Source: Hydrogenimonas thermophila
GTDB taxonomy: Bacteria; Campylobacterota; Campylobacteria; Campylobacterales; Hydrogenimonadaceae
DNA length: 63,847 bases
Direction: 5' to 3'
NCBI RefSeq assembly: GCF_900115615.1
Contig: NZ_FOXB01000009.1
Location: 1 to 63,847, forward strand
The translations under genes and the position numbers were made by a program. The notes under the pieces were generated by a model. That model ran no database searches. It saw nothing but the letters and a program-made list of their open reading frames with translations, and was not told the origin of the DNA. Shown here piece after piece: positions 1 through 63,847 of the stretch. Every line of letters begins with the position of its first letter. The stretch's first letter is position 1.

Positions 1-284
1 TTTCTAAAAGCCGTCTCTAATTCATCTTTATCTACTATCTCAAAAAAATCATATAATCTTGATCTCCCAGGTATTCGTATAAACTCTACTCCTAGTAATT
101 TTTTTATCTCCTTCCTTTTAGCATTTGCTTTCATCCATTTATATACCTCTATTGGATTCTTTGCTCCCATTAATATAGCTATTATCGATAAAAACATTAT
201 TACCGGCAAACTATACTGTCTCCCCTGTGGTCTTGCCTGTTCTGATATATGCTCTTTTAAAATTTTCAATAATTCTGGCTCCAT
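1..284 (-). CDS. ISAs1-family transposase, N-terminal part (runs off the left edge)
   Basis: The 94 visible residues start MEPELLKILKEHISEQ and contain the pattern of the DDE_Tnp_1-associated N-terminal domain of ISAs1-family transposases: a P-R-x-x-x-x-x-Y-S-L-P-V-I stretch, a hydrophobic helix ending in GAK, then FIRIPGRSRLYDFFEIVDKDELETAF, which is the family's 'iPs.dtf.r.f..ld...le.af' segment. The start is ATG at 284, with a GGGAGA ribosome binding site six bases upstream. The catalytic DDE domain lies outside the window. The gene sits immediately 3' of the defence helicase operon and reads in the same direction. I could not fix the inverted repeat of this element; it should lie between about 300 and 400. 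Confidence 0.75.
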   Translation of the reverse strand, partial: MEPELLKILKEHISEQARPQGRQYSLPVIMFLSIIAILMGAKNPIEVYKWMKANAKRKEIKKLLGVEFIRIPGRSRLYDFFEIVDKDELETAFR

Positions 285-404
285 TTTTTCTCCCGATATA
301 AATATACTTTTTTGGCTTTATAGCAAAAAGTATTCCTTAGTATCGGAATGGGCTATATGATATATCCTTTTAATATAAGTTTTTATTTAAAAAGATTTTT
401 AAAT

Positions 405-3400
405 TTATATTTTTTTAAATTTTTTCAATCTTTCACTATTACTTATTTTTGGCTTAATAATTTGTTTTTTTCTTTTGCTATTCGCACTAATTATGTCATT
501 GTTTTTACCTACTAAATAGTCTAAAGTCTCTTTTCTAGGTAATGGCTCATTTGTATTCATTGTTACAACACATTTTATACATCCATTTAAACACTCTTCA
601 TTATGCTTTTCATCAATAAATAATCTTTCTTTAGTTTTTTCTATCCAAGTATTCCATCGATTTTTTGCTAAGTCATACACGTAACCAACACCACCAGATT
701 GATTATCATAAAACATTAAAACATATTTACCATCTATCTCTTGTACTAATGAAGCTATCTCTCTTTCATCAATTCCTAACTCATCAACTCCACTTAGTTT
801 CATAGCATTTGCTAATGTTTGAGCTATTTTAATATCTGTAATCTCTCTTTTAGGAACTATTATAATTGCATCAGTTATCATTTTTGCCATTAAGTTATAA
901 TTTCTCCAGATAGTTGGATGGCTTTCAAGGCATCTATTCAAATCTGACTCACTGTAAATAGAAGCATGTTTTTTAAACGATGTTGGCAATTTATCATAAC
1001 TTCCTTTATTTACCTGTCCATTTTCAGACTCTGCATATCCACACTTTGTACAAATTGCAAATCCATATCCTTTTTCACCTTTATTTATTCCATAAATTGA
1101 TGTTTTTTCTTTATAAACAATTTTAAAATCATCATATTCAAAAACAATATCATTCTTTGAGGTTGAATATATTTCACTATGTATTTCAACTCTTCCTATT
1201 TTTTTAGGACTTGCAATTTTAAATGACAATTTATCTGAAGCAGCAGTAATATAACCATTTTTAGGTATCAAATAATTTGCTGGTTTAACACTTGCCTCAC
1301 ATCCATCCATTTTACATTTATGAACGATATATTGAGATGTAAAAAAATGACCTTTACTACATATATAAATAAATCCATTTTCTCCAAATGCTTCATCTAA
1401 ATTTTCTCCAGTAAAATGTTTTGAAATCCCTTTTGATTCAATCAGTTTTCCTCCAGCTAATATTTTTGAACCTGGAACATATTCAGATAAAGCTATAAAA
1501 CTTCCCCTTGATAATTCAAATTCATCTTTTTCATCTCTTCCTTGATTAATAACTTGAAGTGATTTTACATCTATAGGAAAACCATACTTTGGTAAAATTT
1601 GAGCATTAGAAAATACTTCAATCAAACTCATGCCATGCTTTTGTTTAATATTGTATCTAATTGCATTTTTATGGCTTACTACTGTTGTACTGTTCCAATC
1701 ATTAAAGAGTTCTTTTACATCATTAATATATTTATCACATATTTCTTGAATATTCTTTTTAAACTCTCTTAGTAGTTCATAATAATCAAAATCTTGTTTT
1801 GTATATGCAAAAATTTCTCTAAAAAAGTTTTTGTCCTCTTCTGAAATTTTATAAGTTTTCAAAAAAAGAATAAACTTCTTATAAATTGACTCTTCCTCTA
1901 TTTCAAAATCAAATTTTGAGTAAGAATTATCAGTAAATTTTGGAATTTCCAAAATGCCTACAAAAACTCCCATCTTATTAAAAGAATTAACTAAATTATT
2001 TCGACTGTCAAAATAAGATTCATAAAACTTTGAGAATATAAAAGAGTTAAAATGCCTAATTACCACTTTCTCTTTTTCAAGAGAAATTGTTAACTTTTTA
2101 AGTGGTTTTTCCATATAAAACTTAAAATTTCTAAAAGCATTTTGGTCAAAATGTCTTGTTTTTGCATAAGTCAAAGTAATTGACGAACCATCTGTTCTTC
2201 TTCCTGTACGTCCTGAACGTTGAATATAATTTGCTTTATTTGGCGGAATATTTGCCATTAATACACCACTTAAACCACCAATATCAATACCAACTTCAAG
2301 GGTTGTTGTAGCAGATAAAATATTTCTTTTCCCTTGAATAAAGAGATTTTGTAATCTTCTATTTTCCTTTTGAGAGAGTTGAGCAGAGTGTTCTTCTGCC
2401 CAAAGTCCCATACTTAATTCTTTTGTTCCTTTAAGATACATATTTCTATATCTTGAAAAATAAGGATCTCTATTTAAATCATCTTGAGATACTTTTTTTA
2501 GATTGACAATACTATTTTTTTCAGGAACTATATTGTTTACCGCATTTTGCCAAATTGTTTTATTTATGGTATTTAAATAGAGTGTACTTGGTATTGTTAA
2601 GCCTAATTCATAGAATACAATTCTAAAAGCATCTACTACTCTATCATCATCAGATTGAACTTCTTTATATTCAAGCCATTGTATATCTGCTCTTTTTGAA
2701 GCTACTAAAAATGTTTCATAGATTGCTTCTAAAAAAATATGAATATTTTCATCGGTATCCGCCAAATTGAAACTTCTAAGAATAAAAGCTACAAATCTAT
2801 ATAAAAAACTTTGATTAGTTACTTTTAAATTATAAAGCTTTTTACCTTTTGCATTATATGTGATATATTGACCAAGACCTATTTTTGAAAATTTATCTTT
2901 AATTTCATCAAAATATACTTGTTCTGCTGTAATTGCTTTTAAATCTCTAAAGATATATAAAAATATATTTAAAATCTCTAGTTTTATTTTCTCAAAATTA
3001 TCATATTTATCATCAATAAATATATATTTGAATTTATCAGATAACTCTATTGACTTTATAGCAGGATATATAAATTTTATCAATCCCAAACTTTCTAAGT
3101 TAATATCTTTGATATTTGGAGTAATAAGAGACTCTACTACTCTTGAGTAAATATTTCTTTTGATAGCTTCTAAATTTTTCTCATAAGCTAATTGTTCTCT
3201 TTCATCATAAGATTGTCTCCTCATTCTTTCCTTATCAAAAAATTCTCCAAGTAACTTATGATTTTTTATTTCATGAATTAAATCAGGTATTGTTATAGCA
3301 GAGTCCATTTTTGAAAGTTCAATTTTTAAACTATTTATCTTTTCTATCACTTTTTCTCTAATCTTAGGATTTTCTATACCTTTTAATTTTTTTTCATTTT

Positions 3401-5324
3401 CTAAAATTTCATTTTGATAATACTCTTTTAATTCGTTATTTTCATTTTCTAAAATTTTATTTTGAATCGTTTCAACTATAATTCTTCGAAAAAGTTGAAG
3501 CTCATGTTGGTATGTTAAAAGAGAACCAAGCCTTGCTGCTTCACTTCTACTATCAGAAAAAATTAAAAGTCTTCTTCCCTGAGCTGGTAAAAATCTATTA
3601 ATCTCTTTATCTATTTTAGGCATATTAACAAGCATTGTTTCAGCAACTAAAGGAAGTAAAAACTGATCACTCAAACCGATAGGAATAAAATTATCATTAG
3701 AACACGTTGGACAGACTGAATGAATATAAAATTTGTTATTATAGTCATGTTCAGAGCATTCTTTTCCATCTTTGTTTATATAAATTGATTTTGAAGACTC
3801 TTTAAAACTTAAAAAATAGCTATCTTCATTATCAAACTCATTTGATATAAACCTTTTAAGATGTAGTTGATCTTTATCATCAAATTTTCCATAAAAAAAG
3901 TGTTCACCACATTCAGAACATTTTACAAGATTTAAAGTAGGTCTCTTGCAAGTTGTACAGTTATAAAAAATCCCATGATGAATTTTTCCTATTCCTTCAA
4001 TCTTTGAATCTGGACATTTTGGATTGGAACATATAGAAAAACCTTGTAAGCTTCTAACTTGTAAATGTAACTTGTGAGGGAGTAGCGGAAGTTCATTATC
4101 ATTTTGTCTTGCTTTTGCTCCAATTGTAAAAATATTTAAAAGAGTTTGAGAATCAATAGAGTCAGAAATAATTCTTTGCAGTTTATTAAATTCAATAATA
4201 TCAATATCATTTTCTTCTTCTGGTTTTGACAATATTTTTAAAATTTTAGGAAATATTTTGTAGTTTTTAAATTTATTATATAAATCAAGATTATTTTTTG
4301 TTATTAAATTTGAAATGTCTTTAAAATCTTCTATTTCATTATCAACATTTATATCTTTATCAATTTCTTTAAACTCTTTTTCACCACGAACATTTATAAT
4401 TTTGTATTTACTTTTATTAAAAAATTTACTAAAGAAATCTTGTTGCTCTTCTTTATTATCTGAAATTGTTGCTGTTGTAGCAATATATAAAACCTTTGAA
4501 TTATTAATTTTTGCTTTTGTAATCACTCTTCTTAGTAAAAGTGAAACTTCTGCGGCAAGAGTTCCAGTATATAGATGAGCTTCATCTACAATTATAGTTC
4601 TTAGTGCATTGCCTATTAAAGGATAATCATTTGGTCTTGCTAATATATATTCAAGCATAGAATAATTCGTAATCATTATATCTGGAGGATTTTTCCAAGC
4701 TTCCTCTCTTGTTTTTACAAAGCATTTATCATTAAATTCATCTGTTGCATATTTTTCTTTTTTTGGTGTTTCACTATTGTAAAAAAACATTCTAATTTTT
4801 GATTGCCCTTTTAGATATGAAAACAGTCTTTTATTTTGATCTGCAACTAAAGCATTCATTGGATATAAAATAATTACTCTTACACCTGTTTCTCCCTTTC
4901 TTCTTGGGTTTGATATTAAATCATTAAGCATTGGTAGTAAAAAGGATTCTGTCTTTCCTGAACCAGTCGGTGCAGTAATAACAATAGCTGGTTTGTTATT
5001 TTCATCCATATCACTTACAATCTTTAAAGTCTCATATTGATGTTTATATGGATAAAAATTAGGATCAAAGATTTTATTTAAGTCAAGAAGTTTCAAGAAT
5101 TTTTTATTCAAAAATGGTATATTGTTTAAAGTTTGAGTATGCTTTTTTGCAGGGAATGCACCCTCAACTAAAATTTCTGAAATTAATCCATCCTCTGATT
5201 TTATAACTTCATTTAATTTATTTTGCAATTCACTATCTCTAATATCTATACTACTTAAAGCAACTTCTTCTAGCCTTTCCCTTAAATTTTCTGCTAATTC
5301 TATAGCATTTAAATAGTCAGCCAT
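405..5324 (-). CDS. Large DEAD/DEAH-box helicase with DUF1998-type C-terminus (DruE-like)
   Basis: This 1639-aa superfamily 2 helicase shows the P-loop APTGSGKT (residues 118-125), the DEAH box (247-250), motif III TTAT (283-286) and motif VI QRSGRTGRR (about 1036-1043). The two helicase lobes are separated by an insertion of more than 600 residues with zinc-ribbon cysteine pairs (about 430-540: CSNPKC, CTTC, CSEC, CPTC) and a charged coiled-coil stretch (about 620-720). More cysteine pairs follow at about 1325-1430 (CTKCG). The end carries the DUF1998 signature FYDNQSGGVGYV and a cysteine cluster CLNGCIKC from 1578, as in MrfA-like helicases. Size, domain order and the preceding unknown partner gene match DruE of Druantia anti-phage systems. 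Its start overlaps the upstream gene by 8 bases. MrfA-type repair helicases and DISARM DrmA are alternatives, but both are shorter. Confidence 0.8.
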   Translation of the reverse strand: MADYLNAIELAENLRERLEEVALSSIDIRDSELQNKLNEVIKSEDGLISEILVEGAFPAKKHTQTLNNIPFLNKKFLKLLDLNKIFDPNFYPYKHQYETLKIVSDMDENNKPAIVITAPTGSGKTESFLLPMLNDLISNPRRKGETGVRVIILYPMNALVADQNKRLFSYLKGQSKIRMFFYNSETPKKEKYATDEFNDKCFVKTREEAWKNPPDIMITNYSMLEYILARPNDYPLIGNALRTIIVDEAHLYTGTLAAEVSLLLRRVITKAKINNSKVLYIATTATISDNKEEQQDFFSKFFNKSKYKIINVRGEKEFKEIDKDINVDNEIEDFKDISNLITKNNLDLYNKFKNYKIFPKILKILSKPEEENDIDIIEFNKLQRIISDSIDSQTLLNIFTIGAKARQNDNELPLLPHKLHLQVRSLQGFSICSNPKCPDSKIEGIGKIHHGIFYNCTTCKRPTLNLVKCSECGEHFFYGKFDDKDQLHLKRFISNEFDNEDSYFLSFKESSKSIYINKDGKECSEHDYNNKFYIHSVCPTCSNDNFIPIGLSDQFLLPLVAETMLVNMPKIDKEINRFLPAQGRRLLIFSDSRSEAARLGSLLTYQHELQLFRRIIVETIQNKILENENNELKEYYQNEILENEKKLKGIENPKIREKVIEKINSLKIELSKMDSAITIPDLIHEIKNHKLLGEFFDKERMRRQSYDEREQLAYEKNLEAIKRNIYSRVVESLITPNIKDINLESLGLIKFIYPAIKSIELSDKFKYIFIDDKYDNFEKIKLEILNIFLYIFRDLKAITAEQVYFDEIKDKFSKIGLGQYITYNAKGKKLYNLKVTNQSFLYRFVAFILRSFNLADTDENIHIFLEAIYETFLVASKRADIQWLEYKEVQSDDDRVVDAFRIVFYELGLTIPSTLYLNTINKTIWQNAVNNIVPEKNSIVNLKKVSQDDLNRDPYFSRYRNMYLKGTKELSMGLWAEEHSAQLSQKENRRLQNLFIQGKRNILSATTTLEVGIDIGGLSGVLMANIPPNKANYIQRSGRTGRRTDGSSITLTYAKTRHFDQNAFRNFKFYMEKPLKKLTISLEKEKVVIRHFNSFIFSKFYESYFDSRNNLVNSFNKMGVFVGILEIPKFTDNSYSKFDFEIEEESIYKKFILFLKTYKISEEDKNFFREIFAYTKQDFDYYELLREFKKNIQEICDKYINDVKELFNDWNSTTVVSHKNAIRYNIKQKHGMSLIEVFSNAQILPKYGFPIDVKSLQVINQGRDEKDEFELSRGSFIALSEYVPGSKILAGGKLIESKGISKHFTGENLDEAFGENGFIYICSKGHFFTSQYIVHKCKMDGCEASVKPANYLIPKNGYITAASDKLSFKIASPKKIGRVEIHSEIYSTSKNDIVFEYDDFKIVYKEKTSIYGINKGEKGYGFAICTKCGYAESENGQVNKGSYDKLPTSFKKHASIYSESDLNRCLESHPTIWRNYNLMAKMITDAIIIVPKREITDIKIAQTLANAMKLSGVDELGIDEREIASLVQEIDGKYVLMFYDNQSGGVGYVYDLAKNRWNTWIEKTKERLFIDEKHNEECLNGCIKCVVTMNTNEPLPRKETLDYLVGKNNDIISANSKRKKQIIKPKISNSERLKKFKKI

Positions 5325-8022
5325 TTAATCTCTCCAATGCTTTTTTTAAATAGTATTTTCCATTTATATAATGCATAGCAATTTTTAAACTATGTTCTTT
5401 AATCTCTTTTAAAGTTGTTATTCTAAATAAATTGTCAATAATCTCTTTAATAAATTTTTCATCCCTTTCACCATTTAACTCAACTCTCATAGATACTAGA
5501 TAATTATAAAAATAATTTATCAATTTATTTGAGTTTGATGCTTGTAGAAGTTTAAATAATACAATTGGTGTATCAATCATAAAATTTTCTTTTCTATTAA
5601 GAACAATTTCATTAAGTATCTTAATAGATTTTTCGGTATCAAACTTAAATGAAAACAAAGTATGATCTATTAAGTTTTTATATTTTGAAAAGTTTAATTT
5701 AAGCATATCTCCATTTATATTTATTTGTTCACTATAAAATTCTGAAAAAAATTCTTTTAAATTAGTATCAATGCCTTTTCTTAGAAAATTTGTAAAAGAG
5801 TCTTTTGATAAAAATATATAATTTGACAATAATAAATTTTTTATTACTTCAAAGTTTCTATAATCATCAAAATTATTTAAAAACTTTGAATCATATGTAC
5901 TATCTATTATATTATTTTCATGTATCAGTAGAGCAGAGATTAACTTATTATCAAATCTAAATTTATTATCTGTAAATTCTAAATCTTTAACCAAATATCT
6001 ATGATATTGAAACTCTTGATCTAATAGTATTAATTTTGAATTTTGTGGAATATTTTTACGTATAAAAATTTCATTTAAATTTGTATCTGATAAAGATATA
6101 TATTCATCAGAATTTTTATAATAAAAAATACTATTATTAAGAGTATAAAATTTATCACTTGAAATAAAAATTGTTTCTCCAAATCCATCTAAACTATTAA
6201 ATTTAAATATTCTATTTGGTTTAATACTTTGATAAAAGTTTGATTTACTTTTAACATAAAACTTTTCACTTTTACTAAAATCGCTTAAATAGTACTTATA
6301 TTCAAGAATATCATATTTAGTCAGAAAAGATGATCTATCTACAATCTCACACTCATATCTTCTATCAGTAAAAACTTTAAAAAGCTGATATTTTTTATAT
6401 TTATTATAATTTTCAATGAAATTGCAATTTAAAACTTTTTTAAATACTCTGCCTTTATATTTTAAAAATATTGTATGTTTTGGAAATACAACCATTTCCG
6501 GATGTAGTTTTACTTTAATTGTATTATTTTGAATATCACTAAAATCAGCATAACCAACAGAGTATGACCACTTTATTACTTTACATTCATCTGGCAAATC
6601 TGATAACGATATTTCTTCTGTATCAGAATTGAAATGCATTACTTTTAGTTCAAATATATACTCTTTATCAATAACAAATGAGTCAAATGAGTAATCTGTT
6701 TTAGCACAAGTATATAATACTAAATTATCAATAAAATCAGGTTTTTCAATATATGTTTTAAAATTTAACTCAAATAATACTTCATTATCATATATTATTT
6801 TACAGTCATCTTTATATCCTACAAATGGAACTAAAGTAGCATACCCTTCAAAATATTCTCTTTGATTATCTATATTAAAATTGCAGTCCAAATCTGAATC
6901 AATTAAAATGTGATATTTTTTAGAAGCATTTAATTTTTTAAATATATTTTGACAAATATTACCATCTTCATCAAATAAAATCATCTGTTCACTAAAATCA
7001 AATAGTGTAATCTCTGTAGCATATACTACATCACTATCTTCATTTCTAACTTCCAAATCTATCTGATTAATTTTGGGATTTGAAATTATAATTGGAGATT
7101 CTAGTATTAATTCTTTTGAATTGTTTGCAATTAAAATACCTTTATATTCATCATCAATATAAATTTCATATCTAAAACCACTCAAATTAAGTGAATAGAG
7201 ATCTTGTGCATTAATAGTAAAATTAAGACCATCATATGAATAATTAATCTTTTCAAGATAAAAGATTGGCAAATCTTCATCTTGTGTTATCATCAATTGC
7301 TTTTTAACTCTTTGTTTAGCTGCTTTTAATAACTCATCTAAATTTAGATGTTTAAACCAGATATTTTGATTTAAAATATTTTTGACTTGCTCTTTTGATA
7401 AAATATTATCTCTATATCTTCTTAAAACTCTCCATCCATCACTAAACTCTTTTGAAAAATTTAGTGAATCTACATTTAAAAGTTCTGAAATTACTATAAG
7501 CAGATTATAATTTGAGAGCCATAACTTTAAATTATCAATACTATTATTTAATAGTCCAATTTGTAATAATATTGTATTTCTAAGATATTGATGCTCATCT
7601 CTGTTTTCAAAATCATTTCTTAGATTAAACTCTTTTGTTGCTAATTCTATAGATTCTTTTAAAAAATTATTTGGATTTTTTCTCGATATAAAATAAGTAT
7701 CAAGAAAAAAAGTAGTTGTTCTTGCATATTTTTCTAAATCTTCAATAATTATATTCCAAAGTGAAGAATAACTTAACTTATGTTTTAACCTATATGTTAC
7801 ATAAATCAAAAATATTAATCCTACAAATGCTTTCCTATTTTGTGATAATTTTTCAGGTCTTTCTCTAAAATGAAACAAAATTTCTTCAATAAAATCAATA
7901 TCATTTTCACTTAAATTTAATTCTATAATAGATTTAGTATTTTTGTTCTCATAAAAAAAATCAACAATCCTACTAACAACCTCATTATTATATTTCTTTA
8001 AAATTTCTTGTTTATTTATCAT
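5317..8022 (-). CDS. 901-aa protein of unknown fold, partner of the helicase (candidate DruH)
   Basis: I recognise no catalytic motif. Residues 1 to about 270 are predicted mostly helical, with repeated Leu/Ile/Asn-rich amphipathic stretches. About 270-720 is rich in alternating Tyr/Phe/Ile/Asp as in beta-sandwich domains. The last 180 residues are helical again. No signal peptide or membrane helix is seen. ATG at 8022 follows GAGAGG and overlaps the stop codon of a short upstream frame (ATGA). Its own end overlaps the helicase start by 8 bases, so the pair is translated together. A large unknown protein directly upstream of a DUF1998 helicase is the layout of Druantia type III (DruH-DruE). 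That identification rests on context and size, not on sequence similarity I can verify. Confidence 0.6.
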   Translation of the reverse strand: MINKQEILKKYNNEVVSRIVDFFYENKNTKSIIELNLSENDIDFIEEILFHFRERPEKLSQNRKAFVGLIFLIYVTYRLKHKLSYSSLWNIIIEDLEKYARTTTFFLDTYFISRKNPNNFLKESIELATKEFNLRNDFENRDEHQYLRNTILLQIGLLNNSIDNLKLWLSNYNLLIVISELLNVDSLNFSKEFSDGWRVLRRYRDNILSKEQVKNILNQNIWFKHLNLDELLKAAKQRVKKQLMITQDEDLPIFYLEKINYSYDGLNFTINAQDLYSLNLSGFRYEIYIDDEYKGILIANNSKELILESPIIISNPKINQIDLEVRNEDSDVVYATEITLFDFSEQMILFDEDGNICQNIFKKLNASKKYHILIDSDLDCNFNIDNQREYFEGYATLVPFVGYKDDCKIIYDNEVLFELNFKTYIEKPDFIDNLVLYTCAKTDYSFDSFVIDKEYIFELKVMHFNSDTEEISLSDLPDECKVIKWSYSVGYADFSDIQNNTIKVKLHPEMVVFPKHTIFLKYKGRVFKKVLNCNFIENYNKYKKYQLFKVFTDRRYECEIVDRSSFLTKYDILEYKYYLSDFSKSEKFYVKSKSNFYQSIKPNRIFKFNSLDGFGETIFISSDKFYTLNNSIFYYKNSDEYISLSDTNLNEIFIRKNIPQNSKLILLDQEFQYHRYLVKDLEFTDNKFRFDNKLISALLIHENNIIDSTYDSKFLNNFDDYRNFEVIKNLLLSNYIFLSKDSFTNFLRKGIDTNLKEFFSEFYSEQININGDMLKLNFSKYKNLIDHTLFSFKFDTEKSIKILNEIVLNRKENFMIDTPIVLFKLLQASNSNKLINYFYNYLVSMRVELNGERDEKFIKEIIDNLFRITTLKEIKEHSLKIAMHYINGKYYLKKALERLNG

Positions 8023-8129
8023 TTTACACCTCTCGCAAACTCCTCATCAATGAAGATCTCACAATACTCTTCACCATCTTGTACGATTATAATATTTTGA
8101 CCCGTTGGAAGATAGATCGCTCTTTTCAA
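8019..8129 (-). CDS. Short 36-aa reading frame translationally coupled to the 901-aa gene
   Basis: This frame opens at TTG (8129), has AGGA six bases upstream, and ends in TGA overlapping the ATG of the next gene (ATGA). The product would be 36 residues, MKRAIYLPTGQN then an acidic end EEYCEIFIDEEFARGVK. It is preceded in frame by an upstream stop at about 8163, so it is either a true leader peptide or the C-terminal remnant of a longer deleted gene in the defence operon. The overlap, the spacing and the protein-like composition favour translation. Its function is unknown. Confidence 0.4.
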   Translation of the reverse strand: MKRAIYLPTGQNIIIVQDGEEYCEIFIDEEFARGVK

Positions 8130-8279
8130 TGTATTTCCTAAATTTAAAATAAACTGTAAATATCATATAAATAATCTATTTAATTGTTTATTAACTAATA
8201 GTAATTAATTTTTGATAAAAACAATGTTAAGTAAAAGTCACTTTATAATTCACACCAATCTTATAAAATGAAAGATTTT

Positions 8280-8318
8280 TATATCTATTAAATATTATTT
8301 AAATATTTAATAGATATA
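8280..8318. promoter_or_regulatory. 17-bp perfect inverted repeat upstream of parA
   Basis: Positions 8280-8296 and 8302-8318 are exact reverse complements (arm TATATCTATTAAATATT) separated by ATTTA. The right arm runs into the AGATATA direct repeats at 8312-8330. It lies in the 230-bp gap between the defence operon and parA and is a likely binding site for the partition proteins or an autoregulatory operator. Confidence 0.55.
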
Positions 8319-8330
8319 CTATAGATATAT
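8312..8330 (+). repeat. Operator-like repeat, copy 1 (upstream of parA)
   Basis: The 19-mer AGATATACTATAGATATAT here is identical to 9014-9032, in front of the small ribbon-helix-helix gene. Each copy contains AGATATA twice, 11 bp apart, close to one helical turn, and each is preceded at the same distance by TTTAAATAT. Identical sites in front of both genes of a ParA/small-RHH pair suggest binding by the RHH protein. Confidence 0.6.
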
Positions 8331-8359
8331 GTTTAATATATCTTAGATAAAGGGTTATC

Positions 8360-9004
8360 TTGATTCTAACACTCTCACATCAAAAAGGTGGCGTAGGAAA
8401 ATCTACAATAGCTTGGAATCTTGCTTTTGAGCTTAGCAAGAATATTGATGTAAAAGTTATTGACCTTGATATTCAACAATCTTTGAGTGTTGCAAATGAT
8501 ATAAGGGTTAATAGTGGTTTGCCAAGTATGCCAATTGAAAAAATTGAATCACCTGATAGGCTTACTAAACTTATTCAAAATGATACAGATGATCAGTTAA
8601 TTATTATCGATTCAGGAGGTTTTGACAGCTCTTTTAACCGTATAGCTATCGTTGCATCTGATATGATCATAACACCTATTTCAGATAAACCTTTTGATCT
8701 TATGGGATTAAAAAAGTATGAAGAGATACTGCAAACTCTATCAGATATACAAAAAGAGACTATACAGTCTCATGTAATATTTAATAGCATCAATCCATCA
8801 ATGAGAAGATTTGAAGAATTAATAGAATTTGTAGAGAGTTCCAAACATTTCAAACCATTAAAAACAATACTGCGTCAAAGAGTTGATTATGCAAACTCCA
8901 TAGGCTCTGGTAAAACTGTATGCGAATACAAGCCAGCATCAAAAGCTGCTCAAGAAATACTTGCTCTTGCCAAAGAAGTAAAAGAGCTATTGAATATATT
9001 TTAA
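8360..9004 (+). CDS. parA: ParA-family partition ATPase
   Basis: This 214-aa protein belongs to the small ParA class without an N-terminal DNA-binding domain. The deviant Walker A KGGVGKST is at residues 9-16, the Walker A' region is VIDLDIQQS, and the Walker B-like strand is LIIIDSGG. Such ATPases pattern on DNA and move or space a partner-bound cargo (plasmid, integrative element or protein cluster). The start is TTG at 8360, nine bases after AAAGGG; no ATG fits the frame better. It is followed after 40 bases by a small ribbon-helix-helix gene, the usual ParB-substitute partner in type Ib partition modules. Its presence in a transposase-rich island suggests a former plasmid or integrative element. 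Confidence 0.88.
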   Translation: MILTLSHQKGGVGKSTIAWNLAFELSKNIDVKVIDLDIQQSLSVANDIRVNSGLPSMPIEKIESPDRLTKLIQNDTDDQLIIIDSGGFDSSFNRIAIVASDMIITPISDKPFDLMGLKKYEEILQTLSDIQKETIQSHVIFNSINPSMRRFEELIEFVESSKHFKPLKTILRQRVDYANSIGSGKTVCEYKPASKAAQEILALAKEVKELLNIF

Positions 9005-9013
9005 ATATCAAAA

Positions 9014-9032
9014 AGATATACTATAGATATAT
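9014..9032 (+). repeat. Operator-like repeat, copy 2 (upstream of the RHH gene)
   Basis: Exact second copy of the 19-mer at 8312-8330. It lies between the parA stop and the AAAGGA ribosome binding site of the next gene. Including the TTTAAATAT block, 28 of 33 positions agree between the two sites. Confidence 0.6.
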
Positions 9033-9044
9033 AAAGGATATGTT

Positions 9045-9263
9045 ATGGCAAAAAAAGATTTTTTAAAAAATATCGATCAAGTAACATCTTCAGCTGCTCT
9101 AGATGAGCAAAAGAAGTCTTTAGAAAAACCTCAAAAGAAGAAAAAACTAATCTCATTACCAGTTGAGTGGGAAGAGAAAATCAAAGCATATTATGGTGGT
9201 TCAGTAAATTCTTATATTCTTATAGCTATTCAAGAGAGGATGCAAAAGGATGGGCTTTTGTAA
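9045..9263 (+). CDS. Small ribbon-helix-helix protein, probable ParA partner
   Basis: This is a 72-aa basic protein. The N-terminal half is Lys/Gln-rich and probably flexible. The C-terminal half (KLISLPVEWEEKIKAYYGG, then SVNSYILIAIQERM) fits one strand followed by two helices of a ribbon-helix-helix fold, as in ParG-like centromere-binding proteins. ATG follows AAAGGA at good spacing, and a copy of the AGATATA operator sits just upstream. It likely binds the repeated sites and represses the pair. The small size, flexible basic tail and parA linkage support the role; the exact family is not certain. Confidence 0.7.
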   Translation: MAKKDFLKNIDQVTSSAALDEQKKSLEKPQKKKKLISLPVEWEEKIKAYYGGSVNSYILIAIQERMQKDGLL

Positions 9264-9328
9264 AGATAAAAAATAGTGTTACATTGTAACGATATATTAA
9301 ATCAGTTGTTTATGGAAACGATAATGCC

Positions 9329-9350
9329 AGGTCGGAAAATCCAACCTTTT
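9329..9350 (+). terminator. Weak hairpin with T-run after the partition pair
   Basis: AGGTCGG (9329-9335) and CCAACCT (9341-9347) form a 7-bp stem with one mismatch around AAAAT, followed by TTT. A modest intrinsic terminator candidate for parA-RHH. Confidence 0.35.
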
Positions 9351-9398
9351 AACATCAATAAACTTATGTTACTATTATTAGAAACAAAAGCACTATAA

Positions 9399-9491
9399 CT
9401 AACAACATTATAGGGTTTAGTCTCGGCAAAAAAAAGCCCGTGGGAGCTACCCACAGGCTTTGCCGGGCCATTAACCCCATAAGGTTGTTAG
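9399..9491. other. Three-tier 93-nt imperfect hairpin (structured RNA or palindromic element)
   Basis: The outer arms 9399-9417 (CTAACAACATTATAGGGTT) and 9473-9491 pair at 17 of 19 positions. A middle stem pairs CGGCAA (9424-9429) with TTGCCG (9460-9465). The inner stem pairs AGCC.GTGGG (9435-9444) with CCCAC.GGCT (9450-9459) around AGCTA. The element is more GC-rich than its surroundings and no long reading frame overlaps it. It sits in a 467-bp stretch (9264-9730) without a confident gene. It could be a small RNA, a large terminator, or a foldable mobile or origin element. No known family is recognised. Confidence 0.5.
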
Positions 9492-9623
9492 TCAATATAA
9501 TTATATCATTTTTCAAAGTCTTTTTCATCCTACAACTATGAAAAGTAACTATTAGAAAAAACTGTAAAGTAAAAACATAATTAGTGTGTTTTTTGCTATA
9601 TGACTTTACAAAAGTGGATTGCT

Positions 9624-9683
9624 ATGACAGCCGACAAGATCAAAACAAATGTTTACCTTGATAAAGAACTCAAAGAAGAATGA
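9624..9683 (+). pseudogene. Truncated ribbon-helix-helix (antitoxin-like) start
   Basis: ATG opens a frame reading MTADKIKTNVYLDKELKEE and then TGA after 19 residues. The segment K-x-N-V-Y-L-D-K-E-L-K-E is the usual first strand and start of helix 1 in small RHH antitoxins and partition proteins. The rest of the fold is missing and the downstream DNA does not continue it in another frame that I could follow. It is probably a decayed remnant. Confidence 0.4.
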
Positions 9684-9730
9684 TCTGTTAACCCTTTTTT
9701 AGGCTTTAGATAGCTTTAAAGATATATTAA

Positions 9731-9853
9731 TCAAGCTTTAAAATAGTCCCTAAATGATCTTTTGCCTTTTTTATACTCATTATGTCCAATATGGTACATA
9801 ATGCCTAAAATTGTAAAGATGGTTAATGGCAAAAAACCTAATATATCCTGCAT
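9731..9853 (-). CDS. 40-aa single-helix membrane microprotein
   Basis: The frame MQDILGFLPLTIFTILGIMY is followed by a basic/polar tail (HNEYKKGKRSFRDYFKA). One hydrophobic helix covers about residues 4-20, and the positive tail suggests N-out/C-in insertion. ATG at 9853 has AAGGA seven to eight bases upstream. It belongs to a run of similar tiny frames through 10748. Function unknown. Confidence 0.5.
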   Translation of the reverse strand: MQDILGFLPLTIFTILGIMYHIGHNEYKKGKRSFRDYFKA

Positions 9854-9889
9854 TTCCAATCCTTTTTTAATATCAACAATTCTATACAA

Positions 9890-9997
9890 TTAAAGGTCAC
9901 AATGACCCTCTTTTTTGTTTTTATCGTCAATGCTTTTGCCAATCGCTAAAATTGAACCAATTAAAGCAATTATCCCTAAAATAATATTTGCTTCCAT
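9890..9997 (-). CDS. 35-aa single-helix membrane microprotein
   Basis: MEANIILGIIALIGSILAIG forms one hydrophobic helix, followed by KSIDDKNKKEGHCDL, a charged tail. The frame is open upstream to 10078, but AAAGGAGA sits exactly before ATG 9997. The upstream part overlaps another tiny gene, so the short form is chosen. Function unknown; same architecture as its neighbours. Confidence 0.55.
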   Translation of the reverse strand: MEANIILGIIALIGSILAIGKSIDDKNKKEGHCDL

Positions 9998-10022
9998 TAC
10001 ATTCTCCTTTGGAATATAACAG

Positions 10023-10130
10023 CTACCTTGCACTATTTGAATATCTTGACAATCCATTCTCATAGCGATATTTTCCAATTGCTATGATTGCAACGATTAG
10101 TGTAAAAGTTCCAAGTATTAAATTAAACAC
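10023..10130 (-). CDS. 35-aa single-helix membrane microprotein, GTG start
   Basis: GTG at 10130, with AAAGG seven bases upstream, opens FNLILGTFTLIVAIIAIGKY and a polar tail ENGLSRYSNSAR. One membrane helix is expected at about residues 3-18. It ends 25 bases before the next microprotein gene on the same strand. A 26-residue frame (10123-10203) overlaps its start but has no clear ribosome binding site. Function unknown. Confidence 0.45.
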   Translation of the reverse strand: MFNLILGTFTLIVAIIAIGKYRYENGLSRYSNSAR

Positions 10131-10355
10131 TTTTTAGCCTTTCTTTTTTATCTAATATAAGCTCCAGCCAATGTCCTATTGTACCAAAAAGTAGTACATT
10201 CATTGATAAGGTATTGTAAATTAAATACTGATAAATACCAGCTCTCAAGATATGATACTAATTACAAAAGTCTACTAAGAAAAAATGAAATTTTAACTAA
10301 TTGACTACAACTATAAAAGATAATATAATAACAATAACTACTAAGAAGGTAAAAA

Positions 10356-10469
10356 ATGGAAGAGATAAAAGCGCTGTTATTACTTATTTTTGCAATAGGT
10401 TTGCTATATGGTTCAATGCAAAAAAAGCATAAAAGAGGTAATAAAAAAATAGAAAATACTCTCCATTAA
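10356..10469 (+). CDS. 37-aa single-helix membrane microprotein (MEEIKAL family)
   Basis: MEEIKALLLLIFAIGLLYGS carries one hydrophobic helix, then a strongly basic tail (QKKHKRGNKK). GAAGG lies seven bases upstream of the ATG. This is the only member of the run on the plus strand. A decayed relative starting EEIKALILLIL is at 12725, so the gene has been duplicated within the island. Function unknown. Confidence 0.5.
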   Translation: MEEIKALLLLIFAIGLLYGSMQKKHKRGNKKIENTLH

Positions 10470-10481
10470 ACTACCTGTTCA

Positions 10482-10607
10482 CTACTTTAGTTTTCCCTTC
10501 CAAACGTTTTTAATACGCTTTTTATGCTGCAATCTATCTATACAGATAATAGAACATACAACCACACCAAAAACTGCTATACCTATAACTATTTCAGAAA
10601 CTGTCAT
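10482..10607 (-). CDS. 41-aa single-helix membrane microprotein
   Basis: MTVSEIVIGIAVFGVVVCSI starts with one long hydrophobic helix followed by a basic tail (DRLQHKKRIKNVWKGKLK). The stop is 12 bases beyond the converging plus-strand microprotein. The start lies 13 bases downstream of the preceding minus-strand microprotein stop, so the two are probably cotranscribed. Its ribosome binding site is weak. Function unknown. Confidence 0.45.
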   Translation of the reverse strand: MTVSEIVIGIAVFGVVVCSIICIDRLQHKKRIKNVWKGKLK

Positions 10608-10619
10608 TGGCTAATTTAC

Positions 10620-10748
10620 CTAACTATTAAGTCCAATAAATGAGCCTATGCCAAGTCCTGTTAAAATAATTGCAGTAAACCATTTAATTGGATCCTTATT
10701 AACTGCATTTTCGAACCATTCTATAAATTTCATTACAGATTCAACCAT
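10620..10748 (-). CDS. 42-aa microprotein with amphipathic N-terminus and one membrane helix
   Basis: MVESVMKFIEWFENAVNKDP is amphipathic, followed by a short hydrophobic helix (WFTAIILTGLGIGSFIGL). ATG at 10748 follows GGAAAG. It has the look of short phage or toxin membrane peptides, but I cannot assign a family. It is the first gene of a minus-strand pair with 10482-10607. Confidence 0.5.
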   Translation of the reverse strand: MVESVMKFIEWFENAVNKDPIKWFTAIILTGLGIGSFIGLNS

Positions 10749-10781
10749 TTTTCTTTCCAAATAGCTTATGGACTTTTTTAA

Positions 10782-11198
10782 TTACTCTTCTACTAAGTTA
10801 TTAACATACTCATCTATTATTACATTTGCATTATTACCCACAGATAATAGACAATAACTTGGTGCCCAAAAGTATGACTTATCGAAGTAATACTTTTTTA
10901 CATCTTCTTTAAACTCTTTTCTAATAAGCCTACTGCTTACCGTTTTAAAATTGTTTACAAGCTTTGAGAGTTGTACCTGCGGTTGTGTTTCAAATGCTAT
11001 ATGTACATAGTTAGGTTTAAACTCAATATTGGTAATTTCACACTTCCAAGCCTCTTCAAATATCTCTTTTGCGATTTCCTGCAATCTTTTTGCAATCTCT
11101 TCATTGATTACATCTCTTTTAAACTTAGAAACTACAACTAAATGATACTTTAGTCTAAATATAGCGTGTCTATTCTTTTTATATAGGGTTTTATCCAT
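10782..11198 (-). CDS. IS200/IS605-type TnpA (Y1 transposase) with altered HUH motif
   Basis: From ATG 11198, behind AAGGTAAAAG, the protein is 138 aa, the usual length for TnpA. Family features include the N-terminal RHAIFRLKYHLVVVSKFKRD, the KPNYVHIAFE strand at 61-70, YFWAPSYCLLSVG at 109-121, and the late helix with the nucleophilic Tyr131 (IIDEYVNNL). In active members the metal-binding motif is His-hydrophobic-His. Here the first histidine is Tyr64 (codon TAT), leaving Tyr-Val-His66. No TnpB gene is adjacent. Loss of one metal ligand suggests an inactive or domesticated copy. Confidence 0.85.
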   Translation of the reverse strand: MDKTLYKKNRHAIFRLKYHLVVVSKFKRDVINEEIAKRLQEIAKEIFEEAWKCEITNIEFKPNYVHIAFETQPQVQLSKLVNNFKTVSSRLIRKEFKEDVKKYYFDKSYFWAPSYCLLSVGNNANVIIDEYVNNLVEE

Positions 11199-11284
11199 TC
11201 TTTTACCTTCTTGACAACTGATACTTAGTTGTATTACAATACAACAGAAAGAGATAAAAGTCAATAGACAAAAAGGAGCATAAG

Positions 11285-11689
11285 ATGGCAAACATTATCT
11301 ATAGAACCAATGGATATGTTGTAGAGTTTGAGATTAGTGAGCCAATCTCTTACAATAAAAGCGAAAGATTTCAAGGTATGTATAAAATGCTAAAGAGTCT
11401 TGGCAAGACTGAAATCATCTCTCCAAAACTTGCACAAGCTCTTGAAGATGCAGGTTTGCTTGATCAGTTCCTTTTTGACTTGGAGAGATTTAGTAATGGC
11501 GATTGTGACTGTTTCTATATCATTAATGACGAGCATCAAAGAAAAAGAGTTATCGATCTTGAAAGTGATGAAAAGTTTGAAGTGTATGCTCAAAATAAAT
11601 TTGGATATGTACTTAGAAATGAAGATGGCCCACAAGCGTTTGTAGATAAAGATATGTTTAGAAAGTGTTTTGCAGTTTTGAAAGGTTAA
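11285..11689 (+). CDS. Unknown 134-aa protein, paralogue of the next gene
   Basis: ATG 11285 follows AAAGGAG. The product is acidic, soluble and without a signal peptide. Its second half, FLFDLERFSNGDCDCFYIIN, then VYAQNKFGYVLRNEDG, aligns with FTQDLERLRNGTNDSFYLIN and VYASNNRAHVLCRKKD of the 11767 gene. The two are therefore tandem duplicates with a shared domain of about 70 residues. I recognise no family. The island position and the duplication suggest an accessory role such as anti-defence or defence, but that is a guess. Confidence 0.7.
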   Translation: MANIIYRTNGYVVEFEISEPISYNKSERFQGMYKMLKSLGKTEIISPKLAQALEDAGLLDQFLFDLERFSNGDCDCFYIINDEHQRKRVIDLESDEKFEVYAQNKFGYVLRNEDGPQAFVDKDMFRKCFAVLKG

Positions 11690-11766
11690 ATTGCAATTTT
11701 GATATTTTTTTATATCAAATTGCAATGAATATACTAAAATAGAAAAATCTAAGCAAAGGATGGTCA

Positions 11767-12231
11767 ATGACAATTATTAAAGCAGTTTACAACTATTGCG
11801 ACTATTTTTACAGTTTTGAACTTAAGAGTAATATAGACAATTGTAACGGTGATCTGAATAGAATGTTGGCATTTAGAGAAATCGGCGAACTAAAGCTAAC
11901 TGATCTATCAAAAGAGTTCGTGGACTCATTAATAAAAGATGGAATCTTAATCCACTTTACTCAAGACTTAGAGAGATTGAGAAATGGTACTAATGACTCT
12001 TTCTATTTAATAAATCAGTATAAAAAGGTAGTAGTAGATAGAAATACAGGTGAAGAGTATATTGTATATGCATCTAACAATAGAGCTCACGTACTTTGTA
12101 GAAAAAAGGATAATGCATACGAAACTATAGTAACACCGCTAGTTTTAGCTTTAAACTATAAGGATCCTAATGAAAAAGTGCAAAAGATTGATTATGAATA
12201 CTACCAGAATATGATAGATTTTTATGACTAA
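11767..12231 (+). CDS. Unknown 154-aa protein, paralogue of the previous gene
   Basis: ATG 11767 lies after AAAGGA. The central part matches the 134-aa upstream neighbour (D-L-E-R-x-x-N-G, then CFY/SFY-x-I/L-N, then VYA-x-N). The N-terminus (MTIIKAVYNYCDYFYSFELK) matches the neighbour's MANIIYRTNGYVVEFEIS in pattern. An extra 25-residue acidic tail ends in YEYYQNMIDFYD. Its stop overlaps the end of a converging small membrane gene by four bases. Function unknown. Confidence 0.7.
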   Translation: MTIIKAVYNYCDYFYSFELKSNIDNCNGDLNRMLAFREIGELKLTDLSKEFVDSLIKDGILIHFTQDLERLRNGTNDSFYLINQYKKVVVDRNTGEEYIVYASNNRAHVLCRKKDNAYETIVTPLVLALNYKDPNEKVQKIDYEYYQNMIDFYD

Positions 12232-12407
12232 AAGTACTTATCTAGCCACTTTTTAAAAGCGCTATCATCTTGATGCAAATCAGCAAAAAGGATAAAAGCC
12301 AGAACCGCTACAAACATAGCTGATGCTTTGTACTCTTGCATAGAATACATTCCGGTAATGAGTAGCACCAGGACAAAAACAAAAAGGTATTTTATGTACT
12401 TTTCCAT
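12228..12407 (-). CDS. 59-aa small membrane protein with two hydrophobic stretches
   Basis: MEKYIKYLFVFVLVLLITGM is a first membrane helix. A second (SAMFVAVLAFILFADL) follows a short polar loop. The tail is charged (DDSAFKKWLDKYF), and the helices probably form a hairpin. It belongs with the other microproteins by size and setting, but it has two helices. Its stop overlaps the stop of the converging 154-aa gene. Function unknown. Confidence 0.5.
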   Translation of the reverse strand: MEKYIKYLFVFVLVLLITGMYSMQEYKASAMFVAVLAFILFADLHQDDSAFKKWLDKYF

Positions 12408-12437
12408 TTTATCTCTTTCTTTTGGTAAATTTAGAAC

Positions 12438-12545
12438 TTAGTCTTTTTTATGCAATAGTCGATAAAGCTCACTATTTGGGTTATCTTTTTCGGTGAAATA
12501 GTAAGCAAATCCGGCGAATATCAAGCCTGTAATGATTTTTATCAT
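12438..12545 (-). CDS. 35-aa single-helix membrane microprotein
   Basis: MIKIITGLIFAGFAYYF forms one helix, followed by a polar tail (TEKDNPNSELYRLLHKKD). An upstream in-frame ATG exists at 12557, but GGAAG lies five bases before the ATG at 12545 and nothing suitable precedes the other, so the shorter form is chosen. Function unknown. Confidence 0.45.
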   Translation of the reverse strand: MIKIITGLIFAGFAYYFTEKDNPNSELYRLLHKKD

Positions 12546-12724
12546 TTTTACTTCCATATATTTGTACAAAAATTTGAAAAACAACATCAATATTTAATGA
12601 TTTTTTCTTCTACTTCCCTGATATTGTAGCAAAAATTTAATAATTTTAAACTGCTTTTTAGCTTAATAATCAAGCATATTAATAATACATTGACTACGAC
12701 ATAATGATGGCAAAAGGATGAGTA

Positions 12725-12802
12725 ATTGAAGAGATAAAGGCATTAATTTTACTTATTTTGTAGATCATTATAGCACTTTTATATAAAGCCTTTGAGCTTT
12801 AA
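12725..12802 (+). pseudogene. Decayed copy of the MEEIKAL microprotein gene
   Basis: Reading from ATT 12725 gives EEIKALILLIL, a TAG at 12761-12763, then IIIALLYKAFEL and TAA. The first eleven residues match the 10356 gene (EEIKALLLLIF), and AAAGGA sits before the start position. The ATG has become ATT and a stop interrupts the helix, so the copy should not give the full protein. Confidence 0.5.
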
Positions 12803-12825
12803 AAATGCTATTAAAACTCAAAGGC
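12788..12825. terminator. Hairpin between converging frames
   Basis: GCCTTTGAG (12788-12796) and CTCAAAGGC (12817-12825) are perfect complements, and the stem continues with TTTAA/TTAAA inside after one mismatch. There is no strong T-run, but it lies just 3' of the minus-strand 12847 gene and of the decayed plus-strand copy, so a bidirectional terminator is likely. Confidence 0.45.
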
Positions 12826-12846
12826 AAAATTGTCAGTCTATATTAT

Positions 12847-13248
12847 TTAACCTAATTCTTCCCAATATGAGAAATCTTCACTCTTTATATGTATAGAGTG
12901 TGATATATGCTTACAAGAAGTTATATCAACTGCAAACAAAGCTTTCTGACCATTATTATCCATATTAAAAGCTGTATAATCATTATAAAAAGCTACACAA
13001 AATGACTCCCAGCTCATCAATGGATTATTAGGTAGCTCTTTTGCTACAAAGCCGGCTGGTGTAATTTTTTTTATTATGAAATTTACAATATCATACGATT
13101 TGTCCAATAGTTCATCTGCAAGCTCTTTATTATCATCATCAATGGCTTCATCAAATTTTTGTCCAAGCACCTTAAGTTGATGCAACTCATCTTTAACACA
13201 TTCAATAGTTATCGACTTAACTATTTTCTTAATTTCAGTTTGTGTCAT
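12847..13248 (-). CDS. Unknown 133-aa acidic protein
   Basis: ATG 13248 has AGGAGG about ten bases upstream. The first half is helical and acidic (KFDEAIDDDNKELADELLDK). The second half has aromatic residues (SWESFCVAFYNDYTAFNMD) and ends IHIKSEDFSYWEELG. No signal peptide, membrane segment or metal motif is visible, and I do not recognise a family. It lies between the microprotein region and the IS982 element, within the island. Confidence 0.6.
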   Translation of the reverse strand: MTQTEIKKIVKSITIECVKDELHQLKVLGQKFDEAIDDDNKELADELLDKSYDIVNFIIKKITPAGFVAKELPNNPLMSWESFCVAFYNDYTAFNMDNNGQKALFAVDITSCKHISHSIHIKSEDFSYWEELG

Positions 13249-13381
13249 ATTCCAATCCTCCTTTTGTTTTTATTAGATATATATACATATTTTGCACTCT
13301 TGTAAGAAAGTTAAACAAATTAAGAGATTGGAATTTTTTTTAAGTAGAATAATTTTGTAGTAAGTGTTTAAAATATTTGTA

Positions 13382-14305
13382 ACCCAAATTGCTAGTTAAT
13401 CAATAACATTTGCTTCTCTTCATCAAGCTTCAAAAAGCAGTCAATGCTGTAAGCGACAAGAAAGAGTTTAAGTTTTGTAAGAAAACCACCTATGGATGTT
13501 GCCTTGATTACTTTACCAAACTTGGCTGTTATCATAGAGAAGGCTGTTTCAACGCCTTTTCTAATTTTTCGTTTAATGAAATAATCATCATCATATTGCA
13601 TACGTTTCTTAAATATTGGTGAAAGCTTGATATTCAATTTTTTTAGAAACTCTTCAAGCTTACTAGAGATATATCCTTTATCTCCTATGGCAATTGATCC
13701 TTTTGGTAGATGAGAAAGTAGTCCATAAGCTGCTGTAACATCATGCATTGATCCTTCAGAAATAAAGAAGTAAACAGGTGATTTATCTGTAGTAACAACC
13801 ATATGAACTTTAAAACCATAAAAGAATCGACACTTAGAAGCATTAAAACCTTTAAAATCTGGATTATTCCATAGCTGACACCGTTTTTCTCTAGTGATAT
13901 TGCATAACTCTACTGGAAAGGAATCAACAGAGTAGATATTTGTTCCTTCAAGTTTGATAAATAGTTTACCTAGCCAAGAAAAGAGTTTTTCAATTATCTG
14001 CTCTAAACGATTAAGCCGTCTAATAAAGCGTGAATATTCAGGTATCTTAACAAAATTAAGCATTTGACAGTACTTGTGTGCTTTGCGATAATTTCCATTG
14101 AAATCACTGACTGCAAGATATCCAACCAAAAGTATCTCACTATTGGATACTTCTGCTCTAATATCATCTTTGATCCCATTTACTTTTAGATATTCATCTA
14201 TTAAACAATAAACTGTTATAATTCTTTGCTCCATAAATTGCCCCCAAGCTTTTTATGGAGTACTCAAGCAAACTTTAATCCTTCTTTGAAACTAGCAATT
14301 TGGGT
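13382..14305 (-). mobile_element. Complete IS982-family insertion sequence, 924 bp
   Basis: The ends are 16-bp perfect inverted repeats, ACCCAAATTGCTAGTT at 13382-13397 and its complement at 14290-14305. The element is flanked on both sides by the 8-bp direct repeat TATTTGTA (13374-13381 and 14306-14313), a target duplication. One transposase gene fills it on the minus strand. The intact repeats and intact catalytic residues indicate a recent, probably functional insertion. Confidence 0.9.
13392..14234 (-). CDS. IS982-family DDE transposase
   Basis: The 280-aa length is typical for the family. The DDE triad is visible as Asp104 in YSVDSFPVELC, Asp185 in AIGDKGYIS and Glu229 in RKGVETAFSMI. 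The N-terminal region (NYRKAHKYCQ, then SRFIRRLNRL) matches the IS982 helical domain. The reading frame is uninterrupted and its stop lies inside the left inverted repeat, which is common in compact elements. No neighbouring gene is interrupted in an obvious way. Confidence 0.9.
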   Translation of the reverse strand: MEQRIITVYCLIDEYLKVNGIKDDIRAEVSNSEILLVGYLAVSDFNGNYRKAHKYCQMLNFVKIPEYSRFIRRLNRLEQIIEKLFSWLGKLFIKLEGTNIYSVDSFPVELCNITREKRCQLWNNPDFKGFNASKCRFFYGFKVHMVVTTDKSPVYFFISEGSMHDVTAAYGLLSHLPKGSIAIGDKGYISSKLEEFLKKLNIKLSPIFKKRMQYDDDYFIKRKIRKGVETAFSMITAKFGKVIKATSIGGFLTKLKLFLVAYSIDCFLKLDEEKQMLLIN

Positions 14306-14434
14306 TATTTGTAAGATAATATTACACATAGGGAACAAGGACAGGTAATCACGTCAAGTGCATTAAATAACAAAAAATACATTATTTTTAGTAGCTCAAA
14401 TTGTTGTTTTTTACTATAATTATAATTTTATACT

Positions 14435-14516
14435 GGATAAGTGTGATAAGTCGGATAAGTCCTATTTTAGGGATTTTTATAAGTTAGATAGTTGCGGACA
14501 AGTGCGGATAAGTGCC
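14435..14516 (+). repeat. Clustered GGATAAGT direct repeats at the island edge
   Basis: Three consecutive 9-mers (GGATAAGTG, TGATAAGTC, GGATAAGTC) occupy 14435-14461. Two 10-mers (GGACAAGTGC, GGATAAGTGC) follow at 14497-14516. All read in one direction. They lie in the 378-bp non-coding stretch between the IS982 element and ribBA, where the accessory region ends. Short spaced direct repeats of this kind are typical of integrase arm sites, replication iterons or regulator arrays; which applies here cannot be told. Confidence 0.5.
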
Positions 14517-14683
14517 ACACTTGATATTCATAATATTTATGTTTTACAGTGTCCAAAATCGTGCCTATTTTTTCGCTTAAAATACAAGTTTTAGATAAAG
14601 TTATTTATTGTATTTCCCTATTTTTAGGCATTTTTCTTTGTAATATAGAATAAAAAAGTCTTCATAATATACTCTGATCTTCA

Positions 14684-15709
14684 TTACACTTCAACCTCTT
14701 CTACTATATCTAATCCAAACCCTCCAAGACCTACAAACTCTTTTCCTTTGTTTGAAACAAGCAATTTAATATTTTTGATGCCAAGTTCAGTCAAAATTTG
14801 TGCTCCAATACCATACTCTTTCATAGAATCAGATGCATTTGTATCTGCACTATCTAAAAATACAACTACTCCACCATTTTGTTTAAGGTAATTTATTGAG
14901 TTAGTCAATTGTTTATATCTTGATGAGTGCATTAAAAGGTCAACATCTCTACCTATATTATGAAACTTTACATACTCAGTTTCATGTAGCTTGTAAAAAA
15001 CAATAGCATAGTGACATCTTCCTTGATGATCTTTAAAACTTTTTTTTTCTACTTTAGTATCAAAAAACTCTATCTCTTCTTCATTAATTAATTGAACCAA
15101 TCTTTCATTACGAAGTCTGTATTCAACCAAATCAGATATATAGACAGTATTTAGATTATGTTTCTTTGCAAAAACTTCAAGATCATCACGCCGAGCCATT
15201 TGACCATCATCTCTCATTATTTCACAAATCACAGCACTTGGTGCAAGTCCGGCTAGTTTACAAATATCTACAGACCCTTCAGTATGTCCTGTACGTACTA
15301 AAACTCCTCCATCTTTAGCAATAAGAGGAAAAATATGTCCAGGACGTACAAGATCATTAGGTGAACTTAAAGGTGAAGCCAGTAATTTAATAGTCATATC
15401 TCTCTCATAAGCTGAAATACCTGTTGTTGCATCTTTTGCATCAACTGATACTGTAAATGCAGTTTCATGCTGAGAATCATTATGTTGAACCATTGGCTGG
15501 AGCTTTAATCGATCTGCAATATCTTTAGATATAGCAACACAAATAAGCCCTTTTGCCTCTGAAGCCATAAAGTTAACTTTTTGTGGAGTAGAAAAAGTAG
15601 CTGCATATACAAGATCACCTTCATTTTCTCTATCTTCATCATCTATCATTACAACCATTTTGCCCTGTTTTATATCTTCTATAGCCTGTTGAACTCTTTG
15701 AAATGGCAT
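14684..15709 (-). CDS. ribBA: 3,4-dihydroxy-2-butanone-4-phosphate synthase with degenerate GTP cyclohydrolase II-like domain
   Basis: This enzyme makes the four-carbon riboflavin precursor from ribulose 5-phosphate. The RibB domain (1 to about 205) has the acidic loop DDEDRENEGD (23-32), the RPGHIFPL segment and the HTEGSVDICKLAG motif. The C-terminal 135 residues follow the RibA fold in outline, but they lack the three zinc cysteines (C-x-x-D-x-x-x-C pattern) and the GTP-binding motifs, so cyclohydrolase activity is not expected. I know this arrangement from other Campylobacterota, where a separate RibA exists. It is a core gene marking the right side of the island. Confidence 0.93.
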   Translation of the reverse strand: MPFQRVQQAIEDIKQGKMVVMIDDEDRENEGDLVYAATFSTPQKVNFMASEAKGLICVAISKDIADRLKLQPMVQHNDSQHETAFTVSVDAKDATTGISAYERDMTIKLLASPLSSPNDLVRPGHIFPLIAKDGGVLVRTGHTEGSVDICKLAGLAPSAVICEIMRDDGQMARRDDLEVFAKKHNLNTVYISDLVEYRLRNERLVQLINEEEIEFFDTKVEKKSFKDHQGRCHYAIVFYKLHETEYVKFHNIGRDVDLLMHSSRYKQLTNSINYLKQNGGVVVFLDSADTNASDSMKEYGIGAQILTELGIKNIKLLVSNKGKEFVGLGGFGLDIVEEVEV

Positions 15710-15755
15710 TTTTATCCTCTTTTTTGAAAATTTAAAAAATTATAGCGAAAAACTC

Positions 15756-15784
15756 TTGACAATGAAACTTTTTTGCACTATAAT
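15756..15784 (+). promoter_or_regulatory. Consensus sigma-70 promoter for the tRNA operon
   Basis: TTGACA (15756-15761), a 17-bp spacer and TATAAT (15779-15784) match the full consensus. The tRNA-Gln gene begins 38 bases downstream. Confidence 0.85.
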
Positions 15785-15821
15785 TCTGCCAACAAAAAGC
15801 AATGAGCTTCAAGAAACCGAT

Positions 15822-15896
15822 TGGGGTATCGCCAAGCGGTAAGGCAGCAGGTTTTGGTCCTGCCATTCGGGGGTTCGAATCCCTCTACCCCATCCA
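15822..15896 (+). tRNA. tRNA-Gln (TTG)
   Basis: The acceptor arm TGGGGTA (15822-15828) pairs with TACCCCA (15886-15892). The anticodon loop TTTTGGT between CAGG and CCTG arms gives anticodon TTG. The T arm has GGTTCGAATCC, and CCA is encoded at 15894-15896. It is cotranscribed with the next tRNA from the consensus promoter. Confidence 0.95.
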
Positions 15897-15909
15897 CTTT
15901 TTCTTCAAT

Positions 15910-15986
<77 letters not shown>

Positions 15987-16022
15987 ATCAAAACTTCATA
16001 AACGATATTCTTTTAAGCACCT

Positions 16023-16074
16023 ATTCAACTCATTAGTACGATTTTAAGTCGCCAATTCAACCCATCAGTACAAT
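16023..16074 (+). repeat. Imperfect direct repeat in the gap before sqr
   Basis: ATTCAACTCATTAGTACGAT (16023-16042) recurs as ATTCAACCCATCAGTACAAT (16055-16074), with 17 of 20 bases identical and starts 32 bp apart. No gene overlaps it. It could be a pair of regulator sites or a tRNA-downstream remnant. Confidence 0.4.
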
Positions 16075-16099
16075 CGCCAACATAATAAGTTTCAGTTTC

Positions 16100-16117
16100 A
16101 ACTTGATTCATCAAGTT
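16100..16117. promoter_or_regulatory. Palindrome upstream of sqr
   Basis: AACTTGAT and ATCAAGTT flank TC as perfect 8-bp inverted arms about 155 bases before the sqr start. The size and symmetry suit a dimeric regulator, possibly sulfide-responsive; the regulator is unknown. Confidence 0.4.
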
Positions 16118-16272
16118 TTATCAGTTTACTTGTAATTCCCATTCAATAATTTATATTATTTATATAAAAAAACCTATTTTAAAAGTAAAATTTACTATTT
16201 TTACAGCATTTAAGTTTCAATTTAATCAGTAGGGATTATAATCAAGTGAACTATAAGTTTAAGGAGAAAAAT

Positions 16273-17733
16273 ATGGCAAGAGTAGTTGTTTTAGGGGGTG
16301 GAGTATCAGGTCATACTGCAGCTACATTTCTAAAAGATTGGTTGGGTAGCAACCATGAAGTAGTTGTAGTAACACCAAACAGTAAATGGAACTGGATTCC
16401 ATCCAACATATGGGTTGGTGTTGGAAAAATGAAAAAAGAAGATGTTGTTTTTGATCTTGGACCTGTATATGCAAAAGCTGGAATTGACTACAGACAAGCA
16501 AAAGCTATCTCTATTCATCCTGAAGGAAGTAGTGAAAGTGATTCTCCATTTGTAACTATAGAGTACACTGGTCAAAACAAAGAAGGTGAAAAAGAAGAAA
16601 TTACTTACGACTATTTAATTAATGCAACTGGTCCTAAACTAAACTTTGCTGCTACGGAAGGACTTGGACCACATGGAGGTCATACTGTATCTGTTTGTAC
16701 TGCTGATCATGCTGTTCATGCAAATGAAGAGTTGCAAAAATGTATTGCAAAAATGAAAGCTGGTGAAGAGCAAACTTTTGTTATAGGTACAGGGCATGGA
16801 ATGTGTACATGTCAAGGTGCAGCATTTGAGTATATATTTAATATAGATTATGAGCTTCGTGCTGCTGGAGTACGCGATAAAGCAAAATTGGTTTGGTTGA
16901 CAAACGAGTCATTCCTTGGCGACTTTGGTATGGGTGGAATGCATATAAAACGAGGTGGTTACATTGCTTCTAGTAAAATTTTTGCTGAATCTCTATATGC
17001 TGAGCACAATATAGAGTGGATTTTAGGTACACATGTTACTAAAATTGAAGAAGGAAAAATATATTACGAAACACTAACTGGTGAAACTGGTGAGCAAGAA
17101 TTTGACTTTTCAATGCTAATTCCTCCATTTGGTGGTGTTGGTTTAAAAGCATACGATAAAGAAGGTACAGATATAACTGATAAAGTATTTGCACCAAATG
17201 GCTTTATGAAAGTAGATGCTGATTATACTCCAAAACCATATGAAGAGTGGAAAGCATCTGACTGGCCAAAAACTCTTCAAAATCCAGACTATAAAAACAT
17301 GTTTGCAGTAGGTATTGCTTTTGCACCTCCTCATTTAATGTCTAAACCTATGAAAAATCCAAATGGAACACCAATTAACCCAACTCCTCCTAGAACAGGT
17401 ATGCCTTCTGCAATGATGGGTAAGGCTGTAGCTGGTACAGTAAGAGATATGATTCTTGAGGGTGCTAAAGAACCAACTCACACTGCAAGTATGGCTGAAA
17501 TGGGTGCAGCTTGTGTTGCATCAGCAGGTAGTAGTTTGATCAATGGTAAAGCAGTATCTATGACTGTTTACCCTATTGTTCCAGACTATGAAAAATATCC
17601 TGGAGTAGGACGTGATTTAGAGTATACAACTGGAGAGATTGGTCTTGCAGGACACTGGATCAAATATCTGTTACACTATGCATTCTTGTGGAAAGCACAG
17701 CTTAAACCAGGTTGGAAGATAATTCCAGAATAA
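16273..17733 (+). CDS. sqr: Sulfide:quinone oxidoreductase-like flavoprotein
   Basis: The FAD-dependent enzyme passes electrons from sulfide to the quinone pool at the membrane. The Rossmann motif VVVLGGGVSG is at the N-terminus and a second FAD motif (NATGPKLNF) is near residue 117. Cysteines at positions 142 (SVCTADHAVH), 178/180 (GMCTCQGAA) and 414 (GAACVASAG) can form the three-cysteine sulfur site. The C-terminal helices (HWIKYLLHYAFLWKAQLKPGW) suit membrane attachment. The frame is open to GTG 16246, but that stretch contains the AAGGAG ribosome site, so ATG 16273 (486 aa) is chosen. SQR subtype is undecided; it is a longer form than type I. Confidence 0.85.
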   Translation: MARVVVLGGGVSGHTAATFLKDWLGSNHEVVVVTPNSKWNWIPSNIWVGVGKMKKEDVVFDLGPVYAKAGIDYRQAKAISIHPEGSSESDSPFVTIEYTGQNKEGEKEEITYDYLINATGPKLNFAATEGLGPHGGHTVSVCTADHAVHANEELQKCIAKMKAGEEQTFVIGTGHGMCTCQGAAFEYIFNIDYELRAAGVRDKAKLVWLTNESFLGDFGMGGMHIKRGGYIASSKIFAESLYAEHNIEWILGTHVTKIEEGKIYYETLTGETGEQEFDFSMLIPPFGGVGLKAYDKEGTDITDKVFAPNGFMKVDADYTPKPYEEWKASDWPKTLQNPDYKNMFAVGIAFAPPHLMSKPMKNPNGTPINPTPPRTGMPSAMMGKAVAGTVRDMILEGAKEPTHTASMAEMGAACVASAGSSLINGKAVSMTVYPIVPDYEKYPGVGRDLEYTTGEIGLAGHWIKYLLHYAFLWKAQLKPGWKIIPE

Positions 17734-17758
17734 AAAATAAAATAGAAAGGATATTAAA

Positions 17759-17926
17759 ATGGCAAATGAGCACATTCAACATCTAGACCCTTATAGTCCA
17801 CAATCAGGAACAATGATTCCAGGAGGCTTGGTAAAGTTTCTTAGAACGAATATTATATATCAAATTATTCGTTTTCTTGTAATCAATATAAGAATGACAA
17901 AATTGATTCTTAAATCTCACCACTAA
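17759..17926 (+). CDS. 55-aa small protein downstream of sqr
   Basis: AAAGGAT precedes ATG 17759, 26 bases after the sqr stop, so the two are very likely cotranscribed. The first 20 residues are polar (NEHIQHLDPYSPQSG). The rest (LVKFLRTNIIYQIIRFLVIN, then RMTKLILKSHH) is a basic amphipathic helix that could bind the membrane surface. I do not recognise a family. A role as anchor or accessory for SQR is inferred only from position. Confidence 0.6.
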   Translation: MANEHIQHLDPYSPQSGTMIPGGLVKFLRTNIIYQIIRFLVINIRMTKLILKSHH

Positions 17927-17935
17927 TCAAAATCA

Positions 17936-17963
17936 ATCAAAGGTGCCTTGTGGCTCCTTTGAT
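17936..17963 (+). terminator. Hairpin after the sqr operon
   Basis: ATCAAAGG (17936-17943) pairs with CCTTTGAT (17956-17963), with an inner GCC/GGC pair around TTGT. The stem is strong, but no T-run follows. Confidence 0.5.
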
Positions 17964-18023
17964 GCTTACTTCTAATTTAATATCTCTACATTTCTTTTAG
18001 TTAAGTAATACTACAATGATTGA

Positions 18024-18623
18024 ATGAAAAAAATAATCTTTATAATATTTTTACTGCAACTATATTTAATTGCAGAAAAAGGAATTGTAATGTCAAAAAA
18101 TTATGAGAAAGCTACATTAGGTGGTGGATGTTTCTGGTGCCTTGAAGCTGTTTTTGAAAATGTTAAAGGTGTTGAAGATGTAGTAAGCGGCTATGCTGGC
18201 GGTCATATTAATAATCCAACTTATGAAGCAGTATGTTCTGGAACTACTGGTCATGCAGAGGTTGTTCAAATTACTTATGATCCAACTATTATAAGCTTTA
18301 AAGATATTCTTGAAATCTTTTGGAAAATACATGATCCTACAACACTCAACCGCCAAGGTGCAGATGTAGGAACACAGTACCGTTCTGTTATCTTTTATCA
18401 TGATGAAAAGCAAAAAGAGATAGCTGAAGAGAGTAAAGCAGAAGCACAAAAAAACTTTACATCACCAATAGTTACTGAAATCTCTCCTCTTCAAACTTTT
18501 TGGAAAGCGGAAGATTATCATCAAGACTATTTTAAAAATAATCCTAATCAAGGATATTGTCAGGTAGTTGTTGCACCAAAAGTAGAAAAATTTCAAAAAA
18601 CATTCAAAGAATTAGTAAAGTGA
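18024..18623 (+). CDS. msrA: Peptide methionine sulfoxide reductase MsrA
   Basis: MsrA reduces the S-epimer of methionine sulfoxide in proteins. The catalytic motif [12 protein letters not shown] is present, as are GYAGG, TGHAEVV and the end [15 protein letters not shown]. There are two possible starts. ATG 18024 gives a 199-aa product with a hydrophobic leader ([17 protein letters not shown]) and a poor ribosome site. ATG 18090, with AAAAAGGA upstream, gives a 177-aa cytosolic form of normal length. The full frame is reported because the leader looks like a real signal peptide. A terminator-linked small RHH gene follows. Confidence 0.92.
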
Positions 18624-18635
18624 AAGGAGATTACA

Positions 18636-18803
18636 ATGGCTGAAAAAATGATAGAGTTAGAAGTTAAAGTAACAATGGAAGAGATGAAGAAAATTGGAGA
18701 GTTTTGCCGTCAAGAGGGAGTTAATTTTTCAGAGTGGATGCGTAAATTAGCACTAAAAGAGATTGAAAACAAAGAGAAAGAAAAAAGAGACTCAAAATCT
18801 TAA
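18636..18803 (+). CDS. 55-aa ribbon-helix-helix-like protein
   Basis: AAAGGAG precedes ATG 18636, 13 bases after msrA. The sequence MIELEVKVTMEEMKKIGEFC, then VNFSEWMRKLALKEIE fits a strand plus two helices, as in RHH regulators. The tail is Lys/Glu-rich. It overlaps the start of an intrinsic terminator. It is probably a DNA-binding or antitoxin-like protein; no toxin is adjacent. Confidence 0.6.
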   Translation: MAEKMIELEVKVTMEEMKKIGEFCRQEGVNFSEWMRKLALKEIENKEKEKRDSKS

Positions 18804-18815
18804 GAGTCTCTTTTT
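18781..18815. terminator. Bidirectional intrinsic terminator
   Basis: AAAAAAGAGACTC and GAGTCTCTTTTT form a stem around AAAATCTTAA with T-runs on both strands. It separates the msrA operon from the converging 18814 gene. Confidence 0.85.
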
Positions 18816-19038
18816 AGAGTTTAAACTCCATTTCAACTTGTTTGGCAACTAAAAAGCCTTTTGGTGTCAACTCGCCATCAGAAATATACCCTTCATTTTT
18901 TAAACTTTTTGCAAGCTTCTTCCCCTCTTTCATTGTAAATAACCGGTTGTTTTCAAGTATAGCCAATATATCACGTAATCCTTCACCCTCTTCTTTTTTA
19001 AGCATAGCAAGCAGTATTACTTTCTCTTCAGTACTCAT
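18814..19038 (-). CDS. Small winged-helix-like protein of unknown function
   Basis: The predicted 74-aa protein starts MSTEEKVILLAMLKKEEGEG and contains LTPKGFLVAKQVE near the end, the typical 'L-T-x-K-G' turn of small winged-helix DNA-binding domains. The frame is open to 19083, but AGGAAAG lies before ATG 19038 and the extra 15 residues look like leader sequence. The stop lies in the terminator shared with the msrA operon. It may be a transcriptional regulator; its target is unknown. Confidence 0.6.
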   Translation of the reverse strand: MSTEEKVILLAMLKKEEGEGLRDILAILENNRLFTMKEGKKLAKSLKNEGYISDGELTPKGFLVAKQVEMEFKL

Positions 19039-19101
19039 TGAACAGCTCTTTCCTAACTTTTTAAATCGATAAAAGTATAGCACAATACATAAGCTAATAC
19101 T

Positions 19102-19716
19102 CTAAAATTTTATAGTTGAATTTTCATTAAAATATTTAAAAAAAAGTGTTGAAGTGCTGACAATAAATAGTCCTAGTCCCCATCCGGCTAACACATCTGA
19201 CAACCAGTGTACATTCAAATAAACTCTTGAAAAACCTATCAATAAAGGCCATATAAAAATAAAGCTTATAAAAAATTTTTTAACACGACTATTTTTAATA
19301 TACTCATTAAAAATGATAAAAACAAGAAGTGACAACACAACAGAAAGAGTAGCATGCCAAGATGGAAAAGCATAACTGTTGATATCAAGCAGTCCATTAT
19401 CAGGACGATTTCGCATTATATAAATTTTAAAAAAATATGTACTTATCGTAGCAGTAACAATTGTAAAAAGATAAAATAGTAAAGCTTTAAACCTTTTTTT
19501 ATTGATCAAGTATATAGATACAATTATTGAAATAATTAAAACTGATTCTACATTATTTAAATATGTAACTATTATAAATAGTTGATCAAAAAAAGTTGAG
19601 TGATACTGAAAAAGTATCTCTGCTGTTTTTTTATCAAAATAAGGTAGTGGGTCATTCGATATAATCAAATACATTGAGACAAAAAGAAGTAATCCCAAAA
19701 AGCTTAAAACTTTCAA
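19102..19716 (-). CDS. PAP2-family membrane phosphatase
   Basis: This 204-aa protein has about five or six membrane helices and the three PAP2 phosphatase motifs: K-x6-RP (KIYIMRNRP), PSWH (variant of PSGH) and SRVYLNVHWLSD (SR-x5-H-x3-D). The family dephosphorylates lipid phosphates such as phosphatidic acid or undecaprenyl pyrophosphate on the outer face of the inner membrane. Its start overlaps the patatin stop by 4 bases, placing it last in the tetR-patatin-PAP2 operon. A joint role in phospholipid turnover is plausible. Confidence 0.88.
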   Translation of the reverse strand: MKVLSFLGLLLFVSMYLIISNDPLPYFDKKTAEILFQYHSTFFDQLFIIVTYLNNVESVLIISIIVSIYLINKKRFKALLFYLFTIVTATISTYFFKIYIMRNRPDNGLLDINSYAFPSWHATLSVVLSLLVFIIFNEYIKNSRVKKFFISFIFIWPLLIGFSRVYLNVHWLSDVLAGWGLGLFIVSTSTLFFKYFNENSTIKF

Positions 19717-20507
19717 TTATTAATATCTTTCAATATCTTTTTTGTAACATTACGACCAGTTTCAATAACCTCTTCAGCTTTATGAAAATCTATTGTATTA
19801 CAAACATCCATAGGAATATTGATCATTATATCTGGTGGATACCCACTAATTCTATAACGTGTTAGTGCATCTTGCATTGTATCTAATGTTTTATCCAATA
19901 CATCCAACATTGAAAATTTTGGTGCAGATACTATTTTTGTATCAGGTCTTGGTTTAGAGATATCCCCATATAAGTTAACGGCTATTGTAACATCAGTATG
20001 ATCAGCGTTGGTAGGTGCAACAGGAAGAGGATTTAAGGCACCACCATCAATAAGGATCATATTTCCCATTTTTACAGGTGTAAAAATAGAAGGAATTGCA
20101 ATAGAGGCACGAATAGCTTTAAGCAAATCTCCCTGCTGAAACCACACCTCCTTTTTCTTTACTAAATCTGTTGCTACTGCTGTAAATTTGATAGGAAGGT
20201 CTTCAATTTTCTGCTCTCCTATCATAGTAGAAAGCTTCTGAAAAACCTTTTCACCTTCTATAATTCCACCACGAGAAAAAGAGATATCAAGCAAAGTAGC
20301 TATATTGATAGCATTAAGTCCTGTTACCCAATTTTTATACTCTTCAAGTTTACCACAAGCATACAATCCGCCAACCAAAGCACCCATTGAAGAACCACTG
20401 ATCGCTACTATCTCATAACCACTCTTTTCAAGCTCTTCAATTACTCCAATATGAGCATAACCACGAGCACCACCACTACCTAATACCAATGATACTTTTT
20501 TCTTCAT
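19713..20507 (-). CDS. Patatin-like phospholipase (RssA type)
   Basis: The 264-aa protein carries the oxyanion loop GSGGARG (10-16), the nucleophile elbow GSSMG with Ser40, and the Asp of the dyad in LIDGGALNP. This is the bacterial RssA/NTE-like short form without extra domains. It probably hydrolyses phospholipid acyl esters at the inner membrane. It is followed with a 4-base overlap by the PAP2 gene, and its start lies 8 bases after the tetR stop, so all three are one operon. Confidence 0.9.
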   Translation of the reverse strand: MKKKVSLVLGSGGARGYAHIGVIEELEKSGYEIVAISGSSMGALVGGLYACGKLEEYKNWVTGLNAINIATLLDISFSRGGIIEGEKVFQKLSTMIGEQKIEDLPIKFTAVATDLVKKKEVWFQQGDLLKAIRASIAIPSIFTPVKMGNMILIDGGALNPLPVAPTNADHTDVTIAVNLYGDISKPRPDTKIVSAPKFSMLDVLDKTLDTMQDALTRYRISGYPPDIMINIPMDVCNTIDFHKAEEVIETGRNVTKKILKDINN

Positions 20508-20514
20508 AATAATT

Positions 20515-21105
20515 TCATGCTTTCATACCTTTTAAAAACTCTTCAAGAACTACAGATGCACTCTCTTCAAGTTTTTCATCATAATTTATCCAATACTCAA
20601 TATACCCCATTGTAAATGCATTAAACAGATAAGCAAGTTTCATATAGTTTTTCTCTTTAAGTGGCTCAATTTTGTCAAGCCTTTCAAAAAGTTCAGCTAA
20701 AAATTCAAAAATGGGTTTAACTGGATCGTTTTTTTGAGTATTCATTTTAAAAAAGAAGAGTGGATCACCAATAACTGGATCCTCTATAGCTTTTCTTTTA
20801 GCTGTAAATACATCAAATTTCAATTTTACATATGTCTCAAGACATAATTTTGGTTGGGATAATGAAGAACAGTTCTCAACTAACATATTATGAAAGAGTC
20901 TGATCTGATAAGCAATATATTCGTAAAAAAGCTCATCTTTTGAAGAGAACAGTTTGTAAAGTGCTCCAACAGAAATGTTAAGTCTGTTTGCAATATCTTG
21001 CATTTTAACACTGGAAAATCCATCATTTTCAAATATTTTAGATATCTCTTCAAGAACAAGATTCTTTTTTGTCTCTAAAACTTTCTGTCTAATAATATCT
21101 CTCAC
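20515..21105 (-). CDS. TetR-family transcriptional regulator
   Basis: The 196-aa protein has a typical N-terminal helix-turn-helix (EISKIFENDGFSSVKMQDIA, then RLNISVGALYKLFSSKDELF) and a divergent helical ligand-binding domain. It is transcribed away from the efflux genes, with palindromes in the shared 104-bp gap, so it most likely represses the efflux operon and its own operon and is released by a transported compound. No ligand can be inferred. Confidence 0.92.
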   Translation of the reverse strand: MRDIIRQKVLETKKNLVLEEISKIFENDGFSSVKMQDIANRLNISVGALYKLFSSKDELFYEYIAYQIRLFHNMLVENCSSLSQPKLCLETYVKLKFDVFTAKRKAIEDPVIGDPLFFFKMNTQKNDPVKPIFEFLAELFERLDKIEPLKEKNYMKLAYLFNAFTMGYIEYWINYDEKLEESASVVLEEFLKGMKA

Positions 21106-21133
21106 AAATACTCCATAGAAATTAGATCTAGTA

Positions 21134-21195
21134 CTGATATTATATCAGATGTTCTTAAACTTGAATAAGATAATATTTTCGTGAATATAATTCAC
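21134..21195. promoter_or_regulatory. Divergent control region with two palindromes
   Basis: CTGATAT-T-ATATCAG (21134-21148) and GTGAAT-ATA-ATTCAC (21181-21195) are perfect inverted repeats between tetR and the efflux operon. The second overlaps a TATAAT-like box and ends just before the AAGGAA ribosome site of the fusion protein. Both are candidate TetR operators. Confidence 0.6.
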
Positions 21196-21209
21196 TTTAA
21201 GGAAAATGA

Positions 21210-22325
21210 ATGTCAAAACGTATAGGAACTTTCATTATTATAGGATTAATACTATTTTTTTCATATATTGGTTACTCTTATCTTCATTACCGTTCAGTTA
21301 ATGCCGTAAGTGATGCTGCATTTATCAAAAGCGATAAAATATCTACCTTAAGTTTTAAAGTTGGTGGAAAAGTAATTGAAATGAAAAAACTTGAGAATGA
21401 AGAGGTAAAAAAGGGAGAGTTACTAGCAGTTATTGATCCTATAGACCTTAAAATAGCAAAAGATAAAATACTCTACTCTATTGAGAGTTTAAAAAAGTCA
21501 ATAGAAGTTTTAAAACTAAAAAAAGAGCGTTTAAAAAAGAGCCTGCAACTGCAAAGAGAGATTGCAAAAATAGATATAAAGGCAATTAAACAAGAGAAAG
21601 ATTCACTCCACTTCAACATAGAAGCATCTAAAACAAGACTTAAAAAACTAGATCTTGATCTGAAAAGATATAAAAATATGCTTGAGCAAAATCTTATAGC
21701 ATCAACTGAATATGAAAATATCAAAACAAATCGTGATGCACTTAGCAAGCAAATTGAAGCTATGGAAAAAAAGATAGATGAGTTAAATGTAAATATATCA
21801 AAAGCAAAAAAAGCATACAAACTGGCAATAGTAAATGAAAAAGAGATAAAAGAGCTTGAAAAAACAATAGAAGCTCAAAATGAAAATCTTAAACTTCAAA
21901 AAAAATCACTTGAAGATATAGAAAACAAAATTGAATATACAAAACTATATGCACCATTTGATGGAATTATTGCAAAAAAGTTTATAGATGCACCTCGTGT
22001 AGTAAAAAAAGGCTCACCAATTTATGCACTAGCCGATCCAAAATCACTATATTGCGAAGTACTACTCTCTGAAAAGAAGATGTATGGAATTAAAGATGGA
22101 AGTAGTGTTACAATTAAAGTAGATGCAGTAAAAGATAGAGTCTATAAAGGAGTGGTAGAGTCAATTGCCCCAACATCTGCATCAACTTTTAGCCTTGTTC
22201 CCAGAGACATTGCAAGCGGTGAATTTACAAAACTGGACCAACGTTTTATTGTACGCATTAAATTAGACAGTATAGATGGATTACGTGCCGGAATGGGTGC
22301 AACTGTTGCAATTAAAAGGAACTAA
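21210..22325 (+). CDS. HlyD/EmrA-type membrane fusion protein
   Basis: The 371-aa periplasmic adaptor has one N-terminal membrane anchor (IGTFIIIGLILFFSYIGYSY), a split lipoyl/barrel-sandwich domain (start KISTLSFKVGGKVIEM, end IEYTKLYAPFDGIIAKKF), a long Lys/Glu-rich coiled-coil hairpin of about 150 residues, and a C-terminal beta-barrel domain (LRAGMGATVAI). It bridges the inner-membrane transporter encoded 3 bases downstream to the TolC-like channel. First gene of the efflux operon, probably under TetR control. Confidence 0.92.
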   Translation: MSKRIGTFIIIGLILFFSYIGYSYLHYRSVNAVSDAAFIKSDKISTLSFKVGGKVIEMKKLENEEVKKGELLAVIDPIDLKIAKDKILYSIESLKKSIEVLKLKKERLKKSLQLQREIAKIDIKAIKQEKDSLHFNIEASKTRLKKLDLDLKRYKNMLEQNLIASTEYENIKTNRDALSKQIEAMEKKIDELNVNISKAKKAYKLAIVNEKEIKELEKTIEAQNENLKLQKKSLEDIENKIEYTKLYAPFDGIIAKKFIDAPRVVKKGSPIYALADPKSLYCEVLLSEKKMYGIKDGSSVTIKVDAVKDRVYKGVVESIAPTSASTFSLVPRDIASGEFTKLDQRFIVRIKLDSIDGLRAGMGATVAIKRN

Positions 22326-22328
22326 GTA

Positions 22329-23885
22329 ATGACTGAACCAAATGGTGATGTCATAACACCTAATAAACCTTGGGATATTACATCCAAAGAGAGAGCAATA
22401 TTTAGCATCATTGTAATGACTGGTGCCTTTATGGCAATTTTAGATACAACAGTTGTAGATGTCATTGTTCCTAAACTTACAGGTCCACTATCTACCGATA
22501 TGTACGGCGTACAGTGGATCATTACAAGCTATATGGTTGCCGCTGCTATTGCACTGCTAATTACAGAGTATTTAATAAAAAGATTTGGCTCGAAAGCGAT
22601 CTTTCTTGCAGGAATTGCACTCTTTACAACTGCTTCATTTTTTTGTGGTGTTTCATCTACACTTGAAGAGATCATCCTTTTTCGTATAATTCAAGGATTT
22701 GGTGAAGCACTCATTATGGTTACAAGCCACGTTATGATCTTTAGCTACTTTCCACCCGAAAAGAAGGGTTTGGCAATGGGAATTTACGGACTTGGCGTCA
22801 GTTTTGCACCAGCTTTGGGTCCCACAATCGGTGGCTATTTGACAGAATATTACAATTGGCGGATGGTCTTTTTTATAAACGTACCTATTGGGCTTTTGCT
22901 TGTTATTGCAGGTATTGTTTATCTACCTAAAGATAGCCTTTTTGAAAAGTTGAAGTTCAATTTTGTTAGCTTTTTGCTTCTCTCCCTAGCAACAGTTTCA
23001 CTGCTTATAATGCTTAGTCGTGGTCAGCAGATGGGATGGTTCAATAACTCATTCATAGGTCTTTTGCTCTTTGTATGTTTGATCGCTTTTCTACTATATG
23101 CATTGAGCGAAATTTGGTCAAAACATAAACTGATCGACTTCACTCTATTTAAAAATCCAACTTTTGCCAATGGAATGATGATCTACTTCTTCATTCTTGG
23201 CTTCTCTATGTATCAGTATTTTTATCTTTTACCCGTATATTATGAGCATATCAAAATGCTTCCAACCCTTGATGCTGGTATAGCAGTCTTTGCTTTTGCT
23301 GTCTTTATAGGCTTCTTTTCTCCAATTGCAGGAATGCTAGCCGACAAAATTGGAGCAAAAAGGACAGTTCTCATTGCATCACTCTTTTATGTGATCACAT
23401 CAATAACCTTTTTACCGTCACTAAACTACTATACACCATTGACACAAGCAATGCTTTTGACGATCCCGTTTGGCATAGGTATGGGGCTATTCTTTGCCCC
23501 TGTTACAGTGATGGTACTTCAAAGTGCACCAGCAGACAAAAGTGAACTTGCCATTGTGCTAATGGATTACTTCCGATTTGTAGGCGGAAGCTTTGGTACA
23601 GCACTAGCTACTAACAATATGGAGTATTTTAAAAATCTCCACTTTCTTAGGATGGAAGAACTGCAAAACATTACCTACCTTCAAAACTATCTTAAATCAA
23701 TAGAAGAGAGTCTTGGAATCACTGCCGATCAGGTTAAGGCCATTTTTATGAATTATGAAACTTTTATGAGTTACAACTATGGGTTTTACAATACCTTTAT
23801 GCACGCAGGATATTGGGGAATTTTAGGTTCTATTTTTGTACTGCTGCTATTTGTTAAACTCAAACCATCTAAGGATACAAAATGA
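22329..23885 (+). CDS. EmrB/QacA-type 14-helix drug:H+ antiporter (MFS)
   Basis: At 518 aa, the protein has the DHA2 layout of 14 membrane helices. Motif D1-like LDTTVVDVIVPKL is in the first helix. WIITSYMVAAAIALLITEYL is the second, and LAMGIYGLGVSFAPALGPTIGG (the antiporter motif C region) is in the fifth. It exports hydrophobic drugs or toxic metabolites in exchange for protons. It lies between the adaptor and the outer-membrane channel genes; the last overlaps it by 4 bases. Confidence 0.93.
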   Translation: MTEPNGDVITPNKPWDITSKERAIFSIIVMTGAFMAILDTTVVDVIVPKLTGPLSTDMYGVQWIITSYMVAAAIALLITEYLIKRFGSKAIFLAGIALFTTASFFCGVSSTLEEIILFRIIQGFGEALIMVTSHVMIFSYFPPEKKGLAMGIYGLGVSFAPALGPTIGGYLTEYYNWRMVFFINVPIGLLLVIAGIVYLPKDSLFEKLKFNFVSFLLLSLATVSLLIMLSRGQQMGWFNNSFIGLLLFVCLIAFLLYALSEIWSKHKLIDFTLFKNPTFANGMMIYFFILGFSMYQYFYLLPVYYEHIKMLPTLDAGIAVFAFAVFIGFFSPIAGMLADKIGAKRTVLIASLFYVITSITFLPSLNYYTPLTQAMLLTIPFGIGMGLFFAPVTVMVLQSAPADKSELAIVLMDYFRFVGGSFGTALATNNMEYFKNLHFLRMEELQNITYLQNYLKSIEESLGITADQVKAIFMNYETFMSYNYGFYNTFMHAGYWGILGSIFVLLLFVKLKPSKDTK

Positions 23886-25159
23886 AACGTTTAACTCTTT
23901 TACTCTTTCCATTACTGATATATGCCCAAACCTACCAAGAGATTTTAAGTGGGGTAGATAACTCCCTACAATTAAAAAGTGCTAAACAGCTTGAAGAGTC
24001 TGCAAAATTGATCTCTGAAGCTAAAAGAGGTAAAAATCTCCCAACTCTTGATCTTAGTTTGAGCGGAGTATGGCTAAATGAGAAACCGACAGTAAACTTT
24101 GTCAATACAACCTTTCCTCTTGGTTCTGAACGCAGTTTTACTGGATCGCTGAAACTCTCCTACCCTATTTTTACAGGTTTTGCTATTAGTGCTGAAATTG
24201 ATCAGGCAAAATTGGAGTATGAAAAAGCCTCATTAAAAGTGCTTGATCTTAAACGAAATCTCTACCTACAAGCAACACAACTCTTTGGTGCAATTTATGC
24301 TGCACAAGAGACGTTAAATGCAAAACAAGATGCAAAAAAGGCGATTGAAGATGCCTATAAAAAGGCAAAAGGACTTTATGACAATGGCATTCTCCCACCG
24401 GCAGATCTTTACAATATTGAAGCTAAACGATACGCAATTGAAGCAGAAATTACTGATGCAAAAAGTCAAAAAGATAGGCTACTTAACCAGCTTAAATATC
24501 TTCTTAACCAACCTATTACATCGGTTGAGTTTTCTAACTATCCATTACAAAAACTCAATAAAAAAGAGATTATCACAACAGCATTGCAAAATCGTGAAGA
24601 TATTCAAGCTTTACAACGTACTTTAAAGATCGATAAAGAGAATGAAAAACTTGCAAAGAGCCGCTACTACCCTACAATTGCTCTTACAGCAGAACTAAAA
24701 AGAAAAGGTGACACACTAGCACTTAATGGTGATGGATTCAGCAATGCTGATCAAAGCTACATTGGCACGGTAATTTCTTGGAATCTCTTTAACGGTTTTT
24801 CTGATAAGAAGCAGTATGAAGCATCATGTTACCGTACACTTTCAGCCAAAACAGCTCTTAATGACTATAAAAACAGTGTTAAAACAGAACTGGAAAATGC
24901 CTTTTTAACCTTATCTGCTCTTCAATCAAAGCTTTTAAGCGCAAAGATGGAGCTAAAAGCTCAAAAAGAGTATTATAAATTAACAAAAGGAAGGTTTGAA
25001 AACCAGCTTGCAAGTGCTGATGAACTTAGCCGTGCCATTGCCGACCTTTCGGTTGCTCATGCAAAAGTTTCGGTACTTAAGAGTCAAATCTTTATTCAAA
25101 CAGCTACAATAGGATTGATGGCAGGATTAGAGCGTTTTAAAACGCTCTTTATAAAATAG
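23882..25159 (+). CDS. TolC-family outer-membrane efflux protein
   Basis: The 425-aa protein has a signal peptide (LTLLLFPLLIYA) and two internally repeated outer-membrane efflux domains. Long helical repeats with Ala/Leu/Lys periodicity occur at about 120-215 and 310-400, and the beta-strands LDLSLSGVWLNEKP and YIGTVISWNLFNGF mark the barrel. It completes the tripartite efflux pump. Its stop is directly adjacent to the converging stop of the helicase gene. Confidence 0.92.
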   Translation: MKRLTLLLFPLLIYAQTYQEILSGVDNSLQLKSAKQLEESAKLISEAKRGKNLPTLDLSLSGVWLNEKPTVNFVNTTFPLGSERSFTGSLKLSYPIFTGFAISAEIDQAKLEYEKASLKVLDLKRNLYLQATQLFGAIYAAQETLNAKQDAKKAIEDAYKKAKGLYDNGILPPADLYNIEAKRYAIEAEITDAKSQKDRLLNQLKYLLNQPITSVEFSNYPLQKLNKKEIITTALQNREDIQALQRTLKIDKENEKLAKSRYYPTIALTAELKRKGDTLALNGDGFSNADQSYIGTVISWNLFNGFSDKKQYEASCYRTLSAKTALNDYKNSVKTELENAFLTLSALQSKLLSAKMELKAQKEYYKLTKGRFENQLASADELSRAIADLSVAHAKVSVLKSQIFIQTATIGLMAGLERFKTLFIK

Positions 25160-27952
25160 CTACTTTTTTATATAACGGCGTATTTGCCGTCCTCCTCTAT
25201 AACACTCTTGGCATATACCAAATTTAAAGTTGGGCGGTAGCGGCTTTCCACAACGTTTACAAGCTCTGGCAAAAACACCCTGTCTCAAAGAGCGTTCAAT
25301 AAAATCATTAAGAATTTTCCTAGCTTCTAAAGCATTTTCAGTATCTATGAAAAAATTAGAAAAACGATAAGATAACCAAAGATATAAAGAGACCTCTTTA
25401 ACCATCTCTTCTGCTTCAAAGAGCATATCTGAAGTTTGTGCAACTTGCGGCAGATGTTCAGGTAGATTAAATGGTATCGGCTCTTGTCGCTCAAGTGAGA
25501 TTAGGTAGCGATGAAAAACACTCTCAAGGTATGGTGATCCCAAACTAAGTGGAGCACATGCAAGATGATATTTTGTCTTAAGATCCAAATTGTACAGATC
25601 AACCATTTTAGCAATCTCAAGCATATTTTCAATATTAGCCGCAATAAATGGACCATCAAACTGCATATGTTTAACAAAGAAACCTAAAATCTCTGAAAGG
25701 CTTTGTGTCTCAATGATTTTTGCAATCAAATCAATATGATCAAAATTTGCCATTACACGGTATGGACCACGAATTGATGGAGATGGTTCATCTATCAGTT
25801 CTGTAATAGTATTTAAAACAGGTCCTGTCAAGGCACCTACAAAACCCTCTTCGTGTAAACCGTAACGCCCTGCTCTTCCTGCAATTTGACGAATTTCAGA
25901 TGGTGTTAGAAGACGACGGCTTTGACCGTCAAATTTAGAGTCACGCGCAAAAAGAATAGTTCTAATAGGAAGATTCAACCCCATTGCGATAGCATCAGTT
26001 GCAACCAAGATTTGCGATTCGCCTTCTCTAAATCGTCTTGCCTCTTCCCTTCGTACTTCCGGACTCAAATTTCCATAAACGACAGAAACATCATAACGAC
26101 CGCTTAACTGCTCTTTGAGAGCTAAAACATCACGTCTTGAAAAAGCTACAATAGCAGTAGAAGGTTCAAGTTTTTTCAGTGATGTAGAGTTAGAGTTGAG
26201 AATAAGCGGTGATTTTCTCTCAAATCGTACTACTTCAAGCTCTTCATCAAGCCACTCTGCCAACTCTTGCACCGCTTCGAGTGCATCTTCACTTCCAGTC
26301 ATTATGACAGTATGAGCAGGAATCCCAATAATCGCATTTGCCCAAGCCCAGCCACGATCTGGATCAGCAATCATTTGAACTTCATCTATAACACAGACAT
26401 CAACATCAACCTGAAAGTTTACCATCTCAATGGTTGAGCTTATGTGTGCTGCCTCCTCGTCAATAATCTGCTCTTCTCCTGTTATCAAACTAGCCTCTAA
26501 ACCGGAGTTTTTTAAAGTTTCATACCCTTCAAGCGCTAAAAGACGAAGAGGAGCAAGATAGTATCCAGTATCAGCCTCTTTTAATTTTTCCATAGCGGCA
26601 TATGTTTTTCCGCTATTTGTTGGACCAACGTGAAAGATGAGTTTACGACCCATCTCTCTTGCCAATGGAAATAGGTTTTTAAAATCTCTGATAGTACGCG
26701 CAAGAAGTTCTTCACGCTGTTTTTTTAGCTTAAGTCCCTCTATTTGACGTGCAAAATGGCGATTGATTCTTTTTAATGTTTTGTAAGGTATCTCAAGAAC
26801 CTCTTTTTGAGAAATTGCATCAATTACAGAGTTGGCAATAATCGTCTCTACCTGCTCATCTCTCATTTCAAGCCCTTCAGCCTCGCTTAACAGGGCATCT
26901 TTAAGTGCAATTAACTCAGCATCAAACTGTGCCTCAACCTCATTACGACGCATTTCAAAATCTTCATCAATAGGCAAATGCTCATTTTCCCAAATAGCCT
27001 GATAGAGCCATCGCATCTGCACTTCGAGTAACAGTTTGTATCTGACTTTCCACTCCGGATTTTTAAAAAGTTCTTTTTCAAATTTTTTAAACAATCTAAA
27101 GCTATCAGATAAAACCTCTATATCTTTAATCTCAAACTGATTAAACAATATTTCGTGCAAATACTCTGAAGGAATTGGGACAAATGCAAAATCACAATTT
27201 TCTGGAATCCGTTTAATTGCCTTTAATTTCTGATCAATATCTAAATATCTGTTAGGTTTTGAAGCAATCTCTAAAAACTGCTTAATTTCCTCTTCTCTTT
27301 TGCGAATAGCACTCTCTTTACAACTCTCAAGTCTCTTGCCAAGTTCTTCTTCATCAAGCGTTAAAATCTCTTCTTCTTCAAACGGTCTGCAACTAAGCTC
27401 AAGAATCTTATGAAATTGCTCATCAAAAATTTTAAAGGCAAATGAGTGGAAGAAATGAAAGTTTCCGTCATCATCAAATGCACCGTCAAACTTCTCCTCC
27501 AAGCTATTACGCTTTTTAGCGTTTCGCAACTTCATAAGAGATTTTTGAATGCGTTTTGGCGTAATCTTTTTTAGCTTTACATCTTCAAACAGCTCTCTTA
27601 TTGCAACCGCTTCACCTGGAGTATGATCTATGGTTGAGAGTATCTCATCAATTTTTTCAAGCCTTGCTTCTTGACTTGAAACTGTTTTATCTACTTTAAA
27701 AGTTGTATCAAGCGATTTAAGATACTCGGTGATCAATGCTCTGTCTGCCGTATCACCATTTGACCATACACGACGAAAAGCTTTTACAAGGTCTGCTTTA
27801 GTTAAGTGCTGCTCTTTAAGTGAGAGGATCATTGCCATTTCTATTAAGTTATCTAATGGAACACGGGTGATCCCCTCATCAAAACCTTCGCCGCCAAAAA
27901 TTTTACGTATAGTTTGATTATATTTAATCAGTTTTTTCTTTTTCTTTGCCAT
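25160..27952 (-). CDS. Suv3-like SF2 RNA helicase with C-terminal zinc finger
   Basis: This 930-aa protein has the Suv3-specific P-loop GPTNSGKTYAAM (about residues 440-450), YYLAPLRLLALEGY (motif Ia), DEVQMI (motif II, a DEVQ variant), TGSEDA (motif III) and IRQIAGRAGRYG (motif VI). A long helical N-terminal extension precedes the core. The end carries two CxxC pairs (CKRCG, CQECY), a zinc ribbon. Suv3 relatives unwind RNA or RNA-DNA in mitochondria with a ribonuclease partner; bacterial members are common in Campylobacterota and Alphaproteobacteria. It is separated by 32 bases from mog upstream. The partner nuclease is not in the window. Confidence 0.88.
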   Translation of the reverse strand: MAKKKKKLIKYNQTIRKIFGGEGFDEGITRVPLDNLIEMAMILSLKEQHLTKADLVKAFRRVWSNGDTADRALITEYLKSLDTTFKVDKTVSSQEARLEKIDEILSTIDHTPGEAVAIRELFEDVKLKKITPKRIQKSLMKLRNAKKRNSLEEKFDGAFDDDGNFHFFHSFAFKIFDEQFHKILELSCRPFEEEEILTLDEEELGKRLESCKESAIRKREEEIKQFLEIASKPNRYLDIDQKLKAIKRIPENCDFAFVPIPSEYLHEILFNQFEIKDIEVLSDSFRLFKKFEKELFKNPEWKVRYKLLLEVQMRWLYQAIWENEHLPIDEDFEMRRNEVEAQFDAELIALKDALLSEAEGLEMRDEQVETIIANSVIDAISQKEVLEIPYKTLKRINRHFARQIEGLKLKKQREELLARTIRDFKNLFPLAREMGRKLIFHVGPTNSGKTYAAMEKLKEADTGYYLAPLRLLALEGYETLKNSGLEASLITGEEQIIDEEAAHISSTIEMVNFQVDVDVCVIDEVQMIADPDRGWAWANAIIGIPAHTVIMTGSEDALEAVQELAEWLDEELEVVRFERKSPLILNSNSTSLKKLEPSTAIVAFSRRDVLALKEQLSGRYDVSVVYGNLSPEVRREEARRFREGESQILVATDAIAMGLNLPIRTILFARDSKFDGQSRRLLTPSEIRQIAGRAGRYGLHEEGFVGALTGPVLNTITELIDEPSPSIRGPYRVMANFDHIDLIAKIIETQSLSEILGFFVKHMQFDGPFIAANIENMLEIAKMVDLYNLDLKTKYHLACAPLSLGSPYLESVFHRYLISLERQEPIPFNLPEHLPQVAQTSDMLFEAEEMVKEVSLYLWLSYRFSNFFIDTENALEARKILNDFIERSLRQGVFARACKRCGKPLPPNFKFGICQECYRGGRQIRRYIKK

Positions 27953-27984
27953 ATTCTTCCAGTAAAAAGTATTTTAACTTTTAC

Positions 27985-28518
27985 TTATTTTCCTTTAGGT
28001 CTAAATGCTTTGATGACATTTTCATCTGTAACCATATAACGCCCACCAATAAGGTCTATGCAGTAAGGAACTGCAGGGAAAACTGCATCAAGACATTCAC
28101 GAATAGACTTAGGTTTTCCAGGAAGGTTAATAATAAGACTTTTATTGCAAATACCAGCAGTTTGACGACTTAAAATTGCTGTAGGTACATACTGTAAACT
28201 TACCTGACGCATCAATTCACCAAAGCCTGGCATCATTTTTTGACAAACTGCTTCAGTAGCTTCAGGAGTTACATCACGTGGCGCAGGTCCTGTTCCACCG
28301 GTAGTTACTATTAAGTCGCACTCTTCATCATATGCCAACTCTTTAAGAGCCTTCTCTATCTCACTCTGTTCATCAGGAATACAACGATATACAAACTCTA
28401 TCTCATTTTGCAAATACTCTTTAAGAGTATCCATAATGGCTACACCTGAGATATCATCGTAAATACCGGCACTCGCACGATCACTTGCTGTTACGACTCC
28501 AACTTTAATTTGATCCAT
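27985..28518 (-). CDS. mog: Molybdopterin adenylyltransferase
   Basis: This enzyme adenylates molybdopterin before metal insertion, supporting molybdoenzymes. The protein has VGVVTASDRASAGIYDD at the N-terminus, the TTGGTGPAPRDVTPEAT substrate loop and the NLPGKPKSIRECL motif of the MogA/MoaB family. ATG 28518, with AAAGGAAT upstream, is preferred to 28533 and gives 177 aa. It overlaps no neighbour but follows bioV by 11 bases in the same direction. Confidence 0.92.
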   Translation of the reverse strand: MDQIKVGVVTASDRASAGIYDDISGVAIMDTLKEYLQNEIEFVYRCIPDEQSEIEKALKELAYDEECDLIVTTGGTGPAPRDVTPEATEAVCQKMMPGFGELMRQVSLQYVPTAILSRQTAGICNKSLIINLPGKPKSIRECLDAVFPAVPYCIDLIGGRYMVTDENVIKAFRPKGK

Positions 28519-28529
28519 ATATATTCCTT

Positions 28530-29054
28530 TCATAAAGACATTAAAATATGTCCTACATTTTTAAAAAAATAGCTTTCTGAGTATTGTCTGAAAAACTCAT
28601 GAGCTTCATACGCATCTATAATCTTATCTTTACCGCCAAGATAGGTTTCAATAATTATATCTCTGTTTTTACAGATTTTAAAAGGTTCACTTGGCCACTG
28701 ATATGTCAAAAGTTTTTCCAAGTCAAACAAAGTCGCAGGTGCAATGTATTTACTTAAATCTAAGTTAGCAGGATATGCAATATTTTTTAAAAATGTTTTA
28801 GTGTATGCATCAGCATCTTTTTTATAATAGAGAAGCTGGGTTTTTATAAATGCTTTACTTTTATTACAAAACCAAGCTGGAGAGATTAAAATGAGTTTAT
28901 CAATTCGCTCATTGCTGTTTGCAGTAAACTCCAATGCTTTTATAGCACCGTAACTAAAGCCAACTACAACGTATGGGTTCTCTTTTACATTATTTAAATA
29001 ATCATAAAAGAGCTCCTCTTCATTTTTCAGGGAGAAACCACTAAAAAATATCAT
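28530..29054 (-). CDS. bioV: BioV-type pimeloyl-ACP methyl ester esterase
   Basis: This short alpha/beta hydrolase (174 aa) has the nucleophile elbow VVGFSYGAIKA and the catalytic histidine in NVGHILMSL at the very end. An acidic residue is available in LGGKDKIID. The unusually short core without a cap, and the linkage to Helicobacter-type neighbours, match BioV, which frees pimeloyl-ACP for biotin synthesis and replaces BioH. Its start overlaps the ftsH-like stop by 14 bases. A generic hydrolase remains possible. Confidence 0.65.
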   Translation of the reverse strand: MIFFSGFSLKNEEELFYDYLNNVKENPYVVVGFSYGAIKALEFTANSNERIDKLILISPAWFCNKSKAFIKTQLLYYKKDADAYTKTFLKNIAYPANLDLSKYIAPATLFDLEKLLTYQWPSEPFKICKNRDIIIETYLGGKDKIIDAYEAHEFFRQYSESYFFKNVGHILMSL

Positions 29055-30690
29055 GCAGCAGATGCCTTACATCATTTTTTGTAACAACTTCACACTTTAA
29101 AATCTCATCAGCAAGTTTTACGATACTGTCATGCATTCGTGTAACAAACCCCTCTATATCTAAACGAGCATCTTCTAAGATTTTATCTTCTTGATGTAAT
29201 CCAGCTGAAAGCTTTTCTCCCATTCCAAAATGCTCTACCATATCTTTGGCTAGCATTCTTGCTTCTTTTAAATCTTGTGCAGCATTTGTATATTGTTCAT
29301 TAAAATGTAACTGCATCATTATATTTCCAGCTAAATAGACCTTTATACGGTTCATCATCTCTGTTTTAGAGACAATCTCTTTTTCAGAAGTTTTAAAATG
29401 ATCACTCAAAAGTCCAATCTTTTCAAACTCTACATCAAGCCAGTAAGCTGCTACTGCTTTAGATGCTTGATATAGTGCTTGTATCTTCTTCTCTTCACTG
29501 CTGTATGTCAATATTTTTCGCTTACCAAGTAAAACTTTATCTTTTACTGCTAAAAAGTCATCTGTTTCAATAACTTTTTTCCCAGCTTTCAGTGCATGTA
29601 TAGCTGCTTCATTTACTAAAGATGAAAGAGCTGCTCCACTAAAGCCGACACTCATCTCTGCAATTTCATCTAAATCAAGTGAGTGTGGTTTATTAGAAAG
29701 ATAGATTTTTAAGATAGATTTTCTCTCCTGTTTATTTGGCAATGATACAAATACCCGACGATCAAAGCGACCTGGTCTAAGTAAAGCATCATCAAGCATT
29801 TCAATCTTGTTAGTTGCCGCAATAACAATAACACCGCTGCTATCTTCAAAACCATCCATTTCAGTCAAGAGTTGATTGAGAGTAGCTTCTCTTTCATCAT
29901 TTCTCATACCGCCACGTGCTTTACCTACAGCATCTATTTCATCAATAAATACAATTGCAGGAGCCATTGTTTTAGCTCTTTTAAAAAGTTCACGAACCCG
30001 TTTTGCTCCCATTCCAACATAGATTTGGACAAAAGATGCACCACTTTGATAAAAAAATGGTACACCTGCCTCTCCGGCAACTGCTTTTGCAATCAAAGTC
30101 TTTCCAACACCAGGAGGACCTACCAAAAGTACACCTCTTGGCATTCTTATGCCAAAGTTTCTGTACTTTTGCGGTTGCTTTAAAAAGTCAATAATCTCTT
30201 CAAGCTCCTCTTTGACATCATCTATGCCTGCTACATCATTAAAAGTTACATCAGAAATAATAGGATGAATATCTGCAGGTTTTTGTAGTTCATTTGCCAG
30301 CTGTATCTGCTCGTTTATCTGCTGCTCTTTTAATTCTCTATTTTTTCTAGCCCATCTAAGTAGATATAAAACAAGCAAAATAAGAACAGTCACAGTGATA
30401 ATGTCTGCAATATATGGATTTTCTTCTTTAATTGTTACAGCAGTTGAGTTGTAAATCTTTTTAAGATCAACTCCATCTTTTGGAACTTTATATAAAGACC
30501 CACCACTTTTAAAATATAGATAAGGTCCATCTATTACTGCATCTGTTACCAATGAATTTTCTATTAAGTTTTCTGCTGTACTTGCATCAATTGTTTTTGC
30601 TTTATCTCGTAAATAGGCAATAGTAAGTATAATTGCAATAAAAAGTGCAGAAATAATTAAAATAATACGGTTCTTTTTAGAAACTTCCAA
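29041..30690 (-). CDS. FtsH-like membrane AAA ATPase lacking the zinc protease motif
   Basis: At 549 aa, with two membrane helices (about 9-26 and 96-113), the protein keeps a full FtsH-type AAA module: GPPGVGKT (191-198), the pore loop [10 protein letters not shown] (219-228), IDEIDAVG (249-256) and the arginine-finger region RPGRFDRR. Where FtsH has H-E-A-G-H, this protein reads Y-Q-A-S-K (407-411), so all three motif residues are changed and zinc peptidase activity is not expected. A true FtsH should be encoded elsewhere. It overlaps mtaB upstream and bioV downstream by 14 bases each. I recall the same neighbours in H. pylori (HP0286). It may act as an unfoldase or as a regulatory subunit of FtsH hexamers. 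Confidence 0.85.
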
Positions 30691-31924
30691 AATTTATCTC
30701 CTCAGCCACTTCATAATTTTCAATGGTGAGCCACTCACCTTTTATATCACGACTGCTTTTTACTGCTATTTTGTTAAAATATTGATCAAGTCCAACATAT
30801 GCACCATCTTTTTCACTCTCTATGAGAACCTCTAATGGTTTATCAACACTTTGTCTAAAAGCATAATTTTTTGCTTTTATTATTGAAGTCAACTCTTTAT
30901 GACGTGCTTTTGCAATATTCCCAGGAACCTGCTCTTTCATTGTACTGCTTGGTGTTCCATCCCTTTTTGAGTAGCTAAAAGCATGAATATGTGTTAATGG
31001 AAGAAGTTTAATACGCTCACAGGCTTCACTCCACTCCTCTTCACCTTCACCAGGATGCCCTACAATGAAATCAGTTCCTATTGCATACCCATGACTAGCA
31101 ATCTCTTCAAAAAGTTTTAAATCACTAGCAAACTCATTTCTGCGATTCATCAGTTTTAACATTTTGTCAGATGTATGTTGCAGTGCTATATGCAAATGTT
31201 TAGCCATCCACGGTTCATCAAGAAGCTCTTTAAATTCATCTGTAATTTGAATAGGCTCTAGTGAACCTATGCGAATACGACGTACTCCACGAATGAGACT
31301 CATACGCTTTAAAAGTTTTGCAATAGAGCTTCCTCTATCTTTTCCATAACTACCAACATTGGTACCTGTAAGAATGAACTCACCAAAGCCATTTGCTGCT
31401 AAACGTTTTATCTGCTCTAAAATCAAGGTTTCATCAAGACTTCTTGCATTACCTCGTACAAAAGGAATGATGCAGTAACTACAGCGAAAATCACAACCCT
31501 CTTGAATCTTTATGAAAGCTCTTGATTTTCCTACAAATTGTTCAACTACAGTTGAATCTATATGCTCTAAATCACCTATCTCATAAAATGGTGTATCACT
31601 TTGCAAAAACTTTGTAATCTTCTCTTTTTCGCTATGTCCAAAAACTCCCTGAACTTTACCACTCTTAAAAAGCTCTTCACCTTTTGTATGAGCTCCACAA
31701 CCGGTTAAAAAGATCTTGGCATCTTTGTTTTTACGCCCAACTTGATTAATGTAACCTCTTACACCACTGTCGGCACCATTTGTTACTGTACAAGAGTTTA
31801 CAACTATTACATCTGCCTCTTCTTCACTATCAGCAATTTCATATTTACCAAGCCGTGACATCATAACCTGTGTATCAAACTGATTAGTCCGACACCCAAA
31901 AGTCTTAAAGAAAACCCTCTTCAT
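30677..31924 (-). CDS. mtaB: tRNA t6A37 methylthiotransferase MtaB
   Basis: This radical-SAM enzyme adds a methylthio group to t6A37 of tRNAs reading ANN codons. It has the N-terminal UPF0004 domain (FFKTFGCRTNQFD, then NSCTVTNGAD) and the SAM cluster motif CDFRCSYCIIPFVRG. The QHTSDKMLKLMNRR and GTDFIVGHPGEGEEEW segments follow, and a C-terminal TRAM-like region ends the protein (415 aa). The N-terminal CRTNQ reading and the length fit MtaB rather than MiaB. It starts one base after the mscS stop and overlaps the ftsH-like gene by 14. Confidence 0.9.
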   Translation of the reverse strand: MKRVFFKTFGCRTNQFDTQVMMSRLGKYEIADSEEEADVIVVNSCTVTNGADSGVRGYINQVGRKNKDAKIFLTGCGAHTKGEELFKSGKVQGVFGHSEKEKITKFLQSDTPFYEIGDLEHIDSTVVEQFVGKSRAFIKIQEGCDFRCSYCIIPFVRGNARSLDETLILEQIKRLAANGFGEFILTGTNVGSYGKDRGSSIAKLLKRMSLIRGVRRIRIGSLEPIQITDEFKELLDEPWMAKHLHIALQHTSDKMLKLMNRRNEFASDLKLFEEIASHGYAIGTDFIVGHPGEGEEEWSEACERIKLLPLTHIHAFSYSKRDGTPSSTMKEQVPGNIAKARHKELTSIIKAKNYAFRQSVDKPLEVLIESEKDGAYVGLDQYFNKIAVKSSRDIKGEWLTIENYEVAEEINFGSF

Positions 31925-31925
31925 C

Positions 31926-33554
31926 CTAAATCCTAACCTCTAAATCCTCACTCCTAAACCCTGAATCCTCTAAATATATACGTTGTGATGGATAGGTGAT
32001 TGTTATATCTTCTTGCTCTTTTATTTGATCTAAAATTTCTGATGAAATTGTACTTCTTAATGTCAATGTGGCATAAGCATTTGTAAGGTACCAAACACTG
32101 ATCCTAATTCCATTCTCCTCTAAAAATGAGTAAACGCGAGGCTCAACATTTGTATTTTTCAAACTATACCTTGCACGAAGCTTATTTAACTGTTTTCTTG
32201 TAATATCTGTATAACCTTTTGCATACCTCTTTGCTGTCTCTTTTGCAATCAGTTGTGCCTTTTTATGGTTTGAATCAAAAGTGATAGTAAAATCTATTCC
32301 ATCCCATACTGTTTTTAAGGTTGCGTGGGAATAGTTGGCTATCATATTGGTAAAAATATAGTTATTTGGTATGAAAATTATACGCCCTGCTCTTCTATTA
32401 TGCAAATATGTAGTTAATGTAATATCTTCAAGTATAGTAATACGAAAGAGTGAAATATCTAAAACATCACCGACATACTTCATACCATCTTTATCTACCC
32501 TTATCCTGTCTCCAACATGAATAGAGCCACCTACAACTATAACCATCCAACCAAGCATACTCATAAACCAGTCTTTCATTGCAATAGCAATACCGGCAGA
32601 AGCAAATCCAAGTACTGTAACAAGATATGAAACATTTTCTATATAAGCAAAAAGTAAAATCATCACTACAAGAAAAACAAAAGTAAAATTTATAATTTTA
32701 TTAGCCATATAGAAGCGTTCATTATCGGTAATTGTACGTTTTATAAGCCATTTGAGAAGAAGAACAAAAAGAAGTAAAATAGCTATAGAAAAACCTATAG
32801 TTCCAGCTTTTTTTGCCTGCTCTTTAATTTGTTCAGTCAATCTTAGATTTATTTCATCAACTTTTTTTCTATAAACAACTAGAGCAGTCTCATTTAAACT
32901 TAATGCGTCCAATGCATCATTTAACTCTCGCTCAACCTGTTTAAGTTCCTGTTTATAATCTTTATTATCAGGTTTTAATTCAAGATACTCTTTTAAAATA
33001 GCAGTTTTCTTTTCCAGTAAAGATGTAAACTCTTTTAAACTTTCTAACTCATTTTCAAATCTTAAAAGATGCTCATTTAACTGTTTAATAAATGAAAATG
33101 CACTTATTATGGCTATTGGATTAGTTACAGTTGGAATATCTTTGATCTCTTGAGGCTTTACAACTGTCTTAAAAGGGTTTTGTTTATACTCTTCTAAAAG
33201 TTTTAACCTCTCTTCAAGCTGGGACTTTTTTAATTTTAGCTCCTGAATTTTTGTATGATATTTTCTGCTGCCCCTTGCTTTATAGTAACGTATCTTCTTC
33301 TTTAGCTCTTCTATATCTGAGTTTAGTTTTATATATGCTAAATGGTTCGCATAAATTTTTTGCCAGACCCCTTCATCATTTATTTGCTGATTTATTTCAT
33401 TTAAATCCTGACTTAACTGTAATAACTTCTCATCTATTTGTTCAACTGAACGATTGTTTTCAGATATATTATTTATAGTTCTTGATGCTTCAATATTTTG
33501 AGTTAAAGCAAATGCATAAAAAAGAAGTATAAGATGAAAAAATTTAAATCTCAT
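31926..33554 (-). CDS. MscS-family mechanosensitive channel with periplasmic coiled coil
   Basis: A signal peptide (FKFFHLILLFYAFALT) is followed by about 200 residues of charged coiled coil, then three or four membrane helices. The MscS pore helix region is GFASAGIAIAMKDWFMSMLGWM, followed by the beta domain (VGDRIRVDKDGMKYVGDVLDI). The channel releases osmolytes on hypo-osmotic shock. ATG 33554 directly follows the aroB stop with AAGG upstream and gives 542 aa; an earlier ATG at 33578 would overlap aroB. Sits between aroB and mtaB as in Helicobacter. Confidence 0.88.
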   Translation of the reverse strand: MRFKFFHLILLFYAFALTQNIEASRTINNISENNRSVEQIDEKLLQLSQDLNEINQQINDEGVWQKIYANHLAYIKLNSDIEELKKKIRYYKARGSRKYHTKIQELKLKKSQLEERLKLLEEYKQNPFKTVVKPQEIKDIPTVTNPIAIISAFSFIKQLNEHLLRFENELESLKEFTSLLEKKTAILKEYLELKPDNKDYKQELKQVERELNDALDALSLNETALVVYRKKVDEINLRLTEQIKEQAKKAGTIGFSIAILLLFVLLLKWLIKRTITDNERFYMANKIINFTFVFLVVMILLFAYIENVSYLVTVLGFASAGIAIAMKDWFMSMLGWMVIVVGGSIHVGDRIRVDKDGMKYVGDVLDISLFRITILEDITLTTYLHNRRAGRIIFIPNNYIFTNMIANYSHATLKTVWDGIDFTITFDSNHKKAQLIAKETAKRYAKGYTDITRKQLNKLRARYSLKNTNVEPRVYSFLEENGIRISVWYLTNAYATLTLRSTISSEILDQIKEQEDITITYPSQRIYLEDSGFRSEDLEVRI

Positions 33555-33555
33555 C

Positions 33556-34614
33556 TTAAAAACCTTCAGCCTTTTCAAATTTTTTTAATACTTTTATAAC
33601 TGACTCTTTTTCTGGACTTGACAACATCTTATATTTTCCAATATTTTCTGGAATAATAAAAGTAATTTTATTATCGTGACTCTTTTTATCTAGAAAAAAT
33701 TGATCATAAAACTTTTCAGCTGACTCTATACTGTAACTGACTGGCAAATTATATTTTTTCAGTAACTCTTTTACACGTTCAGACTCATCCGTAGAAAAAT
33801 ATCCAAACTCCTGTGCCAAATCATTAGCCATTACCATACCAATAGCTACCGCTTCACCATGAAGATAAGAGCCATACCCACTGAAATTTTCAATAACATG
33901 AGCAAAAGTGTGTCCATAGTTTAAAACTGCTCTTACACCTTTCTCTTTTTCATCTTCATTAACAACACGAGCTTTTAGCTCAACAGATCTTTTGATTGCC
34001 TCTTTTAGATTGCTATCTTCATAAAGATCATTTTTTTCCAGCCAATCAAAAAAGTCTGCATCAAACATAACAGCCATTTTGATTATCTCTGCAATTCCTG
34101 CTGAAAACTCTCTTTTTGGAAGTGTATTAAGCCAAAAAGTATCGATATAGACAGCTTTTGGTTGATGAAAAGCTCCTACAAGGTTTTTACCAAAACGATT
34201 ATTGATACCTGTTTTTCCGCCTACACTGGCATCAACCTGTGATAACAGAGTAGTTGGAATCTGAATAAAATCAATACCACGTTGAAAAATGCTAGCAGCA
34301 AAACCTGTCATATCTCCAATAACTCCGCCGCCAAAAGCAATAAGAGTCGATTTTCTATCAAGCCTATGGTCAAAGAAACGATCTAACATAAACTCAATAG
34401 TCTCCATTGTTTTGTACTCTTCTCCATCTGGAATTGTCACAATATAAAGCTCTTTAGCTTTTACAGATTGAAGAAGTCTTTGCAAATGAAGACCTGCTAC
34501 TTTTGGATTTGTTACAATTGCTGCTTTGCCCTCTATTTCAATGGATGGTAATTCATCTATAATAATTTCATAATCTCTACTTGGAGGTGTAGGAAGAGTA
34601 ATTGATACTTTCAT
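33556..34614 (-). CDS. aroB: 3-dehydroquinate synthase
   Basis: The second step of the shikimate pathway converts DAHP to 3-dehydroquinate with NAD and a divalent metal. The protein (352 aa, normal length) shows the NAD loop GGGVIGDMTGFAAS, PTTLLSQVDASVGGKTGIN, the metal and substrate residues in AEIIKMAVMFD, RAVLNYGHTFAHVIE and the histidine in YLHGEAVAIGM. The gene is minus strand, first of a tight run to mscS and mtaB. Confidence 0.96.
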   Translation of the reverse strand: MKVSITLPTPPSRDYEIIIDELPSIEIEGKAAIVTNPKVAGLHLQRLLQSVKAKELYIVTIPDGEEYKTMETIEFMLDRFFDHRLDRKSTLIAFGGGVIGDMTGFAASIFQRGIDFIQIPTTLLSQVDASVGGKTGINNRFGKNLVGAFHQPKAVYIDTFWLNTLPKREFSAGIAEIIKMAVMFDADFFDWLEKNDLYEDSNLKEAIKRSVELKARVVNEDEKEKGVRAVLNYGHTFAHVIENFSGYGSYLHGEAVAIGMVMANDLAQEFGYFSTDESERVKELLKKYNLPVSYSIESAEKFYDQFFLDKKSHDNKITFIIPENIGKYKMLSSPEKESVIKVLKKFEKAEGF

Positions 34615-34630
34615 TTATGAAAACCTATTC

Positions 34631-34653
34631 AGTAAAATTTGTTTGATTTTACT
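34631..34653. terminator. Hairpin between the TrkA-C gene and aroB
   Basis: AGTAAAAT (34631-34638) and ATTTTACT (34646-34653) are perfect arms around TTGTTTG. It lies between two minus-strand genes; without a T-run it may attenuate rather than stop transcription. Confidence 0.35.
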
Positions 34654-34683
34654 TAAGAACTCCTTAATATGTGCTTTGAAGCA

Positions 34684-36099
34684 CTACTCAATATCACTAG
34701 GAACGAATAGTTGTGGATTATCTGAAAGTTTAAAATATAGCTTCTCAAAATCTGTACTAAAAATTGAGAATATACGATTGCTTATAATTTTTTTTGTGAA
34801 AGGTACTACTTGTAAAAAATCTTTTTGTGTTGCCAACTCTCTTATAGGATTTTTTTGTCCCTGTATAACTTTCATCTTTTTTGAAAATATGTTTGAAAGA
34901 TTCTCATAATGGTTAAGTATAAAACTTTTTTTCTCAGACTTGCCATCAGGTTCATAATCTAGCAGTTCAATATCTAAATCAAGCTGTGATGCAACATCAA
35001 ATACTGTAGTAGAGATAATCTCCATATTTTTATCTTCAGAAAGAATTACAACTAATTTATTTAAATGCATTAAAGAGGTTTGACTTAACTGCAAAACAGG
35101 CTTTTTAATAGAGAAAAAAATCTCTTTATACATTTTTTTACTAAAAATATCATATCCGCAAATGATAAGTCCAATATTATATTTTAAAATATCTATTTTT
35201 ATTATACTTTCAGGTTGATCATAGTTGTAGTCAATAATTGTTTCAATATTTTCATTATCTAAAGATTTGATTTTTTCAAGAAGTTTTATATCTGTTGGAT
35301 TATTAATACGAATAATAAGTCGCTTTCCTTTTATACGCCTATGAAAATAAGTAACTTGCTCTAAGCAGTTTAAAATACACTCTTTACTCTCTTCTTGCAT
35401 ATCAATATAGAGATATAAATTTTCTCCAAATGGAGCAGGAAACTGTCCCAACTCTTGCTTAATCTCTTTAAAAACTGACTCCAATACAGAAGGTTTTCCA
35501 ACCAAAAGAAGTACATCATTAGGTTTAATCATTAAAGATGGTGTTGGAAGTATCAATTTGTTAGAGCGATACAAACCTACTATACGCCACTGATTTTGTA
35601 TGATAGTACCAATATGTCGATACACATATGAACTACCAAATGGAACAAGAACTTCCATTATCTCACCTTGACCCAAACCAACATTTTGCGCAATAACAGG
35701 AACATTTGGCAAAAAGTCATAAATACGGCTTGCAAGCAGTTCATTTGCATTAATACTTAAAAGGTTTTCATCTTCAAAAACTATATCCCATTTATTAAAA
35801 AAGGTTATTCTTGTAAAAGGTTTATCTCTTCTTATATTCTTATATGATCCCTCTGCATCAACTCTATTTTTCAAAATAATAAAAATATCATCAAAATCTC
35901 GTTTTAAAATTTTTGACAATTTTATATAACTGGTAGGATCAAAAGTATAAAATGTAAAAAATGAAGGCTGATTTTTTGGCAAAATGCTTTTATCAAATGT
36001 AATAACTGTATAAGAGTTGGTACTAATAAATGTTTTACTTATACGATGTAAAAAATGTTTTGCTACAATTCCATCAGCAAGAATTAATATATTTTTCAT
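34684..36099 (-). CDS. TrkA-C (RCK_C) domain protein, HP0282-like
   Basis: This 471-aa soluble protein starts with a Rossmann-like strand-helix (NILILADGIVAKHFLHRI) and has a TrkA-C type ligand domain at about 155-225 (GEIMEVLVPFGSSYVYRHIG, then MIKPNDVLLLVGKPSVLESV). The C-terminal third resembles a second Rossmann-like half. Such proteins usually gate potassium or other ion transport, but no transporter gene is adjacent. The conserved place between aroB and tgt is shared with Helicobacter. The role is unproven. Confidence 0.7.
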   Translation of the reverse strand: MKNILILADGIVAKHFLHRISKTFISTNSYTVITFDKSILPKNQPSFFTFYTFDPTSYIKLSKILKRDFDDIFIILKNRVDAEGSYKNIRRDKPFTRITFFNKWDIVFEDENLLSINANELLASRIYDFLPNVPVIAQNVGLGQGEIMEVLVPFGSSYVYRHIGTIIQNQWRIVGLYRSNKLILPTPSLMIKPNDVLLLVGKPSVLESVFKEIKQELGQFPAPFGENLYLYIDMQEESKECILNCLEQVTYFHRRIKGKRLIIRINNPTDIKLLEKIKSLDNENIETIIDYNYDQPESIIKIDILKYNIGLIICGYDIFSKKMYKEIFFSIKKPVLQLSQTSLMHLNKLVVILSEDKNMEIISTTVFDVASQLDLDIELLDYEPDGKSEKKSFILNHYENLSNIFSKKMKVIQGQKNPIRELATQKDFLQVVPFTKKIISNRIFSIFSTDFEKLYFKLSDNPQLFVPSDIE

Positions 36100-36133
36100 A
36101 AGACCTATACCTTTTTAAATTAGGAAATTATAG

Positions 36134-37270
<1,137 letters not shown>

Positions 37271-37325
37271 CAATGTACCACATATGAAGTATAATCAAAT
37301 AAACTCCAATATAAAGGCTTACAAA

Positions 37326-37583
37326 ATGAAAATACAAACAAGTGTAAGAGTAGAAGAGAGATTTTATAAAGAGGCTAAAAAAGTTTTTGACAGTTTTGAT
37401 CTATCTTTTACAGATGCAGTAAATATCTTTTTAGCCAAAGTTGCAATGGAAAAAAAGATACCATTTGAACTAGCACTACCTAAAGATGTTGAAGTCATTG
37501 ATAAAAATGATCCAGACTATAAACTTATTGAACAAACCAGAGGTGAAGAGACTATACCATTAGATGAATTTATGAAATTATGA
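37326..37583 (+). CDS. relB: RelB/DinJ-type antitoxin
   Basis: The 85-aa protein starts with an RHH-type sequence (MKIQTSVRVEERFYKEAKKV, then LSFTDAVNIFLAKVAMEKKIPFEL), the RelB/DinJ consensus. An acidic C-terminal tail follows that should wrap the toxin. The frame is open to 37224, overlapping tgt, but AAAGG nine bases before ATG 37326 and the family length favour this start. It overlaps the toxin gene by 4 bases, so it binds and neutralises that partner and represses the pair. Confidence 0.88.
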   Translation: MKIQTSVRVEERFYKEAKKVFDSFDLSFTDAVNIFLAKVAMEKKIPFELALPKDVEVIDKNDPDYKLIEQTRGEETIPLDEFMKL

Positions 37584-37822
37584 GAATAGTAGTTAGAAAA
37601 AGTGCAGCAAAAGATATTCAAAAAATTGCTGAACCACATAAAACAAAAATAAAACTACAAATTCAAGAGCTACAAAATTTTCCAAATATCTCAAATATTA
37701 AAAAGTTAAAAAATCATCAGCCTGCATTTAGACTAAGAGTTGGAGATTATAGAGTTTTATTTGATGTTGAAGATGGTCTGATTATTGTAGCTAGAATTAA
37801 ACATAGAAAAGAAGCATATTAA
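37580..37822 (+). CDS. relE: RelE/ParE-superfamily toxin
   Basis: An 80-aa basic protein with the RelE fold pattern: VVRKSAAKDIQKI, FRLRVGDYRVLFDV and IIVARIKHRKEAY. Conserved arginines, a tyrosine in the RVGDYRV strand and the final H-R-K-x-x-Y fit ribosome-dependent mRNA cleavage by RelE-type toxins. The start overlaps the antitoxin stop (ATGA). The pair sits between tgt and pdxJ, housekeeping genes, which suggests insertion of a small mobile module. Confidence 0.88.
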   Translation: MRIVVRKSAAKDIQKIAEPHKTKIKLQIQELQNFPNISNIKKLKNHQPAFRLRVGDYRVLFDVEDGLIIVARIKHRKEAY

Positions 37823-37843
37823 ACACTGTTTAAGGAGAGAAAA

Positions 37844-38623
37844 GTGAAACTTGGAGTAAACATAGATCATATAGCAGTTCTGCGAGAAGCTAGAAAAATT
37901 AATGATCCTGATCCTGTTGAAGCTCTTGGTATTGTTAAACGTGCAGGAGCAGATCAAATTACCATACATCTAAGAGAAGATAGAAGACATATACACGATG
38001 AAGATGCCAAACGTATAGTAGAGCAAAGTAGTTTACCTGTAAATCTTGAATGCTCTATAGATAAAGATATAATCGAAATTATCTGCGACCTAAAACCTCA
38101 CCGTGCAACGCTTGTGCCGGAGCGTCGTGAAGAGGTTACTACTGAAGGTGGTCTTGATATTATCTCATATGCCGATCGTACACAAGAGGCTATTGAAAAA
38201 CTTCATAAAAATGAAATTGAAGTTTCACTTTTTATTGATCCAGATATAGAGATAATCAAACAAGCCTCAAATATGAAAGTAGAATGGATAGAGTTGCATA
38301 CAGGAACATACGCAAATATATATGCTATGCTCTACTCAAATCTATCTCATACTCATCACTCTATTAAAGAGCTTGAACTCTCTCGCAGGGAGTTACATAC
38401 AAAACTTCAAGAGAGCATTAAACTACTAAAAGATGCGGCTGATTATGCTAAGTCTCTAGGCTTAAAAGTTGCCGCTGGACACGGACTAAACTACCAAAAT
38501 GTTGAATCAATAGTTGAAATAGAGTCTATTGAAGAGCTTAATATTGGTCAAAGCATAATTGCAAGAAGTGTTTTTACAGGACTTGAAGCTGCAGTAAGAG
38601 AGATGAAGGATATATTAAGGTGA
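37844..38623 (+). CDS. pdxJ: Pyridoxine 5'-phosphate synthase
   Basis: This enzyme joins 3-amino-2-oxopropyl phosphate and deoxyxylulose 5-phosphate in DXP-dependent vitamin B6 synthesis. The GTG start follows AAGGAGAG. The protein (259 aa) begins KLGVNIDHIAVLREARK and shows DQITIHLREDRRHI, LVPERREEVTTEGG, IELHTGTYA, AAGHGLNYQN and ELNIGQSIIARSVFTG, all family motifs. pdxA follows with a 4-base overlap, so the two are cotranscribed. Confidence 0.96.
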   Translation: MKLGVNIDHIAVLREARKINDPDPVEALGIVKRAGADQITIHLREDRRHIHDEDAKRIVEQSSLPVNLECSIDKDIIEIICDLKPHRATLVPERREEVTTEGGLDIISYADRTQEAIEKLHKNEIEVSLFIDPDIEIIKQASNMKVEWIELHTGTYANIYAMLYSNLSHTHHSIKELELSRRELHTKLQESIKLLKDAADYAKSLGLKVAAGHGLNYQNVESIVEIESIEELNIGQSIIARSVFTGLEAAVREMKDILR

Positions 38624-39573
38624 AAATAGCAATAAGCATAGGTGATCCTAATGGTATAGGTCTAGAAATTGCTCTTAAAGCACACGAAAAAATATCTGAA
38701 TTTTGTCATCCAGTATATTTTGCAGGAATAGATCTATTTGAACAAGCAGCAGAAAAGTTGGATCTTAAATTACCTAAAAATTTAGTTTTTGTCTCCCCTG
38801 CTCCTGCTTGTACTATTCATCCTGGTATAACTACTGCTGAAGCAGGAGCTTACAGTTTTGCATCATTTAAAAAAGCTGTTGATGCTGTTAAAACAAAAGA
38901 GTGTGATGCTGTTGTTACTCTTCCAATCAACAAAGAATCCTGGATGAAAGCAGGCATCAATTATAAAGGTCATACCGATGCACTAAGAGACTTCTTTAAA
39001 AAAGAGGCCATAATGATGCTTGGATGCGAAAAAATGTATGTCGCACTCTTTACAGAGCATATACCGCTAAAAGAGGTACCTCAAAAAATTAAAAAAGAGA
39101 CTCTTGTAAAATTTTTGACTGATTTTCAAAAAGAGACAGGAGCAAAAAAAATTGGTGTATTAGGACTAAACCCACATGCAGGAGACAACGGAGTTTTAGG
39201 CAATGAAGAGCAGATCATAACAGAAGCGATCAAAGAAGCCAACCAAACTATAATCCAACATCCAACATCCAACATCCAACATCCAACATTCATAGGTCCT
39301 CTTGTCCCAGACATTGCATTCTCACCAAAAATGAGAGAATCATTTAAATACTATGTAGCAATGTACCACGACCAAGGTTTGGCACCATTAAAAGCACTAT
39401 ATTTTGATGAAAGCATTAATGTAAGTCTAAATCTTCCTATTGTAAGAACATCTGTAGATCATGGAACAGCTTTTGATATAGCATATCAAAAAAACCGTCC
39501 CGTAAATTTAAAAAGCTATATTGAAGCAGTAAAGGCGGCTATCGAAATTAAGCAAAAGAGAGATAGCCGCTAA
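38620..39573 (+). CDS. pdxA: 4-hydroxythreonine-4-phosphate dehydrogenase
   Basis: This enzyme oxidises 4-phosphohydroxy-threonine to the PdxJ substrate. The GTG start overlaps the pdxJ stop (GTGA). The 317-aa protein shows ISIGDPNGIGLEIALKA and three metal histidines in YKGHTDALRDFF, GLNPHAGDNG and MYHDQGLAPLK. Between NPHAG and the FIGPLVPD strand is an unusual segment, TIIQHPTSNIQHPT, written by a five-copy heptanucleotide repeat (39253-39287). It probably forms a surface loop, and the frame stays open. Confidence 0.95.
   Translation: MKIAISIGDPNGIGLEIALKAHEKISEFCHPVYFAGIDLFEQAAEKLDLKLPKNLVFVSPAPACTIHPGITTAEAGAYSFASFKKAVDAVKTKECDAVVTLPINKESWMKAGINYKGHTDALRDFFKKEAIMMLGCEKMYVALFTEHIPLKEVPQKIKKETLVKFLTDFQKETGAKKIGVLGLNPHAGDNGVLGNEEQIITEAIKEANQTIIQHPTSNIQHPTFIGPLVPDIAFSPKMRESFKYYVAMYHDQGLAPLKALYFDESINVSLNLPIVRTSVDHGTAFDIAYQKNRPVNLKSYIEAVKAAIEIKQKRDSR
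39253..39287 (+). repeat. pdxA: Heptanucleotide repeat (ATCCAAC)5 inside pdxA
   Basis: Five perfect tandem copies of ATCCAAC lie in the coding sequence. Seven-base units shift the frame when one is gained or lost; three units restore it. Such tracts are prone to slippage, so pdxA could switch. Confidence 0.95.
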
Positions 39574-39579
39574 TAAAAA

Positions 39580-39711
39580 TTAGTTTTTTACTGATTTTTC
39601 AAGCTCTTCAAGCCGCTCCATTTTAGAAAAGTGCTTAATATTAAGCATTACAAATTTCCAAGAAACATAGATAACCACCGGCCAAACTGAATACCAAATA
39701 ATTGCTTCCAT
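39580..39711 (-). CDS. 43-aa putative small subunit of cytochrome bd oxidase (CydX-like)
   Basis: MEAIIWYSVWPVVIYVSWKF carries one membrane helix, followed by a charged amphipathic tail (FSKMERLEELEKSVKN). GGGGAG precedes the ATG, 11 bases after the cydB stop. A single-helix protein of this length directly after cydB is the CydX layout, which stabilises the haem sites. The sequence does not clearly match E. coli CydX, so the assignment is by position and topology. Confidence 0.6.
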   Translation of the reverse strand: MEAIIWYSVWPVVIYVSWKFVMLNIKHFSKMERLEELEKSVKN

Positions 39712-39722
39712 ACTCTCCCCTT

Positions 39723-40853
39723 TTAGTAGTGGTGAGGGTCCTCTTCGACCTCTTTGATTGTAATCTTTTTACTATCCATTGCACGCCATACAGCAGCTAT
39801 GTATGCTAAAACAAATGGAACCATAAGCGATACATAGCTCATTGCTACAAGAGTATATTGACTACCTGAACTATTTTCTATAGTAAGTGAGCTTTGCAAA
39901 TCACTGAGTGATGGGTAAAATACTGTATTGTTAAAACCAAGTATTAAAAATAGAGCAATAACAGTCAGTACAGTTCCAGTACCGCTGAACCAGATACCTT
40001 TTTTGCTTTTCTTAAAAAGAGTTACAAAAATACCTGTAAGTAAAAGAAAAACTCCAGCTGTAAACACAGCCAATACCAAAGGCATATCTAAAAAGTTATG
40101 CAGATATTTTCCCTCTTCAACATATACAACTTTTGTAACAGGGTCATAAGCATACCCCTTCATAACAAGTAAATTCACAGCCACATACAAAAATGCAATC
40201 AAAAATAGAATTGTAGATCTCTTAAGTGCAGCTTTTGCACGAGTTACTATTGTCTCTTCATTTATATTATTGATAAAGTATAGGCTTGCAAGTGTTCGTG
40301 CAAGGAAAAAAAGCATAAAACCAAATGCTACATTAAATGGGTTTAAAACTGCTTCAAGACCATAAGTAGGCTCAGTCCAATGAGATAGATTCATATCATT
40401 TACTATGAAACTTCCTCCAGTAAAAAGAGTTCCTATTGCTATACCGATTAAAATGATTCCAAGACTTCCATTGATAAACATAAAAGTTTCAAATGTTCTC
40501 TCGCCATATAGATTGTCAGGTTTTTTTCTATACTCATATGCTACTGCCTGAATTATAAAACAAAAAAGTATAGCCATCCAGACAAAATATGCACCTCCAA
40601 AGCTAACAGCATAAAAGAGTGGAAAAGCTGCAAATAAAGCTCCACCAAACATTACTAAAGAGGTGAAACTAAGCTCCCATTTGCGTCCAAGAGAGTTTAC
40701 AATGACATCTCTTTCTGATTCAGTTTTACCAAGTGTATGCAGTAGAGTCTGTCCACCCTGTACAAATGTCATTAAAACAAACATACCGGCTAATACTGCA
40801 ACAAGAAACCACCAATACTCTTGAAGAGTCAGATAAGATAGATTTTCAAACAT
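39723..40853 (-). CDS. cydB: Cytochrome bd ubiquinol oxidase subunit II
   Basis: The 376-aa protein has about eight or nine membrane helices, with the subunit II start LTLQEYWWFLVAVLAGMFVLM, an expected FVQGGQTL turn, and RKWELSFTSLVMFGGALFAAF. It packs against CydA in the oxygen reductase. It is encoded one base after cydA and is followed by a short single-helix gene. Subunit II has no haem ligands of its own. Confidence 0.93.
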   Translation of the reverse strand: MFENLSYLTLQEYWWFLVAVLAGMFVLMTFVQGGQTLLHTLGKTESERDVIVNSLGRKWELSFTSLVMFGGALFAAFPLFYAVSFGGAYFVWMAILFCFIIQAVAYEYRKKPDNLYGERTFETFMFINGSLGIILIGIAIGTLFTGGSFIVNDMNLSHWTEPTYGLEAVLNPFNVAFGFMLFFLARTLASLYFINNINEETIVTRAKAALKRSTILFLIAFLYVAVNLLVMKGYAYDPVTKVVYVEEGKYLHNFLDMPLVLAVFTAGVFLLLTGIFVTLFKKSKKGIWFSGTGTVLTVIALFLILGFNNTVFYPSLSDLQSSLTIENSSGSQYTLVAMSYVSLMVPFVLAYIAAVWRAMDSKKITIKEVEEDPHHY

Positions 40854-40854
40854 T

Positions 40855-42384
40855 TTAGTGCTCCTTTGGTCCGATGCTGATCTGTTTTGCCATAATCTTT
40901 ACTTCCGCTATAAGCAAAGCTGTAAACAAAACTGCAAACATCCAAAAAGTTATTACAACATTAGTAGATGCCATATTTGAAGTTGCCATACCTACCGGTA
41001 GCATATCTTGAATAGCCCAAGGTTGTCTACCAACTTCAGCAACAATCCAACCTGCCTCTTGTGCTATATATCCTAATGGCAAAGAGATAACAGCAGCCCA
41101 AAGGATCCATCTTTTTTTATCCAAATCATTTGTCATAGCAAAGTAAAGAATAATGAAAAAGAGTGCAATAAACCAACTACCAAAACCTACCATAATGTGA
41201 AATGCATAAAAGGTTATAGGTACATTTGGTACTACCTCTTTTGGATCATTTAGATAACCATAACCTAAATATTTACTATTAGCTTCAAATCTATTTAGAG
41301 CCTCTTGTGCCAACTCCATATTTTCTGCTTTTTTAGCCTCTTTGTATGCTGCTAATGCAGAAACTGCCTCTTTTCCTCTCTCTATCTTCTCAGATGCACT
41401 CATAATACCAAGTTTCTTATTTCCATATACAAGATCATCAATCCCTGGAACATATGCATCAACTTTGTGATAACCTAAAAAAGATAGAGCATATGGAATC
41501 TCAAGTTCAAATAGGAAAGTATCTTTATCATCTCCTACCTCTTTTTCAGGGTTTAAAACACCTACTGCAATAATACCGGCGTGATCTTTACCTTTGTAAA
41601 TCCCTTCCATAGCAGCAAGTTTCATAGGCTGATTCAGTGCAACTCTATGAGCAGATTCATCTCCAGTTGCCAACATAAACAAAGATGTGATCAAACCAAA
41701 GCTTGCCGCAACAACAATACTTCTTTTAGCAAACTTTATTTCACGATGTTTAAGAATATACCAGCTACTTATAGCAATAACAAACAAAGATGCAAGAACA
41801 TACCCACTACTTACAGTGTGTAAAAACTTACTGTATGCATTTGGATTAAAAAGAACTTCCCAAAAATTGACCATCTCATTTCTAGCAGTATCAGGGTTAA
41901 ACTTCATACCTACAGGATTTTGCATCCAGCCGTTGGCTACCAAAATCCATAGAGCTGAAAGGTTTGAGCCGACTGCAACAAGCCAAGTAGAAAGAAGATG
42001 CATCTTTTTGCTTACTTTATCCCATCCAAAGAACATTACAGCAAAAAATGTTGACTCTAAAAAGAATGCCATAATACCTTCAATAGCCAATGGAGCTCCA
42101 AATATATCACCAACAATCCAAGAATAGTTAGACCAGTTGGTACCAAACTCAAACTCCATAATGATTCCTGTTGCCAAACCGATAGCAAAGTTGATTGCTA
42201 ACAGTCCCATCCAGAATTTAGTTGTGTTTTTCCACCATATATCTCCTGTCTTGACATAGATCGTCTCCATTATTGCGACGATGAATGTCAAACCAAGTGT
42301 CAATGGTACAAAAAGCCAATGGTATAGCGCTGTTAGCGCAAACTGAGCACGTGACCAGTCGGTCAGTACATCTATATTTTCCAT
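40855..42384 (-). CDS. cydA: Cytochrome bd ubiquinol oxidase subunit I
   Basis: The haem-bearing subunit (509 aa) reduces oxygen to water with quinol electrons at high affinity. It has RAQFALTALYHWLFVPLTLG with the haem b595/d histidine, the quinol-binding Q loop (short type) and the EVGRQPWAIQDMLP motif. Conserved HTVSSGYVLASLF provides the haem b558 histidine. The operon order is DUF4492-cydA-cydB-small gene, suited to microaerobic respiration. Confidence 0.95.
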   Translation of the reverse strand: MENIDVLTDWSRAQFALTALYHWLFVPLTLGLTFIVAIMETIYVKTGDIWWKNTTKFWMGLLAINFAIGLATGIIMEFEFGTNWSNYSWIVGDIFGAPLAIEGIMAFFLESTFFAVMFFGWDKVSKKMHLLSTWLVAVGSNLSALWILVANGWMQNPVGMKFNPDTARNEMVNFWEVLFNPNAYSKFLHTVSSGYVLASLFVIAISSWYILKHREIKFAKRSIVVAASFGLITSLFMLATGDESAHRVALNQPMKLAAMEGIYKGKDHAGIIAVGVLNPEKEVGDDKDTFLFELEIPYALSFLGYHKVDAYVPGIDDLVYGNKKLGIMSASEKIERGKEAVSALAAYKEAKKAENMELAQEALNRFEANSKYLGYGYLNDPKEVVPNVPITFYAFHIMVGFGSWFIALFFIILYFAMTNDLDKKRWILWAAVISLPLGYIAQEAGWIVAEVGRQPWAIQDMLPVGMATSNMASTNVVITFWMFAVLFTALLIAEVKIMAKQISIGPKEH

Positions 42385-42397
42385 ATTTCCTCCCTGT

Positions 42398-42616
42398 TTA
42401 TGGATTTGTCTGTGTCAATTGATCAAGAATGTAACTGCTTCTTTCTTGATCGTTTTTGAAGTTTTCTTTCAAAACATTAGGAAAAAAAAGTAACTTTATA
42501 ATTACAAAGAGTATAAAAATCTTTATAAAAATAATAGCCCACAATTTTTTTCCTAATTGCATTGAACGAAACCCATCAACATAGAAGCTGATAATATTCT
42601 TAATCAAATTGAACAA
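42398..42616 (-). CDS. DUF4492 small membrane protein (cyd operon)
   Basis: The core FYVDGFRSMQLGKKLWAIIF, followed by IKIFILFVIIKLLFFPNVL, matches the DUF4492 pattern that I know from genes upstream of cydA in Bacteroidota and Campylobacterota. One membrane helix is present. The start is a TTG: AAGGA lies seven bases before the TTG at 42616, which gives 72 aa, while an upstream in-frame TTG at 42631 lacks a site. Gap to cydA is 13 bases. It is presumably an assembly or stability factor of the bd oxidase. Confidence 0.8.
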   Translation of the reverse strand: MFNLIKNIISFYVDGFRSMQLGKKLWAIIFIKIFILFVIIKLLFFPNVLKENFKNDQERSSYILDQLTQTNP

Positions 42617-42769
42617 GACAGTTCCTTCCAAGATTTTTATGTTTTGAATAATGAATGATAATAGCTTAATTAATGAGACTTTTTTTAAGAAGATTAAATA
42701 TTTCAGCCCAATTAAAGATTATAAGATGCTGTAATAATTATAAATTTTCTCGTTAAAAAAAAATTATTT

Positions 42770-43105
42770 CTAAAAAGTGATTTTTTTAATAATATCTTCT
42801 CTATTAATCACTTCATCTACAGATTTATTTACCTCATCATAACTATAAATAGGATGATTTTCTGGATAAAAACGGATCTTCATTCCCTCTGGCATAGAAC
42901 TTTTATTTCTTGAAGGTGCAATTAAAAAGTCAACCATTCTCTTTTTAATCTCAGATTTTGAACTATAAAGCATTAAGTATCGTCTATAAACCATAGCAAA
43001 AGGAGGTGCACTATTTTTATGACATACTAAACATTTTTGCAATGAATTACTCTCTGATGCCATAGATTGCAATAAAAAAATAAAAATAAAAATTACCTTT
43101 CCCAT
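42770..43105 (-). CDS. Small periplasmic c-type cytochrome-like protein
   Basis: A signal peptide (VIFIFIFLLQSMASE) is followed by one haem motif CLVCHKN. The rest (111 aa in all) contains several Met residues (MVDFL, SSMPEGMKIRF) that could supply the sixth ligand, then an acidic end. It overlaps the histidine kinase gene by 13 bases, so the product may be the electron carrier or redox sensor of that two-component system. The family is not recognised beyond cytochrome c. Confidence 0.75.
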   Translation of the reverse strand: MGKVIFIFIFLLQSMASESNSLQKCLVCHKNSAPPFAMVYRRYLMLYSSKSEIKKRMVDFLIAPSRNKSSMPEGMKIRFYPENHPIYSYDEVNKSVDEVINREDIIKKITF

Positions 43106-44256
43106 AAAATACTTACCTTTGTTCCTAAACTTTTTTTACTTGCAATCTCAAATTTCATATTATAAAACTCCACAATCTCTTTAACTATATTTAAACCTAA
43201 TCCAAAACCACCCTCACTTTTATTTGCTCTGAAAAAACGTTTGGTTGAGTCTATTACCTCATCTTCATTCATACCTATTCCATTATCTTTAACAATAAAA
43301 CCATTTTCAAAAAGTTCTACAGTTACTAATCCTTTTGGCTGAGTATATTTCACTGCATTTGATAGCAGATTGTCTATAAGTCTAGAGGCATCCTCTCTAT
43401 CTATTCTAAGTATAACTCCATCAATAATAGCTGTTTCTATCTTTATACCTTTTCTGCTAGCTAAAGTGTTAAAGAAAGTCAATCGCTCTTTTAGTAACTC
43501 TGAAAAGTTTACAGATTCAATATTTCTATGTCGTTTATGTTTGAGCTGCAGATATGCTAGATCATCATAAATTCGACTCAATCTCCCAGATGCTATCTCA
43601 ATCCTATTAAGTTCTTCACTTTTTTCAAACTCAGGATGCAAACTTTTAAAGAGTTCAATATTGGTTAGAATTGTACTAATCGGAGTATTTAACTCATGAG
43701 TTGTATCTTTTATAAACCTATCTATTAATTCCATAGTATTATGTACAGGAGCTAAAAAAAGTTTCCCAAGCCACTTTGCAATAAAAACTGCAAAAAGCAG
43801 ACTCAAAAAAAATGCTACTGCAATTTTTATTTTAAGTTCATATATTGGTTTATAATCAATAGGCGCTGCAGTTACTATTGTAGCTGCACCTATATAGTAC
43901 GGATACAATTCAGTACGATGATAAATATTATCTTTATACTGCCAAAAATCTCTACTCCACTCAATATTTTTAGGTTTAAAATCACCTATCAAATAGTTTC
44001 TATCTATATCATAAACCGCACTCTTAATACCTTTTATTACAGGGTATTTCAATTTGCCCCAAAGATTTGAGTGAAGCTCATGTAGTTTTGATTTTATAAC
44101 ATCTGTTTTTATTTTGAGCATCTCATTTTGATGGTCATAAATTTGATGAATTTCATAGTGGTAAAATATACTCAACCCAACAGATATAAATATAAGAGTA
44201 GATAAAATATAGATAGCAAGAAAGCGTCTTAGACTACGCTTTTCACTCGGAAACAT
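43093..44256 (-). CDS. Membrane sensor histidine kinase
   Basis: Two membrane helices (FLAIYILSTLIFISVGLSIFY and IAVAFFLSLLFAVFIAKWLG) flank a periplasmic domain of about 110 residues. The DHp helix has the phosphoacceptor in FIKDTTHELNTPIST. The ATPase domain shows the N box (RLIDNLLSNAVKYTQ), G1 (VKDNGIGMNED) and G2 (GGFGLGLNIVKE). The start could be ATG 44271 or 44256; the shorter overlap with the regulator gene is chosen. Both neighbours encode cytochromes, so it probably reads a respiratory cue. Confidence 0.9.
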   Translation of the reverse strand: MFPSEKRSLRRFLAIYILSTLIFISVGLSIFYHYEIHQIYDHQNEMLKIKTDVIKSKLHELHSNLWGKLKYPVIKGIKSAVYDIDRNYLIGDFKPKNIEWSRDFWQYKDNIYHRTELYPYYIGAATIVTAAPIDYKPIYELKIKIAVAFFLSLLFAVFIAKWLGKLFLAPVHNTMELIDRFIKDTTHELNTPISTILTNIELFKSLHPEFEKSEELNRIEIASGRLSRIYDDLAYLQLKHKRHRNIESVNFSELLKERLTFFNTLASRKGIKIETAIIDGVILRIDREDASRLIDNLLSNAVKYTQPKGLVTVELFENGFIVKDNGIGMNEDEVIDSTKRFFRANKSEGGFGLGLNIVKEIVEFYNMKFEIASKKSLGTKVSILWER

Positions 44257-44911
44257 ATCTATACCCAACATCTTTTATGGTTTCAATACGATTTTTTCCT
44301 AAATATTTTCGTAAAACTTTTACAAATGTTCTTAAACTTCCCTCATTTGGAGTTTCATTATAATCCCAGATATTATTGAAAATCTCCTCTTTTGTTAAAG
44401 GTTTATTTTGATTTTGTAGAAAAAATGCAAGTAATTTAGCCTCTTTTGGTTTTAGTGATACCCTATTACCATCTACCTTGAGTATAAAATTAAGTGTATC
44501 AAAACTGCTTCTATCATCTATTCTAACTATTTTGTCAATACTTTTATAATGCCTTTTTATTACTGCCTCTATTCGTGCAAGTAACTCTTTTAAAGCAAAA
44601 GGTTTTCTAATATAATCATCACACCCTGCTTCAAATCCACTTGTAACATCATCAACACCATGTAAAGATGTAATAAATATAGCAGGTGTTTCATTACCAT
44701 CTTGACGAATCTCTTTTAAAAGCTCTATACCATTTTTTATAGGAACTTTAACATCAAGCAAAAGTAGATCAAAATGCTCTTCATAAAGCTTTTCAATAGC
44801 ATCTTGTGCATCAAAACTCTGTACCACTTCAAAATTATTAGCAGATAAGAACTGTACAACAGTATTGCTCAACTCAATATCATCTTCTAGTAAAAATATT
44901 TTTGGTTTCAA
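44243..44911 (-). CDS. OmpR-family response regulator
   Basis: The 222-aa protein has a receiver domain (LEDDIELSNTV, phosphorylated Asp in LLLLDVKVP, Thr in AIFITSLHG, Lys in IRKPFALKEL) and an OmpR-type winged helix ending IETIKDVGYRYVSE. The start codon is TTG 44911 with AGGG upstream. It forms a two-component system with the overlapping kinase gene. The divergent cytochrome gene at 45031 is a likely target. Confidence 0.92.
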   Translation of the reverse strand: MKPKIFLLEDDIELSNTVVQFLSANNFEVVQSFDAQDAIEKLYEEHFDLLLLDVKVPIKNGIELLKEIRQDGNETPAIFITSLHGVDDVTSGFEAGCDDYIRKPFALKELLARIEAVIKRHYKSIDKIVRIDDRSSFDTLNFILKVDGNRVSLKPKEAKLLAFFLQNQNKPLTKEEIFNNIWDYNETPNEGSLRTFVKVLRKYLGKNRIETIKDVGYRYVSE

Positions 44912-44987
44912 ACATTTGCCCTATATTAAAATTTAAATTTTAAATTATTTTAGCGTAATATTTCATCTTGTGTTCACCTTTTAAAGC

Positions 44988-44993
44988 TATAAT
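44988..44993 (+). promoter_or_regulatory. -10 box for the cytochrome gene at 45031
   Basis: TATAAT lies 37 bases before the start codon in the 119-bp divergent gap with the response regulator. No good -35 box is seen, consistent with an activator-dependent promoter or with the weak -35 sites usual in Campylobacterota. Confidence 0.5.
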
Positions 44994-45030
44994 ACTCTCC
45001 TAAAATTTTTTAATTAAGGGATTAAAGTTT

Positions 45031-45456
45031 ATGAAGCAACTTATAAGATACTCAGCATTTACTGTAGCTTTAGGAGTCTCTCTTTTTGCAGCTGATGGAA
45101 AAACACTGTTTGAACAAAAGTGTGCATTCTGCCATATGACAACAAAACCTACACCACAACAACGTTCACAAATGGTAGCACCACCAGCTGCTGGAGTAAT
45201 GTTTCATGTAAAAGATAGATATCCTAACAAAGCAGATGCGGTAAATTTTATTGTAGATTATGCACATAATCCATCTAAAGAGAAGGCTCTATGTCCTTCA
45301 ATCAGACGATTTGGACTTATGCCATCACAAAAAGGTGCAGTTACAAAAGATGAGTTAAAAGCAATAGCATCTTATATGTTCGACACATTCCCACCATCAG
45401 GTTTCAAACACCCTAAAGGTATGGGAATGGGTATGGGAATGCCGTTACAGCGTTAA
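45031..45456 (+). CDS. Periplasmic monohaem cytochrome c
   Basis: The 141-aa protein has a signal peptide (FTVALGVSLFAADG) and the haem motif CAFCHM. A Met sixth ligand is likely in RRFGLMPSQKG, as in class I cytochromes, followed by the helix DELKAIASYMFDTF. The end is Met/Gly-rich (GMGMGMGMPLQ), which might bind copper. It is divergent from the response regulator gene and converges on the nickel transporter operon. Confidence 0.85.
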   Translation: MKQLIRYSAFTVALGVSLFAADGKTLFEQKCAFCHMTTKPTPQQRSQMVAPPAAGVMFHVKDRYPNKADAVNFIVDYAHNPSKEKALCPSIRRFGLMPSQKGAVTKDELKAIASYMFDTFPPSGFKHPKGMGMGMGMPLQR

Positions 45457-45457
45457 A

Positions 45458-46240
45458 TTAATTCCAATCATGAATATGATAATGTGAGTGTTCCACACCG
45501 TCATGGCGATGCTTATGACGGTGCATCAACCTTGCCTCTATCATCAACTCTTTTTTATCTAAAAGAGTCTTTAAATCTCCATCATAGAGAAGTTTATGAT
45601 CGTGGCTTAAAACCAATGCTCTATCGCCAAGCTCTGAAGCAAGAGATAGGTTATGAGTAGATGTAACAGTTGTAATTTCAAGCTCATCAATCAACTCTAC
45701 AAGCCAAGCTGTTGTTACCGGATCAAGACTTGATGTAGGCTCATCCATCAAAAGCAGTTTTGGCTCAACAGCTAAAATAGCTGCCAATGCAACTCTTTGC
45801 TTCTCTCCTCCACTAAGAAAAAATGGTGGTGTATCAAGGTATTTTGTCAGTGAGAACTTTTTTGCTATCTCTTCAGCACGATCTTCAATATTATCAAATC
45901 CAAACTCCCTTAAACCAAACTCTATCTCTTCTCTGACTGTTGCATTAAAAAGCAGCATATTTGGATCTTGCATTAAAAATACAACATCTTTTCTAAAGCT
46001 ACGAGATAACTTTTTAATACTCTTTTTATCTATCTTTTCACCACGGTAAAAAAGCTCACCCTTTTCTGGGAAAATTAGAGCATCCATTATCTTCAAAAGA
46101 GTTGACTTTCCGCTTCCGTTAATTCCAAGTAGAACAACCCTCTCCCCCTCTTCTATAGAGAAAGAGATGTCACGTAACAACTCTTTTCTTTGCCCTTTAA
46201 AGTCTATATGATCAAATGATACATCTTTTAACTCAATCAT
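45458..46240 (-). CDS. nikO: Nickel/cobalt ECF transporter ATPase with His-rich tail
   Basis: This 260-aa ABC ATPase has Walker A GINGSGKSTLL, the Q loop (FLMQDPNMLLF), signature LSGGEKQRV, Walker B LLLMDEPTSSLDP and the switch histidine in TSTHNLSL. The last 22 residues are strongly His-rich (HRHKHRHDGVEHSHYHIH), a probable nickel store or sensor. It powers uptake with NikQ (overlap of 8 bases) and NikM upstream. Cobalt cannot be excluded. Confidence 0.9.
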   Translation of the reverse strand: MIELKDVSFDHIDFKGQRKELLRDISFSIEEGERVVLLGINGSGKSTLLKIMDALIFPEKGELFYRGEKIDKKSIKKLSRSFRKDVVFLMQDPNMLLFNATVREEIEFGLREFGFDNIEDRAEEIAKKFSLTKYLDTPPFFLSGGEKQRVALAAILAVEPKLLLMDEPTSSLDPVTTAWLVELIDELEITTVTSTHNLSLASELGDRALVLSHDHKLLYDGDLKTLLDKKELMIEARLMHRHKHRHDGVEHSHYHIHDWN

Positions 46241-46787
46241 TAAAAAATCCTCTACTCTTCATTCCATTGGTTATCTCTTTTGATGTATGAAGAGTTTTGT
46301 TTAAAAAGTATAGCAGTGCTGCTTTAAGTGATATTAGCCACGTTGAAAAAGTTGGTTTGACGGTACGAGATGCATACCCCATTTTAAACTCTGAAAATGT
46401 TCTTCTAAAAATTGTCATTTGTGAAAATGCTATAGCAACAAGAGCGCTAAGCTGTTTCGAAAAAGAGAGAGCTTTAAAAAGATTTACTCTTTCAAGCATA
46501 AGAAAAGTCATAAATGTAAGCAAGACAACACGAAGATTAAGTAAAATCAGAAAATTTGGATCTATCTTTTTAAAAAGACCCATTGTAATATATGAAAGAG
46601 AGACTACAATTAGTGTTATAAACAGACTCTTTACTGTCTTTTTAAATAGATAGAAAAAAGATTTCCCTGATACTAAAAAAAGTATAGATAATCCTAACAA
46701 TAGTAACATTGGTTCATGTATTGATGTAAATAAAACCAATGCCAATAGATAGAATAGAAGTATAACCTGATCTCTATTTATCTTCAT
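46233..46787 (-). CDS. nikQ: Nickel/cobalt ECF transporter T component
   Basis: The 184-aa membrane protein belongs to the CbiQ family: hydrophobic helices (VILLFYLLALVLFTSI, then LLLLGLSILFLVSG) and a C-terminal cytoplasmic coupling stretch with an Ala/Arg motif (YASRTVKPTFSTW, then KEITNGMKSRGFF). It couples the ATPase to the metal-binding NikM. The frame is open to 46832, but ATG 46787 overlaps the nikM stop by 14 bases and gives the usual N-terminus. Confidence 0.82.
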   Translation of the reverse strand: MKINRDQVILLFYLLALVLFTSIHEPMLLLLGLSILFLVSGKSFFYLFKKTVKSLFITLIVVSLSYITMGLFKKIDPNFLILLNLRVVLLTFMTFLMLERVNLFKALSFSKQLSALVAIAFSQMTIFRRTFSEFKMGYASRTVKPTFSTWLISLKAALLYFLNKTLHTSKEITNGMKSRGFFND

Positions 46788-47421
46788 CAAACACCGTCTT
46801 AAAATTCTTTTTAAGATACCTATAGAGTGCAACAGTTACAATACCCTCTATAATCCCAATCATTGAGTGAGGAACCATTAGTGCAATAGTTGTCGTTTTA
46901 AGATCAAATGGGAAAAAGAGTGGCTCTCCTGCAGATGAAGCTATAATAGGTTGAATACCCAAAATAAAAGCTACAAAGAGGGCAGGAGCATTAACTCCTA
47001 TCCATCCTGCAGCAAATATAGCAAAGGTTTCATTCACCCGTTTTAAAGCCCTAAAAGTATAGTAAGCTGTAAAACTTCCTATAAATGCAATAGCCAATAC
47101 ATTTATACCAAGTGTAGTAACACCACCCTCACCAAAAAAGAGTGCTTCAATGACTATGACCATTGAGATTGCACCAAATGCCAAATAAGGAGAAAAAAGG
47201 AGTGCAATCAGCGCAACTCCACTCAAGTGCGCTGATGTCCCTCCAGGCAACGGTATAGTTATAAGCATAAGCACAAAACTAAGTGCTGAAAGTGTAGCAA
47301 GAAATGATATCTGATCACTCTCTAATTTAGCTTTTTTAAATGCCATATACCAAAGTGCTACTGTTACACCTGTAACCGGTATATAAGTCTGAGGTGATAT
47401 AAATCCGTCAGGAATATGCAT
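46774..47421 (-). CDS. nikM: Nickel/cobalt ECF transporter S component
   Basis: The protein (215 aa) starts MHIPDGFISPQTYIPV, the hallmark of CbiM/NikM, where the N-terminal amine and His2 bind the metal. The second ligand histidine is in PLPGGTSAHLSG. About six or seven membrane helices follow. No NikN/CbiN gene is fused or adjacent; NikL and NikK upstream presumably take that part. Confidence 0.92.
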   Translation of the reverse strand: MHIPDGFISPQTYIPVTGVTVALWYMAFKKAKLESDQISFLATLSALSFVLMLITIPLPGGTSAHLSGVALIALLFSPYLAFGAISMVIVIEALFFGEGGVTTLGINVLAIAFIGSFTAYYTFRALKRVNETFAIFAAGWIGVNAPALFVAFILGIQPIIASSAGEPLFFPFDLKTTTIALMVPHSMIGIIEGIVTVALYRYLKKNFKTVFDEDK

Positions 47422-47436
47422 TGTTTACCTACTTAA

Positions 47437-48411
47437 TTAAAATAGTGTCGAAAAAGTAAAGAGTGCTCTATAATCCTCTTTTCCCTCAGCACCCTGCTGT
47501 TGACTCTCTTCATTCAAATCTGTCCACATTGGAGTTTTGATCCCAAATCCTGCACTAATGCTTCCTTTATATATGCGAAAGCCAATTGTATCATATAAAA
47601 TATGACCGCCGGTAGCACTCTCATATACTCCATCAACTTTATCACGCCCTAAGTTAAGATAGTTAGCCTCTATATTAAAATCGACTCGAAATTTACTCTC
47701 TGCATTTGTATATAGTCTATAAGTAAGGGCTGTATTTAGCCTTATTTCATCAGCATACTTTACACTTGTGCCATCTGGATAAGTATATTCTAAAAATGTA
47801 TTGTATGAAGTATCAGCTATAAATGTCCATCTATTACCAAACCACTTTGTAGCACTGACTCCAAGCATAAAAGATGGTTTACCAAAGCTAAGTTGAACAC
47901 TTGGATCAAAGTATGTTCCATCACTTTTCTTTTGAGACGGACTTCCTGTTGGCAATGATACATTAAAAAAAGTGCTGAAATGCCAATCTTCCATATCATC
48001 TAAACTCTCTTTTTTTGGTACAAGTTTAAAACCATCATCATAAGCAAACCCTAAAACTCCCATTAGGTTAATATCATGAAAACCACTTGTCTCTTCACCA
48101 TTGTCAAAAGTTTTAACATAGTAAGGTGCAAAAATATAACCGCTAAAATATGATGTAAATCCATACCCTAGTCCATACATCCAGTAGTTATGTCTCTTCA
48201 TCTCATCATCACTAGCAGGAGTATATGTCTCAAAATTTACATAGTCTACCTTCATATACCCAAGATACTTTCCTTCAGGTAGCGGTGTTGAAGCTGTAGT
48301 CTCTATTGGAGCTCCAGGTCCTTCCAATCCTCCTACACCAACAGATGCAACACCATGATGTGCATATAGTGCAGATGATAGTAGTAGCGATCCAAAAAGT
48401 ATTCGTTTCAT
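47437..48411 (-). CDS. Outer-membrane beta-barrel protein in the nickel operon
   Basis: A signal peptide (ILFGSLLLSSALYA) precedes a mature start HHGVASVG. The 324-aa protein is full of alternating aromatic strands (YWMYGLGYGFTSYFSGYIFA, KPSFMLGVSATKW) and ends in phenylalanine (LFTFSTLF), the outer-membrane insertion signal. No plug domain or TonB box is visible. Located between nikM and nikL, it is probably the outer-membrane passage for nickel or a metal complex, by context. Confidence 0.75.
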   Translation of the reverse strand: MKRILFGSLLLSSALYAHHGVASVGVGGLEGPGAPIETTASTPLPEGKYLGYMKVDYVNFETYTPASDDEMKRHNYWMYGLGYGFTSYFSGYIFAPYYVKTFDNGEETSGFHDINLMGVLGFAYDDGFKLVPKKESLDDMEDWHFSTFFNVSLPTGSPSQKKSDGTYFDPSVQLSFGKPSFMLGVSATKWFGNRWTFIADTSYNTFLEYTYPDGTSVKYADEIRLNTALTYRLYTNAESKFRVDFNIEANYLNLGRDKVDGVYESATGGHILYDTIGFRIYKGSISAGFGIKTPMWTDLNEESQQQGAEGKEDYRALFTFSTLF

Positions 48412-48413
48412 AA

Positions 48414-48830
48414 TTAATCTCTCCTCTTCTTTATAAATGACAATATAGTAAAAATAGCTATAATCAATGCAATACCTACAAACATTTTTGCAAACTTTTC
48501 ATATAGTGTTTGAGAACCATCAACAATCTTCATATCTTTATCGACAGCCACTTTTACAACAGCTCCGTGACCATCTTCACTCATAACTTTAACAACCCAC
48601 TCACCCTTTTGATCAGGCAAAAAAATGACACGAGAATATTTGTCAGTTCTTCCAACTGCAAATGGGATCTCACTCTTGGGAGCATAGACTTCATACGGCT
48701 TGTATGAAAAATCTTCTGAACCATTGAATGAAAAAGCTACAACTACAGCACTGTTGTAGATAATCTTATGGTGAAGATCGTGTGCAAATAGTGAGATCAT
48801 TGCAAATAACAAAACTGTTAAAACTCTCAT
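48414..48830 (-). CDS. nikL: NikL-like periplasmic protein with C-terminal membrane anchor
   Basis: The 138-aa protein has a signal peptide (VLLFAMISLFA), a mature start HDLHHK with three histidines, a beta-sandwich domain (YSRVIFLPDQKGEWVVKVMS) and one C-terminal helix (MFVGIALIIAIFTILSFI) with a basic cap. This arrangement fits the NikL/CbiL accessory of nickel ECF systems. The stop is 3 bases from the barrel gene, and the start overlaps nikK by 4 bases. Confidence 0.72.
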   Translation of the reverse strand: MRVLTVLLFAMISLFAHDLHHKIIYNSAVVVAFSFNGSEDFSYKPYEVYAPKSEIPFAVGRTDKYSRVIFLPDQKGEWVVKVMSEDGHGAVVKVAVDKDMKIVDGSQTLYEKFAKMFVGIALIIAIFTILSFIKKRRD

Positions 48831-49498
48831 TCTTTTACCTCAAAATTGAGTGCAGTTGTATGAACTATCTCATCACACTTTCCATTACCACAAGGTTCAC
48901 GAAGTGTTGCTTTTATGTTTTGAAGACCGCTATGTCTAATGCGTATATTTATCTTCCCATCCTCATCTGTTGTTCCTCTCACCTTGTCATCATAAGCTAC
49001 AACAACATCTTTAACAGGCTTTGAGTGGTAAAATAGTTGCAATCTAGCCTTCTCTCCTACACTTTCAGGCTTTTTAAGTAAAACTATTTCAAGATTGTCA
49101 GATATTGGCTTTTTAGAGTTTTTTTCTACTCTCTTAACACTCTCAAAACTTCGCCAACTCTTAATAGCCATTTTTACTTTATCTTTTGGAAGATGTTTAG
49201 TACCGTAAGGTGTTTTGGTAAAGTAGCCATTATCCATCAATATAAATAGTTCATCGCACTCCCCTTTTACAACAAAAGGGTAACTCTCATTTACCTGTGG
49301 CTTTATCACTTTACCACCATTTGAGCATATTACATTTATTACAGATTTTGGATCGTAAGGCATAACTTTTTTACCGCCATGCTCTTTTGTAAGATGCAAA
49401 TGACCATAGTTAAGAGTCCAGTTTTGCCCATCTTTTTCGATCCAAACATCATGAGCAAACATAAGTATAGGCATAAGCATAGCTAATACTACTTTCAT
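48827..49498 (-). CDS. nikK: DUF4198/NikK-like periplasmic nickel-uptake protein
   Basis: The 223-aa protein has a signal peptide (VLAMLMPILMFA) and a mature start HDVWIEKDG, the conserved 'A-H-D-x-W' beginning of the DUF4198/GM family linked to nickel uptake. A carboxypeptidase-regulatory-like beta domain (PVKDVVVAYDDKVRGTTDEDG) forms the C-terminal half. A late CGNGKC pair could form a disulfide. First gene of the operon. Confidence 0.78.
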   Translation of the reverse strand: MKVVLAMLMPILMFAHDVWIEKDGQNWTLNYGHLHLTKEHGGKKVMPYDPKSVINVICSNGGKVIKPQVNESYPFVVKGECDELFILMDNGYFTKTPYGTKHLPKDKVKMAIKSWRSFESVKRVEKNSKKPISDNLEIVLLKKPESVGEKARLQLFYHSKPVKDVVVAYDDKVRGTTDEDGKINIRIRHSGLQNIKATLREPCGNGKCDEIVHTTALNFEVKE

Positions 49499-49516
49499 TA
49501 AACACTCCTATCTTTT

Positions 49517-49594
49517 TACTTTCAAAAGCTGTTCAGGCCTGATACATCAGCTTCGAACGGGAGTATAACAGCAGCAATGTTACAGAGCTATAAA
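49517..49594 (-). promoter_or_regulatory. Control region of the nickel operon
   Basis: On the minus strand, TGTAACATTGCTGCTGTTATACT contains a TAACA/TGTTA inverted pair overlapping a TATACT -10 box. Downstream, AAGCTG and CAGCTT arms enclose CTGATGTATCAG and are followed by TTTT before the ribosome site. The first is a candidate metal-regulator operator, the second a possible attenuator. Confidence 0.4.
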
Positions 49595-49650
49595 AAAATT
49601 TATATCTTATCTAATTTTGGAACTAAAAAGATGAAACTATAATCTATAGG

Positions 49651-49690
49651 ACTAAAGTCCTATCCCCAAATAATGGGGAAGACTTTAGTC
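49651..49690. terminator. REP-like hairpin downstream of the RND efflux operon
   Basis: ACTAAAGTC-CTATCCCC and GGGGAA-GACTTTAGT form a long stem around AAATAAT. There is no T-run. It lies between the 3' end of the RND operon and the nikK promoter, so it may block readthrough. Confidence 0.5.
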
Positions 49691-49711
49691 TCATATAATA
49701 TTTCAGATGCC

Positions 49712-52700
49712 TCAACTATCTTTCATAAATCTGCGATAGAGCATCGGCAGAAGAAGAAGAGTAAGAGCTGTTGAAGAGATAAGACCAAAAATTACAACTA
49801 TTGCAAGTGGCTTTTGAATCTCAGAGCCAGGTCCTGTTGCATAGAGCATAGGTACCAATGCAAGGGCTGCAATGGTAGCAGTCATAAGTACAGGTCGTAA
49901 CCTTCTTTTTGCTCCCTCTATAACAACCTCTTTTATAGGAAGAGATCTTGCTAATTCATTGAAGTAGCTTATCATAACGACACCATTTAATACTGCAATA
50001 CCAAGCAAGGCAATAAATCCAACAGATGCAGGAACTGACAAGTAACTATCAGTGACATATAGTCCAAATATTCCTCCCATCATAGCAAGAGGAATAGTTG
50101 TAAAGATAATGACACTTTGCAAAATAGACTTAAAAGTCATATATAAAATCATAAATATAAGAACCAATGCAATCGGAACAACTATAGACAAACGCTCCAT
50201 TGTAGCTTGCTGATTTTTAAACTGTCCTCCATATGTTATGGAGTAGCCTGCCGGAAGTTTAATCTCTTTTGCAATATTTGCTTTGAGATGATCAACAAAT
50301 GTAACAAGGTCTATACCCGTAACATTAGTCTGTATAGATACAAATCTACGTGCGTGTTCATGCTTAATCTCAACCGGACCACTACTACGAATAATAGTTA
50401 CAACTTCTGACAAAGCAATCGGTTCACCTTTTTGACCAACCAGATAAAGCTCATCAAGATTCTTTCTTAGGTAATCTCCTCGTACAATAATAGGAAACTG
50501 CTTCATTCCTTTATATATAGTACCAATCTCTACTCCACTGACAGCAGCTTTTAGCAAGTGTGCAACATCGGTTTTATCGAGTCCATAGTTTCCGAGTTTC
50601 TCATCGTTAAACCGTAGTTCTTGGTAAGCAACCCCTTCATTTTGGCGCATATAGACATCTTGACTACCTTCAGTCTTTTCAGTAATCTCTTTAATAGCAA
50701 TGCCAAGCTCATTAAGCTTATCAATCTCTTCGCCAAAAATCTTAATGACAACATCTCCTCTTGAGCCTGTCAACATCTCTGATGTACGCATCTCAATAGG
50801 TTGTGTAAAACTGTACTCTATCCCCTGAATACTCTCCAGAACTTTTCTCATCTGATCTTTAAGCCACTCAGTATCCTGTTTTCTCCACTCTGACTTTGGT
50901 TTGAACACTAAGAATGTATCTGTATCATTCAATCCCATAGGATCAAGTCCAATCTCATCTGACCCTGTTCTTGCAATAATAGATTTAATTTCAGGAACCT
51001 CTTTCATCAACCTCTTTTGAATCTCCGTATTTAGAGCAATACCAGCAGGAATGTTGATTGAAGGTGGCGCTTCAATACCTATTACAATATTTCCTTCATC
51101 CATTGTAGGCATAAATGTTTTACCTATATTGGCAAAAGCATAGAATGTACCGCCTAAAAGGACCAATAAGAGTGCATATATTCCAAACTCTGCTTTGAAT
51201 GCACCCTTTAAGAGAGGCTCATACCCCTTTAAGAGCCACTTCATTAAGAATGTATCTTCATGCTTTGGTTTACGTATAAAAAATGATGCAATTGTTGGAA
51301 TAATAAAGAGTGCCAATAGAATTGATGCCGCAAGAGTAAAGACAATGCTCAGTGCAACAGGTGCAAAGAGTTTACCACCCAAACCTTGCAACATCAAAAG
51401 AGGCGTAAAGACAATAATAATGATGAATACTCCAGAGATAACAGGAGTACTTACCTCTTTTGCTGCATTATAAATTATCTGTATTCGACTCCAACTCTTT
51501 GATTGAGGATGAGCAAGTCTTGCAATGATATTTTCAACCATTACAACACCTGAGTCTATAATCATACCAATAGCAATAGCTATACCACCAAGACTCATAA
51601 GGTTAACACTGATTCCAAAGTAGTACATCAAAATAAATGCACTTAGAATTGCCAAAGGCAATATCAGCGCAACAGTAATAGCCGATACAAAACTTCCAAG
51701 AAAGAGAAGAAGCACAACAAGAACAAGCAAGACAGCTTCAGTCAAAGCCTTTTGAACCATACTGACAGCTTTGCCTATCAAGTCACTTCTATCATAAAAG
51801 ATATTTAATTTTGTACCTTCCGGAAGTCTCTTTTCAAGCTCTTTAAGTCTCTTTTTTACCTCAGCTGTAACATGAGATGCATCTGCACCTTTGAGTCCCA
51901 ACACTAACCCTTCAACAGCTTCACCCTCTCCATCTTTGGTAACATAACCATATCTGGTAAGTGCATCTATAGATATATCTGCAATATCTCCAAGACGTAT
52001 GATTGCTCCGTTATCTTCAACCTTTACAACAAGGTTGGCTATATCTCTACTCTCTTTCATACGACCAGGAAGGCGTACCAAAAGAGCTTCATCACCTCTC
52101 TCTATTCGCCCTGCACCAAAGTTGGCATTATTCTTTTCAATTTTTTGTTCAATCTCATCCAGAGTTATTCCAAGAGATGCCATACGTGCAAAATCAGGTT
52201 TAATGCGATATGTTTTAACCTCTCCACCAAGAGCATTTACATCTGCAACACCCTCTATATTACGAAGTTCAGGGCGTATAATCCAATCTAAAAGAGTTCG
52301 CTTCTCCATAAGCGACAGTGTAGGAGACTCAATTGTAAACATCAATATCTCACCAAGAGGTGTCGTAACAGGAGCTATACCGCCAGATACTGAAGGTGGC
52401 AAATCATTTTTAATATTGTTAAAACGCTGATAAACTCTGTCACGAGCCCAGTAAAGGTCTGTTCCCTCTTCAAAGTCGATTGTAACATCTGCAAGAGCAT
52501 ACTTTGAAATAGACCGTACAATCTTTTGATGAGGAATCCCCTGCATCTCAAGCTCAATAGGAATAGTAATCTGCTGTTCCACCTCTTTAGGTGTCATTCC
52601 AGGTGCTTTAATGATGATTTTTACCTGTGTTGTGGAGACATCAGGGAAAGCATCTATCGTTAATTTGGAGTAAGATATGATACCCCCGGCAGCAATTGCC

Positions 52701-52762
52701 AATGCAATAATAATGGCAAAGACTCGCTGAGAAAGAGCAAAACCAATGAGTTTATCAATCAT
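49712..52762 (-). CDS. Heavy-metal efflux RND pump (CzcA/CusA family)
   Basis: The protein (1016 aa) has the 12-helix RND layout with two large periplasmic loops. It opens IDKLIGFALSQRVFAIIIAL and carries DAFPDVSTTQVKI, the family's fourth-helix motif IGMIIDSGVVMVEN (about residue 394-407) and the end GLISSTALTLLLLPMLYRRF. The helix-4 motif has one Asp and Glu but no D-F-G, unlike Czc (HME1) pumps; substrate is therefore open. ATG 52762, behind GGAGGGG, overlaps the adaptor stop and replaces the longer ATG 52783. Confidence 0.93.
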   Translation of the reverse strand: MIDKLIGFALSQRVFAIIIALAIAAGGIISYSKLTIDAFPDVSTTQVKIIIKAPGMTPKEVEQQITIPIELEMQGIPHQKIVRSISKYALADVTIDFEEGTDLYWARDRVYQRFNNIKNDLPPSVSGGIAPVTTPLGEILMFTIESPTLSLMEKRTLLDWIIRPELRNIEGVADVNALGGEVKTYRIKPDFARMASLGITLDEIEQKIEKNNANFGAGRIERGDEALLVRLPGRMKESRDIANLVVKVEDNGAIIRLGDIADISIDALTRYGYVTKDGEGEAVEGLVLGLKGADASHVTAEVKKRLKELEKRLPEGTKLNIFYDRSDLIGKAVSMVQKALTEAVLLVLVVLLLFLGSFVSAITVALILPLAILSAFILMYYFGISVNLMSLGGIAIAIGMIIDSGVVMVENIIARLAHPQSKSWSRIQIIYNAAKEVSTPVISGVFIIIIVFTPLLMLQGLGGKLFAPVALSIVFTLAASILLALFIIPTIASFFIRKPKHEDTFLMKWLLKGYEPLLKGAFKAEFGIYALLLVLLGGTFYAFANIGKTFMPTMDEGNIVIGIEAPPSINIPAGIALNTEIQKRLMKEVPEIKSIIARTGSDEIGLDPMGLNDTDTFLVFKPKSEWRKQDTEWLKDQMRKVLESIQGIEYSFTQPIEMRTSEMLTGSRGDVVIKIFGEEIDKLNELGIAIKEITEKTEGSQDVYMRQNEGVAYQELRFNDEKLGNYGLDKTDVAHLLKAAVSGVEIGTIYKGMKQFPIIVRGDYLRKNLDELYLVGQKGEPIALSEVVTIIRSSGPVEIKHEHARRFVSIQTNVTGIDLVTFVDHLKANIAKEIKLPAGYSITYGGQFKNQQATMERLSIVVPIALVLIFMILYMTFKSILQSVIIFTTIPLAMMGGIFGLYVTDSYLSVPASVGFIALLGIAVLNGVVMISYFNELARSLPIKEVVIEGAKRRLRPVLMTATIAALALVPMLYATGPGSEIQKPLAIVVIFGLISSTALTLLLLPMLYRRFMKDS

Positions 52763-53816
52763 CTGCCTGCCCCTCCAAAGCACCTTTTAAAGCAATTACA
52801 CCACTGACAGCTACTTCTAAACTTGTTTTTAAATCTTGTGAAACAACATAAACAGTATTACTGCTTCGTCCCAAAACGGTAACAGGTACAAGTTTGAAAC
52901 CTTTTTGTGTCTTAATAAAAACAGCTTCTCTATCATCATAATCTATAACTGCAGAAGATGGAAGAGCAAATGCATTTTGAGGCCAATATAGTTTTATATT
53001 TCGCTTTTCATCAGGCATAATAGCCATATCTGTTTCAGGAAGAAGGTGAATAGCAACTGTTTGGGTTCTACTATCTACAGCACCTGAAATTGACTCAACC
53101 TTTACAGGCTTATCACCTACATATAGTTCAAACCCAGGTTTAAGACGCTTTGCAATTTTTAAAGGTAAAGCTACTTCAAAATGTGCCCCTTTTGGATTTA
53201 AGATCGTCATCAAATGCTCACCACGCTCCACATACATCTTTGGATATACATTCATATCAGATACTTTACCGCTTATAGGAGCAAATATGCTAATTTCTGG
53301 AATCGGCTTTTTACTCTCTTTAATTTTTTCTACCTGCTCTTTAGAGAGTCCCCACTCTATTAGAAGATGATAGTAAAAAAAGCTTTGTGTAGTATATTTA
53401 GCAAGTCTGTTTTTTGCTTCAAGAAATCTCTTTTTTGCAACTACTGCTGCTTCATATAGAGGCTTCAAACGATTTACTTCATTAGCACAATACTCTTTTT
53501 CTATCAATGTATCTATATATTTTGACTCCAATTCAAGCAGTTTTGGACTCTTGATGATTACAAGCTTTCTTCCTTTTTCAACAGGCTCATAAATATGAAC
53601 ATTTAAATACTCTATTACCCCTTCAACAGGTGCATCTATTCTATATATTTCATTAGCTGACAAATGCCCTTTTGCAAGGAAACTTCCAAGATAAACCCTC
53701 TTAGTAGATTTTGGATGAGCCGTTTTAACCATTTTATTTTGACTGTTTATAATAATCTCTTTAGAAATAATTGGCGCAGTAAGAATAAATGTAACTAATA
53801 ATAACTTTTTTATCAT
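52755..53816 (-). CDS. RND periplasmic adaptor (CusB/CzcB type)
   Basis: The 353-aa protein has a signal peptide (LLLVTFILTAPIIS), a barrel-sandwich domain (EIYRIDAPVEGVIEYLNVHI and the second half EISIFAPISGKVSDMNVYP), a short helical hairpin and beta-barrel domains (AHFEVALPLKIAKRLKPGF). It links the RND pump to the outer-membrane channel. The stop overlaps the pump start and it follows the channel gene by 24 bases. Confidence 0.9.
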   Translation of the reverse strand: MIKKLLLVTFILTAPIISKEIIINSQNKMVKTAHPKSTKRVYLGSFLAKGHLSANEIYRIDAPVEGVIEYLNVHIYEPVEKGRKLVIIKSPKLLELESKYIDTLIEKEYCANEVNRLKPLYEAAVVAKKRFLEAKNRLAKYTTQSFFYYHLLIEWGLSKEQVEKIKESKKPIPEISIFAPISGKVSDMNVYPKMYVERGEHLMTILNPKGAHFEVALPLKIAKRLKPGFELYVGDKPVKVESISGAVDSRTQTVAIHLLPETDMAIMPDEKRNIKLYWPQNAFALPSSAVIDYDDREAVFIKTQKGFKLVPVTVLGRSSNTVYVVSQDLKTSLEVAVSGVIALKGALEGQADD

Positions 53817-53840
53817 TTTTAACTCCTAATCAATTTTTTA

Positions 53841-55025
53841 CTAACGGCAAGAAGGAGCCAAACTGACTCTTTCTGGATCGATAGCGTAGTTATAAAGATA
53901 GTTCGATACAGCTTCATGCCGTTTTGTTTTAAGATCAAGTATAGTTTCAATCATCTGCAGCTTTGTTTCAGCAGCTTTAAGCATAGATATAAAACTCTCT
54001 TCACCAGCTACAAAGCGCATACGGCTCTGTGAAATGAGAGTGTCAGTAGAGAGTTTTATAGAGCTTTCAGTATTGCTAACATGATTTCTGTAAATATCAA
54101 GACGTGTTTCTAATGCTTTAGTATCTTGTGCATACCTTTTTTGAAAAGCTTCAAGCTCATGACGGGCGGCAGCAAACGTATGCATAGCAGCAGCTCTTTC
54201 AGCCTCATTTTTAGATCCAAAAGCCAATGGTATAGATAGACTTAGTACATAACGGCGTGTATCTATTTCATCAACATATGTTCCATCAATACCTAAAGTT
54301 TGAGTCCTATTGCCAGATAGTTCAACCATCTTTTTGGCACTTGTTACTTTGCCTTCTAGCATTGGCCAAAGAGCCGAGTATTTAGGATCAAAGAGTTTAT
54401 TAAAATCAGGTCTCAATCTACGACACTCAAATTGACCATCAAATGGAACAATTGCCTCTATCTGAGCCTCATACTCTTGTAGTCTGCTATCAAGTTCTGA
54501 TATTTGAAGATTTAAGTTTTCCAATGCCAAGTGTGCCATAATAGATTTACTGGCATCAAATTCCCCAAAACGGACACCTTTGTCTATGTACCTGTTCATC
54601 TCATCATAAATGACTCCAAGCTCACCTTTAGCCTGTAGTGCTTTCATTGTAATACAGTAAGAGCCGTAAAGCTGCCATAAACGAGCTTTTATGCGATTCT
54701 TTTCTATCTCTTTTAGCATCTTTGCATAGTTTTTTTCCTCTTTTAGCAAAGCTTCAATTTTAGAACCGCTTAACATAAAATCTTTACCAATAGATACAGA
54801 ATATTCAGTACCAGAATCACTTCCATCTTTTACATCAGCATATGTAAGATCACCTCCTACACGCCAGCCATCATTATAGACAGATGCTCTTTTTTGTTCA
54901 AACTCAGCATCAATAGCTTCACTGCGGCTTTTATACAGATCACTCTGTTTAACCCTATCAAAAAGTGTACTAATAGAATCTGCAAAAATTAGTGCAGGAA
55001 CAAGCATAATAAATAGATATCTCAT
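53841..55025 (-). CDS. TolC-family outer-membrane factor of the RND metal pump
   Basis: The 394-aa protein has a signal peptide (FIMLVPALIFADS), two long helical repeats (SEAIDAEFEQKRASVYNDGW, then later AERAAAMHTFAAARHELEAF) and barrel strands (EYSVSIGKDF, RYVLSLSIPLAFG). It forms the outer-membrane exit duct. It is encoded ahead of the adaptor and pump, so the operon order is C-B-A. Two cysteines (YGSYCITM, FECRR) and one near the end (APSCR) are present; no lipobox. Confidence 0.88.
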   Translation of the reverse strand: MRYLFIMLVPALIFADSISTLFDRVKQSDLYKSRSEAIDAEFEQKRASVYNDGWRVGGDLTYADVKDGSDSGTEYSVSIGKDFMLSGSKIEALLKEEKNYAKMLKEIEKNRIKARLWQLYGSYCITMKALQAKGELGVIYDEMNRYIDKGVRFGEFDASKSIMAHLALENLNLQISELDSRLQEYEAQIEAIVPFDGQFECRRLRPDFNKLFDPKYSALWPMLEGKVTSAKKMVELSGNRTQTLGIDGTYVDEIDTRRYVLSLSIPLAFGSKNEAERAAAMHTFAAARHELEAFQKRYAQDTKALETRLDIYRNHVSNTESSIKLSTDTLISQSRMRFVAGEESFISMLKAAETKLQMIETILDLKTKRHEAVSNYLYNYAIDPERVSLAPSCR

Positions 55026-55113
55026 AATATAAATCTCCTTTTATTTGTGTACTCTTGTACTCTTTATGTAACAGGAGTAAAGAAAAAATAGAATGGTTTT
55101 GATTAAAAAAAGG

Positions 55114-55422
55114 TCAAACTAGTTTTGGAGGAGTAAAGGGAGGATTAGTAAAGTCTTGAGATAAAAGAGTTTGCAATCTAAACTCTGGTGTTATTAGTCG
55201 AACTTCACGCATTAATATGCGTTCTGATGATGTTAATGCAGGAGAGTGAAATACCTGATGTTCAACAGCAGTAGGATAGTGAGAAACATTTTGTTGTATA
55301 TGTGCTTTAGTAATAGAACTATTACTTACTGCATCATCTTGCCCAATCATATAATCATGAGCTATAAATGCTGTCATAACAATTAATAAGATTTTTCCTA
55401 CAATACTTTTTATTCTTTTCAT
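55114..55422 (-). CDS. Unknown 102-aa exported protein ahead of the RND operon
   Basis: The N-terminus is hydrophobic (IVGKILLIVMTAFIAHDYMI), a signal peptide or anchor. The rest is polar, with five or more histidines (HIQQNVSHYP, VEHQVFHSP), and ends in PPFTPPKLV. It lies 88 bases upstream of the outer-membrane factor on the same strand. A small His-rich periplasmic protein at the head of a metal operon may bind the metal, but I do not recognise it. Confidence 0.6.
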   Translation of the reverse strand: MKRIKSIVGKILLIVMTAFIAHDYMIGQDDAVSNSSITKAHIQQNVSHYPTAVEHQVFHSPALTSSERILMREVRLITPEFRLQTLLSQDFTNPPFTPPKLV

Positions 55423-55521
55423 TAGGAAGAGTATATCAAAGATTTATTACATAAGTTGTACTTTTTTGAGAGTACTATTTTTTTTCAAGTTATTTTAATA
55501 AAAGACTATTTTCTTTATTAT

Positions 55522-56070
55522 TTAATTTCTAAACTTTTTAAAAACCTTTTTAAAATCAAGATTTACTTTACAAGTAGTCTCTTCAAAAAAGTAGGTTTCT
55601 TCAAAAAAATTACCCTCTTTTATATACTTTTCACCATTATGTTTATAAATCTTTGCTCTTAAATCATCAGGATAAACTATTATGTAATACTTTACTTTTT
55701 CTGTTTCATAGAGATCAAACTTATATACTTCATCTTTCTTTGCTGTTGATTTACTTATAATCTCTACAATAATCTCAGGAGCTTTTGTAAGATAGTCTTC
55801 ATTTTTTTCATTACAAATTAAAACAACATCTGGCCGCACTACAGTTCTTTCAGATATTTTGTAATCAATTCTACCTAAAACTTCGCAATTATGACATTCT
55901 TCTAATTGTCCCAATAAAAAACTTGAAATAGAAACTAAAATACTCTGATGCTTACATATAGGAGAAGGAGACAAGGCAAAAGGAATGCCTTCTATTAACT
56001 CCCAATCTCCTTCCCAAAGTTTGCAATCATCATAAGTATAATTAATATCTTCTAACTTAATAGAGATCAT
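55522..56070 (-). CDS. Uma2-family (DUF820) putative endonuclease
   Basis: The 182-aa protein has the Uma2 pattern: YELIEG-like WELIEGIPFAL, a restriction-like fold with Asp in VVRPDVVLI and Glu in APEIIVEIISKST. The Lys is in the following strand (KVKYYIIVYPDD). These PD-(D/E)xK proteins are common in cyanobacteria and scattered elsewhere, with unclear targets. Near the end FFEETYFFEET is a short tandem repeat. It follows purH by 14 bases but is probably an unrelated acquisition. Confidence 0.8.
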   Translation of the reverse strand: MISIKLEDINYTYDDCKLWEGDWELIEGIPFALSPSPICKHQSILVSISSFLLGQLEECHNCEVLGRIDYKISERTVVRPDVVLICNEKNEDYLTKAPEIIVEIISKSTAKKDEVYKFDLYETEKVKYYIIVYPDDLRAKIYKHNGEKYIKEGNFFEETYFFEETTCKVNLDFKKVFKKFRN

Positions 56071-56084
56071 ATTGATTCTTTAAA

Positions 56085-57620
56085 TTAATGCAAGAAGTGT
56101 CTAACTCCTGTAAAGTATAGCGCAATTCCATGTTCATTGGCAGCTTCAATCACTTCATCATCACGGATTGATCCGCCCGGCTCTATGATCGCTTTTACAC
56201 CTGCAGCCGCTGCAGCATCTATGGAGTCTCTAAATGGGAAGAAGGCTTCACTAGCCATTGCAGCACCTGTAACATCCAAGCCTACCTCTTCTGCTTTTTT
56301 AAGAGCACATCTTGCAGCATCAACACGGCTTGTCATACCCATACCAACTGCTACCATTGCTCCATCTTTTACATAAACAACACAGTTAGACTTTGTAAGT
56401 GCAGCAACTTTATAAGCAATTTCAAGATCTTTCATCTCTTGCTCTGTTGCCTCTCTATTTGACTTACACTCAGCACCAGTTATCTCTTCATCTTTAACTT
56501 TGTCAGCATCTTGATAAACAAATCCGCCAGAAATATGCTTGAAGTCATAAGCATCATCACTTACAAGAAGTCTGTCACTATCATATTCAAATAGCTTAAT
56601 ACGCTTTTTAGATGCAAATACTTCTCTTGCTTCAGGAGTAATTCTACCGGCAATAATTACTTCAAGGAAGATTTCATTCATCTTTTCAGCTAACTCTTTA
56701 TCGACTACACCATTTACAGCAACCACACCGCCAAATGCAGAAACAGGGTCACACTTCAGTGCATCTACATAAGCATCAAGCAAACTATCGCGGATTGCAA
56801 AACCACAAGGGTTTCCATGCTTGACAATACAAACAGCATTTTCCTCTCCAAATGCTGCCGCAATTTTAACAGCTCCACTTATGTCTGTGAGGTTATTAAA
56901 ACTAGCCTCTCCCTTGATGGTTTTAAAGTTTTTGCTAAAAAAGTTATCAAACTCATACAATGCACCCTTTTGATGAGGGTTTTCACCATAACGAGTATTG
57001 CAAACTTTGTTTCCAACAATAAACTGTTTATCTCCAAAACCATCATTAAATCGCTTATTCATATAGTTTGCTATCATACTGTCATATGCTGCTGTATGCT
57101 CGAACGCTTTGATCATTAGATTTCTTCGCATTTCAAGCGTATTGTTTCCATTTTTAAGCGCTTCAAGAATCGGTGCATAATCATTTGGATCAGTTACAAT
57201 AATTACATCATTGAAATTCTTTGCGGCACTTCTGACCATTGCAGGACCGCCAATATCGATATTTTCAATGATTTCATCAAAATCATCGGTTCTCTCAATT
57301 GTAGCTTTAAAAGGATATAGGTTAACACAAACTAAGTCTATTCCTATAATCCCGTGTTCTTTAGCAGTCTCAACATGTGAAGACAAATCACGGCGATGCA
57401 AAATACCACCGTGAACATAAGGGTTAAGTGTTTTAACCCGTCCATCAAACATTTCAGGAAACTTTGTTACTTCGCTAATATCAATAGCTTGAATACCATT
57501 TTCCTTAAGAACCTTTAGAGTTCCACCTGTTGAAACAATTTCAAAGCCAAGCTCTTCCAACCCTTTGGCAAACTCTACAACACCTGTTTTATCACTTACA
57601 CTTACTAACGCTCGTGACAT
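56085..57620 (-). CDS. purH: Bifunctional AICAR transformylase/IMP cyclohydrolase
   Basis: It catalyses the last two steps of IMP synthesis. The 511-aa protein has the cyclohydrolase N-terminus ([43 protein letters not shown]) and the transformylase domain with the catalytic Lys-His pair in [13 protein letters not shown] and [12 protein letters not shown]-like [12 protein letters not shown]. Length and motifs are standard. It lies 13 bases downstream of purL. Confidence 0.97.
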
Positions 57621-57633
57621 TAAAATTCCTTAA

Positions 57634-59844
57634 TTAAATATCTTGTTCAATAATTCGCTTAAATGTATTAAAATAGAGATCTTTCAACTCAGCCATTGGC
57701 ATCTTGATATCGTTGACTTTAACATAGTCGCCACCAACAGTTCCAATAGCCTCACACTTCAATCCTCGCTCTTTTGCCATTTGAGCTACTGCATCTAAGT
57801 TCTTTGGATCTACTTCAAGAATCGCTCGGGCAAAACTTTCACTGAAGATATTTACATCTTCTTTCAAGTCTGCATTAACATCAGCACCCATACCACTAAC
57901 AGCTGCCATCTTTGCGATTGCTATAGCTAAACCACCTACATTTAGGTCTTTAGCTGCTTTAAGAAGCCCTTTTTTATTTGCCTCTATTACCAAGTCCCAA
58001 AGTGCTAGCTCTTTATCGTAGTCAATCTTAGGGAGTTTTCCGCCTGTTACACCAAATAGCTCTTTTAGATATAGGCTACCACCAAACTCTTTATCAGTTT
58101 CACCAATTAAAAGAAGAGTATCTCCCTCATCTTGAAAACTTGAAGGAAGAACATTTTCTTGAGACTCATTTACACCAACCATAGCAACTGTTGGAGTTGG
58201 GAAAACACTAACACCATTTGTTTCATTATATAGAGAAACATTTCCACCAGTTACAGGTGTATTTAGCTTAGAGCATGCCTCTTTAATACCTTCACAACCT
58301 TGTGCAAACTGCCACATTACTTCTGGATTTTCAGGGTTACCATAGTTTAGACAGTCAGTAATTGCTAAAGGTCTAGCACCGCTCATTGCAACATTTCGTC
58401 CAGACTCTATGACAGCTGCCGCAGCACCACCTTTAGGATCAATGTAGCAGTATCTTGGGTTACAGTCAGAACTCATCGCAATAGCACGACCATTCTCTTT
58501 AACGCGTATTACAGAAGCATCAAGTTTACCGCCATTTTTGATTGTATTGGTCTGAACCATAGAGTCATACTGCTCGTAGACCCAAGCTTTGTCAACTACT
58601 TCAATTGACTGAACCAATTTTTCAAAAGCTGACTGGTTAGAAGGAAGCTCATATTTGTCAATATCAATATCTTTGATTTCATCCAAATATTTAGGACATG
58701 ATACAGGACGATCTAGTACAGGAGCCTCTTCACTAACAGGATCAACAGGTACTTCAGCAACTTTTTCGCCATGCCAATAGAGTTCCATCAACCCTGTATC
58801 TGTAACTTCACCGATTACAGCACAATCAAGTCCCCACTTTTCAAAAATCTCTATAATCTTATCTTCCGTTCCCTTGCGAGCACAAATAAGCATACGCTCC
58901 TGAGATTCACTAAGCATCAGCTCATATGGTGTCATTCCCTCTTCACGCATAGGAACTTTATCAAGATCCATACGCATACCACTGCCACTTCTGCCTGCCA
59001 TCTCAAATGAGCTAGATGTCAAACCTGCCGCACCCATATCTTGAATACCTACTACATAGTCTGTTTTAAATAGCTCCAAGCAAGCTTCAAGCAGCAATTT
59101 TTCAGTAAATGGGTCTCCTACCTGGACTGTAGGACGAAGCGATTTTGACTCTTCAGTAAAACTGTCTGAACTCATAACAGCTCCACCCAATCCATCACGT
59201 CCAGTTTTGGAACCAACATATATGACAGGGTTTCCTATACCTTCTGCTTTTCCGTAAAATATCTCATCAGCTTTAGCTATTCCTAAAGTAAAGGCATTTA
59301 CAAGAATATTTCCGTTATAGCTCTCATCAAAGAATGTTTCACCACCAACTGTAGGAACACCCATACAGTTTCCGTATCCGCCAATACCTGCTACAACACC
59401 ACGAACAAGATGACGCTGATAAGCTGCTGTTTGGTCATCTCCACGAACACGTCCAAAACGAAGAGCGTTTAGATTTGCTACAGGTCTAGCTCCCATTGTA
59501 AAAACATCACGTAAAATACCGCCAACACCTGTTGCAGCACCTTGATACGGTTCAATGAAACTAGGATGGTTATGGCTCTCCATCTTAAAGACAGCTGCAT
59601 AACCCTCTCCTATATCAATAACACCAGCATTCTCACCAGGTCCTTGAATAACCCATGGTGCTTCAGTTGGGAAACCTCGCAGATACTTTTTACTCGACTT
59701 GTAACTACAGTGTTCACTCCACATTGCACTGAAAATTCCAATTTCGACCAGATTAGGTTCACGTCCTAATATCTTTTTAATATGCTCATAATCTTCTTCG
59801 GAAAGTTTGTGTGCCTTTAAAATCTCGGCAATATCCTGTTCCAT
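57634..59844 (-). CDS. purL: Phosphoribosylformylglycinamidine synthase subunit PurL
   Basis: This 736-aa protein is the short PurL, which needs separate PurS and PurQ subunits to convert FGAR to FGAM. It shows [37 protein letters not shown], the GGLGGA-like [10 protein letters not shown] loop and the second-domain [12 protein letters not shown] and [16 protein letters not shown] 59844 follows a -10 box by 37 bases. It is first gene of the purL-purH operon; purS and purQ are not in the window. Confidence 0.97.
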
Positions 59845-59881
59845 ACGGGTACCCTTGCATTAAAATCTAAAAGTAGCGAAT

Positions 59882-59887
59882 ATTATA
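59882..59887 (-). promoter_or_regulatory. -10 box of the purL operon
   Basis: TATAAT on the minus strand, within TTTATATAATATTCGC, lies 37 bases upstream of the purL start. No clear -35 hexamer or PurR box was seen. Confidence 0.55.
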
Positions 59888-59909
59888 TAAAAAGAGTGCT
59901 TGGATATGG

Positions 59910-60746
59910 TTAAAATCTTTTTAGCAAAATCTTTACACCTTCCAATGATGCGTTTTCCATACGACTCTTCTCTACTCTAAGCCCCTCACAACTTGCCAAA
60001 AGAGCATAATCACCAATTCGTTTACGAACTATTTCAATCAGTTCAGGATTATGTTCAATCACACCACCTCCAAAAACTAAAATCTTTGGATTCATAATCG
60101 TAACCATCGTAGCTGCTGCATAAATCAAAGCTTCAATATAGCTTTCTGCTATCTTCATAGCATCAGGATTTTTTGAACTCTTTAACTGTTGCAAAGTTGT
60201 CTCTTCTTTCAATCCAAAATACTTTATCCATTTTTGAATACCGCTTCCAGAAGCATAAAGTTCAAGACAATTATCTTTTCCGCAACCACACTTAAAAGGT
60301 GCTGTTTTATATGGTATATGACCAATCTCACCTGCAAGATTACGCCATCCATGAACAATTTTGCCATCGACAATCAAACCACCGCCAAGTCCCGTACCAG
60401 AGTAGAGAGCTACAAGCTCTTTTTCATTCCAGTAAACTGATTCAGCCAATGCAGCGCAGTTTAGATCGTTTTCCAAAATAAGAGATACACCAAAATTTGT
60501 TTCAACAAAATCTTTAAGTTTAGGCTCTTTGACATCAATATTTGGAGCTGAAATAATTACTCCATTATGCACCTGTCCGGCAAAAGATACTGCTATAGCA
60601 TCGATCTGTGGATAACGCCTTAACATTGATGTAATAAACTCTAAAAGTGGCTGTTCTTTGCTTTGAAACTTACCACATACATCATCTTCACCAAGAAGCT
60701 CATAGCGTAACCACGTACCACCAACATCAATGGCAAGTTGACTCAT
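59910..60746 (-). CDS. glk: ROK-family glucokinase
   Basis: The 278-aa sugar kinase has the ATP site AIDVGGTWLRYELL, the sugar site ENDLNCAALAES, the ROK signature with GTGLGGGLIVDGKIVHGWRN, the histidine and zinc site EIGHIPYKTAPFKCGCGKDNCLELYASG and the adenosine motif LVFGGGVIEH. It probably makes glucose 6-phosphate. The start overlaps the glgA stop by 4 bases, linking it to glycogen metabolism. Other ROK hexoses are possible. Confidence 0.88.
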   Translation of the reverse strand: MSQLAIDVGGTWLRYELLGEDDVCGKFQSKEQPLLEFITSMLRRYPQIDAIAVSFAGQVHNGVIISAPNIDVKEPKLKDFVETNFGVSLILENDLNCAALAESVYWNEKELVALYSGTGLGGGLIVDGKIVHGWRNLAGEIGHIPYKTAPFKCGCGKDNCLELYASGSGIQKWIKYFGLKEETTLQQLKSSKNPDAMKIAESYIEALIYAAATMVTIMNPKILVFGGGVIEHNPELIEIVRKRIGDYALLASCEGLRVEKSRMENASLEGVKILLKRF

Positions 60747-62152
60747 AAGAGACTCTCATAAAGTTTCAGATACTCTTTAGCACACTTTTGAATAGAAAAA
60801 TCGCAACTCATATTAAATGTACGGATACTGTTTAACTTTCTTCTGTTTCCATATAGTTTAATTGCACTATCTATACTTTGCAAAAAGAGATCTTTTTTCA
60901 TTTTATTAAAGACAAATCCCATACCACAAACTCTCTTTCTTGGTATGATTTGGTGGATGGTATCTTTTAAGCCTCCAGTTTTGTGAACCAGTGGAATGGT
61001 ACCGTAACGCATCGCAACCATCTGATTTAACCCACACGGTTCAAAGAGTGAAGGCATAACCAAAAAGTCTGCCGCTGCATACATTTTATGTGCAAGGGTC
61101 TCATCATAACCAAAATGTAGATGAAAGTTAAACTTTTTTTGTGCCACTTTTTGCAAAGCAGAATGGTACTTATTCTCCCCATCACCAAGCATAACAAACA
61201 CCAAAGGTCGTTTTAACATCTCTTCAATTGACTCAATTATAAGTTCAAGCCCCTTTTGCTCTACAAATCGACCAATAAATATAAAAAGTGGTAATGTAGA
61301 TTGTTCCATCTCAATCTCACGAAAAAATGACTTTTTGCAGACCATTTTCCCTCTTTTTGAAGTTTTACTATATGTTGCAGGAAGTGCCGGATCGGTTGAT
61401 GGATCAAAAAGTTTGGTATCGATCCCATTTAGAATACCGGTTAATTTCTCACTATGAAGACGCAAATAGCCATCCAATCCACAACCAAACTCAGGTGTTA
61501 GAATCTCAACTGCATAGCTTGGACTAACTGTTGTAACCGCGTCAGCATTGCCAATGCCTGCTTTCATCCAATTTACCTCTCCGTAAAACTCAACCTCTTC
61601 CATCCTAAAATGTTTTGGATCAATTCCAGTTCGAACCATTGAAGATTTTGGAAAGAGTCCCTGATAAGCAAGGTTATGAATTGTATAGACTATTTTGGTA
61701 CTTAAACCAGTATCACGCACTAAAAGTGCAGTAAGTGCAGTATGCCAATCATTAAGATGCAAAATATCAAAAAAGTCTCTTTTAACTATTTCAACAATCG
61801 TATGACAAAAGATAGCAAATCTTAAATCATTATCTTCATACCCTTCTTCAGAATGTCCATATAAAGAGTCTCGTTCACACAATAGTTCATTGTAAACAAA
61901 AACTACTTTCAAACCATCTATTGTTGTAGTAAAAAGCTCAATATCGTAAGAGAGTCCACCAAAAGAGAGGTTAAAAGAGTCTCCAGTTGAACAAATATCA
62001 TAATGAGTCTTATCTATGCATCTATAAAGGGGCATAATTGCCGTAACATCGATTCTTCCATTTAATACTTTAGAAAGAGCCAAAGATATGTCAGCCAATC
62101 CCCCACTTTTAGCAAAAGGAGAAATCTCAGCTGATGCAAATAGTAATTTCAT
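60743..62152 (-). CDS. glgA: Glycogen synthase
   Basis: This GT5 enzyme extends alpha-1,4-glucan from ADP-glucose. The 469-aa protein begins KLLFASAEISPFAKSGGLADI, containing the ADP-glucose loop K-S-G-G-L, and has HLNDWHTAL, TIHNLAYQGLFP, NADAVTTVSPSYA and the C-terminal catalytic segment LVMPSLFEPCGLNQMVAMRYGTIPLVHKTGGL (the E-x7-E region). Overlaps glk by 4 bases; glycogen is probably a carbon reserve. Confidence 0.95.
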   Translation of the reverse strand: MKLLFASAEISPFAKSGGLADISLALSKVLNGRIDVTAIMPLYRCIDKTHYDICSTGDSFNLSFGGLSYDIELFTTTIDGLKVVFVYNELLCERDSLYGHSEEGYEDNDLRFAIFCHTIVEIVKRDFFDILHLNDWHTALTALLVRDTGLSTKIVYTIHNLAYQGLFPKSSMVRTGIDPKHFRMEEVEFYGEVNWMKAGIGNADAVTTVSPSYAVEILTPEFGCGLDGYLRLHSEKLTGILNGIDTKLFDPSTDPALPATYSKTSKRGKMVCKKSFFREIEMEQSTLPLFIFIGRFVEQKGLELIIESIEEMLKRPLVFVMLGDGENKYHSALQKVAQKKFNFHLHFGYDETLAHKMYAAADFLVMPSLFEPCGLNQMVAMRYGTIPLVHKTGGLKDTIHQIIPRKRVCGMGFVFNKMKKDLFLQSIDSAIKLYGNRRKLNSIRTFNMSCDFSIQKCAKEYLKLYESLL

Positions 62153-62295
62153 TATTGTTCCTCAAAAGAATTGACTCTTATGATAGTAATATAACTTTAT
62201 AGATTGCAAAAAGATTGGAAGAGAAAAGAGAGTAGTTGTTTAAACTACCATTAATTGATGTAAAGGTTTACACCAATTTAATGATAGTCATCTCT

Positions 62296-62604
62296 TTATG
62301 CATAAATAGAGAAGCTTGAAGCACTTACTTGAGAGTCATCATCTTTAGTTGGATTCAATATATCTAATAAAGATTGGAAATAATCTTCTTCACTCATACT
62401 GGCTTTATCAACCTCTTTCATTTGAGACATTGCCTTTTGTCTATCTTCCATACTTAAAGAACTCATTTGTTCTCTTAATTGTGTTCTCTCTTCTTGTGAC
62501 AATGATTGCATAATATCTTTCATTCCACCATTACCAGCACCACCTGCACCATTCATCTGTCTCATTTGTGCCTGTTGCATTGCACCACTTGAATTTACTG
62601 TCAT
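62296..62604 (-). CDS. Unknown 102-aa Met/Gln-rich protein
   Basis: ATG 62604 follows AAAAGGAG. The N-terminus is Gly/Gln/Met-rich (MQQAQMRQMNGAGGAGNGGM). The centre is a helical repeat-like LSQEERTQLREQMSSLSMEDRQKAMSQMKEVD, followed by an acidic C-terminus (EEDYFQSLLDILNP). No signal peptide or cysteine is present. It could be a chaperone-like or phasin-like small helical protein; I do not recognise it. Upstream (62605-62785) it shares a 181-bp gap with the multihaem cytochrome gene. Confidence 0.65.
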   Translation of the reverse strand: MTVNSSGAMQQAQMRQMNGAGGAGNGGMKDIMQSLSQEERTQLREQMSSLSMEDRQKAMSQMKEVDKASMSEEDYFQSLLDILNPTKDDDSQVSASSFSIYA

Positions 62605-62785
62605 AATTTGCTCCTTTTTAGAATAACTTTTTTACAAGCAATATCTATTCCATAAAATCCATAATATATAGTTTTCAAAATCTATAGATTTACTTGACAA
62701 TAAAATTTTTATCAATTATAATTTTGAGAAATTAAATACCTTCTAATAAAAATCTCTAATTTTATTCTAAACAAAAGGGCAATAT

Positions 62786-63847
62786 ATGCAATTAAAAACA
62801 GTAATATTTATACTATTAACCATATCTCTTGCTTTATCTGAAGAGGTTAAAAGTAAAAAAGGCTACCGCCTCCTCGCCTGGAATGACCTAGGAATGCACT
62901 GTATGGATGGAAATGACTACTCAGTCTTTTCAATCTTGCCACCATATAATAACCTAGTAGCCCAACTTATAAAAAAAGATGGAACACCACAACATATTAC
63001 AAGTGGTGTGACACTTACTTATGAAGCAGTACCATCATTAGATGGTAAGTGGAATACAACGAGTGTTACTAAAACAAACTTTTGGGATTATGTTTTAAGT
63101 CTATTTGGTGTAACACTTGAAGCAGATAAAGGACTTGCTGGAAGTTATGTACAGAGTAAAACTCCTCAACCTCTTCATTATGACTCTACTCATAAATGGT
63201 GGACAGCAGAAGGTATTCCTGTCTCTCCAAAAAATGATGATGGCTCTTACAATATGTACCCAATGGTAAAAGTGGTTGCAAAAGATAACAGTGGTAATGT
63301 ACTAGCAGAGACAACTACAGTTTTACCAGTAAGTGATGAGATGGATTGTAAAAAGTGCCATAGCTCTACATCAAATTATGATGATGCTAAACCAAGTAGT
63401 GGTTGGGTAAATTTGAGTGATCCAGAGAAAGATTATAAATATAACATTTTAAGACTGCACGATCAAAAACACCCAACAGCTGTAGCAGAACATAATAGCT
63501 CTTTAAGCGCAAAAGGTTGGAACTATAAAGCAGAAGGTTTGGAAGCAACAGCCAATAGCGGAACACCTATACTTTGTGCATCTTGTCATAAGAGTAATGC
63601 TCTGCCAGGAACTGGAGTTGATGATATAAAACCATTAACCCAAGCACTGCACTCTAAACACACAGATGTTACAGACCCAGATACAGGACTTACACTAAAT
63701 AACAGTACAAACAGAAATGCTTGCTACACTTGCCACCCAGGTGCAACAACTCAATGTTTAAGAGGTGCAATGGGAAATGCTAAAAACCCTGATGGTACAA
63801 GTAAAATGCAGTGCCAAAGCTGTCACGGTGTAATGAGTGCAGTAGGA
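62786..63847 (+). CDS. Multihaem c-type cytochrome, N-terminal part (runs off the right edge)
   Basis: The 354 visible residues have a signal peptide (VIFILLTISLALSEEV) and then YRLLAWNDLGMHCMDGNDYS, a start I recognise from large multihaem proteins. Four haem motifs are visible: CKKCH, CASCH, CYTCH and CQSCH, with extra histidines (RLHDQKH, LHSKHTD) as likely sixth ligands. It is periplasmic or outer-surface, probably in electron transfer. The start is ATG 62786, ahead of it AAAAGGGC. The end and total haem count lie beyond the window. Confidence 0.88.
   Translation, partial: MQLKTVIFILLTISLALSEEVKSKKGYRLLAWNDLGMHCMDGNDYSVFSILPPYNNLVAQLIKKDGTPQHITSGVTLTYEAVPSLDGKWNTTSVTKTNFWDYVLSLFGVTLEADKGLAGSYVQSKTPQPLHYDSTHKWWTAEGIPVSPKNDDGSYNMYPMVKVVAKDNSGNVLAETTTVLPVSDEMDCKKCHSSTSNYDDAKPSSGWVNLSDPEKDYKYNILRLHDQKHPTAVAEHNSSLSAKGWNYKAEGLEATANSGTPILCASCHKSNALPGTGVDDIKPLTQALHSKHTDVTDPDTGLTLNNSTNRNACYTCHPGATTQCLRGAMGNAKNPDGTSKMQCQSCHGVMSAVG

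Follow-up and report, generated by a model that had tools for sequence, protein, structure and literature searches.

Druantia III of the E. coli ECOR19 type consists of two genes. One encodes DruH, which probably senses structural proteins of the phage, and the other DruE, a helicase loading onto 3' single-stranded DNA (PMC13192584). DruE is a YprA-family DEAH helicase with a DUF1998 domain, and in its canonical form the C-terminal region is occupied by PLD nuclease domains; DruH, in the layout given by Wu et al., has helical ends around Ig-like domains and is reported to diverge faster than DruE (PMC13192584). In M. smegmatis, a Druantia III encoded by two overlapping genes (MSMEG_1253/1254) is reported to protect from phages, and its 1667-aa DruE, for which only DExD/H, helicase C and DUF1998 domains and no nuclease are described, is reported to block phage DNA circularisation together with an 1132-aa DruH when triggered by a minor tail protein (PMC13316683). 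Additionally, the accessible part of the report by Bell et al. 2025 describes a distinct Druantia III-like (III-B) branch, mostly without nuclease domains, with GIH50614.1 as its reference protein (PMC12458937).

Here, we describe a gene pair in a 63,847-nucleotide stretch of DNA (the window), which is a whole contig of the 2.44-Mb genome of the Campylobacterota bacterium Hydrogenimonas thermophila, a member of the same taxonomic order as Arcobacter cryaerophilus. A sequence-only reading had proposed a two-gene helicase operon, a candidate Druantia III-like or new defence system, at 405-8129. Both genes lie where it placed them, on the minus strand with the partner gene preceding the helicase gene, and they overlap by exactly the 8 bases claimed; the upper limit of 8129 takes in a further short open reading frame. 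The features are as follows.

405..5324, minus strand: DruE-like YprA-family DEAH helicase of 1639 aa, assigned from PADLOC DruE3, Pfam DEAD, Helicase_C and MZB, its position in the tree and the length of its tail.
5317..8022, minus strand: partner protein of 901 aa, probably a divergent DruH-like protein, with no family match; assigned from an AlphaFold2 model, homologues upstream of related helicases and profile similarity to DruH.
5317..5324, minus strand: 8-bp overlap of the two genes, ATGGCTGA, with GGAGAG upstream, read from the sequence.
8019..8129, minus strand: 36-codon TTG-started open reading frame overlapping the partner start codon, read from the sequence.

The pair region has a GC content of 21-27%, against 33-40% in the other genes of the contig, as would be expected for acquired DNA, and at this composition both open reading frames are far too long to have arisen by chance. 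The same 8-bp overlap occurs in three related genomes (G117, A. cryaerophilus LMG 9065; G414; G466) and, with the GGAGAG motif, suggests translational coupling. Both genes are under purifying selection: between G117 and G414, dN/dS is 0.20 in the helicase gene and 0.24 in the partner gene. The 36-codon frame, which reads LKRAIYLPTGQNIIIVQDGEEYCEIFIDEEFARGVK, may be a leader or a gene relic, and membership in the system is not implied. In a further genome, G015, DNA identity ends about 9 bp upstream of the partner start, and a similar peptide, YCKTFIDDEY, is still readable there.

The helicase carries the Walker A motif TAPTGSGKTE, DEAH, the motif VI sequence QRSGRTGRR and several CxxC pairs, with Pfam matches to DEAD, Helicase_C and, at residues 1512-1586, a C-terminal MZB/DUF1998 domain, in agreement with the proposed DEAH helicase with zinc ribbons and a DUF1998-type end. 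Its best PADLOC model is DruE3 (PDLC00037, 679.5 bits), followed by DruE1 (485 bits); the DpdJ, BrxH and DrmA models all score below 100 bits. The nearest solved structure by sequence is 9TU7, a 2108-aa helicase (295.1 bits), which is presumably E. coli DruE: it is as long as the DruE of an E. coli plasmid, and the entry next to it (9TUD) is DruH. MrfA/YprA repair helicases, DISARM DrmAB and ARMADA share the YprA-family helicase core and are much weaker matches. DISARM was rejected as an identity, since DrmA and DrmB (DUF1998) are separate proteins there whereas DUF1998 is fused to the helicase in the window, and since DrmA scores 74 bits against 679 for DruE3; Dpd and ARMADA were discarded because of their profile scores and the position of the helicase in the tree.

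Repair enzymes do occur among YprA-family helicases (PMC12458937), and the pair could in principle be a repair or housekeeping helicase of the YprA/MrfA type with an accessory protein rather than a defence system. An MrfA identity was rejected, however: MrfA matches the window helicase far more weakly than DruE does (60.5 bits against 295.1 for 9TU7), and the tree groups the helicase with DruE. Relatives of the pair are patchily distributed, being present in 4 of 397 Campylobacterota genomes, and are surrounded by defence genes and mobile elements. We therefore consider a repair function highly improbable.

When bacterial and archaeal genomes were scanned with the helicase, 16 loci showed full-length similarity, at E values from 0 to about 1e-165, before a drop to 1e-48; in a scan of viral contigs, matches were only to other DruE/YprA lineages. 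A quick LG+G4 tree of 60 helicases, rooted at the midpoint and with SH-aLRT as its only support measure, places the window helicase in a clade of 19 sequences (SH-aLRT 100). This clade comprises the scan loci minus one with a split helicase frame (L022), a helicase from a Roseomonas plasmid, two further Campylobacterota sequences and the window itself, and its phyla include Campylobacterota, Spirochaetota, Thermodesulfobacteriota, Planctomycetota, Acidobacteriota, Lentisphaerota, Verrucomicrobiota, Bacillota, Latescibacterota and Pseudomonadota. It is sister (SH-aLRT 99) to, and not nested within, eight DruE proteins adjoining recognised DruH. The profile and tree results thus support the proposal that the locus is Druantia III-like.

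The window helicase also differs from canonical DruE at its C-terminus. It stops about 54 aa past the DUF1998/MZB cysteines and has no C-terminal nuclease region, whereas the DruE of Marinobacter (L102) continues for about 415 residues past DUF1998, the region that holds the PLD domains of canonical DruE (PMC13192584). The short tail is common to clade members with a readable C-terminus, except for three Verrucomicrobia with long, unclassified C-terminal regions. Most DruH-linked DruE proteins have a tail, and one DruH-linked locus (L101) likewise has none.

The partner, described in the sequence-only reading as having no recognisable motif, indeed yields zero matches in PADLOC (including its 13 DruH models), Pfam and NCBIfam. 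None of 16 clade partners matches any PADLOC DruH model at E<=1, and the same models do detect the DruH of E. coli and of Chryseobacterium. Clade loci with sufficient upstream DNA nevertheless have a large open reading frame there, and homologues of the partner immediately precede the clade helicase in Campylobacterota, Acidobacteriota, Verrucomicrobiota, Geomonas, Desulforamulus, Latescibacterota and the Roseomonas plasmid. Pairwise blastp between the window partner and most others gives E values of 7e-17 to 3e-11 (L025, 7e-17; L014, 1e-16; L018, 5e-14; L016, 6e-14). Most loci match the partner profile by construction, since they were used to build it; outside that building set it matches L005 (2e-26), G414 (777 bits) and G466 (534 bits), and on the remaining retrieved loci it gives no further match. 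Searching plasmids by tblastn with three different partners found none, although the partner next to the helicase of the Roseomonas plasmid is picked up by the profile. A weak match in G073 was set aside, being a 1595-aa open reading frame without a Pfam match that the family profile does not find.

Among the 397 Campylobacterota genomes, the partner occurs in four and the full-length helicase in the same four, adjacent every time, so that a partner standing alone in genomes without the helicase, which would have spoken against the proposed operon, was not seen; in a fifth genome (G015) the start of the partner lies at a contig end. Identities of partner and helicase, respectively, are 64/72, 49/63, 33/51 and 23/32%, and the partner thus diverges faster, in agreement with a putative sensor role. 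Some partners carry N-terminal extensions absent in the window: integrase-repeat-like units in A. cryaerophilus (L012, 6436-7332) and G466 (L114), seen as weak Pfam matches; RNA polymerase alpha-CTD repeats (L016); sigma-70 region 4 (L024); and a weak HTH (L005). The G414 partner (L113) is without the first ~95 core residues and lies downstream of a Tn3-family transposase, and a second contig of that genome (G414:C17) carries a decayed C-terminal helicase fragment.

The relationship of the partner to DruH was analysed by profile-profile comparison (HHalign) of 17 aligned partners with 12 aligned DruH proteins. The N-terminal domains match collinearly over ~160 columns, with scores of 35.9-39.2, P values of 2e-4 to 6e-5 and HHalign probabilities of 47-65%. 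Control scores are no higher than 21.1 in 120 column shuffles, 11.7 and 13.4 for reversed profiles and no higher than 24.2 in 48 helicase windows, and the N-domain score stays at or above 30.5 when any single row is left out. A middle region also matches collinearly (32.7, against at most 22.9 in 60 shuffles), which may reflect generic Ig folds. The C-terminal parts of the two profiles give no signal and there is no whole-length profile match; single-sequence and two-row comparisons of partner and DruH return nothing, the signal coming from deep profiles only.

The AlphaFold2 model of the partner (mean pLDDT 77, pTM 0.48; N-domain alone, pLDDT 91) predicts a helical N-domain (residues 1-236), Ig-like beta domains (253-711) and a helical C-domain (712-900), matching the published DruH layout. 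Fold searches of the PDB with the whole model recover tandem Ig domains only, and a search with the N-domain alone returned nothing. A fold search among viral structures likewise gives tandem Ig domains for the whole model; DruH appears in neither the PDB nor the viral results, an absence that carries no weight either way.

Two identities had been left open for the partner, a divergent DruH or a different protein altogether. The collinear N-domain similarity and the matching predicted architecture favour the former, and the partner is probably a remote homologue of DruH, short of proof; since it fails every DruH profile, the pair is a sister variant and not a canonical member of Druantia III. 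An unrelated Ig-domain protein could instead have taken the sensor role beside a DruE-type helicase, giving a separate system that converged on the DruH layout. Such an origin would fit the failure of the DruH profiles on all 16 members, the lack of whole-length and C-terminal similarity to DruH and the N-domain without a PDB fold match. It accounts less well for an N-domain match to DruH that is collinear and well above the shuffle, reversal and unrelated-window controls, or for the same gene order and layout as DruH-DruE beside helicases that form sister groups, and we consider it unlikely. A related proposal, which we hold to be possible if rather unlikely, is a separate unnamed two-gene family in about ten phyla, in which a nuclease-less DruE-like helicase would work with an Ig-domain sensor bearing a lineage-swapped N-terminal DNA-binding extension (RNA polymerase alpha-CTD repeats, sigma-70 region-4-like HTH or integrase repeat units, none in the window), so that sensing and DNA engagement would differ from those of DruH-DruE.

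The surroundings of the pair contain mobile and partition genes, much as had been proposed. The ISAs1-type element is real and is cut at the contig edge: window positions 1..~356 hold the end of the element with the start of its DDE_Tnp_1_assoc transposase, there are about 12 copies in the genome, and several other contigs begin with the same element. Since this insertion sequence begins 49 bp past the helicase and ends the contig, the downstream side of the window pair is unreadable. On the other side, divergent from the pair, are a ParA-type ATPase (8360-9004) and a 72-aa basic protein (9045-9260), which confirm the claimed partition module; IS200/IS605 and IS982 elements account for the other transposases. 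One copy of a 46-nt repeat ending in GATATACTATAGATATAT precedes ParA (8285-8330) and a second lies at the ParA end (8987-9032); the two copies resemble the parS sites of a plasmid partition module. Further along, the IS982 element (13380-14307), with 18-bp perfect terminal inverted repeats, adjoins ribBA and two tRNA genes (Gln, Met; 15822-15986), and a 930-aa protein (25160-27952, minus strand) shows weak similarity to Hel308/RecG helicases. No other defence genes were found beside the pair in the window, and no BrxHII-like or PglX-like genes were seen there.

The relatives elsewhere have fuller neighbourhoods. In A. cryaerophilus LMG 9065 the order is integrase, WYL regulator, partner, helicase, half-length HsdS, HsdM, RhuM, HsdS, patatin and SMODS, of which the final pair is CBASS-like. 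Other loci of the clade have AbiD, an AAA_5 ATPase or a NERD helicase nearby. Directly after the helicase in G117, G414 and G466 are a 195-196-aa HsdS-like gene and a 495-aa HsdM gene (L012, 15002-17084; L113; L114), which are possibly linked functionally to the pair. These genes raise the question of whether the pair is a piece of a larger system in which a type I-like methyltransferase labels the cell's own DNA in the manner of DISARM or BREX, and whether the insertion sequence 49 bp past the window helicase has truncated the local copy. However, the clade members outside Campylobacterota with downstream open reading frames inspected have no HsdS/HsdM pair, and the best HsdM in the window genome is only 47% identical and lies on another contig, making this arrangement improbable.

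Taken together, these observations suggest that the two genes probably make up an anti-phage system that is of Druantia III type when the term is taken broadly, with a highly divergent DruH-like sensor. It shares with the ECOR19-type system (PMC13192584) the order and orientation of its two genes, a YprA-family DEAH helicase with DUF1998, and a large partner with a predicted helical N-domain, Ig-like domains and helical C-domain; it differs in a partner that DruH profiles miss, in a helicase that falls in a sister clade and in the absence of the C-terminal PLD nuclease domains. Compared by description, it resembles the M. smegmatis system (PMC13316683) in its two overlapping genes and in the domains of its helicase, and it resembles the III-like (III-B) branch, as the accessible part of the source presents it, in lying near Druantia III and usually being nuclease-less (PMC12458937). 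The pair probably belongs within that nuclease-poor branch, again matched by description to what that part of the source gives (PMC12458937). The suggestion that the locus is a new variant is therefore tempered, since a Druantia III-like branch poor in nucleases had been named before, by Bell et al. 2025 (PMC12458937); of the partner family and its relation to DruH we found no earlier description.

The sensor role, substrate, mechanism and defensive function of the pair may be modelled on published Druantia III work. By this analogy, the Ig-like domains of the partner would bind a phage protein, its helical N-domain would be related to that of DruH and its helical C-domain might serve in dimerisation. 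A late structural protein of the phage would be the trigger: having recognised it, the sensor would activate or license the DruE-like 3'-5' helicase. This helicase would load where 3' single-stranded DNA is exposed in phage intermediates and, once licensed, disrupt phage DNA replication or circularisation. As the helicase has no PLD nuclease, any cleavage would have to be the work of the partner or of the host's enzymes.

Because the partner is invisible to all DruH profiles, current tools would either miss this locus or report a DruE on its own; a profile built on the partner family would expose a widespread sister group of Druantia III. As its helicase lacks a nuclease domain, the system would offer a direct test of whether phage are stopped by helicase action alone or by cleavage by the partner, and the Ig-domain sensors of the clade would form a separate, independent group in which to study what phage proteins are recognised.
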